A program made the position numbers and the translations under genes. From the IMG/VR virus record IMGVR_UViG_3300042398_001228, positions 1-46,216 of that record: a DNA stretch of 46,216 bases, one strand, 5' to 3'. The notes beneath the pieces are model-generated. The model ran no database searches and had not been told where the DNA came from. It saw only the letters and a program-made list of their open reading frames with translations. Below, one piece after another: positions 1-46,216 of the stretch. The DNA comes from a virus. How positions within the stretch are numbered: the stretch's first letter is position 1; each line of letters starts with the position of its first letter.

Positions 1-201
1 ATATTCATATTGATCAAGTTCATCTTCATGTAAACATATAAGTTCAATAGTATCTTGTCCATTTTTTATAAAGGCAAATAAAATAATTTCTCCCGGTCTA
101 ATATTTCTCCCAGAAGTATATGTTTTAAGAGTTACTTTTTTAAGTGCTTCTTGGGTAACTATTTTATTCTCTGTAAGTTGTTGTGTAAAATACTCTCTCA
201 T
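1..201 (-). CDS. Unknown protein, 3' end beyond the window
   Basis: An open frame starts with ATG at 201 and runs leftward off the window, giving the first 67 residues (beginning MREYFTQQLTENKIVTQEAL). The start lies one base after the stop of the glycosyltransferase gene, which suggests the two are translated in series. The visible part is a lysine- and threonine-rich N-terminus followed by alternating hydrophobic residues (GEIILFAFI) that look like a beta strand. The N-terminal LTE triplet at residues 9-11 fits the (I/L)-x-E rule for T4 prohead protease sites, but at this length that could be chance. I do not recognise a family. Confidence 0.6.
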   Translation of the reverse strand, partial: MREYFTQQLTENKIVTQEALKKVTLKTYTSGRNIRPGEIILFAFIKNGQDTIELICLHEDELDQYEY

Positions 202-202
202 C

Positions 203-1645
203 TTAATATAACAATTCGTGTTTAATAGTATCTTCTTTTACCTCATTACAGTTGATTAACTCATATTTTTCGCGTGGAGTCCACGTGTTAAATAATTTAT
301 CTATCGCGTTAATCGCTCTATTCCCCATAGCCTCTCCTGTAAATCCTGCTTCATTCAAAGCCCATTCTCTACCTTTCTCACCACACTCTTTTCTTTCTTC
401 ACGAGTAAAATTTGTATATAACTCAATCAAATGCTCAGTAGCATCCTCAGGTCGACATCTGTCATCAAAAATATAAGGTGTTTTAGGCGAACCTTGAATC
501 GAGCGATTAGTTGGATAAACCGGAAACGCCCATTGACCATGTTTTGTATACTTACCAGTATGGTTAGAAGGAATCTCAGGTGTTGGATTATACCAATTAC
601 CATCTTCATCTTCAAAACGCATTTGATCTTGCATCCCGCCTGTTACATTTGCAATAATAACAGTTCCTGCTAAAATCGCTTCCGTTAACGATAGACCCCA
701 ACCTTCATTTGATGTTAATAAAATTTGAGCATCAGCAATGTTATACAATTGATTTAATTGTTGTGGTGTAAGTTTATTTATTGAAAAATAAATTGCATCT
801 GGGTAATCTTGGAATAATATTTTTCTCACTGCTTCTAAATCAGTCCCATGATCACTTACTACTTCTGTATGAAGTACTAAAGCACATTTATCAGCTTTTT
901 CTTTTGGTAAACGATCTAAAAAATAACGGAACGCAAGCATTGTATCCGGAATTTGTTTTCTACGAATGTTTCTTGAATTAAAAAACACTACAAAATCCTT
1001 CTCATCATTTCCAAACAAATTAGCTCTAAATTGCTCTAATTCTTTTAACTCATTTTCCTCTTTAATCGGATAAAAATGTTGCTCATTTAATCCATGAGGA
1101 ACATACTCAATAACTTTACCTTCTGCTTTCTCACCTAAAACCAACTCATTAATAAGTTTCGTTTGTTTCGAAATGGCTAATAACGCATCACATGATTCGT
1201 AAAACGCTTTGTTATACAACGGCGCCGGATAATCATCCCAAATATTCAAATAAATAATTGGACATTGTTTTCTAATTTCATTTTCAATTGAAAACAACCA
1301 CTCAAAATATCTTGGATCCGTAATCAACATAATAGCATCTGGTTTTTCCAGTTGCATCATATGTCTAATTAACTCAGGTGATCCATAACCATCAGTTGGA
1401 TACATAAATACAGATGAATCTTCAATCCCGGCATTTGCATTAGTGTCTGCTGATAAATCAAGGTGTTTACCTTTTTCTGGGTGTTGAATTGCTCCTGCAA
1501 TGTTTACCCAATTAAAATGATGACATGTGTTGATTACTAGTTCACGTGCTACTGTTGCTACACCTGAATGTACTCTAATGTCGTCACAAATTAATAGGAT
1601 TTTCTTTCTTTGTTCTTTGGGTAGATAACTAAATTTTTCTTTCAT
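203..1645 (-). CDS. Glycosyltransferase, GT-B fold (GT4-like)
   Basis: 480 residues, the usual length for a GT-B enzyme. The N-terminal half opens with a Rossmann-like strand (KKILLICDD, about residues 14-22) and a VHSGVATVARELV segment typical of the acceptor domain. The C-terminal half carries EGWGLSLTE, the E-x7-E motif of retaining GT4-type enzymes that binds the nucleotide-sugar donor, followed by AGTVIIANVTGG. Such enzymes transfer a sugar from a nucleotide sugar. In phages the target may be modified DNA, a virion protein or a host surface glycan; nothing here decides between them. The start ATG at 1645 is preceded by TTTAAAAGTTAT, the recurrent pre-start sequence of this genome. Assignment to a glycosyltransferase is secure, the substrate is unknown. 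Confidence 0.85.
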   Translation of the reverse strand: MKEKFSYLPKEQRKKILLICDDIRVHSGVATVARELVINTCHHFNWVNIAGAIQHPEKGKHLDLSADTNANAGIEDSSVFMYPTDGYGSPELIRHMMQLEKPDAIMLITDPRYFEWLFSIENEIRKQCPIIYLNIWDDYPAPLYNKAFYESCDALLAISKQTKLINELVLGEKAEGKVIEYVPHGLNEQHFYPIKEENELKELEQFRANLFGNDEKDFVVFFNSRNIRRKQIPDTMLAFRYFLDRLPKEKADKCALVLHTEVVSDHGTDLEAVRKILFQDYPDAIYFSINKLTPQQLNQLYNIADAQILLTSNEGWGLSLTEAILAGTVIIANVTGGMQDQMRFEDEDGNWYNPTPEIPSNHTGKYTKHGQWAFPVYPTNRSIQGSPKTPYIFDDRCRPEDATEHLIELYTNFTREERKECGEKGREWALNEAGFTGEAMGNRAINAIDKLFNTWTPREKYELINCNEVKEDTIKHELLY

Positions 1646-1676
1646 ATAACTTTTAAATTTTGTCCAATATAAAATT

Positions 1677-1874
1677 CTAATCCTCGGTCTCCAAGCTTAA
1701 GTCACTATGATTGTGAACTTTTTTTCTAAAGTCTTCATCTGTTAGATACAAATGGATAGCTCGCTCTGATAGTTTTTGAAATGAAAACTTGCGTTTAATA
1801 CATTCAATTTTAAAATTTTCAAATAACTCGTTGTCTATTTTGACACTTGTTAATGTTTGGTTTTTTTCACTCAT
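1677..1874 (-). CDS. Small ribbon-helix-helix-like DNA-binding protein
   Basis: 65 residues from the ATG at 1874 (MSEKNQTLTSVKIDNELF). A longer reading from 1976 adds 34 residues that overlap the end of the nuclease gene and look non-coding, so the internal start is preferred. TSVKIDNELFENFKIECIKRKFSFQKLSERAIHLYL reads as one beta strand followed by two helices, the pattern of the ribbon-helix-helix (Arc/MetJ) fold, which binds DNA as a dimer. The acidic tail (LSLETED) is typical of small phage regulators. A role as a transcription regulator or replication accessory factor is inference; the strand-helix-helix pattern is what the sequence shows. Confidence 0.6.
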   Translation of the reverse strand: MSEKNQTLTSVKIDNELFENFKIECIKRKFSFQKLSERAIHLYLTDEDFRKKVHNHSDLSLETED

Positions 1875-1914
1875 AATATTTAATTTAGTATTATCGTATA
1901 TACGTATGTAGGGA

Positions 1915-2859
1915 TTATGGGTAGGTCGCAGAGCAAAGATGAGTTTTAAAAAATGGGCACCATTTGCAATTATCATTTATTATTGGTTGGTGTTCTACTT
2001 TTTTATAACCATTCTCATCAAACGCGTCTTCTATAAATTTATTCATTGCTTCTGCTGCTTTCTTTATTTTGATTTTACCCGAGGCGGGTTTAAAGATTTG
2101 GATTCGTTTGATTACAAAATCTTCACTTTCATATAATTTTCTTTTTACAATAAAGAATTCTACACTAATGTTTTCTTCGGGGAATTTAAAGTATTGGGAG
2201 AAATATTTTTTATAAAATATAAGTTGGAATTGTTTGATTTCGTCTTTCTTTTGTTTATCATTCCACCCTCTAGTAGATGTTTTTAAATCTAAGATTTTAA
2301 TCGTGTTTGTAGGTTCATGGTACATTACTATATCTAAGTACCCTTGATAAACTACATTTTGTAATTCAGAATGTGGAGAAAGTACAATAGGTACTTCTAC
2401 TCCTACTAAATACCAACCTCGTTTAGAAAAATGTTTTGTTTTATTCTTTGCAAAATCTCTTATGATTTCAATCCCATCATCATAAAATTCTCTTAACTCA
2501 TCAGGTGAACTAAAATGCTGTTTATTATTAGCAGCATATTGTTTAGTGTATTCTCCTCGTAATACGTCTTCAAACATTTCAGATGTATTGATTTGATCTG
2601 CTTTAGTTCCACTTTGCTCATACATTACAGTTAAATAATGTTGTATTACTTCATGGAGTGCGGTTCCAAATACTGTATGGATAGTTGATGTGAATTGTTT
2701 ATGTCCTTCAATATATTGTAGAGACCATTTTTTAGGACATTCACTATACATTGAGAATTGAGAATATGAAACCGATTTTTCACTTGCCCAATCTATGTCA
2801 CGTTTAATTTTATTGCGAATATCTTTCACAATTTGAGGAATAACCTTTTTCTTTGCCAT
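1915..2859 (-). CDS. PD-(D/E)XK nuclease, Cas4/AddB-like with probable 4Fe-4S cluster
   Basis: 314 residues. The catalytic core of the RecB-type PD-(D/E)XK superfamily is visible in order: a histidine at about 69 (GTALHE), an aspartate at 176 (GYLDIV), and D191-x-K193 (LDLKTS), followed by a Q-rich helix (QFQLIFYKKY). Four cysteines are placed as in Cas4 and AddB: one near the N-terminus (C41, in ECPKKW) and three at the C-terminus (C298, C301 and C309). These should hold a 4Fe-4S cluster that pins the two ends of the domain together. Family members cut or resect single-stranded DNA ends. A role in phage recombination, packaging or host DNA degradation is inferred. The ATG at 2859 lies just downstream of a TTTTCGTATATT motif. 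Confidence 0.8.
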   Translation of the reverse strand: MAKKKVIPQIVKDIRNKIKRDIDWASEKSVSYSQFSMYSECPKKWSLQYIEGHKQFTSTIHTVFGTALHEVIQHYLTVMYEQSGTKADQINTSEMFEDVLRGEYTKQYAANNKQHFSSPDELREFYDDGIEIIRDFAKNKTKHFSKRGWYLVGVEVPIVLSPHSELQNVVYQGYLDIVMYHEPTNTIKILDLKTSTRGWNDKQKKDEIKQFQLIFYKKYFSQYFKFPEENISVEFFIVKRKLYESEDFVIKRIQIFKPASGKIKIKKAAEAMNKFIEDAFDENGYKKVEHQPIINDNCKWCPFFKTHLCSATYP

Positions 2860-2865
2860 AACCTT

Positions 2866-2877
2866 AATATACGAAAA
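2866..2877 (-). promoter_or_regulatory. Class A upstream motif (putative promoter)
   Basis: On the minus strand this reads TTTTCGTATATT, 7-18 bases before the nuclease start at 2859. It matches motifs before the clamp loader, the 118-residue gene, the 87-residue gene and the family A-like polymerase. It lies downstream of no other gene, after the terminator pair at 2903-2954. Confidence 0.45.
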
Positions 2878-2902
2878 TTTTATTGATTTTCCAAGGAAAA
2901 AG

Positions 2903-2932
2903 AAACCCCCACGATAGCGACGTTGGGGGTTT
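2903..2932 (-). terminator. Rho-independent terminator
   Basis: On the minus strand a strong GC-rich hairpin (AAACCCCC paired with GGGGGTTT, extended inside by ACG/CGT) is followed by TTTCTTTTTCC. It ends the operon of small tagged proteins at 2967-4215 and separates it from the nuclease gene. Confidence 0.85.
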
Positions 2933-2934
2933 CG

Positions 2935-2954
2935 CCGTTACAGTTTTGTAACGG
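2935..2954 (-). terminator. Second hairpin of a tandem terminator
   Basis: A perfect 7-bp stem, CCGTTAC with GTAACGG, encloses a 6-base loop, 13 bases after the stop codon at 2967 in the direction of transcription. It lacks its own T-run and sits directly before the terminator at 2903-2932, so it may protect the transcript 3' end or add to termination. Confidence 0.6.
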
Positions 2955-2966
2955 TCCTAAATATCC

Positions 2967-3272
2967 TTAAATGTTTTGAAGCATTTGTTCTAACTTCATT
3001 GCCTCTTCTTGAGAAAGACCAGGGTAAGCAGACATTAGATCTTCTACGTCATACTCACGTCTATCATCTAATAAATCTTCATCTTTAAACATTTGAAATA
3101 ATTCTTCAGCGGTTTCAGCTTCACCTGGTTCAGCATAGTCGTTTGGGTCGATTGGTTCTTGGTAGCCAAAATAATCTTCAGGGTCACCTTCCATTTCTTT
3201 TAATTTAACAGCGTATTGGCTTTCAGTAATTACACCTGCCAACATTTGCATTCTAAGAGTTTCTTTATCCAT
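2967..3272 (-). CDS. Small acidic protein with N-terminal ITE tag, probable internal head protein
   Basis: 101 residues, strongly acidic (many Asp and Glu; for example DDRREYDVEDLM). The first 17 residues, MDKETLRMQMLAGVITE, match almost residue for residue the N-termini of three other proteins in this window (3521-4003, 13455-13757 and 13771-14043). The tag ends in I-T-E at residue 17. T4 internal head proteins carry an N-terminal capsid-targeting sequence that the gp21 prohead protease removes after (L/I)-x-E, so I infer packaging into the prohead and cleavage after E17. The rest has no recognised domain; the C-terminal helix (SQEEAMKLEQMLQNI) may mediate self-association. Confidence 0.65.
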   Translation of the reverse strand: MDKETLRMQMLAGVITESQYAVKLKEMEGDPEDYFGYQEPIDPNDYAEPGEAETAEELFQMFKDEDLLDDRREYDVEDLMSAYPGLSQEEAMKLEQMLQNI

Positions 3273-3278
3273 TTTAAT

Positions 3279-3515
3279 TTATTTTATGATTCCTGCTCGA
3301 ACTAACATTATTCTACGCTCAGCTATTTCTTCTTGTGAACCTCCAACAACCATATTATAGTCAGCCATTGTTAAAGTTTTGCCTGTTTCAGATAATGAAA
3401 TTGCTTTTTCAGCTACATCATGCAGATCTAGGTCTCCTTGAGCATCCTCTCTAGCATATTCTAGAAGACGGATAAACAATGGAACGTCTAATTTGATTAT
3501 GTCTTTTGGGTTCAT
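3279..3515 (-). CDS. Small conserved phage protein with C-terminal AGIIK tag
   Basis: 78 residues. I do not recognise a named family, although the stretch DVPLFIRLLEYAREDA followed by DLHDVAEKAI resembles small helical proteins seen in marine T4-like phages. The protein ends RRIMLVRAGIIK. This resembles the core of the N-terminal tag of its neighbours (MLAGIIT-E) but sits at the C-terminus and lacks the glutamate needed for cleavage. The gene lies between two tagged genes with gaps of only 5-6 bases, so the three are probably made together. A head or scaffold-associated role is inferred from context. Confidence 0.55.
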   Translation of the reverse strand: MNPKDIIKLDVPLFIRLLEYAREDAQGDLDLHDVAEKAISLSETGKTLTMADYNMVVGGSQEEIAERRIMLVRAGIIK

Positions 3516-3520
3516 TATTT

Positions 3521-4003
3521 TTATCTTAATTTGCTTAAGAAAGCTTGTAATTTCTCTGGGTCGCTAGTGAAGTATTTTTCTCCGCCTTCTCCTTTAAGTC
3601 TGCTTTTAATAGACATAGCAATATTCTTTGGGCCTTCAGGTGAAAGTAAATACTCACCAAATTCAATCATTTCATCATTTCCTTTTTGGGAGAATTCAAA
3701 TGTTTGGAGTATTTTATCTACAGTAGTTCCTACGGTATTTTCATCTAACGGAGTCTTTTCTAATGCTATTTCTTCTAAATCTTTTTCATCTTCCATTTCT
3801 TCATTTAATGAAGTACCTTTTGTAAAATGCTCAAATGCCATTTCGTAATCTGTTTTTTCACGTTCTAGGAATGGGTTATTAATAGCACCTATACCAACAA
3901 AATTTTCGTTAAGTGATTTTTTAGATTCTTCTAATTTTGTTTTATATTCGCTTTCTGTGATGATACCTGAAAGCATTTGCATGCGTAGTTGTTCGTTTGT
4001 CAT
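3521..4003 (-). CDS. Tagged protein (N-terminal ITE tag), probable internal head protein
   Basis: 160 residues. Residues 1-17 (MTNEQLRMQMLSGIITE) are the shared tag, ending at E17 with I-T-E, followed by SEYKTKLEE as in the gene at 13455-13757. The remainder is acidic in the middle and becomes basic near the end (SRLKGEGGEKYFTSDPEKL), with no recognised domain. By analogy with T4 internal proteins it may be targeted into the prohead and trimmed after E17. A TTTATAATAAAA motif lies 8-20 bases before the ATG. Confidence 0.65.
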   Translation of the reverse strand: MTNEQLRMQMLSGIITESEYKTKLEESKKSLNENFVGIGAINNPFLEREKTDYEMAFEHFTKGTSLNEEMEDEKDLEEIALEKTPLDENTVGTTVDKILQTFEFSQKGNDEMIEFGEYLLSPEGPKNIAMSIKSRLKGEGGEKYFTSDPEKLQAFLSKLR

Positions 4004-4010
4004 TTTAGTA

Positions 4011-4023
4011 TTTTATTATAAAT
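4011..4023 (-). promoter_or_regulatory. Class B upstream motif (putative late promoter)
   Basis: The minus strand reads ATTTATAATAAAA before the start at 4003. The same core is found before 4215, 14043, 21273, 28242, 28812 and 30397, mainly virion-type and lysis genes. It resembles the T4 late promoter TATAAATA. The distance to the ATG would leave almost no leader. Confidence 0.4.
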
Positions 4024-4215
4024 TTACATATTTGTAGACATGTCTACTAATTCATTCCATTCATCAATCTGTCCAAGAAGATTAAGGGCTTCTTGCCCAC
4101 CTTCCATATTTAAAAGTTCATTGATGACTGCTTGTATATTCATTGCTATTGTAAATTCATCTTCTTTTAAGAGTTTACCTTCAGCTAAATATTTTTTCAA
4201 ATCAAAATTATCCAT
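4024..4215 (-). CDS. Small acidic protein with LAE/LKE N-terminus, possible internal head protein
   Basis: 63 residues. The N-terminus, MDNFDLKKYLAEGKLLKE, differs from the ITE tag but has two (L/I)-x-E triplets, LAE ending at residue 12 and LKE ending at residue 18. Similar FDLKKxL openings are, to my recollection, common on small proteins of marine phages. The rest (NELLNMEGGQEALNLLGQIDEW) is an acidic helix. It is the first gene of the small-protein cluster and is preceded by a class B motif. An internal head or scaffold-type role is inference from the N-terminus and context. Confidence 0.5.
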   Translation of the reverse strand: MDNFDLKKYLAEGKLLKEDEFTIAMNIQAVINELLNMEGGQEALNLLGQIDEWNELVDMSTNM

Positions 4216-4223
4216 TTTTAGTA

Positions 4224-4237
4224 TTTTATTATAAATA
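4224..4237 (-). promoter_or_regulatory. Class B upstream motif (putative late promoter)
   Basis: The minus strand reads TATTTATAATAAAA, 9-22 bases before the ATG at 4215. The downstream ATACTAAAA is also nearly identical to that before the 4003 start, so the two upstream regions look duplicated. Confidence 0.4.
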
Positions 4238-4492
4238 TTATATTCCTTTTGTCTCTACGATTTTCTTCAATTTTTCCAAATATAATATAGCATCCATATG
4301 TTCTTGTTTAGCATGTTCAATCCATTCTAAAACACTTAAATCTTCACGATCTAGATCTACTCCATATTTTGTTTTACCAAATGATGCTCTTTCAACAAAT
4401 TGGTCAATAATTGAGTCAACAACTGAATCGGTTGTTTGGATATGTCTATATTCTGTTAGTACAGTTCTTTGGGCATTATCATGTTCCATCAT
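4238..4492 (-). CDS. MazG-like small phage protein
   Basis: 84 residues, all helical by appearance. The segment FGKTKYGVDLDREDLSVLEW followed by a helix with acidic residues (EHAKQEHMDAILYLEKL) recalls small MazG-type nucleotide pyrophosphohydrolase-like proteins of phages, in which Glu and Asp on paired helices bind magnesium. It is too short to hold a full MazG domain, so activity is uncertain. The start ATG at 4492 overlaps the stop of the clamp-loader small subunit (ATGA), so translation is coupled. A second ATG follows directly at 4489. It is the last gene of the clamp-loader operon. Confidence 0.5.
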   Translation of the reverse strand: MMEHDNAQRTVLTEYRHIQTTDSVVDSIIDQFVERASFGKTKYGVDLDREDLSVLEWIEHAKQEHMDAILYLEKLKKIVETKGI

Positions 4493-4917
4493 TTTAATAA
4501 CTTTTTAATTTCTTTATCTTCTAATCCCATATCATATAACACTCTTCTTGTACCCACTTCCCTTAAAATGTCAATATATTCTTCGGCTTCACCTAAACTA
4601 CATTCAAAATGTTTTGCTACATATTCTATTAAAGTGGCTGGTTTTTTCTGGTTTTTTGTCTTGATGTATTTCAAGAAGGTTTTAGCTTTAGGGATCATTT
4701 CTCGGTAAATTTGATACAGTTGTTGTTTATTATCATACGGGATTGTTTGAACATAATTTACAAGATCAATGTAACGTATATCCATCGATACGTATCTGTT
4801 TATCATGTAAGAGTTCCATTTATCCCACGATTCTTCCGAGATTTCTTCAATAGGGGTTTTATGGAAGGTGATTTCGTTTAACCACCCCCATAAATCCTTT
4901 ATTTGTTTTTTATTCAC
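4489..4917 (-). CDS. 62: Clamp loader small subunit, T4 gp62-like
   Basis: 142 residues, starting with GTG at 4917 and overlapping the upstream stop (GTGA). Residues from about 28 to 128 follow the gp62 pattern: a tryptophan-rich start, SYMINRYVSMDIRYIDLVNYV, then QIYREMIPKAKTFLKYIK, and a C-terminal helical segment. gp62 is one subunit of the pentameric clamp loader (one gp62 with four gp44) that opens the sliding clamp and loads it on DNA. The large subunit lies two genes upstream in the same operon, which supports the call. It is somewhat shorter than T4 gp62 (187 residues). Similarity is by pattern only. Confidence 0.7.
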   Translation of the reverse strand: MNKKQIKDLWGWLNEITFHKTPIEEISEESWDKWNSYMINRYVSMDIRYIDLVNYVQTIPYDNKQQLYQIYREMIPKAKTFLKYIKTKNQKKPATLIEYVAKHFECSLGEAEEYIDILREVGTRRVLYDMGLEDKEIKKLLK

Positions 4918-5150
4918 AGAGCAATATCTTTATATTCTTCTCTTAATTCCGGTGGAAGCGAGTCGATCAAGATTTTCTTTGTTTCCAAATCATAAAATAC
5001 AGGGATTGGAATCATAGCATCTTCTTCAGCCCCAACTAGAAACTTAGAAATTTTACGAATTAGGACTGCTTGTCCAAACAAATGATTTCCATCAAATCCT
5101 ACAACCGGAGTTGTTTGAGTGAAATCGATACTTAATTGTGGTTTTTCCAT
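4914..5150 (-). CDS. Conserved phage protein of unknown function
   Basis: 78 residues between the clamp-loader subunits, overlapping the gp62-like gene by 4 bases. The core VLIRKISKFLVGAEEDAMIP followed by IPVFYDLETKKIL recalls a small protein found in marine T4-like phages; related versions carry zinc cysteines, which are absent here. No function is known to me. Its position suggests a replication-associated role, but that is only context. Confidence 0.5.
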   Translation of the reverse strand: MEKPQLSIDFTQTTPVVGFDGNHLFGQAVLIRKISKFLVGAEEDAMIPIPVFYDLETKKILIDSLPPELREEYKDIAL

Positions 5151-5160
5151 TGTTTATTTA

Positions 5161-5364
5161 TTATTTATTTGTTTTCTCTTTTTTATATTCTATAAAATCA
5201 TGTATAAATCCTGCTGCAACTATTAAATTCATCCCAATCGAGGCTAATATTTCATATATATCTTCATACACATTTGTACTTAGGTGGATATGTCCTACCA
5301 TCCAAAATGGTATAGATAAATTCTGTGATACCCAAGATAATGTGTACTTTAAGAAATATTTCAT
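5161..5364 (-). CDS. Small membrane-associated protein of unknown function
   Basis: 67 residues with a hydrophobic stretch (IYEILASIGMNLIVAAGFIHDFI, about residues 36-58) that could be one membrane helix, followed by a basic tail (EYKKEKTNK). The N-terminal half is also rather hydrophobic and tryptophan-containing. Its start overlaps the clamp-loader large subunit stop by 4 bases, so it belongs to that operon. I do not recognise it. Confidence 0.45.
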   Translation of the reverse strand: MKYFLKYTLSWVSQNLSIPFWMVGHIHLSTNVYEDIYEILASIGMNLIVAAGFIHDFIEYKKEKTNK

Positions 5365-6269
5365 ATTGCATCTATAATCTTTGCTATTGCAGACATTATA
5401 TTAATTTCTTTATCAATTCTAAAATTTGCTTGGTATAAATGTTCGTTTAATATGATTGCAATTATACCTTCTTTTCCAGGTGCATATTTTGAACTATGTT
5501 CAAATAATGAGCGATACAATTCTTCAAAATCTTTTGTATTTGAGTCTGCTATAATTTGTCGGATAGTAAGCCATTTCTTATTACCCATCAACTCTTTTAA
5601 TACCTCTTTAACATAATTATTTGATACTAAAACTGTTTTATCTAGTTGAACATAATCATCTTTTACAGACATTTGAATCACATTCAACATTTTCCTCATG
5701 TCGGGATAGTGTTGTACAATTAATGTTTTAATATCTTCAGGTGTGTAAGATAATTCTAGTTGATTTGTTAAAATCCAAGTTAAATGATGATATACATCTG
5801 TTTTAGTTGGAGGAACAATTTTAAGCACCTGGCATCTAGATTGTAGAGGGTCAATAATTCGCTCTATGAAGTTACAAGTTAAAATAAAGCGTGTTGAGCG
5901 AGAAAATGTTTCAATTACGTTTCGCAGAGCTGCTTGTCCTTGAATTGTGATAAAGTCTGCTTCATCTAATACTACTACTTTGATACCTTTCCAAGACGCA
6001 GCACTTGCAAATCCCTTTACTTTATCTCTAATAGTATCGATTCCGTTTTCATCAGATGCGTTTATATAAAGATAATCACAGTCTAAATTTTTAACGATGA
6101 TTTTTGCTAATGTAGTTTTACCTGTACCTGCGGGACCATAAAAGATAAAATTTTGAATATCACCCTGATCAAGGTATTTTTGAATTGTGTCTTTAACGTT
6201 TTCGTTTCCAACATAATGTTTAAGTTCAGTAGGGCGAAAACGCTCTACATATAACGTATTTTCTTTCAT
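5361..6269 (-). CDS. 44: Clamp loader large subunit, T4 gp44-like AAA+ ATPase
   Basis: 302 residues, close to T4 gp44 (319). Walker A GPAGTGKT is at about 45-52, Walker B VVLDEAD at about 99-105, sensor 1 TCN at 131-133, and the SRC motif with the trans-acting arginine finger at 144-146. This is the RFC-small-subunit pattern. It hydrolyses ATP to open and load the sliding clamp at primer ends, together with the gp62-like subunit. The operon continues with four tightly spaced genes. The start at 6269 is directly preceded by a class A motif and a terminator, so this is the first gene of its transcript. Confidence 0.93.
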   Translation of the reverse strand: MKENTLYVERFRPTELKHYVGNENVKDTIQKYLDQGDIQNFIFYGPAGTGKTTLAKIIVKNLDCDYLYINASDENGIDTIRDKVKGFASAASWKGIKVVVLDEADFITIQGQAALRNVIETFSRSTRFILTCNFIERIIDPLQSRCQVLKIVPPTKTDVYHHLTWILTNQLELSYTPEDIKTLIVQHYPDMRKMLNVIQMSVKDDYVQLDKTVLVSNNYVKEVLKELMGNKKWLTIRQIIADSNTKDFEELYRSLFEHSSKYAPGKEGIIAIILNEHLYQANFRIDKEINIMSAIAKIIDAI

Positions 6270-6275
6270 AACCTT

Positions 6276-6287
6276 AATATAAGAAAA
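6276..6287 (-). promoter_or_regulatory. Class A upstream motif (putative promoter)
   Basis: The minus strand reads TTTTCTTATATT, ending only 6 bases before the clamp-loader ATG. Its T-run is also the T-run of the terminator at 6288-6308, so the end of one transcript and the start of the next are fused. Confidence 0.5.
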
Positions 6288-6308
6288 AAGCTTGTCATAG
6301 ACAAGCTT
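6288..6308 (-). terminator. Rho-independent terminator
   Basis: A perfect 9-bp stem, AAGCTTGTC with GACAAGCTT, encloses a 3-base loop and is followed on the minus strand by TTTTCTTA. It ends the gene at 6315-7244. Confidence 0.85.
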
Positions 6309-6314
6309 CTTAAT

Positions 6315-7244
6315 TTATTTTATAATTCCTGCTAACCTAAGCATTTTCTTTCTTTCGAATTCTATTTCATTTAACTCTTCTTCACTTTGGCCTTTATTCT
6401 TATCTTTAGGTTTAGGTCTATTTTTAAGATAATTAGCAATATTTGCCTTTTGAGTTAAAGTTATACCTGTTATAGATAATGAAAAACCATCTTCACCTTC
6501 TTTAATTTTATATCCAGCAGATGGTATTACAAATTTATCTTGAAGTTCTCTTCTTAATATTGCTGCTGCGGCTTTAGACTCAACAGGTACTTGCAATTGG
6601 GTGGTTTTAGAAATACTTGATACTTCGCCTGTATCTTTTTCTAATTGCGGTTTAGCATCTGTTATACCTGCATTGTCCATTACAGTTTTAATGATGTTCA
6701 TTACAGCATTACCCCCAGCCATGTTTTCATTTTTATCTTTAGGGAAGATTAAAGCACCATTATCTTCATACCAATATAAAATATCAGCATTACCTGCCAT
6801 AGATGCTATCAAAGCATCAAGTTTATCTTTAGTATAAGGAGAAATAAAATATACTCGTGGGTCTCTAATTTCTTCTGGTAATTCATTGAATGATGAGTTT
6901 TCTAGTCCGGTAATGTCTACTTCTGGGTGTCTAGATTTAATATCTTCAAGTTTGAATTTTCTCCAAGCTGCATCTGCTGCGTCCCAAATTTCTCTTGTAA
7001 CTTTATTTTTAGCTTTAGGGCCCATACCGCTAGGACCAAAATACGCATCTTTTATTTTTCTAACATCAGAACTAGTATTTTGTTTATTAGAGGCATATTT
7101 ACCATAGTTGCGTATATCATTTAGGGCAGCTTCTACATCTGCTATTGGTGTTGTTTTAGGTCTTAAAACAATCTCTCTAGCTTCTTTATAATCAGAAGAA
7201 CCACTTTGGTCATCAATTTCGTATAGTATATCTGTTAACTTCAT
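6315..7244 (-). CDS. Probable virion or internal head protein with LYE N-terminus and C-terminal LAGIIK tag
   Basis: 309 residues, no recognised domain. The N-terminus MKLTDILYE contains L-Y-E at residues 7-9, which fits the prohead-protease rule. The protein ends ERKKMLRLAGIIK, which repeats the LAGII core of the N-terminal tags of its neighbours, but at the C-terminus and without the cleavable glutamate. The middle part has alternating charged helices and a lysine-rich stretch (RPKPKDKNKG). It is monocistronic: a terminator follows directly and a TATGTATAA motif lies just before the ATG. A structural or packaged role is inferred from the tags. Confidence 0.55.
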   Translation of the reverse strand: MKLTDILYEIDDQSGSSDYKEAREIVLRPKTTPIADVEAALNDIRNYGKYASNKQNTSSDVRKIKDAYFGPSGMGPKAKNKVTREIWDAADAAWRKFKLEDIKSRHPEVDITGLENSSFNELPEEIRDPRVYFISPYTKDKLDALIASMAGNADILYWYEDNGALIFPKDKNENMAGGNAVMNIIKTVMDNAGITDAKPQLEKDTGEVSSISKTTQLQVPVESKAAAAILRRELQDKFVIPSAGYKIKEGEDGFSLSITGITLTQKANIANYLKNRPKPKDKNKGQSEEELNEIEFERKKMLRLAGIIK

Positions 7245-7257
7245 GTTTATACATATT
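7245..7257 (-). promoter_or_regulatory. Class B-like upstream motif
   Basis: The minus strand reads AATATGTATAAAC immediately before the ATG at 7244. It resembles the class B motif but ends at the start codon, so if it is a promoter the transcript would begin within the gene. Weak candidate. Confidence 0.25.
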
Positions 7258-7519
7258 AATAATCCCCATAGATATTAAAACGTTTAGGAGGCTCAGGGCG
7301 CACTTCTTCAACTTCTTTTTTAATAGCAAACAATTTAGAATTTAAAGGTTCAAGTCTAAAATGACATGGTTCCCCAGCTACTTGAAAATATGCTTCTAAA
7401 GTATCTGTTAAAGACTCATATACTGTTTTATCTTTAAACTCAGAAACAAGTCTCCACCTGTCACCAGGTGGAACTCGTTCTGCGATTAGATGGTTATATT
7501 CTATCTCTTGTGTTTCCAT
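7256..7519 (-). CDS. Small protein with a domain shared with the MazG-like enzyme
   Basis: 87 residues, the last gene after groES and groEL. Its second half (TLEAYFQVAGEPCHFRLEPL, then LFAIKKEVEEV) aligns with the C-terminal tail of the MazG-like protein at 14066-14680 (TVEARTKEQGEPCHYEKVGS, then YIVYRTRDKKV). Both end in a proline- and aromatic-rich segment. The N-terminal part contains PGDRWRLV, similar to DDRWRLI in the DUF2061 protein. The shared module has no known function that I can name; it may bind a ligand or partner. It starts one base after the groEL stop. Confidence 0.55.
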   Translation of the reverse strand: METQEIEYNHLIAERVPPGDRWRLVSEFKDKTVYESLTDTLEAYFQVAGEPCHFRLEPLNSKLFAIKKEVEEVRPEPPKRFNIYGDY

Positions 7520-7520
7520 A

Positions 7521-9461
<1,941 letters not shown>

Positions 9462-9465
<4 letters not shown>

Positions 9466-9818
9466 ATTTCGACTTTATTTAACATTGATTCTATTCCTTC
9501 TTTGACTGTATTCCAAGTGTTGATGTACTCTTTAATGGAATGGTATTCATTTTGATTTTGATAAAACTTTTCTTTTGCAATACGATTTAAAGCATTTTTA
9601 AAACTTGTGTAATACCCAAGAGTAATTTCCCTTTCTTTACCAGATGCTTCAGCTCCTCTAAATCCTTTCTCAGCGATTTTCATTTCCATCACTGTAAAGT
9701 TAGATGAATCTTTTACAATGTAAAAAGGTTCCATCAAAGGATCTTTAATTGTACAATAATTGGATTGTGTGTCATTTTCGTCCTTAGCAGGACGACCTTT
9801 GCTTTTTGTTTCTGCCAT
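9462..9818 (-). CDS. Unknown conserved phage protein with AT-hook-like N-terminus
   Basis: 118 residues, first gene of the chaperonin operon. The N-terminus KSKGRPAKDE contains a GRP core flanked by lysines, like an AT-hook that binds the minor groove of AT-rich DNA. The same kind of sequence (GRGRPSKK) begins the protein at 15780-16064. The centre (DPLMEPFYIVKDSSNFTVME) and the C-terminal helices match no family I know. DNA binding is suggested by the hook only. Confidence 0.5.
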
Positions 9819-9842
9819 AACTTACTTTAAATTTATAACTAT

Positions 9843-9854
9843 AATATACGAAAA
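9843..9854 (-). promoter_or_regulatory. Class A upstream motif (putative promoter)
   Basis: The minus strand reads TTTTCGTATATT, 24 bases before the ATG at 9818, between the sliding-clamp gene and the chaperonin operon. It is identical over 12 bases to the motif before the nuclease gene at 2859. Confidence 0.5.
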
Positions 9855-9886
9855 CTATTTTGAATTCCCAAATTCTCTAATACATA

Positions 9887-10621
9887 TTAGAAAGCACTTT
9901 CTTCTTTACGAACAACATAATAAGTACTAACAGTGTCTTCAGATTTAAACTCAAGTTTCATTAAACCTTGGTAACTTAAAAATATAAAACCTTCTTCTAA
10001 ATCTTTATTTTCTTTCAATATATTTCTAAACATATCTGAGTTAAACGGTATGTTTACTTTCTGTTGTTTAATTTTGCCGTACATTTGGTATGTGATTTTG
10101 TTGTTGTGGCCTTGTTCATCTCCAAATGTAAATACACACATATCATCTCCATTTAAGTCTTTATCAGTAGAAACTGTTAATAAACCAACTCCTGCTAAAG
10201 CAGATTTTGCTTTAACTAAATTATCAACGTGTTCTTTTTCCAAATGTAAACACACATCCCATTCTGGTTCTGTCACTGTAGCTACTTTAGATATAAGTAG
10301 TGGGTCTGCGAGTGCGTATGTCAAATTAAATGATGCGTCTGCAAAATGTAGTTTTGTATAAACACTTTTACCTTTTTCTAAAGTAAAGATCAAATCACCT
10401 TGTGTAATACTTAACAGGTTCAAAAATTTCTTTGTATCAAAAATAGCTAACTCACTATCTTCCATATCAAAGTTTGTATGTGTGATATTTCCAATCACTT
10501 CTTTATTAACAGACATAAAATCAATCGCAAGAGTTTTGTCTTTGATTTTCCACTTGACGGATTCATTCTCGCCTAAGTAGTATTTGTTTATAACCGATTG
10601 TAGAACTAATTTATTTACCAT
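9887..10621 (-). CDS. 45: Sliding clamp, T4 gp45-like
   Basis: 244 residues, near T4 gp45 (228). The pattern of alternating strands, the phrase NIPFNSDMFRNILKENKD and the final GLMKLEFKSEDTVSTYYVV correspond to the C-terminal domain of phage clamps (PFNADxFKEIL ... GxxKLEF ... YYxV). It forms a trimeric ring around DNA that holds the polymerase on the template, and in T4 it also activates late transcription. It lies directly downstream of the family B polymerase gene. The clamp loader is encoded 4 kb downstream. Confidence 0.85.
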   Translation of the reverse strand: MVNKLVLQSVINKYYLGENESVKWKIKDKTLAIDFMSVNKEVIGNITHTNFDMEDSELAIFDTKKFLNLLSITQGDLIFTLEKGKSVYTKLHFADASFNLTYALADPLLISKVATVTEPEWDVCLHLEKEHVDNLVKAKSALAGVGLLTVSTDKDLNGDDMCVFTFGDEQGHNNKITYQMYGKIKQQKVNIPFNSDMFRNILKENKDLEEGFIFLSYQGLMKLEFKSEDTVSTYYVVRKEESAF

Positions 10622-10630
10622 ATGTTAAAA

Positions 10631-10664
10631 ATAAAAAAAATATTTTAATTATCCTAGTTAAAAT
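10631..10664 (-). terminator. AT-rich hairpin with T-run, possible weak terminator
   Basis: On the minus strand ATTTTAA pairs with TTAAAAT around the polymerase stop codon and is followed by ATTTTTTTTATTTTT. The stem is AT-only, so termination is probably partial and some transcripts would run on into the sliding-clamp gene. Confidence 0.4.
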
Positions 10665-13383
10665 TAAAGAATTTCGCTTTAAATGGATTCAAGTTTAACT
10701 GCCACCCAATATCATTGTATACGCCTTCCAATTTGTTTCTAATTACACTATCAAATAACCCATCACGATCAATATATTTATTGATCAATTCTGTGATTTC
10801 GGGTGGGTCATTATAACCGTTATATCCTATAACATCAATATGGTATGGGTTTGATTTTAAATAAGCAATATACATTTTATCTCCAATCGTAAATTCAGGA
10901 TATTTTACTGTTAAATTTTTATGTCGTAAGAAATCGTTGTAAATGATTGCTGCTTTAGTGTTGATAGGACATTTTAGTTTTAATTTAGAGAATAATTCAC
11001 TAGGCATAGGTTTACGTTCAATATATTCACCCATTTTCTTTAACCCCATTGGTTTAAGTAATTTTATCCAATCTACAGTCTGCATCGAATTTTTAAAATC
11101 CATTACATCCTTATCTATTTCCTCTTTCGATTTACTAAATAATATATTTTTGATTAGATTTTCTCCGAAATTTCTAAAATATGGAGGGAAATTAGATTTC
11201 ATAATATCTAATCCTTTCATTTCTAGCTCTTCAATTTCAACACCTTCTTTGTTTACAATATACATTGCGTAACGACGTTTACCAGACCAATATGCTTTTT
11301 CAGCGATTACTTCTTGCTTTAATTCAAAATAATGTTTTCCATTCATATTGAATAAATCTTTAGTAATACTGTTTAAGTTATTATTTGCTACAGTTTGTAA
11401 TTCACTTGTTAAACTTAATAACCGTTTAATTTTTTCTTTACGGTTATTATAATCTAAATCGGGATTACGATGTTTAAGTAGATCTGTTAATTCCATATAT
11501 AAGGAATCTGTGTCTGAGGCGATTACAAATTGTCTTGGATCTATATCTAATTGATCTGAGATGTATTGGTTTACGTATGTAATAGATTCTTTGGTTAATC
11601 GTTGCCCACTGTTTGTAATAGCGGATGAACAAATTTTAAATCCATCTGTAAAACGCCATGAGTTGATAGCGTATGTACCATATAATGCGTTTTGTAAGAT
11701 CTTAAATGCCATTTGGTACAAATCATACAACTTATAATTTGCCCAATCTTCTTGTTTACCTGCTGTTTTCTTTAATGCTCGATAATGTTCTCGTTTATCA
11801 AACCAATCCTCTAATACCTCACAAGCAATACTTTTAGTGTCGGTTCTAAAAAATGCTCCACTAGCAGAAATTGACCATTCATTTTTTTCAATAAGTTTAA
11901 TAAGTTGACCAACAGGTATTTCTGCGTCTTTTAACTTATATGTTTTACGATTTAATTTTTGTATATGAATACTTTGTTCTGGGTCAAGTTTCTTAAGTTG
12001 TTCTAATGAGTTATATTGTTCATAGTTATTCTTTGTAACAATTCTACCCATTAATGTTTCGATACCTAAATTAAGTGATTTAATAATTGAAGGGTATAGT
12101 GAGGTAAAGTCTAAGTCACTTACATCTGAATATAGTCCAGGTATAGGGTCTAGTAGGTATCCTCCAGCATAACTATCTTTTTTCTTTATTGTTTTAGGAT
12201 TACGTTGAATGTATTTTCCAGCTGCTGTTTTGACTATGACTTGATTATCTTCAAAACTATAAATAATACCTTCAATTGTTGGTGTACCTCGTTGATGTTG
12301 AACTGGGTCTCCTAATTCTAATTCTCTAATTGAAGGGTTCGTTGTAGTTGGTTTATTTGGTGCTATAATACCCTTACGTTTTAGATAAGTTAAAATAGCG
12401 CCTTCATTTAATGCTGTATTGTAATAAATAGATTCATATGGAGTATGGCATAGATGAGAAATTAAGACTGTTAATTCAATAAACTTTAGTTTTTCCTCTA
12501 ATGCCTCTATAATCTCAACATCTCGAATGTTATAATCTATAAATTTGATTGGGTCTTCTCTAAATAAAGTATCTAGATTACCGTTGTATTCAATTTTACC
12601 TAACTTAGCATATTTAGTTCCAATATCACCTAGTTTATATGATGATTCCTCCTTCATGATGTACTTGCGAAGTAAATGCATAAAGTCGAGACAATTAACT
12701 AACCCGATACGAATCGGCGAATTTGGTTGAGATGGTATTTCCTCAACTTTACCCACAGGAGACAAACGATTTACCTCGTCTCCTAAACGTTTTTTAATTC
12801 TGTAGTATAAGTATGGGATATCAAAGAAATCACTGTTATATCCTACAACAATTGTAGGATCCATTTGTTCCCATTTGTTTAAGAATTTACGTAACAAAGT
12901 ATTTTCATCAGGACAAGGTACAACTACTTTACCATCTTGATTTATTTCCTCAATTTTACCTGCTTTATCTAAGATAAAACATATTTTTTCTTTAGTTGTA
13001 GTGTCAATTAAAGCAATGGCGGTTATTTCTGCGTTTGCCTCTTTAATAGTTTGTGGTGTAAGTGCTCCTAAAATCTCAATCTCAATATCTAAATAAATTG
13101 TATTATGATAAGAGGGCATTTCATCTGTTTGGTAATATAAATCCCTTAGAATTACTAATTCACGGTCAATATCTTTTTCGTATATTGTAGGATCTTTTTT
13201 ATCTACTTTACCAGAAACAGGAGAACATCTTTCACCAAAGAGTGTCGTATGTTCTCCTTCTTCATCGAGTTTATATAGAGTAGGCCAATATTGGAATTTA
13301 TGTATTCCTTTTTTATCGTCCCGAAGATAGTAATACCATTGATCTTCTCCGGGCAATCTGTTATAAAAAACACTTTGGTACAT
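10654..13383 (-). CDS. 43: DNA polymerase, family B (T4 gp43-like)
   Basis: 909 residues, close to T4 gp43 (898). The 3'-5' exonuclease motifs are intact: Exo I D99-I-E101, Exo II GYNSDFFD with D185, Exo III YNIRD with D288. The polymerase motifs follow: motif A DFTSLYPS with D425, motif B KILQNALYG at 561-569, motif C ASDTDS with D624 and D626. All catalytic acids are present, so it should be a proofreading replicative polymerase. It is transcribed first from a class A promoter, followed by the sliding clamp. The window also encodes a second, family A-like polymerase at 39188-40438. Confidence 0.97.
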   Translation of the reverse strand: MYQSVFYNRLPGEDQWYYYLRDDKKGIHKFQYWPTLYKLDEEGEHTTLFGERCSPVSGKVDKKDPTIYEKDIDRELVILRDLYYQTDEMPSYHNTIYLDIEIEILGALTPQTIKEANAEITAIALIDTTTKEKICFILDKAGKIEEINQDGKVVVPCPDENTLLRKFLNKWEQMDPTIVVGYNSDFFDIPYLYYRIKKRLGDEVNRLSPVGKVEEIPSQPNSPIRIGLVNCLDFMHLLRKYIMKEESSYKLGDIGTKYAKLGKIEYNGNLDTLFREDPIKFIDYNIRDVEIIEALEEKLKFIELTVLISHLCHTPYESIYYNTALNEGAILTYLKRKGIIAPNKPTTTNPSIRELELGDPVQHQRGTPTIEGIIYSFEDNQVIVKTAAGKYIQRNPKTIKKKDSYAGGYLLDPIPGLYSDVSDLDFTSLYPSIIKSLNLGIETLMGRIVTKNNYEQYNSLEQLKKLDPEQSIHIQKLNRKTYKLKDAEIPVGQLIKLIEKNEWSISASGAFFRTDTKSIACEVLEDWFDKREHYRALKKTAGKQEDWANYKLYDLYQMAFKILQNALYGTYAINSWRFTDGFKICSSAITNSGQRLTKESITYVNQYISDQLDIDPRQFVIASDTDSLYMELTDLLKHRNPDLDYNNRKEKIKRLLSLTSELQTVANNNLNSITKDLFNMNGKHYFELKQEVIAEKAYWSGKRRYAMYIVNKEGVEIEELEMKGLDIMKSNFPPYFRNFGENLIKNILFSKSKEEIDKDVMDFKNSMQTVDWIKLLKPMGLKKMGEYIERKPMPSELFSKLKLKCPINTKAAIIYNDFLRHKNLTVKYPEFTIGDKMYIAYLKSNPYHIDVIGYNGYNDPPEITELINKYIDRDGLFDSVIRNKLEGVYNDIGWQLNLNPFKAKFFNFN

Positions 13384-13399
13384 AGACTTAATTTATATT

Positions 13400-13410
13400 A
13401 AGATAAGAAA
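13400..13410 (-). promoter_or_regulatory. Class A-like upstream motif (putative promoter)
   Basis: The minus strand reads TTTCTTATCTT, a one-base variant of the class A core, 17-27 bases before the polymerase start. As at 6276-6308, it shares its T-run with the preceding terminator. Confidence 0.4.
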
Positions 13411-13435
13411 AAGCCTGCAGTTAAGCAAGCTTTTT
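13408..13435 (-). terminator. Rho-independent terminator
   Basis: On the minus strand AAAAAGCTTGC pairs with GCAGGCTTTTT (11 bp with one G-T pair) around a 6-base loop, and the T-run runs on into TTTTTCTTAT. It ends the two-gene unit of tagged proteins at 13455-14043. Confidence 0.75.
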
Positions 13436-13454
13436 TAAGAAAAATATTTTAAAA

Positions 13455-13757
13455 TTATTCTATTTCAATTTTCCAATTATCTTGATTTTGGCGGTCTAAT
13501 TGGTCTTCAAAATCTTGTCCTCTAAAATTGCCAAAAAACTCATCATAAGCAAATTGTTCATCAGACATTAATTTATTTTTAAATTCTTCAAATTCTTCTT
13601 CATCATCGAAGTCATCTACGTCAAAAATAACTGTAAATGGTTCTGGGGTAAATTTAATAGTGACTGAGTCTGAGTCTAGTTCATTTAGCTTGGTTTTATA
13701 TTCACTTTCAGTGATAATGCCTGCTAATTTTTGCATAAGGAGTGCTTTCTTATTCAT
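13455..13757 (-). CDS. Tagged acidic protein (N-terminal ITE tag), probable internal head protein
   Basis: 100 residues. Residues 1-17 (MNKKALLMQKLAGIITE) are the shared tag and are followed by SEYKTKLNEL, almost the same as in the protein at 3521-4003. The rest is very acidic (FDVDDFDDEEEFEEFKNKL) with several phenylalanines, and no known domain is seen. Acidic bodies behind a targeting tag are plausible for scaffold or DNA-mimic proteins in the head, but this is inference. It is the second gene of a two-gene unit whose first member also carries the tag. Confidence 0.65.
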   Translation of the reverse strand: MNKKALLMQKLAGIITESEYKTKLNELDSDSVTIKFTPEPFTVIFDVDDFDDEEEFEEFKNKLMSDEQFAYDEFFGNFRGQDFEDQLDRQNQDNWKIEIE

Positions 13758-13770
13758 TTTATCTAGGTTT

Positions 13771-14043
13771 TTAATTTATATCCCAATTTATTTTTTTTAA
13801 TTTATCTTTAAATTCATAAACAGTATCATCCCTTTCATCCATAGCGGCTGATTCACTACCTGATCCTTTAGCTGCTTTAAAAGCATTTTTCATAGCTGTT
13901 TCAATTTCTTTTTTTAATTCTAATGCTTGTGCTTTTGTTTCAGATGGACCTGTTAATTTAACACCGGTATACAATTCAATAGTTTGTTTTGACTCAGTAA
14001 TAAGACCTGCTAGCATCTGCATTCTTTTAAATTCTTTGTTCAT
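13771..14043 (-). CDS. Tagged protein (N-terminal ITE tag), probable internal head protein
   Basis: 90 residues from the ATG at 14043; an upstream in-frame ATG at 14064 would put seven extra residues before the tag and lies inside the class B motif, so it is rejected. Residues 1-17 are MNKEFKRMQMLAGLITE, the same tag with the same E17. Here the residues after the tag diverge (SKQTIELYTG rather than SEYKTKL). The body is rich in lysine and alanine (KEIETAMKNAFKAAKGSG) and could bind DNA. Prohead targeting and cleavage after E17 are inferred. Confidence 0.65.
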   Translation of the reverse strand: MNKEFKRMQMLAGLITESKQTIELYTGVKLTGPSETKAQALELKKEIETAMKNAFKAAKGSGSESAAMDERDDTVYEFKDKLKKINWDIN

Positions 14044-14051
14044 TTCAGATA

Positions 14052-14068
14052 TTTTATTATACATATTA
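14052..14068 (-). promoter_or_regulatory. Class B upstream motif (putative late promoter)
   Basis: The minus strand reads TAATATGTATAATAAAA, 9 bases before the ATG at 14043 and overlapping the stop codon of the MazG-like gene. It agrees over 15 bases with the motif before the holin candidate at 30397, which makes it one of the best examples. Confidence 0.5.
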
Positions 14069-14680
14069 GAAAAATTTACTTAAGTCAGGTCTGAAGTAAT
14101 TAATATTTTTCATTACTTTTTTATCACGTGTTCTATAGACGATATAATATGACCCAACCTTTTCATAGTGACATGGTTCGCCCTGTTCTTTGGTACGTGC
14201 TTCAACTGTTGCTTGTGCGTCCTCTTCGTTTGAGCAAGCTTTGCTAAGATTCGAGGCTTGAACTTCTTGATACGCGGGCCATACTTTATTCTTAAGACCA
14301 TGTAGCATAGCACCGTTCCCAAGGGAAACATACGTGATGTCACATAAAGCATCAAGAACTTCAACAATATTTCCTGTTTCACACGCATGTTTATATTCCT
14401 CCAATTCTTCTAAAATGAAATTATAAACGAACATCCACTCCTTCTCATCAGGGATGGCCGGGTTATAATTATTGGGCTTTCCCATTATCGTATTGAACTC
14501 TTCAACTTCGGATATAAATGGTACATAGTTTTCTTTTATTAAAACTATTTCACCTTGTAATCGATTCCATTCCTTGATTACATCATCTCCAAATTCAATT
14601 TTGGACATCATAGATAAATCTATGGCTTGAGTTTTGAGCAAATTAATAAGCTCGTCTTGTTTTTTTTCTAATTGTGTCAT
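14066..14680 (-). CDS. MazG-like nucleotide pyrophosphohydrolase
   Basis: 204 residues from the ATG at 14680, six bases after the phosphoribosyltransferase stop; a longer reading from 14746 overlaps that gene and is rejected. ILEELEEYKHA and EVLDALCDITYVSLG supply the paired ExxE and ExxD acidic motifs of the MazG/all-alpha NTP pyrophosphohydrolase fold, which cleaves (d)NTPs to monophosphates. A C-terminal module (EARTKEQGEPCHYEKVGSYY, then RDKKVMKNINYFRPDL) is shared with the protein at 7256-7519. In phages such enzymes are thought to clean the nucleotide pool or act on alarmones. It lies in an operon with GTP cyclohydrolase and the phosphoribosyltransferase. Confidence 0.75.
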   Translation of the reverse strand: MTQLEKKQDELINLLKTQAIDLSMMSKIEFGDDVIKEWNRLQGEIVLIKENYVPFISEVEEFNTIMGKPNNYNPAIPDEKEWMFVYNFILEELEEYKHACETGNIVEVLDALCDITYVSLGNGAMLHGLKNKVWPAYQEVQASNLSKACSNEEDAQATVEARTKEQGEPCHYEKVGSYYIVYRTRDKKVMKNINYFRPDLSKFF

Positions 14681-14685
14681 ATAAC

Positions 14686-15099
14686 TTATTTTAAATAGTC
14701 TTGAATTGTTTCTGAATTTTCTTGTTCCCAAGGGTAAACTACCCAACTATCTGATTCAAATGATGCTGCCCATAATTCAGGCATAAATTTTGAGGTATGT
14801 GGTTTAAAGTGGAGACAAGCATATATTGAATAAGGAAATTCATCGTATAATTTAACAAATGTTTCTCCACTATCACAAATATCATCTACTATTAGTGTTT
14901 TTTTAGATATATTTTCTATCTCTACTAAGGGTAAATTTAGTTTATGTGATAACATAACAGCCGGAATTAAACCTCCTCTAGGCAAACCACAAATAGAATC
15001 TATTTGTTCTCCGGATTCAATGATTTGTTGAATTAAACGATCAACTAACCATTCTATATCACCCCAGTTTAAATGTACTTTAGATTTGGTGTCCACCAT
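14686..15099 (-). CDS. Phosphoribosyltransferase, xanthine-guanine type
   Basis: 137 residues. TLIVDDICDSGETF (about residues 68-81) is the PRPP-binding signature of type I phosphoribosyltransferases, preceded by GLPRGGLIPAVMLS, which forms the pyrophosphate loop. The C-terminal SWVVYPWE recalls the base-binding end of guanine/xanthine enzymes such as Gpt. The likely reaction is guanine plus PRPP to GMP. It overlaps the GTP cyclohydrolase gene by 20 bases. Because a DpdA-type enzyme would release free guanine from DNA, a guanine salvage enzyme next to FolE fits a recycling loop; that link is inference. Confidence 0.75.
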   Translation of the reverse strand: MVDTKSKVHLNWGDIEWLVDRLIQQIIESGEQIDSICGLPRGGLIPAVMLSHKLNLPLVEIENISKKTLIVDDICDSGETFVKLYDEFPYSIYACLHFKPHTSKFMPELWAASFESDSWVVYPWEQENSETIQDYLK

Positions 15100-15778
15100 T
15101 ATTAACTTTTAATGAATCAAAAAATTCTTTACGTGCTTGATTATCGTTGTCCATAAACACACCTGATGCTTTAGTTGTAACCATTGAAGCTCCTTGATGT
15201 TTAACGCCACGACATGATACACAGTTGTGAGTTGCTACTACAGTTACAATTACGCCTTTATTCAATTCACAAATTTTATCTACAGCATTATGGATGGCTG
15301 AGGTTAATTGTTCTTGGATAGCACCTCTACGCCCAAATAGCTCTACAATACGGTTTAGTTTAGATAATCCGATTACACGACCTTCTTCTCCAACAACATA
15401 TCCAATATGAACAACTCCTCCAATTGTTTGATGGTGATGTGAACACATTGAAGTAATTGGAATATTTCTTTCAATTACAATACCATCATATCCATCAGAT
15501 GGGAAAGATGTAATTTCAGACATTGCATCGTATCTACCTTTCCATAGATCAAACACATATGCTTTTGCTACACGTCGAGGTGTATCTTGTGAGTTTGGAT
15601 CATTTCTCCAATCACAACCTAAAGCATCTAAAAACTTACCATAAGCTTCTTCTGCTTCATCTACCATACTCCACTTTTCATTTTCGGTAAGTGGGAAACC
15701 AGGTGCAACTCCATTTGCAAAACCAATTTGAACACACTCTAAATCGTCGTGTTGTTTTTTACGTTTGTTTTCTGTCAT
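15080..15778 (-). CDS. folE: GTP cyclohydrolase I
   Basis: 232 residues. Zinc ligands are visible: C112 in MCSHHHQ with the neighbouring histidines, and C186 in HNCVSCRGVKHQ. Other hallmarks are DTPRRVAKAY near residue 66 and GLSKLNRIVELF. It converts GTP to dihydroneopterin triphosphate, the first step to both folate and 7-deazaguanines. With QueD, QueE and QueC encoded 6-8 kb upstream in the transcription direction, the phage has all four steps to preQ0. It is followed with overlap by the phosphoribosyltransferase and MazG-like genes. Confidence 0.95.
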   Translation of the reverse strand: MTENKRKKQHDDLECVQIGFANGVAPGFPLTENEKWSMVDEAEEAYGKFLDALGCDWRNDPNSQDTPRRVAKAYVFDLWKGRYDAMSEITSFPSDGYDGIVIERNIPITSMCSHHHQTIGGVVHIGYVVGEEGRVIGLSKLNRIVELFGRRGAIQEQLTSAIHNAVDKICELNKGVIVTVVATHNCVSCRGVKHQGASMVTTKASGVFMDNDNQARKEFFDSLKVNNGGHQI

Positions 15779-15779
15779 G

Positions 15780-16064
15780 TTAATCTTGAATTGTTATTTT
15801 TTCTATTTTATATTCTTTCATATATCGCTTAATAAACGATTTTCCTATCCCGATATCAAGTATTTCATGATCATCTGGTATAAGGGGAGTATGTTTACGA
15901 GTAGAGATAATAGGGTCTAATTCGTAGTTTTGGTATGTGTTTAGAAAATGTTTTTTACCTTTTTTATAAACAACACATATAGTTATTTTTTCCGATACCG
16001 GTCTACCTGTCCTCACTATAGGTGTTTTAGGTGCGGTTTTTTTAGAAGGTCTGCCTCTTCCCAT
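15780..16064 (-). CDS. Small basic protein with two AT-hook-like motifs
   Basis: 94 residues from the ATG at 16064 (MGRGRPSKKTAP). A reading from 16115 would add 17 residues translated from the terminator and promoter, so it is rejected. GRGRPSKK and RTGRPVSEK are two GRP-centred basic motifs like AT-hooks, which bind the minor groove of AT-rich DNA. The remainder (ITICVVYKKGKKHFLNTYQN and a helical end) has no family I know. It starts the FolE operon behind a class A motif. DNA binding is likely, the purpose unknown. Confidence 0.5.
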   Translation of the reverse strand: MGRGRPSKKTAPKTPIVRTGRPVSEKITICVVYKKGKKHFLNTYQNYELDPIISTRKHTPLIPDDHEILDIGIGKSFIKRYMKEYKIEKITIQD

Positions 16065-16080
16065 AACTTTTAATTTATTG

Positions 16081-16091
16081 AAATATAAGAA
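16081..16091 (-). promoter_or_regulatory. Class A upstream motif (putative promoter)
   Basis: The minus strand reads TTCTTATATTT, 17-27 bases before the ATG at 16064 and overlapping the foot of the terminator hairpin at 16089-16108. Confidence 0.45.
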
Positions 16092-16108
16092 GGTTCTTTC
16101 GAACCTCC
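16089..16108 (-). terminator. Rho-independent terminator with GAAA loop
   Basis: On the minus strand GGAGGTTC pairs with GAACCTTC (one G-T pair) around a GAAA tetraloop, 3 bases after the stop of the DUF2061 gene. It ends the tail-fibre and sulfation transcript. The T-run is short (TTCTTATATT) and merges with a class A motif. Confidence 0.65.
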
Positions 16109-16111
16109 AAA

Positions 16112-16558
16112 TCATTTTTTATTCCCTATTCTAATCCATTTATACCAAATACGTTCATGGAAGAAATAAATTATAGGTTTAAGTATAAGTTCTCCAACAC
16201 CCAACAATGAAGATAATTCAACTGATGCTCCTAAAGAATAAGCTACTATTACTGTTGTTAAAGTTCCAAGTATTCTATATGAAAGTGTCTTTAATATATG
16301 TCGAATCATTACTGATTCTTCTTTTATTGTAATTATATGGGCTGTATTGTTTCTTATAGTACAGTATCCTTCACAGCTAATATGCCATTTATAATCTTGG
16401 ATTTCATCTAACCAATCTTTAGTTGTAAAAGTATGTCCATCAACTATAACATTTGAAACTAAAATTTCATTCCCATTTTCAATTAATCTCCAACGATCAT
16501 CTTCTGATTTAGATACTGTGTTGAATCTAATTTGGTATTGTTTAGATTTAGGTTTCAT
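16112..16558 (-). CDS. DUF2061 membrane protein of the sulfation cassette
   Basis: 148 residues. The C-terminal 65 residues (VMIRHILKTLSYRILGTLTT, then two hydrophobic helices around VIVAYSLG and SLLGVGELILKPIIYFF, ending HERIWYKWIRIG) match the DUF2061 pattern. From recollection, this domain of unknown function occurs next to or fused to APS kinase genes in bacteria. The N-terminal 80 residues (YQIRFNTVSKSEDDRWRLIE, then CEGYCTIRNNTAHIIT) form a separate soluble domain. It overlaps the nucleotidyltransferase gene by 4 bases and is last in the cassette, before a terminator. A role in sulfate uptake or in anchoring the enzymes is a guess from context. Confidence 0.7.
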   Translation of the reverse strand: MKPKSKQYQIRFNTVSKSEDDRWRLIENGNEILVSNVIVDGHTFTTKDWLDEIQDYKWHISCEGYCTIRNNTAHIITIKEESVMIRHILKTLSYRILGTLTTVIVAYSLGASVELSSLLGVGELILKPIIYFFHERIWYKWIRIGNKK

Positions 16559-16950
16559 AATTTACCTTCTTTACGCATTTGTTCTCTGATTTTAGTTGCA
16601 GATATTTCTGCTACATCTGTAGGTGGGATATGTTCTATAATGTCGTATCCAACTCCACGCCCAAATTCAATTGAACATATGTCAGGTATAACCATTACCT
16701 TAACTCGAGGCTCATCTGTGTAGAATAAAGTAATATTTTCTTTAACTTGCTCAGCAGTAAATGGATTTTTTTCATCTGGTTTAATATCTCGGATACAGAT
16801 CAAAACGTTTTTACCTTCATCCATTGCTCGTTTAAATAACTCTTGGTGTCCTGTGTGTAAAGGTTGCCATCTGCCTACAAACATAGCGTGTTGGTTTTCT
16901 TTAGCTGGTAAAGATGATTGTACGTGGATTTTCTTATCCCAATTTTGCAT
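16555..16950 (-). CDS. Nucleotidyltransferase of the HxGH superfamily
   Basis: 131 residues. VGRWQPLHTGH (about residues 25-35) is the nucleotide-binding HxGH motif and EISATKIREQMRKEG near the C-terminus is the second signature (ISxTxxR). Members transfer a nucleotidyl group: NMN or phosphopantetheine adenylyltransferases, glycerol-phosphate cytidylyltransferase and ATP sulfurylase share this fold. Because it sits between an APS kinase and a DUF2061 gene, a role in making the activated sulfate donor is possible, but it is much shorter than known ATP sulfurylases. Family assignment is firm, the substrate is open. Confidence 0.8.
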   Translation of the reverse strand: MQNWDKKIHVQSSLPAKENQHAMFVGRWQPLHTGHQELFKRAMDEGKNVLICIRDIKPDEKNPFTAEQVKENITLFYTDEPRVKVMVIPDICSIEFGRGVGYDIIEHIPPTDVAEISATKIREQMRKEGKL

Positions 16951-17371
16951 AACTAATAATTTGGTTTAAACATTCTTCTACTGAAATATATGTAGTGTCT
17001 ATATCAAGGTAATTTTCTGTTGGTTGTTGGTAATTTTCTACATGAAAATTTTCTCTACCTCTAATTTCAGTAGTATGAATATAAAATTCTTTTATAGAAT
17101 CTCCAAGTTTATTTTTAAATTCTTCACGTTGATCTTTATAAGGGGAAACTAAAGATACAACTACATTTTGTCCTTTATTATGAAGGAAATGTGACAGATG
17201 TTGAGCTAATTCAATATTTTTTCTTCTACCTGCTTCACTATAATCTTTGTTATCAAAAATAGCACGTAAGTCATCTCCATCAACATGGAAAACGTTGTCT
17301 AATTTTTGTTTAAATGCGGATGCTAAAACTGTTTTACCATGTCCTGGCTGTCCTGTAAACCAATAAATCAT
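16934..17371 (-). CDS. cysC: Adenylylsulfate (APS) kinase
   Basis: 145 residues from the ATG at 17371 (MIYWFTGQPGHGKT), placed one base after the sulfotransferase stop; a longer reading from 17407 overlaps that gene and is rejected. The P-loop GQPGHGKT is at 7-14. VDGDDLRAIF, then YSEAGRRKNIELAQHLSHFL and VVVSLVSPYKDQREEF match the APS kinase signature (DGDxxR, S-x2-R-x2-N, SPyxxxR). It phosphorylates APS to PAPS, the sulfate donor of sulfotransferases. The length is slightly short for CysC (about 200 in E. coli). It overlaps the nucleotidyltransferase gene by 17 bases. Confidence 0.85.
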   Translation of the reverse strand: MIYWFTGQPGHGKTVLASAFKQKLDNVFHVDGDDLRAIFDNKDYSEAGRRKNIELAQHLSHFLHNKGQNVVVSLVSPYKDQREEFKNKLGDSIKEFYIHTTEIRGRENFHVENYQQPTENYLDIDTTYISVEECLNQIISYAKLG

Positions 17372-17372
17372 A

Positions 17373-18191
17373 TTATTTATAATTAAATTTTTCAAAGAAC
17401 CAAGCATAACTTTGCTTGATTGAATCGCAGTTTTGGAAACCTAAAATACTAGTGTAATCTTGTTCTACTGGTTTGATAGGTGATTGGATTTTATGGTCTC
17501 CAAATATTCCATGTATTACATCATTTTCATGTGTAAGTTGTTCTACGTTTTCAAAATCATGTTTAAAATACGGGATATCAAGATACTTATAAATTCGTTG
17601 CATTTCAGCTTCAGGGTTTGAAGTAAAATCTTCAAAACGAATAAATAACATATGACTATCATATCCTTGCTGTATAGCATCTTTTAGCCATTCTAATGCT
17701 GGTCCAACTGGTGGGGAAACAGAAAAATGTTGTAAACGAGAGTCTGCAGTCATATTTTTAAGTTGCGCTCCGTTTACGATTTGAGGATCTTTATGTGGAT
17801 TTTTTCTGTAATTTTTTTCCATAGAGGCAAATATACCTCTTAGGTCGCGAACCATTACAATTGCTTTTGCTCCGGGTTCAATAAAATTTGCAAAACGGAA
17901 ATTACCGGTCCATGCTCTACTTTTATCTATAACATATGGGCGTTCAGTAATAGCATCAAAATACCCATACAAGCCAGCTTTACAAAACCCATGAAATGCT
18001 TTTTTCATTTCTTCTGGGTCTTGTGCTTTAAAGGCATCTCCTGTTGAGTATATTGTTCGGGCTGTTAGAAGGAATTCAACAACCCCAGATGTTGGGGTTG
18101 CGTAAATATCCGGATTTTGCATTAATACATTTTGCAACAATGTAGAACCGGCACGTGGAAGTGACGAGTTAAAAAAAACTTTTTTTACCAT
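17373..18191 (-). CDS. Sulfotransferase
   Basis: 272 residues. SLPRAGSTLL at about 9-18 is the 5'-phosphosulfate-binding loop of PAPS-dependent sulfotransferases (PRSGSTLL type), and MVRDLRGIFASM is the 3'-phosphate-binding segment (RD followed by a serine). DKSRAWTGNF and IRFEDFTSNPEAEM are also family-typical. It would move sulfate from PAPS to a hydroxyl of a sugar, protein or lipid. The APS kinase that makes PAPS follows one base downstream. The target is unknown: the tail fibre encoded upstream on the same transcript or a host surface glycan are candidates. Confidence 0.9.
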   Translation of the reverse strand: MVKKVFFNSSLPRAGSTLLQNVLMQNPDIYATPTSGVVEFLLTARTIYSTGDAFKAQDPEEMKKAFHGFCKAGLYGYFDAITERPYVIDKSRAWTGNFRFANFIEPGAKAIVMVRDLRGIFASMEKNYRKNPHKDPQIVNGAQLKNMTADSRLQHFSVSPPVGPALEWLKDAIQQGYDSHMLFIRFEDFTSNPEAEMQRIYKYLDIPYFKHDFENVEQLTHENDVIHGIFGDHKIQSPIKPVEQDYTSILGFQNCDSIKQSYAWFFEKFNYK

Positions 18192-18210
18192 AAAACTATT
18201 TTAATTTAAA

Positions 18211-18624
18211 TTATGCTTCTTCTTTTGGTTGGTCTGGAGATTTAATAATATTATTATATTGTTCTTTTAGTTGTTCTTGCATAGACGTTCTTTCTTGAAG
18301 TATTCGTTGTGCTTGTTCCTCTCCAAATGTTGTAATTAAATATGCTTGTACACTTTCATCTTTAAGATTAATTTCAGTAATATCTAAACAACCTTTAATC
18401 ATAGCTAAGGTTTGTTCTGTGTATACAGGAGTAGGTTCTACAGGAATAAATCCTTCATTAGCTACATTTTCTTTAGGTCCTCTTGCATTCATTAAATCTT
18501 CAGCAGCTGATTGGAGTTTTACAATAGTATTGTATTCTCTTTCACCTGGTGCTTTTTTAAAGATGCTAGCGTCTGCTGGCCTAATATTAGGGCCTTTTTG
18601 CGGTAATCCTATTTCTTTTCCCAT
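18211..18624 (-). CDS. Unknown protein between tail fibre and sulfotransferase
   Basis: 137 residues from the ATG at 18624 (MGKEIGLPQKGPNIRPADAS); a reading from 18666 overlaps the upstream gene and is rejected. The N-terminal third is proline- and lysine-rich, the rest helical (QTLAMIKGCLDITEINLKDE and a glutamine-rich coiled-coil-like helix QERTSMQEQLKEQYNN). No family is recognised. The start lies one base after the upstream stop. It may be a virion component or fibre accessory protein by position. Confidence 0.5.
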   Translation of the reverse strand: MGKEIGLPQKGPNIRPADASIFKKAPGEREYNTIVKLQSAAEDLMNARGPKENVANEGFIPVEPTPVYTEQTLAMIKGCLDITEINLKDESVQAYLITTFGEEQAQRILQERTSMQEQLKEQYNNIIKSPDQPKEEA

Positions 18625-18625
18625 C

Positions 18626-18862
18626 TTATACAGTATATGCTTCTCCAGCAACGATACAAGCATCAATATCTGTTCTTTGCTGTTCCGTTAAAGCGGTTGT
18701 AAAAAATTCTTTTTTTAACATCAATTTTAAATGACCAACATTTCGTTCTACATTTGCTTTTTTCTTATCATCTATTGTTTCTGTGATAAGTTTGTTGATT
18801 AGATTTACTGAATCAAATGCAGCGCTAATTGCTTTTGCTGGGTTTGGGGTTTTATTTTCCAT
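18626..18862 (-). CDS. Unknown small helical protein
   Basis: 78 residues, helical and lysine-rich in the middle (DDKKKANVERNVGHLKLMLK) with an amphipathic C-terminal half (ALTEQQRTDIDACIVAGEAY). It lies 20 bases after the tail-fibre gene and one base before the next gene. I do not recognise it. Its position fits a fibre assembly or structural accessory role. Confidence 0.5.
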   Translation of the reverse strand: MENKTPNPAKAISAAFDSVNLINKLITETIDDKKKANVERNVGHLKLMLKKEFFTTALTEQQRTDIDACIVAGEAYTV

Positions 18863-18882
18863 TTGTTTATTTAAATTTTAAA

Positions 18883-21273
18883 TTATTGAATCATTAATAA
18901 TCGGTATGTGTTTCCGTTTAGGTTTATTGCAAAAGTGTGAGTTGAACTTGCACTTACTTCAGATACAACTGGTCCTAGTGGGTGGGCTCCAGAACCTAGA
19001 GCAAGTTGGCCGTTTGCGTTTGCTGTAGCTAAGGCTCCTAAAATAAGTGAACCTGAATAGTTGCCTGTTTGGGTTTGATGTCCTAATCCTGTATTAAATG
19101 AACCTGTTGTATTATCATATAATGCACTTGCACCTAGAGCAACGTTATTAGATCCTGATATGTTGTTATATAAAGCATTATTTCCTAAAGCTACATTATT
19201 ATTTCCTGTAGTGTTGTAATATAAAGAATAACCACCTAGGGAAAGATTACTAAAACCTGAAGTATTGGTTCTTAAAGCACTAGAGCCGAATGCAATGTTG
19301 CTATTTCCTGTTAAATTACTATATAAAGGTTTATAACCTAGAGCAATATTAAATGATCCTGATGTATTTGCATTTAAAGCCTCTTGTCCTAAAGCAATGT
19401 TTTGATTTCCTATTGTATTGTTATATAAAGTTCCTCTACCTAAAGCAACGTTATTTCGTCCTGTTGTATTATAATATAAAGCTTGGCTACCTAAAGCAAT
19501 ATTGTAATACCCTGTTGTATTATTTCTTAAAGTATCTGGGCCTAAAGCAACATTATTATATCCTGTTGTGTTTGAATATAAAGCACCTACACCTAAAGCG
19601 GTATTGTTGCTCCCCTGGTAATTGTTGCGTAATGCAGATGCTCCTAAAGCAATGTTATTAAAGCCGTATTGGTTATAATATAATGCGTTGAAACCTAAAG
19701 CAATGTTATTACTACCATTATAGTTATAATATAAAGCTTGGCTACCTAAAGCAATATTAAATTGACCATTATAATTACCAGCTAAAGTAAACGGACCTAT
19801 TCCTATGTTTGCTAATCCGTTATTATTGTTTTGTAAAACTCCGAATCCAATCGCTGTGTTAAGTTGGCCTGTTGTATTTCCAAGTAATGCTCCTACACCT
19901 AAGGCTACGTTTGCATTTCCTGTATTGTATACTAATGAATAAGCACCTAAAGAGATGTTATTATCTGCTGCTACGTTGTATAAAGATGAGTAAGCTCCGA
20001 TTGCTATGTTTCTGTCTCCAGTTTGACTATTACGTAAAGCGTCTTTACCAATAGCTGTATTGTAGACACCTGTTGTATTATCATATAACGCACTTGCACC
20101 TAGAGCAACATTATTAGATCCTGATGTGTTGTTATTTAAAGCAGATGCACCTAGAGCAACGTTATTAGACCCTGATGTGTTGTTATTTAAAGCAGATGCA
20201 CCTAGAGCAACGTTATCTGAGCCTGTTGTGTTTTTACTTAACGCATTTGAACCTAAAGCAACGTTATTTGAACCTGTTGTATTTCCAGATAAAGCACTAA
20301 GACCTAAAGCGATATTGTTACTTCCGGATGTGTTTGAGAATAGAGCCGCTCGGCCTAAGCCAATATTGTTTTCACCAGTACTGTAAGTGTAAGTGTATGT
20401 TAAAGGATCATATATTCTTTGCCCTCGCAATGCACTATAACCAAATGCTATATTATTATCAGCAGTATGGTATTGTAAGGCTCTTTTACCTAAAGCAACA
20501 TTATAAGATCCACTAACATTATAATACAAAGCGTTTGTACCTAATGCAACGTTGTTGTATCCAGTTGTGTTTTGTTTTAAAGCATTATATCCTAAAGCAA
20601 CGTTTTGATATCCTGTAGTGTTTTGTTGCAAAGCTTCATAACCTAAAGCAACGTTTCCGTTTCCTGTAGTGTTGTTTTGTAAAGCTTCGTAACCTAATGC
20701 AACGTTATAATCTCCTGTAGTGTTGTTTTGTAGGGCTTCATAACCTATAGCAATGTTATATTCTCCTGTTGTATTATCACGTAAAGTCTCGTAACCTATA
20801 GCAACGTTATAACGTCCTGTTGTGTTATAATATAAAGCTTCTCGGCCTAAAGCAATATTTGATTGGCCTGTTGTATTATAATATAAAGCATCTCGGCCTA
20901 AAGCAATATTATCATTTCCATAAGTATTATATTGTAACGCATCTCTACCTATAGCAATATTGTTATCTCCTTCTATATTTTCTCTTAAAGAATCTCTACC
21001 TAAAGCAATATTGTTAGAGCCACTTATATTATTATATAAAGCATCTCGGCCTAAAGCAATATTATAATTTCCTATTGCGTTTAATTGTAAAGCATTATTG
21101 CCTAAAGCAATATTTGAATATCCTGCTGTATTATTAAGTAAAGTGTTTGGGCCTAAAGCAATATTAGAAGAAATATTACCACCTCCTAAACCTAAGTTTA
21201 TTCCGTTAATTGAGCCTGAAGGTACTTCTAAAGATCCGCTTACTAGTATTAATGATCCTGATAAAATTGGCAT
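18883..21273 (-). CDS. Tail fibre or adhesin with about 41 YadA-head-like repeats
   Basis: 796 residues. After a 36-residue N-terminal part (residues 1-20 contain GSLILVSGSLEVPSGS), about 41 tandem repeats of 17 residues run to residue 741. The consensus is N-(I/V)-A-L-G-x4-L-x2-N-T-T-G-x2, which resembles the left-handed beta-roll repeats of YadA-type adhesin heads. Such proteins are homotrimers that bind host surfaces. Repeats vary in sequence but hardly in length; one near residue 280 carries an insertion (DPLTYTYTYSTGEN). A non-repeat C-terminus of 55 residues closes the fibre. The N-x-T tripeptides and YY pairs recur many times. It heads the transcript that also carries the sulfation cassette, behind a class B motif. 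Confidence 0.85.
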   Translation of the reverse strand: MPILSGSLILVSGSLEVPSGSINGINLGLGGGNISSNIALGPNTLLNNTAGYSNIALGNNALQLNAIGNYNIALGRDALYNNISGSNNIALGRDSLRENIEGDNNIAIGRDALQYNTYGNDNIALGRDALYYNTTGQSNIALGREALYYNTTGRYNVAIGYETLRDNTTGEYNIAIGYEALQNNTTGDYNVALGYEALQNNTTGNGNVALGYEALQQNTTGYQNVALGYNALKQNTTGYNNVALGTNALYYNVSGSYNVALGKRALQYHTADNNIAFGYSALRGQRIYDPLTYTYTYSTGENNIGLGRAALFSNTSGSNNIALGLSALSGNTTGSNNVALGSNALSKNTTGSDNVALGASALNNNTSGSNNVALGASALNNNTSGSNNVALGASALYDNTTGVYNTAIGKDALRNSQTGDRNIAIGAYSSLYNVAADNNISLGAYSLVYNTGNANVALGVGALLGNTTGQLNTAIGFGVLQNNNNGLANIGIGPFTLAGNYNGQFNIALGSQALYYNYNGSNNIALGFNALYYNQYGFNNIALGASALRNNYQGSNNTALGVGALYSNTTGYNNVALGPDTLRNNTTGYYNIALGSQALYYNTTGRNNVALGRGTLYNNTIGNQNIALGQEALNANTSGSFNIALGYKPLYSNLTGNSNIAFGSSALRTNTSGFSNLSLGGYSLYYNTTGNNNVALGNNALYNNISGSNNVALGASALYDNTTGSFNTGLGHQTQTGNYSGSLILGALATANANGQLALGSGAHPLGPVVSEVSASSTHTFAINLNGNTYRLLMIQ
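19051..21165 (-). repeat. 51-bp coding repeats of the tail fibre
   Basis: About 41 copies of a 51-base unit encode the 17-residue beta-roll repeat. Most copies differ at many positions, but neighbours at about 20090-20220 are nearly identical, pointing to recent duplication there. Such tracts can gain or lose units by recombination and so change fibre length. Confidence 0.9.
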
Positions 21274-21290
21274 GGTTGATTTTGTTTATC

Positions 21291-21306
21291 GTTTATTATA
21301 AATATT
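21291..21306 (-). promoter_or_regulatory. Class B upstream motif (putative late promoter)
   Basis: The minus strand reads AATATTTATAATAAAC, 17 bases before the tail-fibre ATG and at the end of the thioredoxin gene. It is flanked by a short inverted repeat (TCGTT and AACGA). If active it would drive the fibre, the two small genes and the sulfation cassette. Confidence 0.4.
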
Positions 21307-21550
21307 AACGATTGAATAAAGATCGAATTTCTTCTTTAGTTTTTGTACCTACTGCTCTACCAATCTCCATTCCGTTTTGTACTACAACTATTGTAGGGAC
21401 TGAACGGATATTGTATTGGTCTGATGTTTGAGGGGAAGCATCTACATCAATAAATGTGATAGGTATTTCATTTTGCATTGACTCTACTAGTGGTCTAAAT
21501 GCTTTGCATGGATTACACCATGATGCGCTAAAGTATAGTACTTGTTTCAT
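21305..21550 (-). CDS. Thioredoxin
   Basis: 81 residues, a minimal thioredoxin fold. The redox site is FSASWCNPCKAF (CxxC with Asn-Pro instead of Gly-Pro) and the cis-proline loop is RSVPTIVV. Host thioredoxins have about 105 residues; short forms like this are common in T4-like phages. It could reduce the phage ribonucleotide reductase encoded at 31624-34305, whose C-terminal CVAC pair needs a reductant. It is the last gene of the QueC-QueD-QueE operon. Confidence 0.9.
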   Translation of the reverse strand: MKQVLYFSASWCNPCKAFRPLVESMQNEIPITFIDVDASPQTSDQYNIRSVPTIVVVQNGMEIGRAVGTKTKEEIRSLFNR

Positions 21551-21607
21551 TTTGTTATAATATAATTAATTTTGTAATCTCCAAATGTTGTTGTGACTGT
21601 ATACATA

Positions 21608-21778
21608 TTATTCATCTATTAGGTCATAATCATTATCATCAGCAACTACAATTATTTCAACTACAATAGCTTGTTCAAGTAATGCTTCTTTAATATCTCT
21701 GAGTATGTTTTGTGTGGTTTCTCTTGTAAAGCCATGTTCTTCCCAATACTCAGTAATCATTTCTGTTAATTCATTCAT
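21608..21778 (-). CDS. Small acidic protein of unknown function
   Basis: 56 residues from the ATG at 21778 (MNELTEMITEYWEEHGFTRE) to TAA at 21608. It is strongly acidic, with an ending DDNDYDLIDE. The gap to QueE is 15 bases and to thioredoxin 57, so it is part of that operon. The first 10 residues contain LTE and ITE triplets, but the rest of the tag is missing, so I do not count it as tagged. No family is recognised. Confidence 0.5.
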   Translation of the reverse strand: MNELTEMITEYWEEHGFTRETTQNILRDIKEALLEQAIVVEIIVVADDNDYDLIDE

Positions 21779-21793
21779 TTTTTTAATTTTATA

Positions 21794-22567
21794 TTAAACT
21801 CCTCTTTTAGTGTCAAATGCAATGATGTGATCTCTTCCTGTCATATTGTATCCTTTTTCAGCACACATATCAAATACAATAGGATACATTTTAATTAACT
21901 CTTCACGAGTGTCTCCTGCAGGCATAATATATGTTTTAGATTTTGGGATGTTTAACAACACACGAAATTCTTCAATTTCTTCTAAATTATATCCTGTACC
22001 ATCCCAAACTGGTTTGTAGTGGTAATCTGTATGATAGGCTAACATTTGTTTGATTGTATCAAGATTTAATCTAAATTTATTGTGTTGATCAATCATTTTT
22101 TGGTCCACAATCGCTCCTTGAGGCGTAACAGCACCAAGTACGGGTATAGAATTATCAAATTTTGGGCTGAGAGATATAAGACCCAAAGGATAGTCAGTAG
22201 CGATAAAGTGACTCCCTTCAGTTTCAATCGTAATAAGAATGTCTCTTTCATTTGCAAAGTGTGTAAGTTCGTTTACAAGTGCAGGATGCATTGTAGGTGA
22301 ACCACCTGTTAACATCATTTCCTTAATATGAGGATTTTCATCATAAATACGAATAATATTGTTGAACGTAAATGTTCCTTTTTCAGGGTGGATGCTCGTA
22401 TACCAGCTATCACACCAACCGCCTTCACCAAAGTAGCATCTGTGGGTACAACCAGTAGTTCTTACTGCAATTGTAGGGCGGCCAAACCGACTGCCTTCGG
22501 ATTGTACGCATCGATATAGTTCTACTATTGGTAATACTTTATTGTAATCTTCTATTCTATTCTTCAT
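21794..22567 (-). CDS. queE: 7-carboxy-7-deazaguanine synthase QueE (radical SAM)
   Basis: 257 residues from the ATG at 22567; an upstream ATG at 22594 in the same frame would add nine residues, and both overlap the QueD gene. ELYRCVQSEGSRFGRPTIAVR is the QueE start (IFYSLQGEG-like), followed by GCTHRCYFGEGGWCDSWYTS, which provides three cysteines (C-x3-C-x7-C) for the radical SAM 4Fe-4S cluster and the CD(S/T) ending. MMLTGGSPTMHP is the GGEP-like SAM site. It turns 6-carboxy-tetrahydropterin into 7-carboxy-7-deazaguanine. The second cysteine spacing is longer than the classical CxxxCxxC. Confidence 0.9.
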   Translation of the reverse strand: MKNRIEDYNKVLPIVELYRCVQSEGSRFGRPTIAVRTTGCTHRCYFGEGGWCDSWYTSIHPEKGTFTFNNIIRIYDENPHIKEMMLTGGSPTMHPALVNELTHFANERDILITIETEGSHFIATDYPLGLISLSPKFDNSIPVLGAVTPQGAIVDQKMIDQHNKFRLNLDTIKQMLAYHTDYHYKPVWDGTGYNLEEIEEFRVLLNIPKSKTYIMPAGDTREELIKMYPIVFDMCAEKGYNMTGRDHIIAFDTKRGV

Positions 22568-23021
22568 AACTAGCTGAATTTCTTTCATGTTCATAAACTT
22601 CTACTTTGATAGCTTTTACTCTACCTTCTGTTTCTTCTTTTAAGAATGCATTTATTACATAATATAAATGTTCTGCAAATTTTTCACAGCCTGTATTAGG
22701 TAAAATTCTTAATTGGATTATACCATCTTCATCCATTTGTTTAAATTTATCTAAATATGGGTCATCTAATGCAATTATTGTAGTGTGATCTAATAAAAAC
22801 GTAAAATAGTCTTTTGGAGACATACCTGCAATTTGAGTTTTTGCACGTTTCATACCACCAAAATCCCATACCCAATTTCTATGATCTAATTCCCCTTCAA
22901 ACCATACTCTAAATGATACAGCATATCCATGTAAGAATTTACAATGAGTATCTTCTGCTTTCCATTGACGGAAACATGCTGAGTATCCGTCAAATAATTT
23001 TGTTGAATTATATTTTGCCAT
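22557..23021 (-). CDS. queD: 6-carboxy-tetrahydropterin synthase QueD (divergent)
   Basis: 154 residues. The order of conserved parts is kept: a catalytic cysteine in THCKFLHGY, WVWDFGGMK for the first turn, LLDHTTIIALDDP, NTGCEKFAEHLY and VEVYEHERNSASY with the pterin-binding glutamate. It acts after GTP cyclohydrolase. The zinc site is odd: canonical QueD has FSAAH and HGH, whereas here these are YSACF and HGY, so two of the three zinc histidines are replaced. Related phage proteins with RQW and HGY exist to my recollection, so this may be a subfamily rather than decay. It begins one base after QueC. Confidence 0.85.
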   Translation of the reverse strand: MAKYNSTKLFDGYSACFRQWKAEDTHCKFLHGYAVSFRVWFEGELDHRNWVWDFGGMKRAKTQIAGMSPKDYFTFLLDHTTIIALDDPYLDKFKQMDEDGIIQLRILPNTGCEKFAEHLYYVINAFLKEETEGRVKAIKVEVYEHERNSASYEE

Positions 23022-23022
23022 T

Positions 23023-23850
23023 TTAATTATTATGTGTTTCTAATACTTTTGTTACTTGTTCTACAACAAATTCCCAATACACAGGACCTTCTTCGTCTGC
23101 ATATCCTGCAGGATCAGGGCGACCTAATTTAATAAATGCTTCTACTCGTTCAACTGAACTAGCTGATTTATAATCTGAGAACCAGTCTCCCCATATTTCA
23201 TCATCTGTAAATGTATGGGGGATAAAAATTGGTTTGTAAGATGTCATTGTTCTTGAATACACTTCGTTAAAGTCTAAACCTAAATCTTCACACAATATTT
23301 CTCCATCTTGTAAAATAGTGAATTTATCACCTTCAAGATATGGTGTAAAATAACCTACTTTCTCAGAACCCCAATTACCAATTCTAAATGCTGCGTCATC
23401 TGCATCTCTAAATTCTTGTCTACAATCAGGATAAATTGCATGATCACCTGCATGTATTCCTAAGGCAATGTCACATTGTTCACCTGTTTGATCAGCTTTA
23501 GATAAAGCAACTGCTTGCACAATAGATGCAAATATTTTGTTTCGATTTGGAACAACTGTTGCTTTCATATTTTCTTCAGCATAGTGTCCTTCAGGTACTT
23601 CATCTCCGCCTGTTACAAGTGCTGAGTTAAGTAGATCTGTTAAGCCATCTAATTTAATAACACGGTAATTAATGTCATATTTGTAACATAGATAATCTAC
23701 TAATGATTGAGCGCGTTCAAGCTCAACTCTATGTTTTTGTCCATAATCAAATGAAATTGCTGTTACTGTATTGTACTCTTTCAAGCAGCGAAGTAATAAT
23801 GTGCTGGAATCCATTCCTCCAGATAATGATATTACTACATGTTTTTCCAT
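23023..23850 (-). CDS. queC: 7-cyano-7-deazaguanine synthase QueC (zinc site missing)
   Basis: 275 residues. The ATP-pyrophosphatase loop SGGMDSS is at 9-15, then ISFDYGQKHRVELERA, VVPNRNKIFASIV and GDHAIYPDCRQEF, all typical of QueC, which makes preQ0 from 7-carboxy-7-deazaguanine. The usual C-terminal zinc ribbon (SC-x-CGxCxxCxxR) is not there: the corresponding stretch reads TSYKPI and then SASSVERVEAF, with serines in place of the cysteines. The start overlaps the 57-residue gene by 16 bases. The enzyme should bind ATP, but its stability or product may differ from host QueC. Confidence 0.88.
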   Translation of the reverse strand: MEKHVVISLSGGMDSSTLLLRCLKEYNTVTAISFDYGQKHRVELERAQSLVDYLCYKYDINYRVIKLDGLTDLLNSALVTGGDEVPEGHYAEENMKATVVPNRNKIFASIVQAVALSKADQTGEQCDIALGIHAGDHAIYPDCRQEFRDADDAAFRIGNWGSEKVGYFTPYLEGDKFTILQDGEILCEDLGLDFNEVYSRTMTSYKPIFIPHTFTDDEIWGDWFSDYKSASSVERVEAFIKLGRPDPAGYADEEGPVYWEFVVEQVTKVLETHNN

Positions 23851-24008
23851 AATTCGTCGTTGTTTAATGTTTTAAATTGTTCTTTAGTTAATCCTTTCAT
23901 TAACATATACATTTCGAAATCAATGTCTAAAAGTCTCCAATGATCATACCACTCGGATTTCCAGGTTTCACGGAATTTTTCAAATTCTTGTTTTGTTACT
24001 TTATCCAT
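23835..24008 (-). CDS. Small unknown protein before QueC
   Basis: 57 residues from the ATG at 24008 (MDKVTKQEFEKFRETWKSEW), three bases after the preceding stop, to TAG at 23835 inside the QueC gene (16-base overlap). It is helical with many aromatic residues (EWYDHWRLLDIDFEMYM). No family is recognised. Tight packing supports it as a real gene of the Que operon. Confidence 0.5.
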   Translation of the reverse strand: MDKVTKQEFEKFRETWKSEWYDHWRLLDIDFEMYMLMKGLTKEQFKTLNNDELWKNM

Positions 24009-24010
24009 AA

Positions 24011-24274
24011 TTAAAAAGGTAATTCATCATCATCAACATTTCCTGTCCAATCATGTCCTTTAGGTAAATCGTCCATTTGGATATGTCCTGGCCCTCTAAA
24101 ATGGAAATCAAGAAAATCTCTTGGGTAAAGAAGAACTTTACCTGTATATTTTGGGTTTGAAATTTCTCGAATTTGAAAAGGCACACCTTTTTTATCTGCT
24201 TCTGCTTTAACTTCTAAACCTAGTTTTTCACCTGCTGGCTTTCCTAGATAATCATATAAACTTAAATATTCCAT
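24011..24274 (-). CDS. Small protein with an SSB-like acidic C-terminal tip
   Basis: 87 residues, first gene of the Que operon. The body (KVLLYPRDFLDFHFRGPGHI) is not a family I recognise. It ends GNVDDDELPF. Bacterial SSB ends in DDDIPF, which recruits repair and replication proteins, and the phage gp32-like protein here ends DDDEDAPF. A third protein with this tip may dock on the same partners or imitate the SSB tail. It starts behind a class A motif. Confidence 0.55.
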   Translation of the reverse strand: MEYLSLYDYLGKPAGEKLGLEVKAEADKKGVPFQIREISNPKYTGKVLLYPRDFLDFHFRGPGHIQMDDLPKGHDWTGNVDDDELPF

Positions 24275-24292
24275 AACTTTTGTATTTTAAAT

Positions 24293-24305
24293 AAATATAA
24301 GAAAA
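24293..24305 (-). promoter_or_regulatory. Class A upstream motif (putative promoter)
   Basis: The minus strand reads TTTTCTTATATTT, 18 bases before the ATG at 24274, and would drive the 87-residue gene, QueC, QueD, QueE, the 56-residue gene and thioredoxin. Confidence 0.5.
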
Positions 24306-24327
24306 CTAATTATAAACTCCAAATTAG
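24306..24327 (-). terminator. Possible weak terminator
   Basis: On the minus strand CTAATT pairs with AATTAG across a 10-base loop that begins at the DpdA-like stop codon, followed by TTTTCTTA. The stem is AT-rich and short. It follows the same terminator-then-class-A-motif layout as at 6276-6308. Confidence 0.4.
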
Positions 24328-25118
24328 AGTCCATTTATTTCTCTAAACATTTCAACATTCCAATCTACAAGACCTTCACTGATTCGGTTAATATCCATAT
24401 CTTGATAGTTATTCATGTTAGCGATTGGTTTTTTATGTAATCCCATTTTTGTATATGGCATTTCTCCAATTGCAGCCATAATTGGATTTGAAGTATCAAT
24501 TGACTCTATACATTCAATATTTTTATACATTCCAAATTCAATAGGAGAGGCGGTTCCAAGCAAATGTACGCGATCAAATTTTGATAAAACTTTTTGTTCA
24601 TATAAAGAAGAAATCATAACAAATCGCCCAATAGCTTTACCTAAATCTTTATTTGGATGTGGACATAAATCGTTATAATAGGAAGCACCATATGAATATG
24701 CTATTTTCTTATAACCTAAATCTTTATATGCTACCGTACAAAGTATAGCTTCATGCATTGATTTTGCTTGCACCACAGCTACTTTCATTACTCCTTCAGG
24801 TAATTCTACAGTTGCCCATTGTTTTGCATTTCTAACTGAAGTATTTTTATCTTCCCAAACATCAGGTATAATAAACTCATTTGGTTTAATTTCATTTACC
24901 CAATGTAATAAACGTTCTGTATTATATGCTTCTCCAAGTTCATGGAGTGAATTATCCATTACAATATAGCGTCCCATTTCTTTTGATTTGTAGAAGAAAT
25001 TACGATATTCTTCATTTTCATCCATTAAATGAGGTAAACAATAATCGTAGTCATTGAAAGCTCTACTTTGTTCTAAGAGGCAAAATGGTACCTCGTGTGA
25101 TATTTTAATTTTTTTCAT
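24324..25118 (-). CDS. dpdA: DpdA-like 7-deazaguanine DNA transglycosylase
   Basis: 264 residues. The features are those of phage DpdA-type proteins, relatives of tRNA-guanine transglycosylase: YIVMDNSLHELG, EFIIPDVWED, VVQAKSMHEAI, a barrel-type VHLLGTASPIEFGM, and SIDTSNPIM, which should supply the nucleophilic aspartate. DpdA exchanges guanine in DNA for a 7-deazaguanine base. It is encoded directly upstream of the QueC-QueD-QueE operon, and FolE is also present, so the phage probably modifies its own DNA against host nucleases. Length fits the short phage DpdA forms. The identity of the inserted base is not visible. Confidence 0.75.
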   Translation of the reverse strand: MKKIKISHEVPFCLLEQSRAFNDYDYCLPHLMDENEEYRNFFYKSKEMGRYIVMDNSLHELGEAYNTERLLHWVNEIKPNEFIIPDVWEDKNTSVRNAKQWATVELPEGVMKVAVVQAKSMHEAILCTVAYKDLGYKKIAYSYGASYYNDLCPHPNKDLGKAIGRFVMISSLYEQKVLSKFDRVHLLGTASPIEFGMYKNIECIESIDTSNPIMAAIGEMPYTKMGLHKKPIANMNNYQDMDINRISEGLVDWNVEMFREINGL

Positions 25119-25390
25119 ACTATACGTTTTATAGTTATTGTATTCGTTCCTTCTATTTTAATTTGCTCTGAAAGTTGTTTTTGGTATTCAAGAATAAATT
25201 GTCTTTTGATATCTAAAGCTAATTCATATCCTCTGCCATCATCCATTATGCTTATAGTTTTGCCCTCTTTTAATGAATCAACACCTCGTTTTACATTTTT
25301 TTCATATTGGTCTTGTTTCCAATTATCTTCAAACATTGGTTCAGGCATAGAAGATTTTAGTTTTTCTCTTTTAAAAATATTAAATTTCAT
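25115..25390 (-). CDS. Unknown small protein upstream of DpdA-like gene
   Basis: 91 residues, overlapping the DpdA-like start by 4 bases (ATGA). The N-terminus is basic (MKFNIFKREKLKSSM) and the rest is helical with charged residues (EKNVKRGVDSLKEGKTIS). No family is recognised. Translational coupling suggests, but does not prove, a role with DpdA. Confidence 0.5.
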   Translation of the reverse strand: MKFNIFKREKLKSSMPEPMFEDNWKQDQYEKNVKRGVDSLKEGKTISIMDDGRGYELALDIKRQFILEYQKQLSEQIKIEGTNTITIKRIV

Positions 25391-25394
25391 CTTA

Positions 25395-25643
25395 TTAATT
25401 TAATGCAAACATACGATCTTCTTCTTTAACTCCCAAATCATCTAGTACTGCAAATCTTTTTGAGTTGTACCCTACCCAGTGTACTCCCCATTTTGTAGTA
25501 CCTTCATTTACAGCCCCTTTTAAGATAAAAGCTCGTTGTTCATACCCGTTGATATATTCATATTCAACTTCATATATTTGTCCTTCAACAACATTTGCTC
25601 CTAAAGGCAACTCTTTATCATTTATGCAAAATACTGTTTTCAT
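25395..25643 (-). CDS. Unknown small beta-rich protein
   Basis: 82 residues: MKTVFCINDKELPLGANVVE, then EGQIYEVEYEYINGYEQRAF, a barrel-like run of short strands with turns, ending GVKEEDRMFALN. It resembles SH3-like or small ligand-binding folds but no family can be named. It overlaps the 47-residue upstream gene by 4 bases. Confidence 0.5.
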   Translation of the reverse strand: MKTVFCINDKELPLGANVVEGQIYEVEYEYINGYEQRAFILKGAVNEGTTKWGVHWVGYNSKRFAVLDDLGVKEEDRMFALN

Positions 25644-25783
25644 ATATTATCTCTTTTTGTAAATTTTACTCTAACTACTTCTTTAGGTGTTGAAAACCTG
25701 TTTACCTCATATATTTCATTACCTACTTTTACAGATTTATCTTTAGTATAAAATGATGTTATTTTACCACTTTTACTTTTCAT
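25640..25783 (-). CDS. Very small basic protein
   Basis: 47 residues from the ATG at 25783 (MKSKSGKITSFYTKDKSVKV) to a TGA that overlaps the next start (ATGA). It is lysine-rich (KEVVRVKFTKRDNI) and beta-rich, possibly related to its neighbour in fold. Supported by the precise overlap and by filling a gap of 155 bases; no family is recognised. Confidence 0.45.
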   Translation of the reverse strand: MKSKSGKITSFYTKDKSVKVGNEIYEVNRFSTPKEVVRVKFTKRDNI

Positions 25784-25797
25784 ATAAATGTAAGGCA

Positions 25798-26322
25798 TTA
25801 CCAATTAATTTTATGATTATAAACTTTATGAGCGTATCCATTTACACATGGTCTACCTGTGTTGTAACATCCAAACACTGTTTTCCAATCTCTATATTTG
25901 TTATATAGTTTACGAAGTACTTTCATAGATGTTCTAACATTATATTCTATATCGTTTCGTAATTGTTCACGAGAAACGTTATCATGATTATTACTTCTAG
26001 CAGTTGCTAACATAATCTGCATAGGACCTAACGCACCCGCGCTTGAACCTTGAGCATGGTTATAATTCCAATGGAACGGGCCTCTATACCCAGTTTCTGC
26101 GTTAGCTATCCCAAAAGCAAAACGTAAAGGAACATCAAATGTATCAGCGTATTGTTTTATATAATTGTACATCTGCATACAAGGTGGAGCATTACGTTGT
26201 ATTTTTTCTGGGGTGCGCACTTCTTGTTTTACCTCAGGTTCATCAGTTTGAACTGTAGTGGTAATAGCGGTGGCAGCCGATACGACTGCCACAACACCTA
26301 GTTTTATATTATTTAATATCAT
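25798..26322 (-). CDS. Membrane-anchored lytic transglycosylase-like protein (SLT/GH23)
   Basis: 174 residues. An N-terminal hydrophobic segment (LGVVAVVSAATAITTTV) acts as a signal peptide or membrane anchor. The catalytic domain has FAFGIANAETGYRG with the likely catalytic glutamate, GALGPMQIM (the SLT motif GxMQxM) and DWKTVFGCYNTGRPC. Such enzymes cleave the glycan strand of peptidoglycan and form anhydro sugars. The gene lies in an operon with a membrane protein and the DpdA-like gene. It is one of four probable peptidoglycan-active proteins in this window. Confidence 0.85.
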   Translation of the reverse strand: MILNNIKLGVVAVVSAATAITTTVQTDEPEVKQEVRTPEKIQRNAPPCMQMYNYIKQYADTFDVPLRFAFGIANAETGYRGPFHWNYNHAQGSSAGALGPMQIMLATARSNNHDNVSREQLRNDIEYNVRTSMKVLRKLYNKYRDWKTVFGCYNTGRPCVNGYAHKVYNHKINW

Positions 26323-26635
26323 TACCTTCTTGTTTAATACGGTTTACATACATACTAAAGATAGTTTTACCTATTTCATCAGAGTACACAATGTATTTTC
26401 CTGTAGTTCGTTCTATCATGATTAATTCGGAACTTTCATTTACAGCAATTGAAATTTCTTCAGGAGAAAAAGCATGCGCATAAGGATTAGTTGCAACTTC
26501 TTTTTTAATGCTTTGATTTTTTCCCATGTAGTTTCCAATTCCGAAACTTGCAGTTACTAAACCTGCTACTACTACATAATTAATTGCTCGTTTACTAACT
26601 TCAATTAATTTTTCTTTACTCACAACATTTTTCAT
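26309..26635 (-). CDS. Small membrane protein of unknown function
   Basis: 108 residues. One hydrophobic helix (AINYVVVAGLVTASFGIGNYM, residues 17-37) follows a short basic N-terminus, so the remaining 70 residues probably face the periplasm. EEISIAVNESSELIMIERTT and GKYIVYSDEIGKTIF look like a small beta-rich soluble domain. It overlaps the lytic transglycosylase gene by 14 bases, which suggests they act together in lysis or cell-wall attack. The family is unknown. Confidence 0.55.
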   Translation of the reverse strand: MKNVVSKEKLIEVSKRAINYVVVAGLVTASFGIGNYMGKNQSIKKEVATNPYAHAFSPEEISIAVNESSELIMIERTTGKYIVYSDEIGKTIFSMYVNRIKQEGNDIK

Positions 26636-26658
26636 ATAACCTATTTTTAAATTTACTT

Positions 26659-26670
26659 AAATATAAGTAA
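26659..26670 (-). promoter_or_regulatory. Class A upstream motif within an inverted repeat
   Basis: The minus strand reads TTACTTATATTT, 24 bases before the ATG at 26635. It lies in a palindrome ATTTACTTA-TATT-TAAGTAAAT, which could be a weak terminator or a dimer-binding operator over the motif. Confidence 0.4.
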
Positions 26671-26692
26671 ATATTTTTAGAAAGCCTAACCT

Positions 26693-27706
26693 TTACATAT
26701 AATTTATAGTATTATCATCTTTTTTTCTAAGATTATTTAGCTTTTCTTTTAACGGAGCAACAGCTGCTTCTATCCTACGACCTATAGCTCCAGATTTTTG
26801 TATTCTTTGAATTTCGTTTTCTACAGCTTTTATTTCTTCTGAGGTAGAAGGGGTAGGTTCTGGTGTAGATTCTTTTATTTTAGGTTCACCGTATATGTTT
26901 GTTTTAGGTTTTAGGTTGTTAAATGCCTGGTTAGTTGCGATTACTAATATGATTGCTAGAGGGTCGAATACAAATATAATTAATAGTATAAACCAATTAG
27001 CTACGTCTTTAACATCACTTCCTGTGATTTCACTTACATATTTTACAGCCCCTAGTTCATTTCCGAGTTCGGTTTCAGATTCCATATTTAAAACTTGAAC
27101 CTCTAAATTTGTTATACTATCATTTAAAGCATCTATTTTTGAGGAAATAGTGTCCCTTCTAGTTTGTGCTTCTTTTAATTGTGCCTCAAATGCTTTTCTA
27201 TTACCAGTATTAGCTTTAGTTGTAACTTGTCCTGTTTTTCTATCTACAGATTGAGTTGTTGTATTTGTAGAGAGAGCGTTTCGCAACTGGGATATGTCTT
27301 TGTCTAAAATAGATTTTTCTGTAGTTAGTTCTACTTTAATGTCTTCAAATCGTGTCTTTTTAACTTCAACATTTGCAATTTGTTTATCACTAATGTTCAT
27401 TTTAGCAATATTTTCTTGAAATCCAGTTGTTAATAAACCATAAATGCCTAGAGATGTTATAAATGATAATATAATAAGTGCTATTGTCAAATAGATTTTT
27501 AGACCAGTATATGTTTTTTTCCATTGGTCATGTAAGTAGGTTGCTATTGCTATTTTAGATACTTCTAGAAATGAACCCATTACCATAACAGGTATAGCTA
27601 CACTAGCAAATAAAATAGATAAACCTAAAACACTATAATAAGCTGCTGTTGTGGATAAACCAATAGCACAGAATAATAAAAAATAAGGTAAAAATTTTTC
27701 TTTCAT
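26693..27706 (-). CDS. Multi-spanning membrane protein with periplasmic coiled coil
   Basis: 337 residues. Three hydrophobic helices (about residues 7-50 and 70-95) precede a long coiled coil from about 115 to 220 (KKTRFEDIKVELTTEKSILD, then TGNRKAFEAQLKEAQTRRD and LNDSITNLEVQVLNMESETE). A further helix (WFILLIIFVFDPLAIILVIA) and a basic cytoplasmic tail with a second helical pair (VENEIQRIQKSGAIGRRIEA) follow. I recall very similar proteins in marine phages but no known function. The layout suggests a spanin-like or superinfection-related membrane device; neither is shown. Flanked by a terminator behind the fibre protein and a class A motif. Confidence 0.6.
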   Translation of the reverse strand: MKEKFLPYFLLFCAIGLSTTAAYYSVLGLSILFASVAIPVMVMGSFLEVSKIAIATYLHDQWKKTYTGLKIYLTIALIILSFITSLGIYGLLTTGFQENIAKMNISDKQIANVEVKKTRFEDIKVELTTEKSILDKDISQLRNALSTNTTTQSVDRKTGQVTTKANTGNRKAFEAQLKEAQTRRDTISSKIDALNDSITNLEVQVLNMESETELGNELGAVKYVSEITGSDVKDVANWFILLIIFVFDPLAIILVIATNQAFNNLKPKTNIYGEPKIKESTPEPTPSTSEEIKAVENEIQRIQKSGAIGRRIEAAVAPLKEKLNNLRKKDDNTINYM

Positions 27707-27714
27707 AATGATTT

Positions 27715-27725
27715 TAATGTAAGAA
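27715..27725 (-). promoter_or_regulatory. Class A-like upstream motif (variant)
   Basis: The minus strand reads TTCTTACATTA, 9 bases before the ATG at 27706. It has a C in the core (TTACATT instead of TTATATT) and abuts the terminator at 27725-27743. Confidence 0.3.
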
Positions 27726-27743
27726 GGCCCCTAAAAGGGGCCT
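27725..27743 (-). terminator. Rho-independent terminator
   Basis: A perfect 7-bp GC-rich stem AGGCCCC/GGGGCCT with a 5-base loop is followed on the minus strand by TCTTACATT. It ends the fibre-type gene at 27772-28242. The T-run is short, so efficiency may depend on the strong stem. Confidence 0.75.
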
Positions 27744-27771
27744 AATATTTTTATCTATTTTGAAAATAAGA

Positions 27772-28242
27772 TTATACTATTCGAATTTGGATAAAGTTTC
27801 CGTTTTTATACAACCCACCTACAGGCACTGAACCAGCAGCAGCGGCAGTATCATCAGCATATTCTCCTAAACCTGCTACATAATTTACAACATCAAAGAA
27901 AGATGCTGTTTGAGCTGTAGTTACATAAGATGCTGTTTGAGCTGTAGTTACATAAGATGCTGTTGCAGCTGTTCCTAATACACTTCCTGTTAAATTAGCA
28001 GTAATACCTGCGGTTACAGTTAAAGAACCAGTAATTGAAGCGTTTCCGTTAAGGGAACCATCCCAATCTCCTGTTACACCTGTTAAACCACTACCATCAC
28101 CTGCAAAAGCAGACGCAGTTACTGCAGTTGAAACGATTAGTGAACCTGTTATAGCGTGAGATCCTGTAAAATAACGGAAGTTATTATCCATTTCATTAAT
28201 AGTCAACGCGGATCCTTTTACTTCTCTAAGAGTTAATGCCAT
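27772..28242 (-). CDS. Tail fibre-type structural protein
   Basis: 156 residues. The N-terminus MALTLREVKGSALTINEMDN is a typical phage fibre attachment sequence (LREVKGSPLTxxELDNNF). Low-complexity serine, threonine and alanine repeats follow (GSLTVTAGITANLTGSVLG and a nine-residue tandem, YVTTAQTAS, twice). It probably forms a short trimeric fibre or collar part. It is transcribed from a class B motif and closed by a GC-rich terminator, so it is monocistronic. Confidence 0.7.
   Translation of the reverse strand: MALTLREVKGSALTINEMDNNFRYFTGSHAITGSLIVSTAVTASAFAGDGSGLTGVTGDWDGSLNGNASITGSLTVTAGITANLTGSVLGTAATASYVTTAQTASYVTTAQTASFFDVVNYVAGLGEYADDTAAAAGSVPVGGLYKNGNFIQIRIV
27901..27954 (-). repeat. 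Tandem 27-bp direct repeat
   Basis: Two exact 27-base units, followed by a partial third, encode YVTTAQTAS twice within the fibre-type protein. The exact identity suggests a recent duplication. Confidence 0.85.
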
Positions 28243-28261
28243 GATTATTTTAGTTTATTTG

Positions 28262-28277
28262 TTTTATTATACGTATT
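28262..28277 (-). promoter_or_regulatory. Class B upstream motif (putative late promoter)
   Basis: The minus strand reads AATACGTATAATAAAA, 20 bases before the fibre-type ATG at 28242. Confidence 0.45.
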
Positions 28278-28298
28278 GTGTTTTTTTGAAAGATACAC

Positions 28299-28439
28299 TT
28301 ATTTGCCTTGTCCTTTATAAAGTTTTTTATAATTCTTAGAAGACTTTAATTTTGATGTTTTTGTTTTAGCATGAATACCAGGCCTTGAAATTTTTACATC
28401 TTGTTTTGCTTTGTAGGTTTGTTCTTTAATCTTTGCCAT
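28299..28439 (-). CDS. Very basic 46-residue protein
   Basis: 46 residues from the ATG at 28439 (MAKIKEQTYKAKQDVKISRP) to TAA at 28299. More than a quarter of it is lysine, with RPGIHAKTKTSKLKSSKNYK in the middle and an ending LYKGQGK. I recall similar short proteins (RPGIHAK and SKNYKK motifs) in other phages of marine bacteria. The charge suggests nucleic acid binding, for example packaged DNA or RNA, but no function is known. It starts one base after the upstream gene's stop. Confidence 0.6.
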   Translation of the reverse strand: MAKIKEQTYKAKQDVKISRPGIHAKTKTSKLKSSKNYKKLYKGQGK

Positions 28440-28440
28440 A

Positions 28441-28812
28441 TTACATTACTTGGATATTTTTAGGGTTAACTACAAATGCTTTTACCGCTTCTACACGTTT
28501 AACATTTGTAATTATATCGTCAATTTTGTCTCTTCCAAAACCTCCATGTTTGATATATGGGTAACCATCTATCTTTAAATTTAAAATAACCCTTAAATTA
28601 TCATTATTTTGGGAGTACTCTCCGTCTACATCAACAGTTGATACAATAGTAACCCCAGTAAGAGACCTTATATCAGATAAGATCTCTTGTTGAGGGCGTT
28701 TAGTTGTATCAGTTATAAGAACACCTTTAACTTTATATTTGTCAACGTATTCTTCATTTAACCGTTTAGATAATTCCTCTCGGATTATATGTCTTAATCC
28801 TTCTAAATTCAT
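28441..28812 (-). CDS. Protein with IRE/LNE N-terminal tag, possible internal head protein
   Basis: 123 residues from the ATG at 28812 (MNLEGLRHIIREELSKRLNE). A reading from 28848 adds 12 residues that overlap the upstream gene and is rejected because the class B motif lies directly before 28812. The N-terminus is a second type of tag seen, to my recollection, on many phage proteins (LRxIIREEL-x-LNE). It ends with LNE at residues 18-20, again the (L/I)-x-E rule. The body (VLITDTTKRPQQEILSDIRS and VILNLKIDGYPYIKHG) has a ferredoxin-like strand-helix-strand pattern. A packaged role is inferred. Confidence 0.55.
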   Translation of the reverse strand: MNLEGLRHIIREELSKRLNEEYVDKYKVKGVLITDTTKRPQQEILSDIRSLTGVTIVSTVDVDGEYSQNNDNLRVILNLKIDGYPYIKHGGFGRDKIDDIITNVKRVEAVKAFVVNPKNIQVM

Positions 28813-28817
28813 TTTTG

Positions 28818-28830
28818 TTTTATTATGATT
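28818..28830 (-). promoter_or_regulatory. Class B-like upstream motif (variant)
   Basis: The minus strand reads AATCATAATAAAA, 5 bases before the ATG at 28812. It keeps ATAATAAAA but has CAT in place of TAT. Confidence 0.3.
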
Positions 28831-29635
28831 TGATATCATTTGATTCAATCAAAGTATAGGTAAATTTGTTTCCGTTTGCTGTTTTCGCTTTACGACAAAT
28901 AGCCATAAACTCTTCAAAATCTGCAGAACGTTTAAACACTTGACATCCTTCTGACCAATTTTCAACATATGTCGAGTCTGCACCAGCTTTATGTATGTTG
29001 ATACCAAATAAACCTTCTTGAATTGATTTTTCATCATATGTCATATCTTTATTTGGATCACGGAATACTTTAACTGCTTTGTTTTGTCCTAATGCTTCAT
29101 ATTTTCCAGCATGTAAACGCATGATATGTGAGTCAATATATTGCCCTTCAACCAATCGTGCAACACCAGCTTTGTTTCCGTATTGCATTACACCCTTTGT
29201 TCCAGGATCTGTTGTAGCAGGCCAACAATGGAATTTTTCTTCACCTCCAACTGTATAAGATAATGTGATATGGTCATCAAATACATTAGTTACTTTTTGT
29301 CCAGTTGATGAATTGCGGATTCCAATAATATTTAAGATGTAATCACCACCTTCAAACCATTTATATCCTTTAGTTTTTACTGCTTCTTCAACTTGTCCTT
29401 TAGTATATTTAGGAGATGCTGTTGGTTTAGCTACTGCTGGTTTAGCTTCTACAACTATTCCCATTTTAGCTAATGTTGCGGGACCGACTACACCATCTGC
29501 TGTTAAACCATTTTTAGTTTGCCATGCTTTAACTGCTTCTTCTGTTTTAGGGCCAAAATTTCCTACTTGTTCTACACCTAAAACGGCTTGAACTTTTTTA
29601 ACTAATTCGTTATTGTCTCCTTTTTTTAGTACCAT
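28823..29635 (-). CDS. Peptidoglycan-binding and L,D-transpeptidase-like protein
   Basis: 270 residues. The N-terminal 60 form a peptidoglycan-binding type 1 domain (LVKKVQAVLGVEQVGNFGPK, then VKAWQTKNGLTADGVVGPATL). An alanine-proline linker follows. The C-terminal part contains FGINIHKAGADS and VENWSEGCQVFKRS, which match the His ... S-x-G-C catalytic arrangement of L,D-transpeptidase-like (YkuD) enzymes. It may act as an endolysin, cleaving or exchanging peptide cross-links. No signal peptide is visible. It lies next to the lysozyme and holin genes. Confidence 0.75.
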   Translation of the reverse strand: MVLKKGDNNELVKKVQAVLGVEQVGNFGPKTEEAVKAWQTKNGLTADGVVGPATLAKMGIVVEAKPAVAKPTASPKYTKGQVEEAVKTKGYKWFEGGDYILNIIGIRNSSTGQKVTNVFDDHITLSYTVGGEEKFHCWPATTDPGTKGVMQYGNKAGVARLVEGQYIDSHIMRLHAGKYEALGQNKAVKVFRDPNKDMTYDEKSIQEGLFGINIHKAGADSTYVENWSEGCQVFKRSADFEEFMAICRKAKTANGNKFTYTLIESNDIKS

Positions 29636-29651
29636 AATTAACTTATTATTA

Positions 29652-30110
29652 TTATTTTTTAAAATATAATTGTGATTCTGCTTCTCTTCTTCTTACTAAA
29701 CCCTTTAAAGTTTTACCTCCAGCTTTTACCCACTTCATAAATTCTAAATGAATGGTTTCATCTTCTGGATTAGCATTTACTTTTTTAAGTAAAGTAGAAG
29801 ATTTTAAATTTGCTGGGCCTAAGTTGTATGCAAATGACACTAATGCATCAAACTGGTTCTGTGTGATAGTATCTACACAGTAGCTGTCTACATATTTTTC
29901 AAAGCTTACTAACATGTTTTGCAACAATACTGTTCCTTCTTGTTCAGTAATAGCTTTATCAACCATTGTTACTTTTTTCCCATCAGGGTAAAATGTAGCT
30001 CCGTATCCAATTGTAGGGATGCCTGCAGGGCATTTGTAAGGGGCAGATCTAAATCCTTCAAAGAATTTGATCATTTCAATTCCGGCAGTGCCTGTTTTAG
30101 TTATTTTCAT
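29652..30110 (-). CDS. Lysozyme-type endolysin (GH24)
   Basis: 152 residues, close to T4 lysozyme (164). FFEGFRSAPYKCPAGIPTIGYGAT holds the catalytic triad: glutamate, then cysteine where T4 has aspartate, then threonine before the IGYG loop. The E-C-T version is found in many phage lysozymes. LVSFAYNLG is the second family signature. It hydrolyses the peptidoglycan glycan chain. No signal sequence is visible, so it needs a holin; a holin candidate lies two bases upstream. Confidence 0.93.
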   Translation of the reverse strand: MKITKTGTAGIEMIKFFEGFRSAPYKCPAGIPTIGYGATFYPDGKKVTMVDKAITEQEGTVLLQNMLVSFEKYVDSYCVDTITQNQFDALVSFAYNLGPANLKSSTLLKKVNANPEDETIHLEFMKWVKAGGKTLKGLVRRREAESQLYFKK

Positions 30111-30112
30111 AA

Positions 30113-30397
30113 TTAACCTAATTCTTCTTCGTTAGTAGCTTCTTCTTCTTTTTTTTCTTCTACTTGTTTTTTTAATTTAAAAATTCTTCCTGCTGTTGTA
30201 ATACCAAAAGCACCTAAAGTAAGAATCATAAATCCATCAAAAATAAACTCTTTAATAATTAATTCTTTACTCCAAATACCAGTTGCTACATCAACTAGTA
30301 ATACAAATACCATTGCAAAAAACGATATCACTCCTACAAATGCTTGCTCGTTGATGTGATTATCATCCGAAATCAATTCTCTAAAAAATTTTTTCAT
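30113..30397 (-). CDS. Holin candidate
   Basis: 94 residues with two hydrophobic helices (AFVGVISFFAMVFVLLVDVA, residues 19-38, and FIFDGFMILTLGAFGITTAG, about 51-70), a short turn between them and a strongly charged C-terminus (KKQVEEKKEEEATNEEELG). This is the class II holin plan. It ends two bases before the lysozyme gene, the classical place for a holin. No sequence family is recognised, so the call rests on topology and context. Confidence 0.6.
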   Translation of the reverse strand: MKKFFRELISDDNHINEQAFVGVISFFAMVFVLLVDVATGIWSKELIIKEFIFDGFMILTLGAFGITTAGRIFKLKKQVEEKKEEEATNEEELG

Positions 30398-30405
30398 AAT
30401 GTTTC

Positions 30406-30420
30406 TTTTTATTATACATA
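30406..30420 (-). promoter_or_regulatory. Class B upstream motif (putative late promoter)
   Basis: The minus strand reads TATGTATAATAAAAA, 8 bases before the holin candidate ATG. It is preceded by TTTAA and is one of the best matches to the motif. Confidence 0.5.
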
Positions 30421-30441
30421 TTAAAGAATTTTTATAATTTG

Positions 30442-31548
30442 TTATTTTTTAGAATCCTGTGTAGCATACTTAATACCCATAATTGTACCAACTATTGAAA
30501 AAGCATTTGTTAATAATACACTAAACATATTACTCCAAGTTGATCCTATTATTTGTGTGTCTTGTCCTGTTATAATGGCCGCCCAATATAATACTGTTGT
30601 TACAACCCCAACTCCAACTATAACAGCTAATGCAACTTTAACAATGATCTTTATTAATTCACCCTGACTTTTTTTCATTATTACATCTAAATCATTCAAA
30701 GCAGCATCTTTTTCTATCTCTATTGCATTTTTAAGTTTTTCAGAGTTCTCAAGTTCTATTTGTAAATTCTTTGAAAGATCCTCTATCTTCTTCTCATTGT
30801 TTATAGCATCAGTAACATCAGTTGCAATTTTAACTACGTCAGTAATATTTCCTTTACTGTCCATTACAGGATTATAAGATGCTTGTAAGTAAACAGTAGA
30901 ACCATCTACTTTTCTTCTTTCAAATATCCCATCAAAGTATTTTCCTTTTCTTAAACTTTCCCAAAACTTAGTATACTCATCAGATTTAGAATATTCATAA
31001 CTTACAAAAACACTATGATGTTTCCCAATGACTTTATCTTTTTCATTGGCTTTATATCCCATAGTTTCTAAAAATATAGAATTTACATCTGTTATAAACC
31101 CATCAATATTGAAACTAATAAGAGCTGTACTTCTATTAATGGCATCTATTTGTTTTTTACTCTTAATAATTGCAGTAATGTCAGTAGCAACTTTCATTAT
31201 TTTAGTTATTTTACCACTTTCATCAAAAATAGGATTATAAGTTGCTTGTAAGTTAATAAGACTTCCATCCTTTCTTCTTCTTTCAAACTCACCAGTATAG
31301 TACTTTCCACTTCTTAAGATGTCCCAAAACTTTTCATATTCAAGTGATCTTGAATAATCTTCACATACAAAAATACTATGGTGTTTACCAATGATATCAT
31401 CATGATTACCTTTACCATAACCCATTGCTTCTAAAAAGATATCATTAACTCCTAATATAACGCCATTAAGGTCAAAGTAAATAAGAGCATTACTTCTATT
31501 AATAGCCTCTATCCTGCTTAATAGCTCTTCTTTTGGTAGATTTTTCAT
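30442..31548 (-). CDS. Double-PAS sensor fused to two membrane helices
   Basis: 368 residues. Two PAS-PAC units, at about 15-125 and 137-247, are clearly duplicated: both have INRS-x-ALI, the FLExMGY segment, GKHHS(I/V)FV, a (F/S)ERR(R/K) turn, LQA(T/S)YNP and (A/T)TD(I/V)T. They resemble the redox- or ligand-sensing PAS domains of chemotaxis receptors. A coiled coil (about 250-298) leads to two membrane helices (299-327 and 339-359) and a short tail. There is no kinase, cyclase or receptor output domain. Upstream of holin and endolysin genes, it may sense cell state and influence membrane disruption; this is inference. PAS fold and membrane topology are secure. Confidence 0.8.
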   Translation of the reverse strand: MKNLPKEELLSRIEAINRSNALIYFDLNGVILGVNDIFLEAMGYGKGNHDDIIGKHHSIFVCEDYSRSLEYEKFWDILRSGKYYTGEFERRRKDGSLINLQATYNPIFDESGKITKIMKVATDITAIIKSKKQIDAINRSTALISFNIDGFITDVNSIFLETMGYKANEKDKVIGKHHSVFVSYEYSKSDEYTKFWESLRKGKYFDGIFERRKVDGSTVYLQASYNPVMDSKGNITDVVKIATDVTDAINNEKKIEDLSKNLQIELENSEKLKNAIEIEKDAALNDLDVIMKKSQGELIKIIVKVALAVIVGVGVVTTVLYWAAIITGQDTQIIGSTWSNMFSVLLTNAFSIVGTIMGIKYATQDSKK

Positions 31549-31602
31549 TTTATGTAAATTAGATTTAAAAAGTTAACACAAACAATTTAAAAAACTTATT
31601 TA

Positions 31603-31616
31603 CAATTATACATATG
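31603..31616 (-). promoter_or_regulatory. Class B-like upstream motif (half)
   Basis: The minus strand reads CATATGTATAATTG, 55 bases before the PAS-protein start, with the TATGTATAAT half of class B but no AAAA. It follows 8 bases after the NrdA stop. Confidence 0.3.
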
Positions 31617-31623
31617 AAATTAC

Positions 31624-33348
31624 CTACCCCTCACAAGCAACACAGTTGTCGTCTCGAGAAATATTATCTCCACGCAAAATCGATTCACTTCGCATGTAAT
31701 AAAGTGTTTTAATACCTTCTTTCCAAGCCAATTTATGCACATCACTAATATATTTTGGTGAATCAGATGGATCAAATGTTAAGTTCAAAGAAATTGCTTG
31801 GTCAACATATTTTTGTCTAATTCCGTTTTGGCGAACTACTTCGTATGGGTTAATTTCTTTAAATGTTAAGAATATTTCTTTTTCCTCATCAGTTAAAATA
31901 TAATCAGGCAATCCCATAACAGAACCTTTATCACGAGCAATTTGTTCCCAAACGCTATCAATATTATATCCTTTAGATTCAAGTAAACGCTCTAATGTTG
32001 GGTTTTTCTTAATAAATGTGCCTTTAGCTGTTTTTAAATTATAAACATTTGCAGGAATAGGTTCAATTGAAGGTGATACACCTCCTGAAATGTGAGCATT
32101 TGATACTGTAGGAGCGATTGCTAAATGATGCGTATGTCTTAAACCTGTGCCTTTACACCATTCTGGTTCACCATAAAGTTCTGCTTGATCACGAGATGCT
32201 TTTAATGCTTCTTTTTCAATAAAATCAAACATCAAACGTGTGTAAGAATTTGCTTGTAAACCTGCAAATGGAATATTTTTTTCTTGTAAAAATGTATGCC
32301 AACCTAAAACACCAATACCAATTGCTCTACCTTTAGATGCTGAGCGGTATGTGTTTTCCATGAATCGGATATTTTTAGAGCGGTCAATAAATTCTTGTAA
32401 TACACCCTCTAAAAACCAACATGTTAATTCAGGTAAAGTCATATTATTTTCAAAACGATATTCCTTCCATTCATCCCAACGAGCTAAATTCAAAGAAGAT
32501 AAACAACAAATAAATGAATGTAATTCATCTGTGTATAATGAAATCTCAGAACAAATATTTGTCATTGAAACATGTAAGTTATTCTTTTTATATGCTTCCG
32601 GGTTTGCATTGTTTACATTATCCTCAAACATAATATAAGGTTCACCTGTTTCAAGTCGTGTTTTTAAAATTTCACCCCATAATTTTAATGCTTTAGGATC
32701 TTTTTCTTCAACACGATTCATAAATGCATCATCAATTACAACACATTGATGCATATTTAAACATTGACGATTAACATCACCTTTTGGACGACGAATCATT
32801 AAAAATTCTTCAATATCTGGGTGGTTAATATTTAAGTTAACTGATGCTGCACCTCGTCTAACTGAGCCTTGATTTGTAGCTAAAATGGTTGAATCATAAA
32901 TCTTAATCCATGGAACAACTCCCTCACTTACACCATTACCTGAGATTGTTTTACCGCGTCCTCTGATTCGAGATACACCAATCCCAACTCCACCACCTTG
33001 AGACGATAAACGCATTAATTCTGAGTTAGCTAATGCGATCCCTTCAATAGAATCATCAGTATCAATCCCAAAACATGAGATAGGCATTCCACGTTCAGTA
33101 CCTAAATTTGATAAAACAGGTGAAGCTAAACATAGCCAGTTTTTAGTTATTGCTTCTAAAAAGAATGGATATAAATCTTTACGCTTTAAGCGGCGTGAAG
33201 CTGCTCTTGATACTCGTTTAAATGCTCCAAAAACATCTTCATCAGGTAATAAATACCCCTTTGAAATCATCGATAATGAGATTTCATTCATCCATTCAGG
33301 GTAATGTTTACCCTTAATCCAATTTGTTGTGTCTACTTGTATACTCAT
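31624..33348 (-). CDS. nrdA: Ribonucleotide reductase large subunit NrdA, short form
   Basis: 574 residues, shorter than host NrdA (about 750) and lacking the N-terminal ATP-cone that gives overall activity control. The catalytic set is intact: the active-site cysteine C92 in MPISCFG, N264-x-C266-x-E268 in TNICSEIS, the partner cysteine near FICCLSS, paired tyrosines in TLYYMRS, and a C-terminal redox pair CVACEG. With NrdB it reduces ribonucleotides to deoxyribonucleotides. Loss of the ATP-cone removes dATP inhibition, which suits massive phage DNA synthesis. It follows NrdB by six bases. Confidence 0.96.
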   Translation of the reverse strand: MSIQVDTTNWIKGKHYPEWMNEISLSMISKGYLLPDEDVFGAFKRVSRAASRRLKRKDLYPFFLEAITKNWLCLASPVLSNLGTERGMPISCFGIDTDDSIEGIALANSELMRLSSQGGGVGIGVSRIRGRGKTISGNGVSEGVVPWIKIYDSTILATNQGSVRRGAASVNLNINHPDIEEFLMIRRPKGDVNRQCLNMHQCVVIDDAFMNRVEEKDPKALKLWGEILKTRLETGEPYIMFEDNVNNANPEAYKKNNLHVSMTNICSEISLYTDELHSFICCLSSLNLARWDEWKEYRFENNMTLPELTCWFLEGVLQEFIDRSKNIRFMENTYRSASKGRAIGIGVLGWHTFLQEKNIPFAGLQANSYTRLMFDFIEKEALKASRDQAELYGEPEWCKGTGLRHTHHLAIAPTVSNAHISGGVSPSIEPIPANVYNLKTAKGTFIKKNPTLERLLESKGYNIDSVWEQIARDKGSVMGLPDYILTDEEKEIFLTFKEINPYEVVRQNGIRQKYVDQAISLNLTFDPSDSPKYISDVHKLAWKEGIKTLYYMRSESILRGDNISRDDNCVACEG

Positions 33349-33354
33349 AATGTT

Positions 33355-34305
33355 TTATAAATCGCTCCAGTCAGCTGTTGATTTTGAATAATCTGTTACT
33401 CGATTTGCAAAGAAATCTTGATGTGTTTTACCACTTGTTAAATGCCCAAACCATTCCATTTGTTTTAAAAGGTTAGGATCAATATCATTATAAATTGGAT
33501 TATAACCTAATTCAACTAATTTTTGATTAGCACGTTCTTTAATAAAGTTTTTCAATTGGTCTTTGTTTAAACCTTCAATACTTCCCATTTCAAATGCTTT
33601 ATCTATAAAATCAAATTCTAACTTTACAGACAAATCACAAGCTTCATAAATTGCTTGAGTCATTTCTTTAGTATCTAATTCTGGGCACTCTGAAAGTAAA
33701 GTTCTGTATAACCAACAACCAGCTTTTGAATGTAATGATTCATCACGTACACTCCATTCAACGATTTGGCCTGTCCCTTTCATTAAGTTACGTAATTGGA
33801 AAGACATTAATATTGCGAATGAAGAGAACAAATTTACACCTTCTGTAAATGCCGAGAATATAGCTAATGAAAGTGCTTTATCATATAATGTTTCTCCTGG
33901 TTGTTCAACTAAACGATCAATTTTAGCTTTTGCTTCTTCATCTTCCATGAATGCTTCAAAATCATCTAAACCAAGTTCTTCATTTAGGCGAGCATAAGCT
34001 TCAGCATGAATTGATTCAAAATCAGCGAATACACACGCCATAGCTTTGATTTCATGTTTGGGGAACCATACCGCTACCTTTGTTGACCAGTAGTCGTTTA
34101 CATACGTCTCAGTTTGAGCAAATGACTTTAAAATATTACCAATCAAATTTTTCTCCGATTCGGTTAGTTTAAGTTTCCAATCATTCAAGTCTGAAGAGAG
34201 AGGCACTTCATCTGCTAGCCAATGGGCTCTATGTTGGTCTTTGTAAAATTCAAACGCGATTTGATATTCAAACGGTTTGTAATGGGGTCTTAGTTCTGTA
34301 ATCAT
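33355..34305 (-). CDS. nrdB: Ribonucleotide reductase small subunit NrdB
   Basis: 316 residues. Iron ligands and radical tyrosine are visible: E66, E97 and H100 with Y104 in ESIHAEAYARL, E155 in FTEGVNLF, and E189 with H192 in RDESLH. The tyrosine is seven residues after the glutamate, as in class Ia NrdB, so a tyrosyl radical is expected. It ends FANRVTDYSKSTADWSDL, with a C-terminus suited to docking on NrdA. The start overlaps the helicase stop by 4 bases. Confidence 0.96.
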   Translation of the reverse strand: MITELRPHYKPFEYQIAFEFYKDQHRAHWLADEVPLSSDLNDWKLKLTESEKNLIGNILKSFAQTETYVNDYWSTKVAVWFPKHEIKAMACVFADFESIHAEAYARLNEELGLDDFEAFMEDEEAKAKIDRLVEQPGETLYDKALSLAIFSAFTEGVNLFSSFAILMSFQLRNLMKGTGQIVEWSVRDESLHSKAGCWLYRTLLSECPELDTKEMTQAIYEACDLSVKLEFDFIDKAFEMGSIEGLNKDQLKNFIKERANQKLVELGYNPIYNDIDPNLLKQMEWFGHLTSGKTHQDFFANRVTDYSKSTADWSDL

Positions 34306-35657
34306 GTGTTTAATTCAAAAAATTTATTTGCCAACATTTGTTTATCTAACGAATCAAAATTAGTATTCTCAGATCTAGGTAATCTAGGAGCACCATCATG
34401 GTCCGGGGTATCAATTACCTCAAAATGACCTGTTGAAGTATCAGCATTCAAATGAAAAGTAACTCCATCCATACCGTATCTATTTTTCATAATATGGAAT
34501 CTACCTGTATTGCTTACTTTATCTTCTTTTTTCCTTGAAAGAGATATTGCTACATCCGTAATCATCATTTTATCATATGATCCGGCTGCTTTATCACCTT
34601 CAATAATATCATCTTTTGATCCTGCACGGTTAACTTGTGACACACTCCATATAGGGAGATTTAATTCACGTGCTAATCCTTTTGTGCTTGTATAAATATC
34701 ATCTATTTCAAATTTACGATCAGTAGATTTTCTTTTTGATGAAAGAAGATCAACATAGTCAATAATAATCAAATCTGGTTGGATTCCTAATGATATAATT
34801 TTCTTAATATGAGATTCAATTGTACTAATTGTTGCTTTACCTGTTGGGAATTCTTTGATAATTAATTCACCTTCTAGATCAGGAACTGTTTGTTCTACTT
34901 TATCTCTATGTTCTAAAATATGATTTACAGGAATACGAGTGAAATAAGAGTCATATCTCCTTCCAACATAATCCTCACCTAACTCTAAAGTATAATGTAA
35001 AACATTATAATTATTTTCAACTGCAAATCCTCCTAAAGCAACTAATGACCAAGATTTACCACCGCCTGGGTTACCAAATATAAGGCCAAAATCTCCATTC
35101 CCTAATCCACCTTGCAGTAATTCATTTATTTCAGGCCAAGGTGTAGGAACTGTTTTTCTATTATCTTCTCTATATCTGGATTCAACATCTTTATTATACT
35201 CGTGGCCTATGTTTTTATCTTGGCCTGCTTTCATTGCGTTTTCAATCATTGTTTTGATTGAATCATAATCTCCAGCTTTTAACAAATCTACACTATTTAA
35301 TAATGCTTTTTTAAGTTGTTGGTTTTTACAAAACGTAGAAAATTCTTCTTGAACATATTCTAAATCACTAATATCAGCTTGATAAGCGGCTCGTAATTGT
35401 TCTTTAACAGATAATTTTAAAACGTCATTTTCAAGTTTTTTCATTTCCACCTTTAAAACTTCCATAGTAGGTGAAGTGTGATATTTTTGATAGTAATTTA
35501 AAATTTCTTTAATAACCCATTTATGCGCTTGATTTCCAAAATGTTCTTCATCTAAAATGTCATGTATGTTTACAAGAAATTCTTTGTGTGTTAGTAATGA
35601 AGATATCACTTTGATTTGAAAGTCTGCCCCATATTCTTCTATTGATTGTAACGTCAT
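34302..35657 (-). CDS. 41: Replicative DNA helicase, DnaB/T4 gp41-like
   Basis: 451 residues. The C-terminal RecA-like motor has Walker A GNPGGGKS (195-202), Walker B PDLIIIDYVD (294-303), a VSQVNRAGSKDD loop like DnaB motif H3 and IMKNRYGMDG near the end. The N-terminal 150 residues are helical, as in gp41 and DnaB. It unwinds DNA at the fork as a hexamer. No primase is visible in the window. A class A-like motif lies upstream. Confidence 0.9.
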   Translation of the reverse strand: MTLQSIEEYGADFQIKVISSLLTHKEFLVNIHDILDEEHFGNQAHKWVIKEILNYYQKYHTSPTMEVLKVEMKKLENDVLKLSVKEQLRAAYQADISDLEYVQEEFSTFCKNQQLKKALLNSVDLLKAGDYDSIKTMIENAMKAGQDKNIGHEYNKDVESRYREDNRKTVPTPWPEINELLQGGLGNGDFGLIFGNPGGGKSWSLVALGGFAVENNYNVLHYTLELGEDYVGRRYDSYFTRIPVNHILEHRDKVEQTVPDLEGELIIKEFPTGKATISTIESHIKKIISLGIQPDLIIIDYVDLLSSKRKSTDRKFEIDDIYTSTKGLARELNLPIWSVSQVNRAGSKDDIIEGDKAAGSYDKMMITDVAISLSRKKEDKVSNTGRFHIMKNRYGMDGVTFHLNADTSTGHFEVIDTPDHDGAPRLPRSENTNFDSLDKQMLANKFFELNT

Positions 35658-35675
35658 TTTTTATAACTTTTATTT

Positions 35676-35687
35676 AAATATAATAAC
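35676..35687 (-). promoter_or_regulatory. Weak class A-like motif
   Basis: The minus strand reads GTTATTATATTT, 19 bases before the helicase start, without the TTTC head. The AT-only stem around it (AATAA/TTATT) gives only a weak terminator. Confidence 0.25.
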
Positions 35688-35690
35688 TTA

Positions 35691-36719
35691 TTATTGTTTT
35701 TCCAATAAATCTTTAAAGATATCTTTAACCCAAACATCTACATTTCGAATTAAATTTCCTAATTGATCTTCATTACACATACTGATGAATTCAGCTGGGT
35801 AGTAATTTAATGGTGTATTTTGGGTAAATTTATCTATAAATGATTTGTCCTGGTCTGTCATCATGGGATTAGATAAATCCATTACTTTGTATTTGTTTTC
35901 TAAATTTTCTACATCATGTAATACTCTTGCATACACAACATGTTCTTTCAATTTAGACTCAGCAATATCTAACAGATCATCAAATGAAACATCTTGAATT
36001 GCTAACTCGGGGAATTTTTTAAGCAATCCTTTAGGACCTAAACCTTTAATCCCAGTAATACCATCCGAGTTATCTCCTAGAAGTAGTTTGTATAAAAGAA
36101 AATTAGAAGGATCAACTCCGAATTTTTCTTTAACAACATTTTCTGTGTAATACTCTCGTTCTATAGGCCGATATACAATTACTTGTTCAGTAACTAACTG
36201 TAAATAATCCTTATCACTAGATACTATAAACACTCTATCTTCTGGTTGTGTTGGAAGTGTACTGCTTAAATAAGCAATAATATCATCTGCTTCTACTCGA
36301 GGTAAAGATACAGTTTTAACTGGCAGTGTTTTTAAGTATTGGATAATTCGAACAATTTGGTCTACTTTTGATTCATCTTCTTCTTCTAAACTTTCAAATA
36401 ATTCATGTTTAGTAACCCTAGTTATACTTCTATTTGATTTATATTCAGGAATAATGTTTTTTCTATGGTTAGAAGAACCTACTCCATCAAATACAACATA
36501 AACTTGTGTTGGGTTAATAGTACGAATTAAAGCACCTAAAGAACGAAAAAACCCTCCTAGACCTCCAATATGAACTCCATTTGAATTTATAGTATTTATA
36601 GCACTAAAATTTCTAAAAAATAAATTTAATCCATCTATTAATAAGTAACGTTCATATGTTGGTAATTCTTCTCCATCTTTCTGTACATTATTGAGGAGGT
36701 CTAAGAGGTCTTTTCTCAT
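35691..36719 (-). CDS. 5'-3' exonuclease / RNase H, FEN-type
   Basis: 342 residues. Metal-binding acids appear in order as in T4 RNase H and the 5' nuclease of Pol I: LLIDGLNLFFR, VVFDGVGSSNHR, EADDIIAYL, VSSDKDYLQL and GDNSDGITGIKGLGPKG, the last being the helix-3-turn-helix DNA-binding motif. It removes RNA primers or flaps during lagging-strand synthesis. It lies between the UvsX and helicase genes in a tightly spaced replication block. Confidence 0.92.
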   Translation of the reverse strand: MRKDLLDLLNNVQKDGEELPTYERYLLIDGLNLFFRNFSAINTINSNGVHIGGLGGFFRSLGALIRTINPTQVYVVFDGVGSSNHRKNIIPEYKSNRSITRVTKHELFESLEEEDESKVDQIVRIIQYLKTLPVKTVSLPRVEADDIIAYLSSTLPTQPEDRVFIVSSDKDYLQLVTEQVIVYRPIEREYYTENVVKEKFGVDPSNFLLYKLLLGDNSDGITGIKGLGPKGLLKKFPELAIQDVSFDDLLDIAESKLKEHVVYARVLHDVENLENKYKVMDLSNPMMTDQDKSFIDKFTQNTPLNYYPAEFISMCNEDQLGNLIRNVDVWVKDIFKDLLEKQ

Positions 36720-36722
36720 ATC

Positions 36723-37808
36723 TTAATCTTCGTTTTCAAATAAATCCGGTGTAGGTGTTTTTTCATCCCATTCTGAGTTATCTTCAATGACATTATATTC
36801 ACCTTGTCCTAAGATATCTGTCCATTCGTGTGAATGTTCTTTTTTGTATTTATCCACCGCTGTTGGTTTATCTGGAATAAATCCATGTACTGTGCTAACA
36901 ATAGTTCCTAGCGTTGTAATACCATTAATATGGTTTTTATCACAAGCAATTTTAGTACGTAATGCAAATTCAACTTTCTTTTTGTCTTTTTGAGCACTAA
37001 TTTTAGATGTACCAGCGTTTGTAACATTACCAAATGTCAAACAAAGTGAAGCGTCATAATAAAATGTATCTCCTCCTTTATTTGTCATTCTAGGTTGAGA
37101 CATGGGAGTTAATGCTGGGGCTACACCTACTTTATTTACTATAAATAGAGTGTTAGTGTATTTAGAGCTTTCTTTACGGGACATTACAATCTGTTGATTA
37201 ATAAAATTTCCGAATTGAGTTGCGATAGCTCCGGCATTCCACATTGGGTTGTTTGATCCTTTTTCGATACTCATATCGCAAGGAATTGAACCTACTGAGT
37301 CCCAAATGAAAAGCAGATCGTATGGTAAGTTACCTTTCTTTTGTTCAGTTAAAAGATCAATAATAAAAACTGCAATGTCTTCAATTGAATTCAGTGTGCT
37401 TCTATCTCGATAAATAAAGAACCCGGTATGATCAGTAATTTCACCTGTTTCTTCATCGACAACATCTTCTATTTCAAACCCCATGGTTTTCCAGTGATTC
37501 CAATCATGTTTCATCTCAGTAATGATCAATACCGGTAATACTCCCATCTTTTGAGCATTAACTGCTATTTCAATAGTTGTAGTTGATTTACCTGTATTGC
37601 TTTTACCTCGAACCATTGAAACATGTCCTAGAGGAATCCCAGGAATAGATAATGCTTCTTGTAACGCAGATGAAAACGGTACCCATTTTTGCTCCTTAAA
37701 TTTAACGTTAGACGCTAAACCCTTATTTGCTTTAAATTTGTCTAAACTAAAGGCGGTTTTCAGTTCTCTGTCCGCCGCCTCTGTTAGCGATTTTCTTGTT
37801 TTAGCCAT
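36723..37808 (-). CDS. uvsX: Recombinase, UvsX-like (RecA family)
   Basis: 361 residues. Walker A GKSNTGKST at 68-76 and the RecA-type LLFIWDSVGSIP (Walker B), with NPMWNAGAIATQFGNFINQQ and TKIACDKNHING, fit UvsX rather than host RecA. It catalyses strand exchange and origin-independent replication in T4-like phages. The C-terminus is acidic (DLFENED), as in UvsX. It is followed by the exonuclease and helicase genes and preceded by gp32. Confidence 0.9.
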   Translation of the reverse strand: MAKTRKSLTEAADRELKTAFSLDKFKANKGLASNVKFKEQKWVPFSSALQEALSIPGIPLGHVSMVRGKSNTGKSTTTIEIAVNAQKMGVLPVLIITEMKHDWNHWKTMGFEIEDVVDEETGEITDHTGFFIYRDRSTLNSIEDIAVFIIDLLTEQKKGNLPYDLLFIWDSVGSIPCDMSIEKGSNNPMWNAGAIATQFGNFINQQIVMSRKESSKYTNTLFIVNKVGVAPALTPMSQPRMTNKGGDTFYYDASLCLTFGNVTNAGTSKISAQKDKKKVEFALRTKIACDKNHINGITTLGTIVSTVHGFIPDKPTAVDKYKKEHSHEWTDILGQGEYNVIEDNSEWDEKTPTPDLFENED

Positions 37809-37824
37809 AAATTATTTCGCTTAA

Positions 37825-38661
37825 TTAAAATGGTGCATCTTCATCATCATCAAATAATGAATCGAATTTGTCTACCGGTTTCTTAACATCCTTTTTAGCA
37901 GATAAACTAAAGTTTGATTTTGGTTCAGCGTCCAATTCATCTTCAATAGTTTCTGTAGTTCCAGGAGCAAGAGTATCTTCTTCTTCCTCAGGATCAAGGA
38001 AATTTTGAAGAATCACTTTTAAATCATCAAATGATTTTTTATACTTTTCTTGTAGTTCAAGAATATCTGGTTGGTTCTCTAACCAGAATTCGATTTGAGA
38101 AGCATCTTTATCTAACGGTGAGTTTTTTCGTTTTGGGCGAATAGATGATTTCAATCCTTGGCGTCCACCAATATCACCTATTACAGCATCTAATGTGAAG
38201 TCAAATCCTTCATTAATGTCTGTAAAATCCCCATAATCTTCATCTTCTGCAAGAGCTAGTAATTGTAGGTAAATCTCTTTACCAAATTCCCATAAACGAA
38301 CACCTTTGTCTTCTTCACCACGAACAATAACAGGTGCAAAAACTCTCATTTTAGGATCTAACTTTTTAGCTAGTTTCCAATTGTCAGAATCATTTGTTCC
38401 TCGTAATTGTTTTGCAAATTCTACGATTGGATCTTTTTCACCCCAATTTGTTAACGCGTAGATTGGGAATTTTGAATACCCATAATGAAGATACACTTCT
38501 TTAAACGGGTTCTTTTTATCGAATTTTGAGGGTACAATTCGAATCTCATACTTGCCTTCGGCTTTGGGCTTCCATAGTGTCAACGAATAATCGACTTTTT
38601 CTTTCTTTTGCCCATTTGTTTGTAAAGCATTTAGCTTACTTTTGATTAGACTTAAATCCAT
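37825..38661 (-). CDS. 32: Single-stranded DNA binding protein, gp32-like
   Basis: 278 residues. The basic N-terminus and OB-type core (YEIRIVPSKFDKKNPFKEVY, then GVRLWEFGKEIYLQLL, GFDFTLDAVIGD) match phage gp32-like proteins. The long acidic C-terminus ends LFDDDEDAPF, the protein-docking tail. The zinc knuckle of T4 gp32 (H-C-C-C) is not present. It coats single-stranded DNA and recruits UvsX and other replisome proteins. It is first in the block UvsX, exonuclease, helicase, NrdB, NrdA. Confidence 0.82.
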   Translation of the reverse strand: MDLSLIKSKLNALQTNGQKKEKVDYSLTLWKPKAEGKYEIRIVPSKFDKKNPFKEVYLHYGYSKFPIYALTNWGEKDPIVEFAKQLRGTNDSDNWKLAKKLDPKMRVFAPVIVRGEEDKGVRLWEFGKEIYLQLLALAEDEDYGDFTDINEGFDFTLDAVIGDIGGRQGLKSSIRPKRKNSPLDKDASQIEFWLENQPDILELQEKYKKSFDDLKVILQNFLDPEEEEDTLAPGTTETIEDELDAEPKSNFSLSAKKDVKKPVDKFDSLFDDDEDAPF

Positions 38662-38691
38662 ATGATTTATTTATTTATTGATTACAACTTA

Positions 38692-38703
38692 AAATATAAA
38701 AAA
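38692..38703 (-). promoter_or_regulatory. Weak class A-like motif
   Basis: The minus strand reads TTTTTTATATTT, 30-41 bases before the gp32 start. It lacks the C of TTTC. Consistent with a promoter for the replication block, but AT-rich sequence gives such matches by chance. Confidence 0.3.
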
Positions 38704-38722
38704 CCTTGATTAAATAGCCAAA

Positions 38723-39184
38723 TTAAATTTCAACTATTCTAAAAATTCTTGTATTGAGCTGTTTAAGCTCATTGTGCTGGGTGAGGAGTATACAATTTTT
38801 GTAATGCTGCCAGTTTATGGTGAATTTAGTATCAACTACACCGCCGTTTAAGCTTTTTATTAGTTGATTAAGTGCATTAATTGTATAAAGAGAATTTGTT
38901 TCTTTTTTTCTATGAACTAAAATAGTGTTTTCAGGAATATCATTTACATTTCCTTGGTCCACATTATAAGTAACAGCATACTCGTTGTTACTTTTAACAT
39001 GCAACACAAACATTTTATTATATAAAATATCGTATTTCTTAGTTAATTCAGATAATAAAATATCTAAATCATCAAGAGAAGTAAATGTACAAAACAGTCT
39101 ATTATTCATTGAATTAAGGTCGATTGATTCAAAATCGTACTGTTGATACATATTGGGTAAGGGGGTCAAAATTGATGTGTACAT
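38723..39184 (-). CDS. Unknown protein between the polymerase A-like gene and gp32
   Basis: 153 residues, beginning MYTSILTPLPNMYQQYDFES; an internal ATG at 39151 is an alternative start. Mixed alpha-beta pattern with LDDLDILLSELTKKYDILYN and ALNQLIKSLNGGVVDTKFTI; no domain is recognised. It starts 3 bases after the stop of the polymerase A-like gene, so it may be co-expressed and act with it. Its place beside replication genes is the only hint. Confidence 0.5.
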   Translation of the reverse strand: MYTSILTPLPNMYQQYDFESIDLNSMNNRLFCTFTSLDDLDILLSELTKKYDILYNKMFVLHVKSNNEYAVTYNVDQGNVNDIPENTILVHRKKETNSLYTINALNQLIKSLNGGVVDTKFTINWQHYKNCILLTQHNELKQLNTRIFRIVEI

Positions 39185-39187
39185 AAC

Positions 39188-40438
39188 TTATTTTATATTG
39201 TAGTAATTGTTACCTTTTTTAAATTTTACTTGTAAATTTTTATTTTTAAATACTTCTAATATTTGTACAAGTATTTCTTTTTCATTTTTGTCTACATCAA
39301 ATAAAAACGAGTCGTAAACATATAGTACTAATTTAGTATTTTTCCCTTGTAATATTTTAAATATTTCATATAGTATAAGGACATTATTTGCGGTCTCCAA
39401 GTTTTGTAAAACATAATTTAAAAGTTTTTGAGGGTTCATATCCTCCATTTCACTTCTTATAAACCTGTGATTTGATATTGGGCACCTAATATATCCTCCA
39501 TAATTGAAAGTATCCCACAAATTATCTATATACGCTTGTACCTTTTGAAAAAACGGAATATCCCTGTATTCTTTCCAAATCCCACCGTAAAGTTGTTTAA
39601 ACGTGATCTCTTTCGCTCTGGCATAGTCCACGTTATACATTTGAGCGAAATGGCTGTGAATATCATCAGTGTCAAAAGTATACCCCAATAAATTGCTAAG
39701 AAGGGTAGGATGGTAAGCAGAAATATCCATTTCAATAAAAAAATCGTTACGGGGAACGAAACATTCTCTTTCTCCATTGTCTTTATTTAGAGTTGAAAAA
39801 TTAATTCCTCCAAATGTATTTGAAGGACGTGTTGTTAATGTATTTAAATTGTATTGTGTGTATATAAATTCGTTTGCTTCTTTATCGAAACAATGTTCAA
39901 ATTTAGCTTGATCTACTTTTATACCCGCTCGTTCTAGTTGATTAAACACAAGTGCTGCTTTATTGTAAAACGGGTTTATTTCTCTTTCTTTAAAGTTAGC
40001 AAAATTTTGTTCACATACCTCATAATGTTTTACAATTGGAACTATTACATTTAAATTTTGTCTGTCTGGGTATTTGTTGTAAATATGGTTATGGGCTGTT
40101 GTTAATTTAGGTATATACGTATATGGGGAGGGGGTGTATTGGTAGCAGTGTTTAAGAGCAAAATAATGTAAAAATTCTTTTCTATCTCTTACATAAATAT
40201 ATTTTATGCTATTTAATACTTCTAAACAATCCTCTATTGTTGAATTTATAGTTTCACTATGATTAATTGGAATAATATATCCTTTTGAGTTATCTTTTGG
40301 ACGGATATATAAAGCACATATTTCGTTTTCAACAGGGTGTAAATTATGTGATGTAGGAATTACTTCAACATAAGCCACTTCATATTTAATACGACAAAGT
40401 GTTTCAATATTATTTTTATCTTCTATTAGCCAGTACAT
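39188..40438 (-). CDS. Divergent family A DNA polymerase-like protein
   Basis: 416 residues. The order and spacing follow Pol I: FNQLERAGIKVD near 166-176, TTRPS near 202-206 (TGRLSS position), motif A EMDISAYHP with D238, motif B K276, F280 and Y284 in KEITFKQLYGG (the K-x3-F-x3-Y spacing of the O helix), and motif C LYVYDSFLF with D376 where Pol I has HDE. The two catalytic aspartates are kept. The first 150 residues look like a decayed 3'-5' exonuclease domain without its acids. It is much shorter than Pol I, so a specialised role such as repair, translesion or priming-related synthesis is possible. The phage also encodes a full family B polymerase. Confidence 0.7.
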   Translation of the reverse strand: MYWLIEDKNNIETLCRIKYEVAYVEVIPTSHNLHPVENEICALYIRPKDNSKGYIIPINHSETINSTIEDCLEVLNSIKYIYVRDRKEFLHYFALKHCYQYTPSPYTYIPKLTTAHNHIYNKYPDRQNLNVIVPIVKHYEVCEQNFANFKEREINPFYNKAALVFNQLERAGIKVDQAKFEHCFDKEANEFIYTQYNLNTLTTRPSNTFGGINFSTLNKDNGERECFVPRNDFFIEMDISAYHPTLLSNLLGYTFDTDDIHSHFAQMYNVDYARAKEITFKQLYGGIWKEYRDIPFFQKVQAYIDNLWDTFNYGGYIRCPISNHRFIRSEMEDMNPQKLLNYVLQNLETANNVLILYEIFKILQGKNTKLVLYVYDSFLFDVDKNEKEILVQILEVFKNKNLQVKFKKGNNYYNIK

Positions 40439-40444
40439 TAGGCT

Positions 40445-40456
40445 AAATATAAGAAA
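40445..40456 (-). promoter_or_regulatory. Class A upstream motif (putative promoter)
   Basis: The minus strand reads TTTCTTATATTT, 7 bases before the ATG of the polymerase A-like gene, directly after the upstream structural gene. It is an exact match to the class A consensus. Confidence 0.5.
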
Positions 40457-40462
40457 TGATTT

Positions 40463-41113
40463 TTATGAGCCCAAATAATATTTTAAATAATCTTCTTTAA
40501 GGTATTTAGAAAAACCGTACCATTTATTTCTTTGCTCAAGTATAGCGATATTATTTTTATTAGCAGTATAAGTTTTTTCTTTATCACCTTGAATTTGCCA
40601 TAATATAGATAATGGAGAATATAAATCCCATACTATTTTAGGATCTTGATATCTTAATAAATCAAAAGTTTCTTTACTAATTTCTATGTAAAGTAATTCA
40701 TTAGTTTTTTTACAAAAATAACGGTTAAATACTCCTAAATCTTTATCTTTATCTGTAGGCAATGTAGGATTATATATTGGGAGGTATCTAGTAATATAGC
40801 TTTGGTTGTTTTGGGGATTATCAAAATATGTTTGAGTGTCAAAATTTGTGTAAGGTTGAGGGTAATATTTAGTTATATCTGATGCGTATATTATGGAGCT
40901 TGGGTCATCTACGGATGGAGGGAGTAGTGGGTCTATATTGTAGTCTTTTATTAATAATATGCTAGGACCATCTTGGGGGTTTTTGCCTGTGTATGCTTTA
41001 CCAGAAGATACTTTATAATAATATCCTGTATATCCACTTTTATCAGTGTATAGAAGGTATTCTCCTCCTTCAGTGTAAAGATTTGTTTTTATTTTAGACT
41101 TAGGATAATACAT
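40463..41113 (-). CDS. Probable tail or baseplate protein, unknown family
   Basis: 216 residues, rich in tyrosine (EGGYLLYTD-like turns, GYTGYYYKV, YYPQPYTNFD). The start is one base after the stop of the 1096-residue baseplate protein, so it is part of that structural operon. No domain is recognised. The aromatic, beta-rich composition fits a small structural protein of the baseplate or fibre attachment. Confidence 0.5.
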   Translation of the reverse strand: MYYPKSKIKTNLYTEGGEYLLYTDKSGYTGYYYKVSSGKAYTGKNPQDGPSILLIKDYNIDPLLPPSVDDPSSIIYASDITKYYPQPYTNFDTQTYFDNPQNNQSYITRYLPIYNPTLPTDKDKDLGVFNRYFCKKTNELLYIEISKETFDLLRYQDPKIVWDLYSPLSILWQIQGDKEKTYTANKNNIAILEQRNKWYGFSKYLKEDYLKYYLGS

Positions 41114-41114
41114 A

Positions 41115-44100
41115 TTACTCTTGGATTTTAAGTTCTTTATCAGGGGCTTTTAAATAGATAACATCCCAACATCCTCCTTTATAACCATAGACCCAAGAAT
41201 CATGTGAAAAATCTGATTGCCATCTATTGTCCCCTTTATATATTTGGATATGTCCATATTTTTGGTATCCTTCAGAGTTAGCACTATGTTCCCAATAGGC
41301 CATAATATCTCCTATATTAGGAGTGAATGATTTAGATAATGCCTCAGCTTTTTCTTTAGTTAAATTTTTCCCAACATGGTAGCGAGTATAACCATACGTG
41401 TTTACAATATGATCATGTACTGCTTTAGTTTTAGCATCAGCTGGGTTACTTCCCCATTTTCCACCTTTAATGGTTATTGTTCCTATATCTGATATTTTTT
41501 TCTTATCATTGTTAGCTAAACTCCAATAGTTTTCTACTATATTTTTAACATATTTAGCACATTTACTTTTTGCTGTGCTTGGACTTAGTTTAGAGACAAC
41601 TTTTTTCATTAACCTTTTAGCTTTGTCTTGATCTGTTACTGTATTTTTAGCTATTGTAGTTGCTGGAGCTGCGTATGGGGTGCCACAAGCTCCAATTGTT
41701 TCTCCATATCCTGAAGTGCCTGGCTTTGATTTAGTTGTTGGGGCTGCTATCACACCTGCACCTGCGCCAGCACCTGCACCAGCACCAGCGGCATCAGCGA
41801 TAGCTTTATTTACTAACTGGTCCCAGAATGACCCAAAAGTAGATGCTACTGCAGCATCTGAATCCATTATAGATTTTAGCAGGTCATATTGAGGTTTATT
41901 TCTTAAAGTATTTGGGATAACAACAGTCTCAAGAGAAGTTTCCCAATCTTGATTTTGAATTTTATGTGTGACTCCTTTAATAATAAATCTTAATTTATCT
42001 GGGTAAGTTTTAGGTAAAAATCTAGTACTTACATTAACTTCATTGTATATTTTTATTCCCGATATACCATCCATGGTTAATCCTAAATTAAAAGGGATAA
42101 AACCTAATGTTGTAGATGCAAAGTTTGAATCTTTTTCTTGTGCTTTAGCATTAAGATATTTATAATATTCTGTTGCTATAGCGACATTAGTATCAATAGT
42201 ATCATTTTGCAATTGGGCTGCATCAGGTGGGTTTGCGAATGATACATCTACATCGATATATTTGTATCCTAACATTGAAGTACCCCCATTATATATTTGT
42301 TTAAAGAATGCGGTTCTAGGTTCATTCTCATCAGCTTGGGCTGTACTTGTTGGTGGTTTGTATTTATCTGCAAATCTATCTTTTAATCCTTTATTAAATT
42401 TGGAGAACATAGTTGCTTCTGTTCCTTTTACATAACCACCAGCAGTTGCTCCAATAGTTACCATACTAGCATATTCTGGTGTGATTTCTGTTTTTAGGTC
42501 TATATTTCGAACAAAATTAGATGTATTTCCGTTATAACCATACATTTCTAATGTATATGAAGGAGGGTCTATATCTTCAGCATAAGAATCATCTATAATT
42601 CTTAACTCATTAGTTTCTTCATCCATGATTGGTTCAAGGTTATTTACTCCACCTAATGCCGCGTTTATGCTAGTGCATAAACTAGAGAGAAAGGCAAAAA
42701 CAGATAAGTTTCCTTCTTCATCTAAATTACTAGAAATTGCACTTTGTATTGTAGGAAAACTTAGGTATATGTTCATAGTCCAAGCATATCCTTTATCTTC
42801 ATTTTTCCATGAAACTAGTTGAGGAAACAGTTTATTGTCTCCCATTTCGCCATTAACTATACATACTCTAGGATCAAAAGATATTTGATTAGGGTAATAT
42901 ATCATCCTTGAAGACCACATTCCTGATTTTACTTTAAATATAGGAGTATCATCTTTATCGTTTTTAGGTAAACATTGTTCTTTTATAAAATCAAGAAGAT
43001 GCCCAAATCTCATATAAAAACCATTATCTTTAACTGCTGAGTCGTCTTCTTCTACATAATTAAAATAACAAATATTTTTAGTTTCAGCTTTATTTCCTAC
43101 TGTTAAATTATCTAAAGTAATAGTACCTACTATATTAATTTCATGCCAAAATAACCCACCCCATTCTCCTGTGTCATCTGAACCCCAAGTTACTTCTCCA
43201 CTATCAAAGTATTCTTTGTATTTATTGTATAGTTCTGCTCTTCTTGTTAAATAATTGTCATAATTAAGAAAATGTTCTGCTATATCAATTTGTTGTTTAA
43301 CTTGGCTTTTAGGTTTAATCCATACCCCAATAGGTTTTGTAGCCCCATCTATAGTATAATTTATATCGCCACCATACCAATATTTTGGATTATCATTCCA
43401 GTCTCTAGGATTATCAGCAATAAGATTTATTTTTTGGAGTAAAAGATAAGCTGATATAACGTTATCTTGGGGGCTAGTATCTTGGTTTGCTACGTCTACT
43501 GTTTCATCCGCTGTGTCCCCTGATTGTAAGTCTAAGCCTGCTAATGCTTGGATATCTTCTAAAAGTTTAATATTGGGTGTAAGATTAGACTTTAATGATT
43601 CTACAACATCACCTAAACTTATTATAGATAATTCTATATCATATGAACCATCTTGATTAAAAGACCAAGTAAAGTTTTTAACTTTACCTAATAATCCATC
43701 ATAGTTTGCTGCTTTACTTTTTCTGAAGCCTCCAATTAATGGGAGAAATTTTAAATGGGTTTTATATTTAGTCCCAAAAAAACCATTATCCCATTCTACA
43801 AGTGAATACCCGTTATCAGTTAGTTTATAATCATTGTCAAGATATAAATTAGTTCCCCATTCTAAAAGTACAGTATACCCTAATCTAAGATATAAAATAT
43901 TAACAATATCAAATTGTTCCCTATTATATGCTTTAATTTTAACAGTCGCTTCCTTGATAGAACCTCTATTTTTACATTTAATTTCCGCACTTACTATACC
44001 AGGCATTGGGGTTAATCCAAAATCTAAACTATATCCTGAGGTATCCGCTCCTACATTTGCTGTTATATTGTAAGTACCATCATAGTAGTCTGTTATGTTA

Positions 44101-44405
44101 TTTTTATCTGTTGTGTTTCCTCGTTGGGTTAATTTTTGATCTTCTAAACGAGAAATTCCACCAAATAAAACATATTGTTTAGCTAATGTAGTACCATTTA
44201 ACGCAGAACGAAATTTTTCTTCTGCTATCCTATCACTATCAATAGAAATTCCAGACGCTAATTTTATCCATGCTGTCTTAGAGTTAAGGTAAGTTAATTC
44301 ATCAGCAGTTCTATTAGTTGTTATTCCAGAACCATGAACTTTTTGTCTGATGTTAATTTGTTTTTGTATGTAATCTTCAAATTGCTCTCCAACTATATTT
44401 GCCAT
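41115..44405 (-). CDS. Large tail/baseplate protein with C-terminal peptidoglycan amidase-like domain
   Basis: 1096 residues. The first 870 are beta-rich, with segments (SAEIKCKNRGSIKEATVKIK and ILYLRLGYTVLLEWGTNLYL) of a type common in structural proteins of T4-like marine phages. A linker of alternating Ala-Gly (872-885) leads to a C-terminal domain with SKCAKYVKNIVE (C949), NIGDIMAYW and YGHIQIYKGDNRWQSDFSHD (H1052). This Cys-then-His order and the GHIQIY strand are the NlpC/P60-CHAP pattern of enzymes that cut peptidoglycan peptides. A cell-wall enzyme carried on a baseplate hub would open the wall at infection, as T4 gp5 lysozyme does. The hub identity itself is inferred from position. 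Confidence 0.65.
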   Translation of the reverse strand: MANIVGEQFEDYIQKQINIRQKVHGSGITTNRTADELTYLNSKTAWIKLASGISIDSDRIAEEKFRSALNGTTLAKQYVLFGGISRLEDQKLTQRGNTTDKNNITDYYDGTYNITANVGADTSGYSLDFGLTPMPGIVSAEIKCKNRGSIKEATVKIKAYNREQFDIVNILYLRLGYTVLLEWGTNLYLDNDYKLTDNGYSLVEWDNGFFGTKYKTHLKFLPLIGGFRKSKAANYDGLLGKVKNFTWSFNQDGSYDIELSIISLGDVVESLKSNLTPNIKLLEDIQALAGLDLQSGDTADETVDVANQDTSPQDNVISAYLLLQKINLIADNPRDWNDNPKYWYGGDINYTIDGATKPIGVWIKPKSQVKQQIDIAEHFLNYDNYLTRRAELYNKYKEYFDSGEVTWGSDDTGEWGGLFWHEINIVGTITLDNLTVGNKAETKNICYFNYVEEDDSAVKDNGFYMRFGHLLDFIKEQCLPKNDKDDTPIFKVKSGMWSSRMIYYPNQISFDPRVCIVNGEMGDNKLFPQLVSWKNEDKGYAWTMNIYLSFPTIQSAISSNLDEEGNLSVFAFLSSLCTSINAALGGVNNLEPIMDEETNELRIIDDSYAEDIDPPSYTLEMYGYNGNTSNFVRNIDLKTEITPEYASMVTIGATAGGYVKGTEATMFSKFNKGLKDRFADKYKPPTSTAQADENEPRTAFFKQIYNGGTSMLGYKYIDVDVSFANPPDAAQLQNDTIDTNVAIATEYYKYLNAKAQEKDSNFASTTLGFIPFNLGLTMDGISGIKIYNEVNVSTRFLPKTYPDKLRFIIKGVTHKIQNQDWETSLETVVIPNTLRNKPQYDLLKSIMDSDAAVASTFGSFWDQLVNKAIADAAGAGAGAGAGAGVIAAPTTKSKPGTSGYGETIGACGTPYAAPATTIAKNTVTDQDKAKRLMKKVVSKLSPSTAKSKCAKYVKNIVENYWSLANNDKKKISDIGTITIKGGKWGSNPADAKTKAVHDHIVNTYGYTRYHVGKNLTKEKAEALSKSFTPNIGDIMAYWEHSANSEGYQKYGHIQIYKGDNRWQSDFSHDSWVYGYKGGCWDVIYLKAPDKELKIQE

Positions 44406-44411
44406 AACATT

Positions 44412-44747
44412 TTATCTATTGTTTATTGAAAGTTGTTCATTTCTTATATTTAAATTAAGACTTTCATATTTTGATATAATAGATGATACTCTAAAAAATG
44501 CAGGTATTCTAATTTGAGACCCATATGAGGGAATCAATGAATCACACCCTAAAGAAGGATTAGCTATCGAAATTACCCACCATAAAGAAGGATCATTATA
44601 ATATGTTAAAGCTAAAGTATCATACCTATCACCTCTTGTAGTATACACATAAGTATCTGTAAAATCAAGGGGTATTTCTGGGTATTTTACTTGTATGTAT
44701 CTTCTAGGAGAATCTTGAATTATTGGTATGTTACTATATCTAGGCAT
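44412..44747 (-). CDS. 53: Baseplate wedge protein, T4 gp53-like (LysM-type)
   Basis: 111 residues from the ATG at 44747 (MPRYSNIPIIQDSPRRYIQV); an alternative start at 44783 overlaps the upstream gene. RGDRYDTLALTYYNDPSLWWVISIANP, followed by IPSYGSQIRIP, is the LysM-like pattern of gp53-type baseplate proteins (DTLALxYYNDPxLWW). gp53 joins wedges to form the baseplate. It is 7 bases before the large baseplate gene and fits the tail module. Confidence 0.75.
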   Translation of the reverse strand: MPRYSNIPIIQDSPRRYIQVKYPEIPLDFTDTYVYTTRGDRYDTLALTYYNDPSLWWVISIANPSLGCDSLIPSYGSQIRIPAFFRVSSIISKYESLNLNIRNEQLSINNR

Positions 44748-44761
44748 AAGGTTGAATATAA

Positions 44762-46216
44762 TTAAGCTGGGTTGCTTGGCCAAATAAAGTGGCCAAAACC
44801 TGCTGTATGGTTAAATATAGAAGATGGTCTAAAGTCATGTATTGGGATAAATTTAAATCCTGTTACTTTAATATAAAATGGTAATTGGATTCCTGATGCT
44901 AGTTCCCATGGAGAATCATCTATTATATCGTATGTAAGACTTGTTATAATCCCATATTGGTTAGATATATAATCTCCTACAGTTATTTTATGAATATTTC
45001 CGGCCATATACCCCTGCCCAGAATATGTAGGAGCTAAAGTTGAAGCTAATGTATCTAAAAGAGTATACATCCTTCCTAAATTTCCAGCACTATCTGCTAC
45101 AACGGTAAAACCTAAAGACATATCTCTATCAAATGAATTATATTTCCAGAATTTTTCCCCTCTACCCATATATGTTTGACTTTTCCAATCAGCACTATAT
45201 GAATCATTTAAACTATCAATATATGCTCTAAATCGCATAGTTCTTGTATCACTTGGAGAAGTAGGATTTAAGACTTCAATTTTGAAATCAATTAAATCTA
45301 CCCCACTATCCATAGATGTTGAGGTTCTTTTTTCTGCCGAGTTATCGTAGTATATTCTATCTACTGTTTTTCCAGTATAATCTGATTCACCTGTAATATA
45401 ATCATATGCTTTAGATCCTGAAGGGTCAAAGAACCCTCGTCTATCTCTATTTACTAATCTAAAATCAGCTGCTATTCCTCGCCCTCCAACTCTATTAGGG
45501 TTATGTTGGGTTACATAGTTTCCTGGGGATGTAGGATCTTCATATATCCCTGAATTTTTATTTAGGTTGGCTAAGTATCCTACTGAGATAGGGTTATTAA
45601 TCAATGTTGCTTTATCTATATCTTCTCTAAACTCATTGTTAATAATTTTAGGATCTACAATTAAAGTATTTCTAGAGGAATATTTTGCAATAAATTTACC
45701 TGAATTTGACCCTACTTCTCTATTAGTATTTGATGTTGGGGCCCACACATTAGCATTTCCTGAAATGCCTCCTGTATCAAAAGCTGAATCTGATAGTAAT
45801 TCTCTACCATATTCTTTAAGTTTTTCTTGGATTACAGATCGATATGTAGTGTCAGTTGCTTCTGTAAAGTGGTTTTGTTTTCCTATAGAATAGCCTCCTT
45901 CACCTGTTAACTCTAAGTCTGTTGGATTATATTTACTTAAAGTATAGTTAGGTAAATGAGGTCCAAAGAATCTTACTTCCCCATCTACAGAAATAAATTG
46001 ACCTTCTAAATTTAAGTAATTTTTATTTCCGCTTAATCCTTGAAAGTTACTAGCTCCTAATAAATACCTGTAATTAACTTTATCCGAATATGATAATGGT
46101 TTTCGTGTAGCTGTTAAACCAGCAACATATAATTCAGACCGATCAGTAGGAGAATTTTTTATTCCTGTAAGATAATTATTGTAAACTCCTTGATAAAATT
46201 CATCTGAGTCTCCAGT
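44762..46216 (-). CDS. Tail/baseplate structural protein, 5' end beyond the window
   Basis: The frame is open from 46216 to the stop at 44762, giving 484 residues with the N-terminus outside the window. A GTG at 45748 has been taken as a start, but the upstream codons continue without a stop (…GISGNANVWAPTSN) and look like protein, so the gene is longer. The C-terminal part (RFRAYIDSLNDSYSADWKSQ, then GRGEKFWKYNSFDRDMSLGF and a final IPIHDFRPS) resembles structural proteins of T4-like tails. Exact homology is not certain. It lies upstream of the gp53-like gene, so it is most likely a baseplate or tail-tube component. Confidence 0.6.
   Translation of the reverse strand, partial: TGDSDEFYQGVYNNYLTGIKNSPTDRSELYVAGLTATRKPLSYSDKVNYRYLLGASNFQGLSGNKNYLNLEGQFISVDGEVRFFGPHLPNYTLSKYNPTDLELTGEGGYSIGKQNHFTEATDTTYRSVIQEKLKEYGRELLSDSAFDTGGISGNANVWAPTSNTNREVGSNSGKFIAKYSSRNTLIVDPKIINNEFREDIDKATLINNPISVGYLANLNKNSGIYEDPTSPGNYVTQHNPNRVGGRGIAADFRLVNRDRRGFFDPSGSKAYDYITGESDYTGKTVDRIYYDNSAEKRTSTSMDSGVDLIDFKIEVLNPTSPSDTRTMRFRAYIDSLNDSYSADWKSQTYMGRGEKFWKYNSFDRDMSLGFTVVADSAGNLGRMYTLLDTLASTLAPTYSGQGYMAGNIHKITVGDYISNQYGIITSLTYDIIDDSPWELASGIQLPFYIKVTGFKFIPIHDFRPSSIFNHTAGFGHFIWPSNPA

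Follow-up and report, generated by a model that had tools for sequence, protein, structure and literature searches.

What does a phage do with a sensor protein whose only output appears to be a pair of membrane helices? The question is raised by a gene for a 368–amino acid (aa) protein that lies next to lysis genes in the window, that is, the whole 46,216-nucleotide stretch of viral DNA analyzed here (IMG/VR record IMGVR_UViG_3300042398_001228).

A tandem PAS protein ending in two membrane helices

A preliminary description of this locus had depicted near-duplicate tandem PAS domains followed by a coiled coil and two membrane helices, without an enzyme. This architecture is borne out. Pfam detects PAS_3 in two stretches of the protein (E = 9.7e-26), the presence of two PAS domains is agreed on by Pfam, NCBIfam, a PDB sequence search, and AlphaFold2, and the two domains share 57.8% identity (E = 7.5e-51). 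The AlphaFold2 model runs from PAS to PAS to a long helix (residues 246-291) and then to two membrane-length helices (295-327 and 332-363), which contain the transmembrane (TM) segments seen by hydropathy (Table 1). Searches with Pfam and NCBIfam profiles found no kinase, GGDEF/EAL, or methyl-accepting chemotaxis protein (MCP) signaling domain. Comparison with 47 homologous genes gave a mean pS of 0.456 and a mean pN of 0.057; the open reading frame (ORF) is thus not a chance one. The gene is under strong purifying selection.

The gene stands, as had been described, directly upstream of the holin candidate and the endolysin: the genes follow one another on the same strand, after a gap of 44 bp, and the endolysin is recognized by its profile (Phage_lysozyme, E = 2e-42). 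The 94-aa neighbor with two TM segments is a holin candidate only by its size, topology, and position, and it matched no holin profile in Pfam, PHROG, or NCBIfam.

Table 1. Features of the PAS gene, its product, and its surroundings (positions in the window; residues of the 368-aa protein).
Feature	Position	Strand	Basis or remark
PAS-PAS-coiled coil-2TM gene, 368 aa	30442..31548	-	ATG start; ORF, Pfam PAS, AlphaFold2, purifying selection
PAS domain 1, residues ~13-128	31165..31512	-	Pfam
PAS domain 2, residues ~134-250	30799..31149	-	Pfam; 58% identical to PAS1
Coiled-coil signaling helix, residues 246-291	30676..30813	-	AlphaFold2; conserved into effector (EFF) family
Output module common to relay's EFF, residues 258-367	30448..30777	-	Alignment; 60% identity with L171 EFF
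TM helix 1, residues 302-320	30589..30645	-	Hydropathy; AlphaFold2 helix 295-327
TM helix 2, residues 341-359	30472..30528	-	Hydropathy; inside near-invariant segment, residues 337-362
Holin candidate, 94 aa, 2 TM, next gene downstream of PAS gene	30113..30397	-	Position and topology; 44-bp gap
GH24 endolysin	29652..30110	-	Phage_lysozyme E 2e-42
Peptidoglycan-binding lysis-associated protein	28823..29635	-	PG_binding_1 E 1.6e-13; PHROG endolysin matches
NrdA and NrdB (context)	31624..34305	-	PAS gene stands next after NrdA
TATGTATAAT motif 5′ of PAS gene, possible late promoter	31605..31614	-	10-mer repeated upstream of holin candidate
TATGTATAAT motif 5′ of holin candidate	30411..30420	-	10-mer identical to that at PAS gene

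The motif TATGTATAAT is enriched 5′ of four late-looking genes in the window. Its conservation is confined to close relatives, and we therefore do not count it as strong evidence. Two classes of promoter-like sequence occur in the intergenic regions of the window: TTTTC(G/T)TATATT(A/T), found 5′ of replication and metabolic genes, and TAnnTATAAT, found 5′ of fiber-like genes (18883-21273 and 27772-28242), the holin candidate, and the PAS gene. Elsewhere in the window, four small proteins (2967-3272, 3521-4003, 13455-13757, and 13771-14064; all on the - strand) have in common an N-terminal motif similar to LRMQMLAGIITESEYKTKL. Its I-T-E step resembles what we take to be the (L/I)xE site of T4-type prohead proteases, and the four may be processed internal proteins. 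The region 21794-23850 (-) encodes proteins that, by eye, look like QueC, QueD, and QueE of the queuosine/7-deazaguanine precursor pathway.

A fusion of a kinase sensor and its partner effector

The C-terminal module of the protein occurs in two forms: the PAS fusion and a three-gene relay of kinase, regulator, and effector. At L111, L130, and L144, for example, a lysozyme gene is followed by a PAS histidine kinase, a receiver-only response regulator, and an effector (EFF) of ~190 aa, whose C terminus is the same coiled coil and hairpin as in the window protein (relay examples, L111:6942-9758, L130:930-3559, and L156-L309). The preliminary description had seen only membrane helices as output. 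There are indeed two helices, but they form a conserved module common to the relay and are not just any helices.

Residues 1-257 of the window protein match residues 1-257 of the kinase at relay locus L171, starting from Met1 (49% identity over 260 columns, E = 3e-86), and residues 258-367 match residues 81-197 of that locus's EFF (60% identity over 117 columns, E = 3e-42). The window protein thus reads as the sensor half of a kinase joined to the output of its partner effector, a one-protein variant of a two-component system. Relative to the relay, the fusion skips the kinase core, the regulator, and the EFF N terminus. The PAS pair may have been inherited as such or may have come from a duplication: window PAS1 is 57% identical to PAS1 of the L171 kinase, and window PAS2 is closer to PAS1 of that kinase (55% identical) than to its PAS2 (45%). 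When a tree is built from the hairpin region, the PAS fusions group together in one clade of 60 rows (support 100/100), and a single change divides them from every EFF row; this one clade argues for a single origin of the fusion.

The window protein has no HATPase_c domain, and a scan of neighboring ORFs in the window record, which is a fragment, found no kinase or receiver. Each of the 25 positive viral records tested carries exactly one copy of the module, and none carries both forms. At six loci (L210, L212, L217, L222, L224, and L226), the relay trio follows NrdA, as the PAS gene does in the window. This occurrence of one form or the other, together with the shared position after NrdA, points to functional equivalence of fusion and relay. 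Some related phages lack the PAS gene in the interval from NrdA (or other genes) to the holin (L135:4378-5738, L084:358-1703, and L087:4448-5733); they carry there two one-TM proteins and overlapping inner/outer spanin-like genes.

A phage-encoded two-component relay

The relay form (L156-L309) has the sequence features of a two-component system. Its kinases carry HATPase_c (E down to 3e-15) and the H-box RHDxxxGIN (84 of 89; the remaining five appear to be truncated reads), and its regulators match Response_reg and conserve the DD, acceptor D, and K residues. The sensor parts of the kinases vary, with PAS, GAF plus PAS, or no recognized sensor domain; TM segments also occur among the sensor domains of relay operons, besides PAS and GAF. 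The predicted structure of EFF is helical throughout: a small N-terminal part leads into a long coiled coil and then into the hairpin. A fold search of the PDB gave no significant neighbor for it.

The regulator was also used as bait, so that loci were not selected on the hairpin. EFF lies downstream in 54 of 54 usable loci, at ≤30 bp in 52, and a kinase lies upstream in all 45 loci with enough upstream sequence. As far as gene content tells, the relay partners are obligate. Kinase-receiver-effector operons of phages number at least several hundred in IMG/VR.

The relay resembles bacterial two-component systems in its PAS/GAF sensors, H-box, HATPase_c domain, and receiver with a phospho-acceptor aspartate. 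Unlike them, it is phage-encoded, and its output is a virus-specific two-helix membrane protein from the same operon, not a DNA-binding domain. The window protein departs further, retaining sensor and output only.

A common family of uncultured T4-like phages

The idea of such a device had been called uncommon, but the family is common in uncultured phages. Scanning IMG/VR with the 368-aa protein yielded 245 confirmed relatives, of which the best 80 are 83-98% identical to it. EFF yielded 248 confirmed relatives, the response regulator at least 548 matches, and a profile of the hairpin at least 518 carriers of the C-terminal two-helix module. Three loci (L114-L116) have a single-PAS version of 251 aa.

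Cellular genomes gave a different result. A close relative was found in 1 of 84,980 bacterial and archaeal species genomes, using two short TM2 patterns that may miss diverged relatives. The contig concerned (L235) looks viral, and we therefore reject a bacterial origin of the module. Isolate phages were rejected as carriers too: in INPHARED, neither the effector nor the regulator had a match, and matches to the kinase were PAS-only, to Aer and MCPs. An INPHARED entry labeled "Bacteriophage sp." (MT836939.1; L388) encodes an MCP with tandem PAS domains, a GGDEF protein, and a resolvase; this unannotated entry appears to be a bacterial contig, its INPHARED match being an MCP gene. The DNA polymerase of the window is 26-32% identical to those of the best-listed isolates, mainly T4-like cyanophages. 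Absence from INPHARED, near-absence from cellular genomes, and this distant polymerase therefore assign the module to uncultured T4-like phages. Among anti-phage defense families, nothing relevant matched.

Linkage to lysis genes

Lysis genes recur around relatives of the PAS gene, while the remaining genome differs. After removal of identical proteins, and with ~2.9 kb required on both sides, a lysis gene lies ≤3 kb away in 31 of 32 fusion loci and 35 of 57 relay loci, counts that are not independent, as the loci are related by descent. Among the fusion loci, a lytic enzyme is present in 30 and a holin in 28, with 27 having the two together; L026 alone has no recognizable lysis gene within this distance. 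The expectation is ~5-6% of positions, taken from two long contigs, of 160 and 116 kb, that were examined over their entire length and in which recognizable lysis genes occur only around the PAS gene. The proposal of a PAS-gated membrane device tied to lysis genes is thus supported for the fusion.

The preliminary description had counted relatives far from lysis genes against such a device. Fusions give almost no such case, but the relay does, with no recognizable lysis gene ≤3 kb away in 22 of 57 loci. Some of these lysis-distant copies adjoin other genes that are virion-like by appearance. In related phages, where the same gene order was to be looked for, the lysis genes recur, but at the fusion loci their order varies widely (PAS-holin-GH24-M15, holin-PAS-GH24-M15, GH19-PAS-holin, and holin-PAS-PGB-holin). 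The genes may lie together because they are co-transcribed with late genes, rather than for a functional reason.

Holins were mostly labeled through our own homology clusters, by position and topology. Bona fide members of Phage_holin_4_1 and Phage_holin_10 are present in several loci, and the PAS protein therefore normally has a separate holin beside it. For three loci (L014, L022, and L006), where one of these two families occurs, the PAS gene is ruled out as the only holin of the phage.

Two further observations concern these neighborhoods. A 337-aa membrane protein with a coiled coil (window 26693-27706, -; 20 clustered copies) recurs 3′ of the lysis genes, both in phages with the fusion and in phages with the relay. 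Near relay copies that stand apart from lysis genes are small proteins resembling, by eye, the late sigma factor gp55 (L188:2937-3662, L192:6036-6410, and L235:6673-7374); the two that were tested had no Pfam match.

A near-invariant membrane module

The second TM helix lies in a near-invariant segment (residues 337-362, TWSNMFxxLLTNAFSIVGTIMGxKYA) in which residues are fixed and third codon positions vary. We rejected the possibility that this is a search artifact, since the regulator-bait loci are also conserved here, though not strictly invariant. The segment is near-invariant across phages whose neighboring holins differ in family. A fitted holin partner should co-vary, and the pattern is thus better explained by self-assembly or by action on a conserved membrane target in the host. 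Both TM helices are predicted, and their orientation would follow from PAS domains that are presumably cytosolic.

The C terminus was to be compared with small holin-like proteins, and a match to receptor membrane segments had been named as evidence against the proposed device. Neither resemblance was found. No profile in Pfam, PHROG, or NCBIfam matched the hairpin, no holin profile matched EFF, and profile comparison with the neighboring two-TM holin candidate gave a probability of 8.7%, on which grounds we rejected membership in a known holin family. A receptor TM segment was rejected as well, the best PDB fold match of the effector being an insignificant one to a segment of HtrII (E = 7). 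The hairpin is a near-invariant membrane module without known relative. Class II holins and pinholins share with it a predicted two-helix hairpin, polar TM2 residues, and a location in the lysis operon; its ends would be cytosolic, as theirs are, if the PAS domains are. The PAS and EFF proteins differ from them in lacking a profile match, in their length of 190-370 aa, which includes a large cytosolic portion for sensing or for binding the regulator, and in the separate holin that usually accompanies them.

These properties bear on two alternatives to a gated hairpin that itself sets lysis time. One is an antiholin-like role in lysis inhibition, in which the hairpin binds the holin and delays or releases lysis upon superinfection or a host-state signal, as RI and RIII of T4 act on T. 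In favor of it, holin and endolysin genes surround the PAS gene, many loci have a recognizable separate holin, and T4 provides a precedent for sensing-dependent lysis inhibition (PMC11413866, PMC6832632). We nonetheless consider this role unlikely, given that TM2 is near-invariant across differing holin families, unlike a fitted partner, and that the predicted cytosolic sensor of the window protein contrasts with the periplasmic RI of T4 (PMC8385771). No homology to the T4 lysis-inhibition proteins was found, and the window sensor is a PAS pair on a C-terminal hairpin; if the lysis role is true, the likeness to T4 (holin T, antiholins RI and RIII) would lie in phage-encoded sensing coupled to lysis timing.

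The other alternative is a role outside lysis. The effector could modify a conserved host inner-membrane target or exclude superinfecting phage, with its place in the lysis operon marking it simply as a late gene. This fits the 22 of 57 relay loci that have no known lysis gene nearby, and the near-invariant TM2 could touch a conserved host protein. We consider such a role unlikely as well: the fusion stands beside lysis genes in nearly all loci and in many gene orders, against ~6% expected.

Sensor domains

The window PAS domains are similar to MmoS in sequence (PDB 3ewk, E = 4.7e-10) and in fold (3ewk, E = 1.7e-16), and Aer also matches (8dik, E = 5e-7). Fold neighbors of PAS1 are MmoS, DosP, and NifL, and those of the PAS domains include FAD- and heme-PAS sensors. 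IVNSGxH, which we take to be a signature of flavin-type PAS domains, was seen in 20 of the 89 phage kinases and is absent from the window protein. The protein thus resembles Aer, BdlA-type MCPs, and MmoS/NifL in PAS fold and sequence; unlike them, it has no HAMP, MCP, or kinase domain, and its membrane helices are C-terminal.

Interference with the host's own receptors had been suggested, and the PAS domains are indeed of a type found in MCPs (the MCP in MT836939.1 is 42.6% identical over window residues 13-250). A decoy or modulator of host chemotaxis or redox receptors is, however, very improbable: the PAS pair aligns with a phage histidine kinase from Met1 (49%), there is no MCP signaling domain, and the hairpin is unlike receptor membrane segments. 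That the fusion is a decaying, functionless deletion product of the relay, as its missing kinase, regulator, and effector N terminus might suggest, is scarcely credible and largely refuted by the selection signal, and the clade is internally diverse (60 rows) with 245 relatives in the IMG/VR scan.

A possible control of lysis timing

We favor the reading, with a probability of roughly 55%, that a signal-gated hairpin controls lysis timing and that the window protein is a one-component transducer of T4-like phages. In the ancestral-type system, the phage kinase presumably senses a signal and phosphorylates the receiver-only regulator, which would in turn act on the membrane effector. The PAS domains of the fusion would drive the output directly via the coiled coil, a usual transmitter of PAS signals. 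The hairpin most likely sets lysis time from inside the lysis operon. Holins in general trigger upon loss of the proton-motive force, and a gated depolarizer could therefore trigger any holin. Under the mechanism that we favor, copies of the hairpin assemble with one another into a membrane lesion or channel that is gated by the signal, and the changed proton-motive force would trigger any holin that the phage has, or the closed hairpin would delay it.

Lysis control is likely rather than proved, because the relay lies outside a recognizable lysis cassette in 22 of 57 loci. It is chiefly these loci that speak against a role in lysis alone. We see about an even chance that T4-like phages possess a two-component system of their own, with a condensed form, in which a membrane effector decides lysis time from the energy, redox, or ligand state of the host.

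Lysis timing is commonly attributed to a clock built into the holin, and T4 lysis inhibition is the classic example of a lytic phage that adapts it to the surroundings. VqmA-Qtip and arbitrium are transcriptional switches of temperate phages. The system described here would resemble VqmA-Qtip of VP882, arbitrium, and polylysogeny modules (PMC10432266) in reading signals ahead of lysis; it differs from these transcriptional switches in its membrane output and in belonging to phages with a T4-like replication set. Among open-licence papers, we found no report of phage-encoded two-component lysis control. As kinds, two-component systems, PAS sensors, and lysis control are familiar; what is to our knowledge undescribed is a phage relay ending in a virus-specific hairpin at lysis genes, together with its natural one-protein condensate.

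The fusion provides a Rosetta-stone link, placing kinase and membrane hairpin in one pathway. If the proposed role is true, the system would be a phosphorelay-controlled lysis clock with a gated membrane effector of unknown type. The widespread relay and its phosphorelay-free fusion would make the reading of host physiology by phages before lysis directly testable. Our results suggest that phages may sense the state of the host ahead of bursting the cell.
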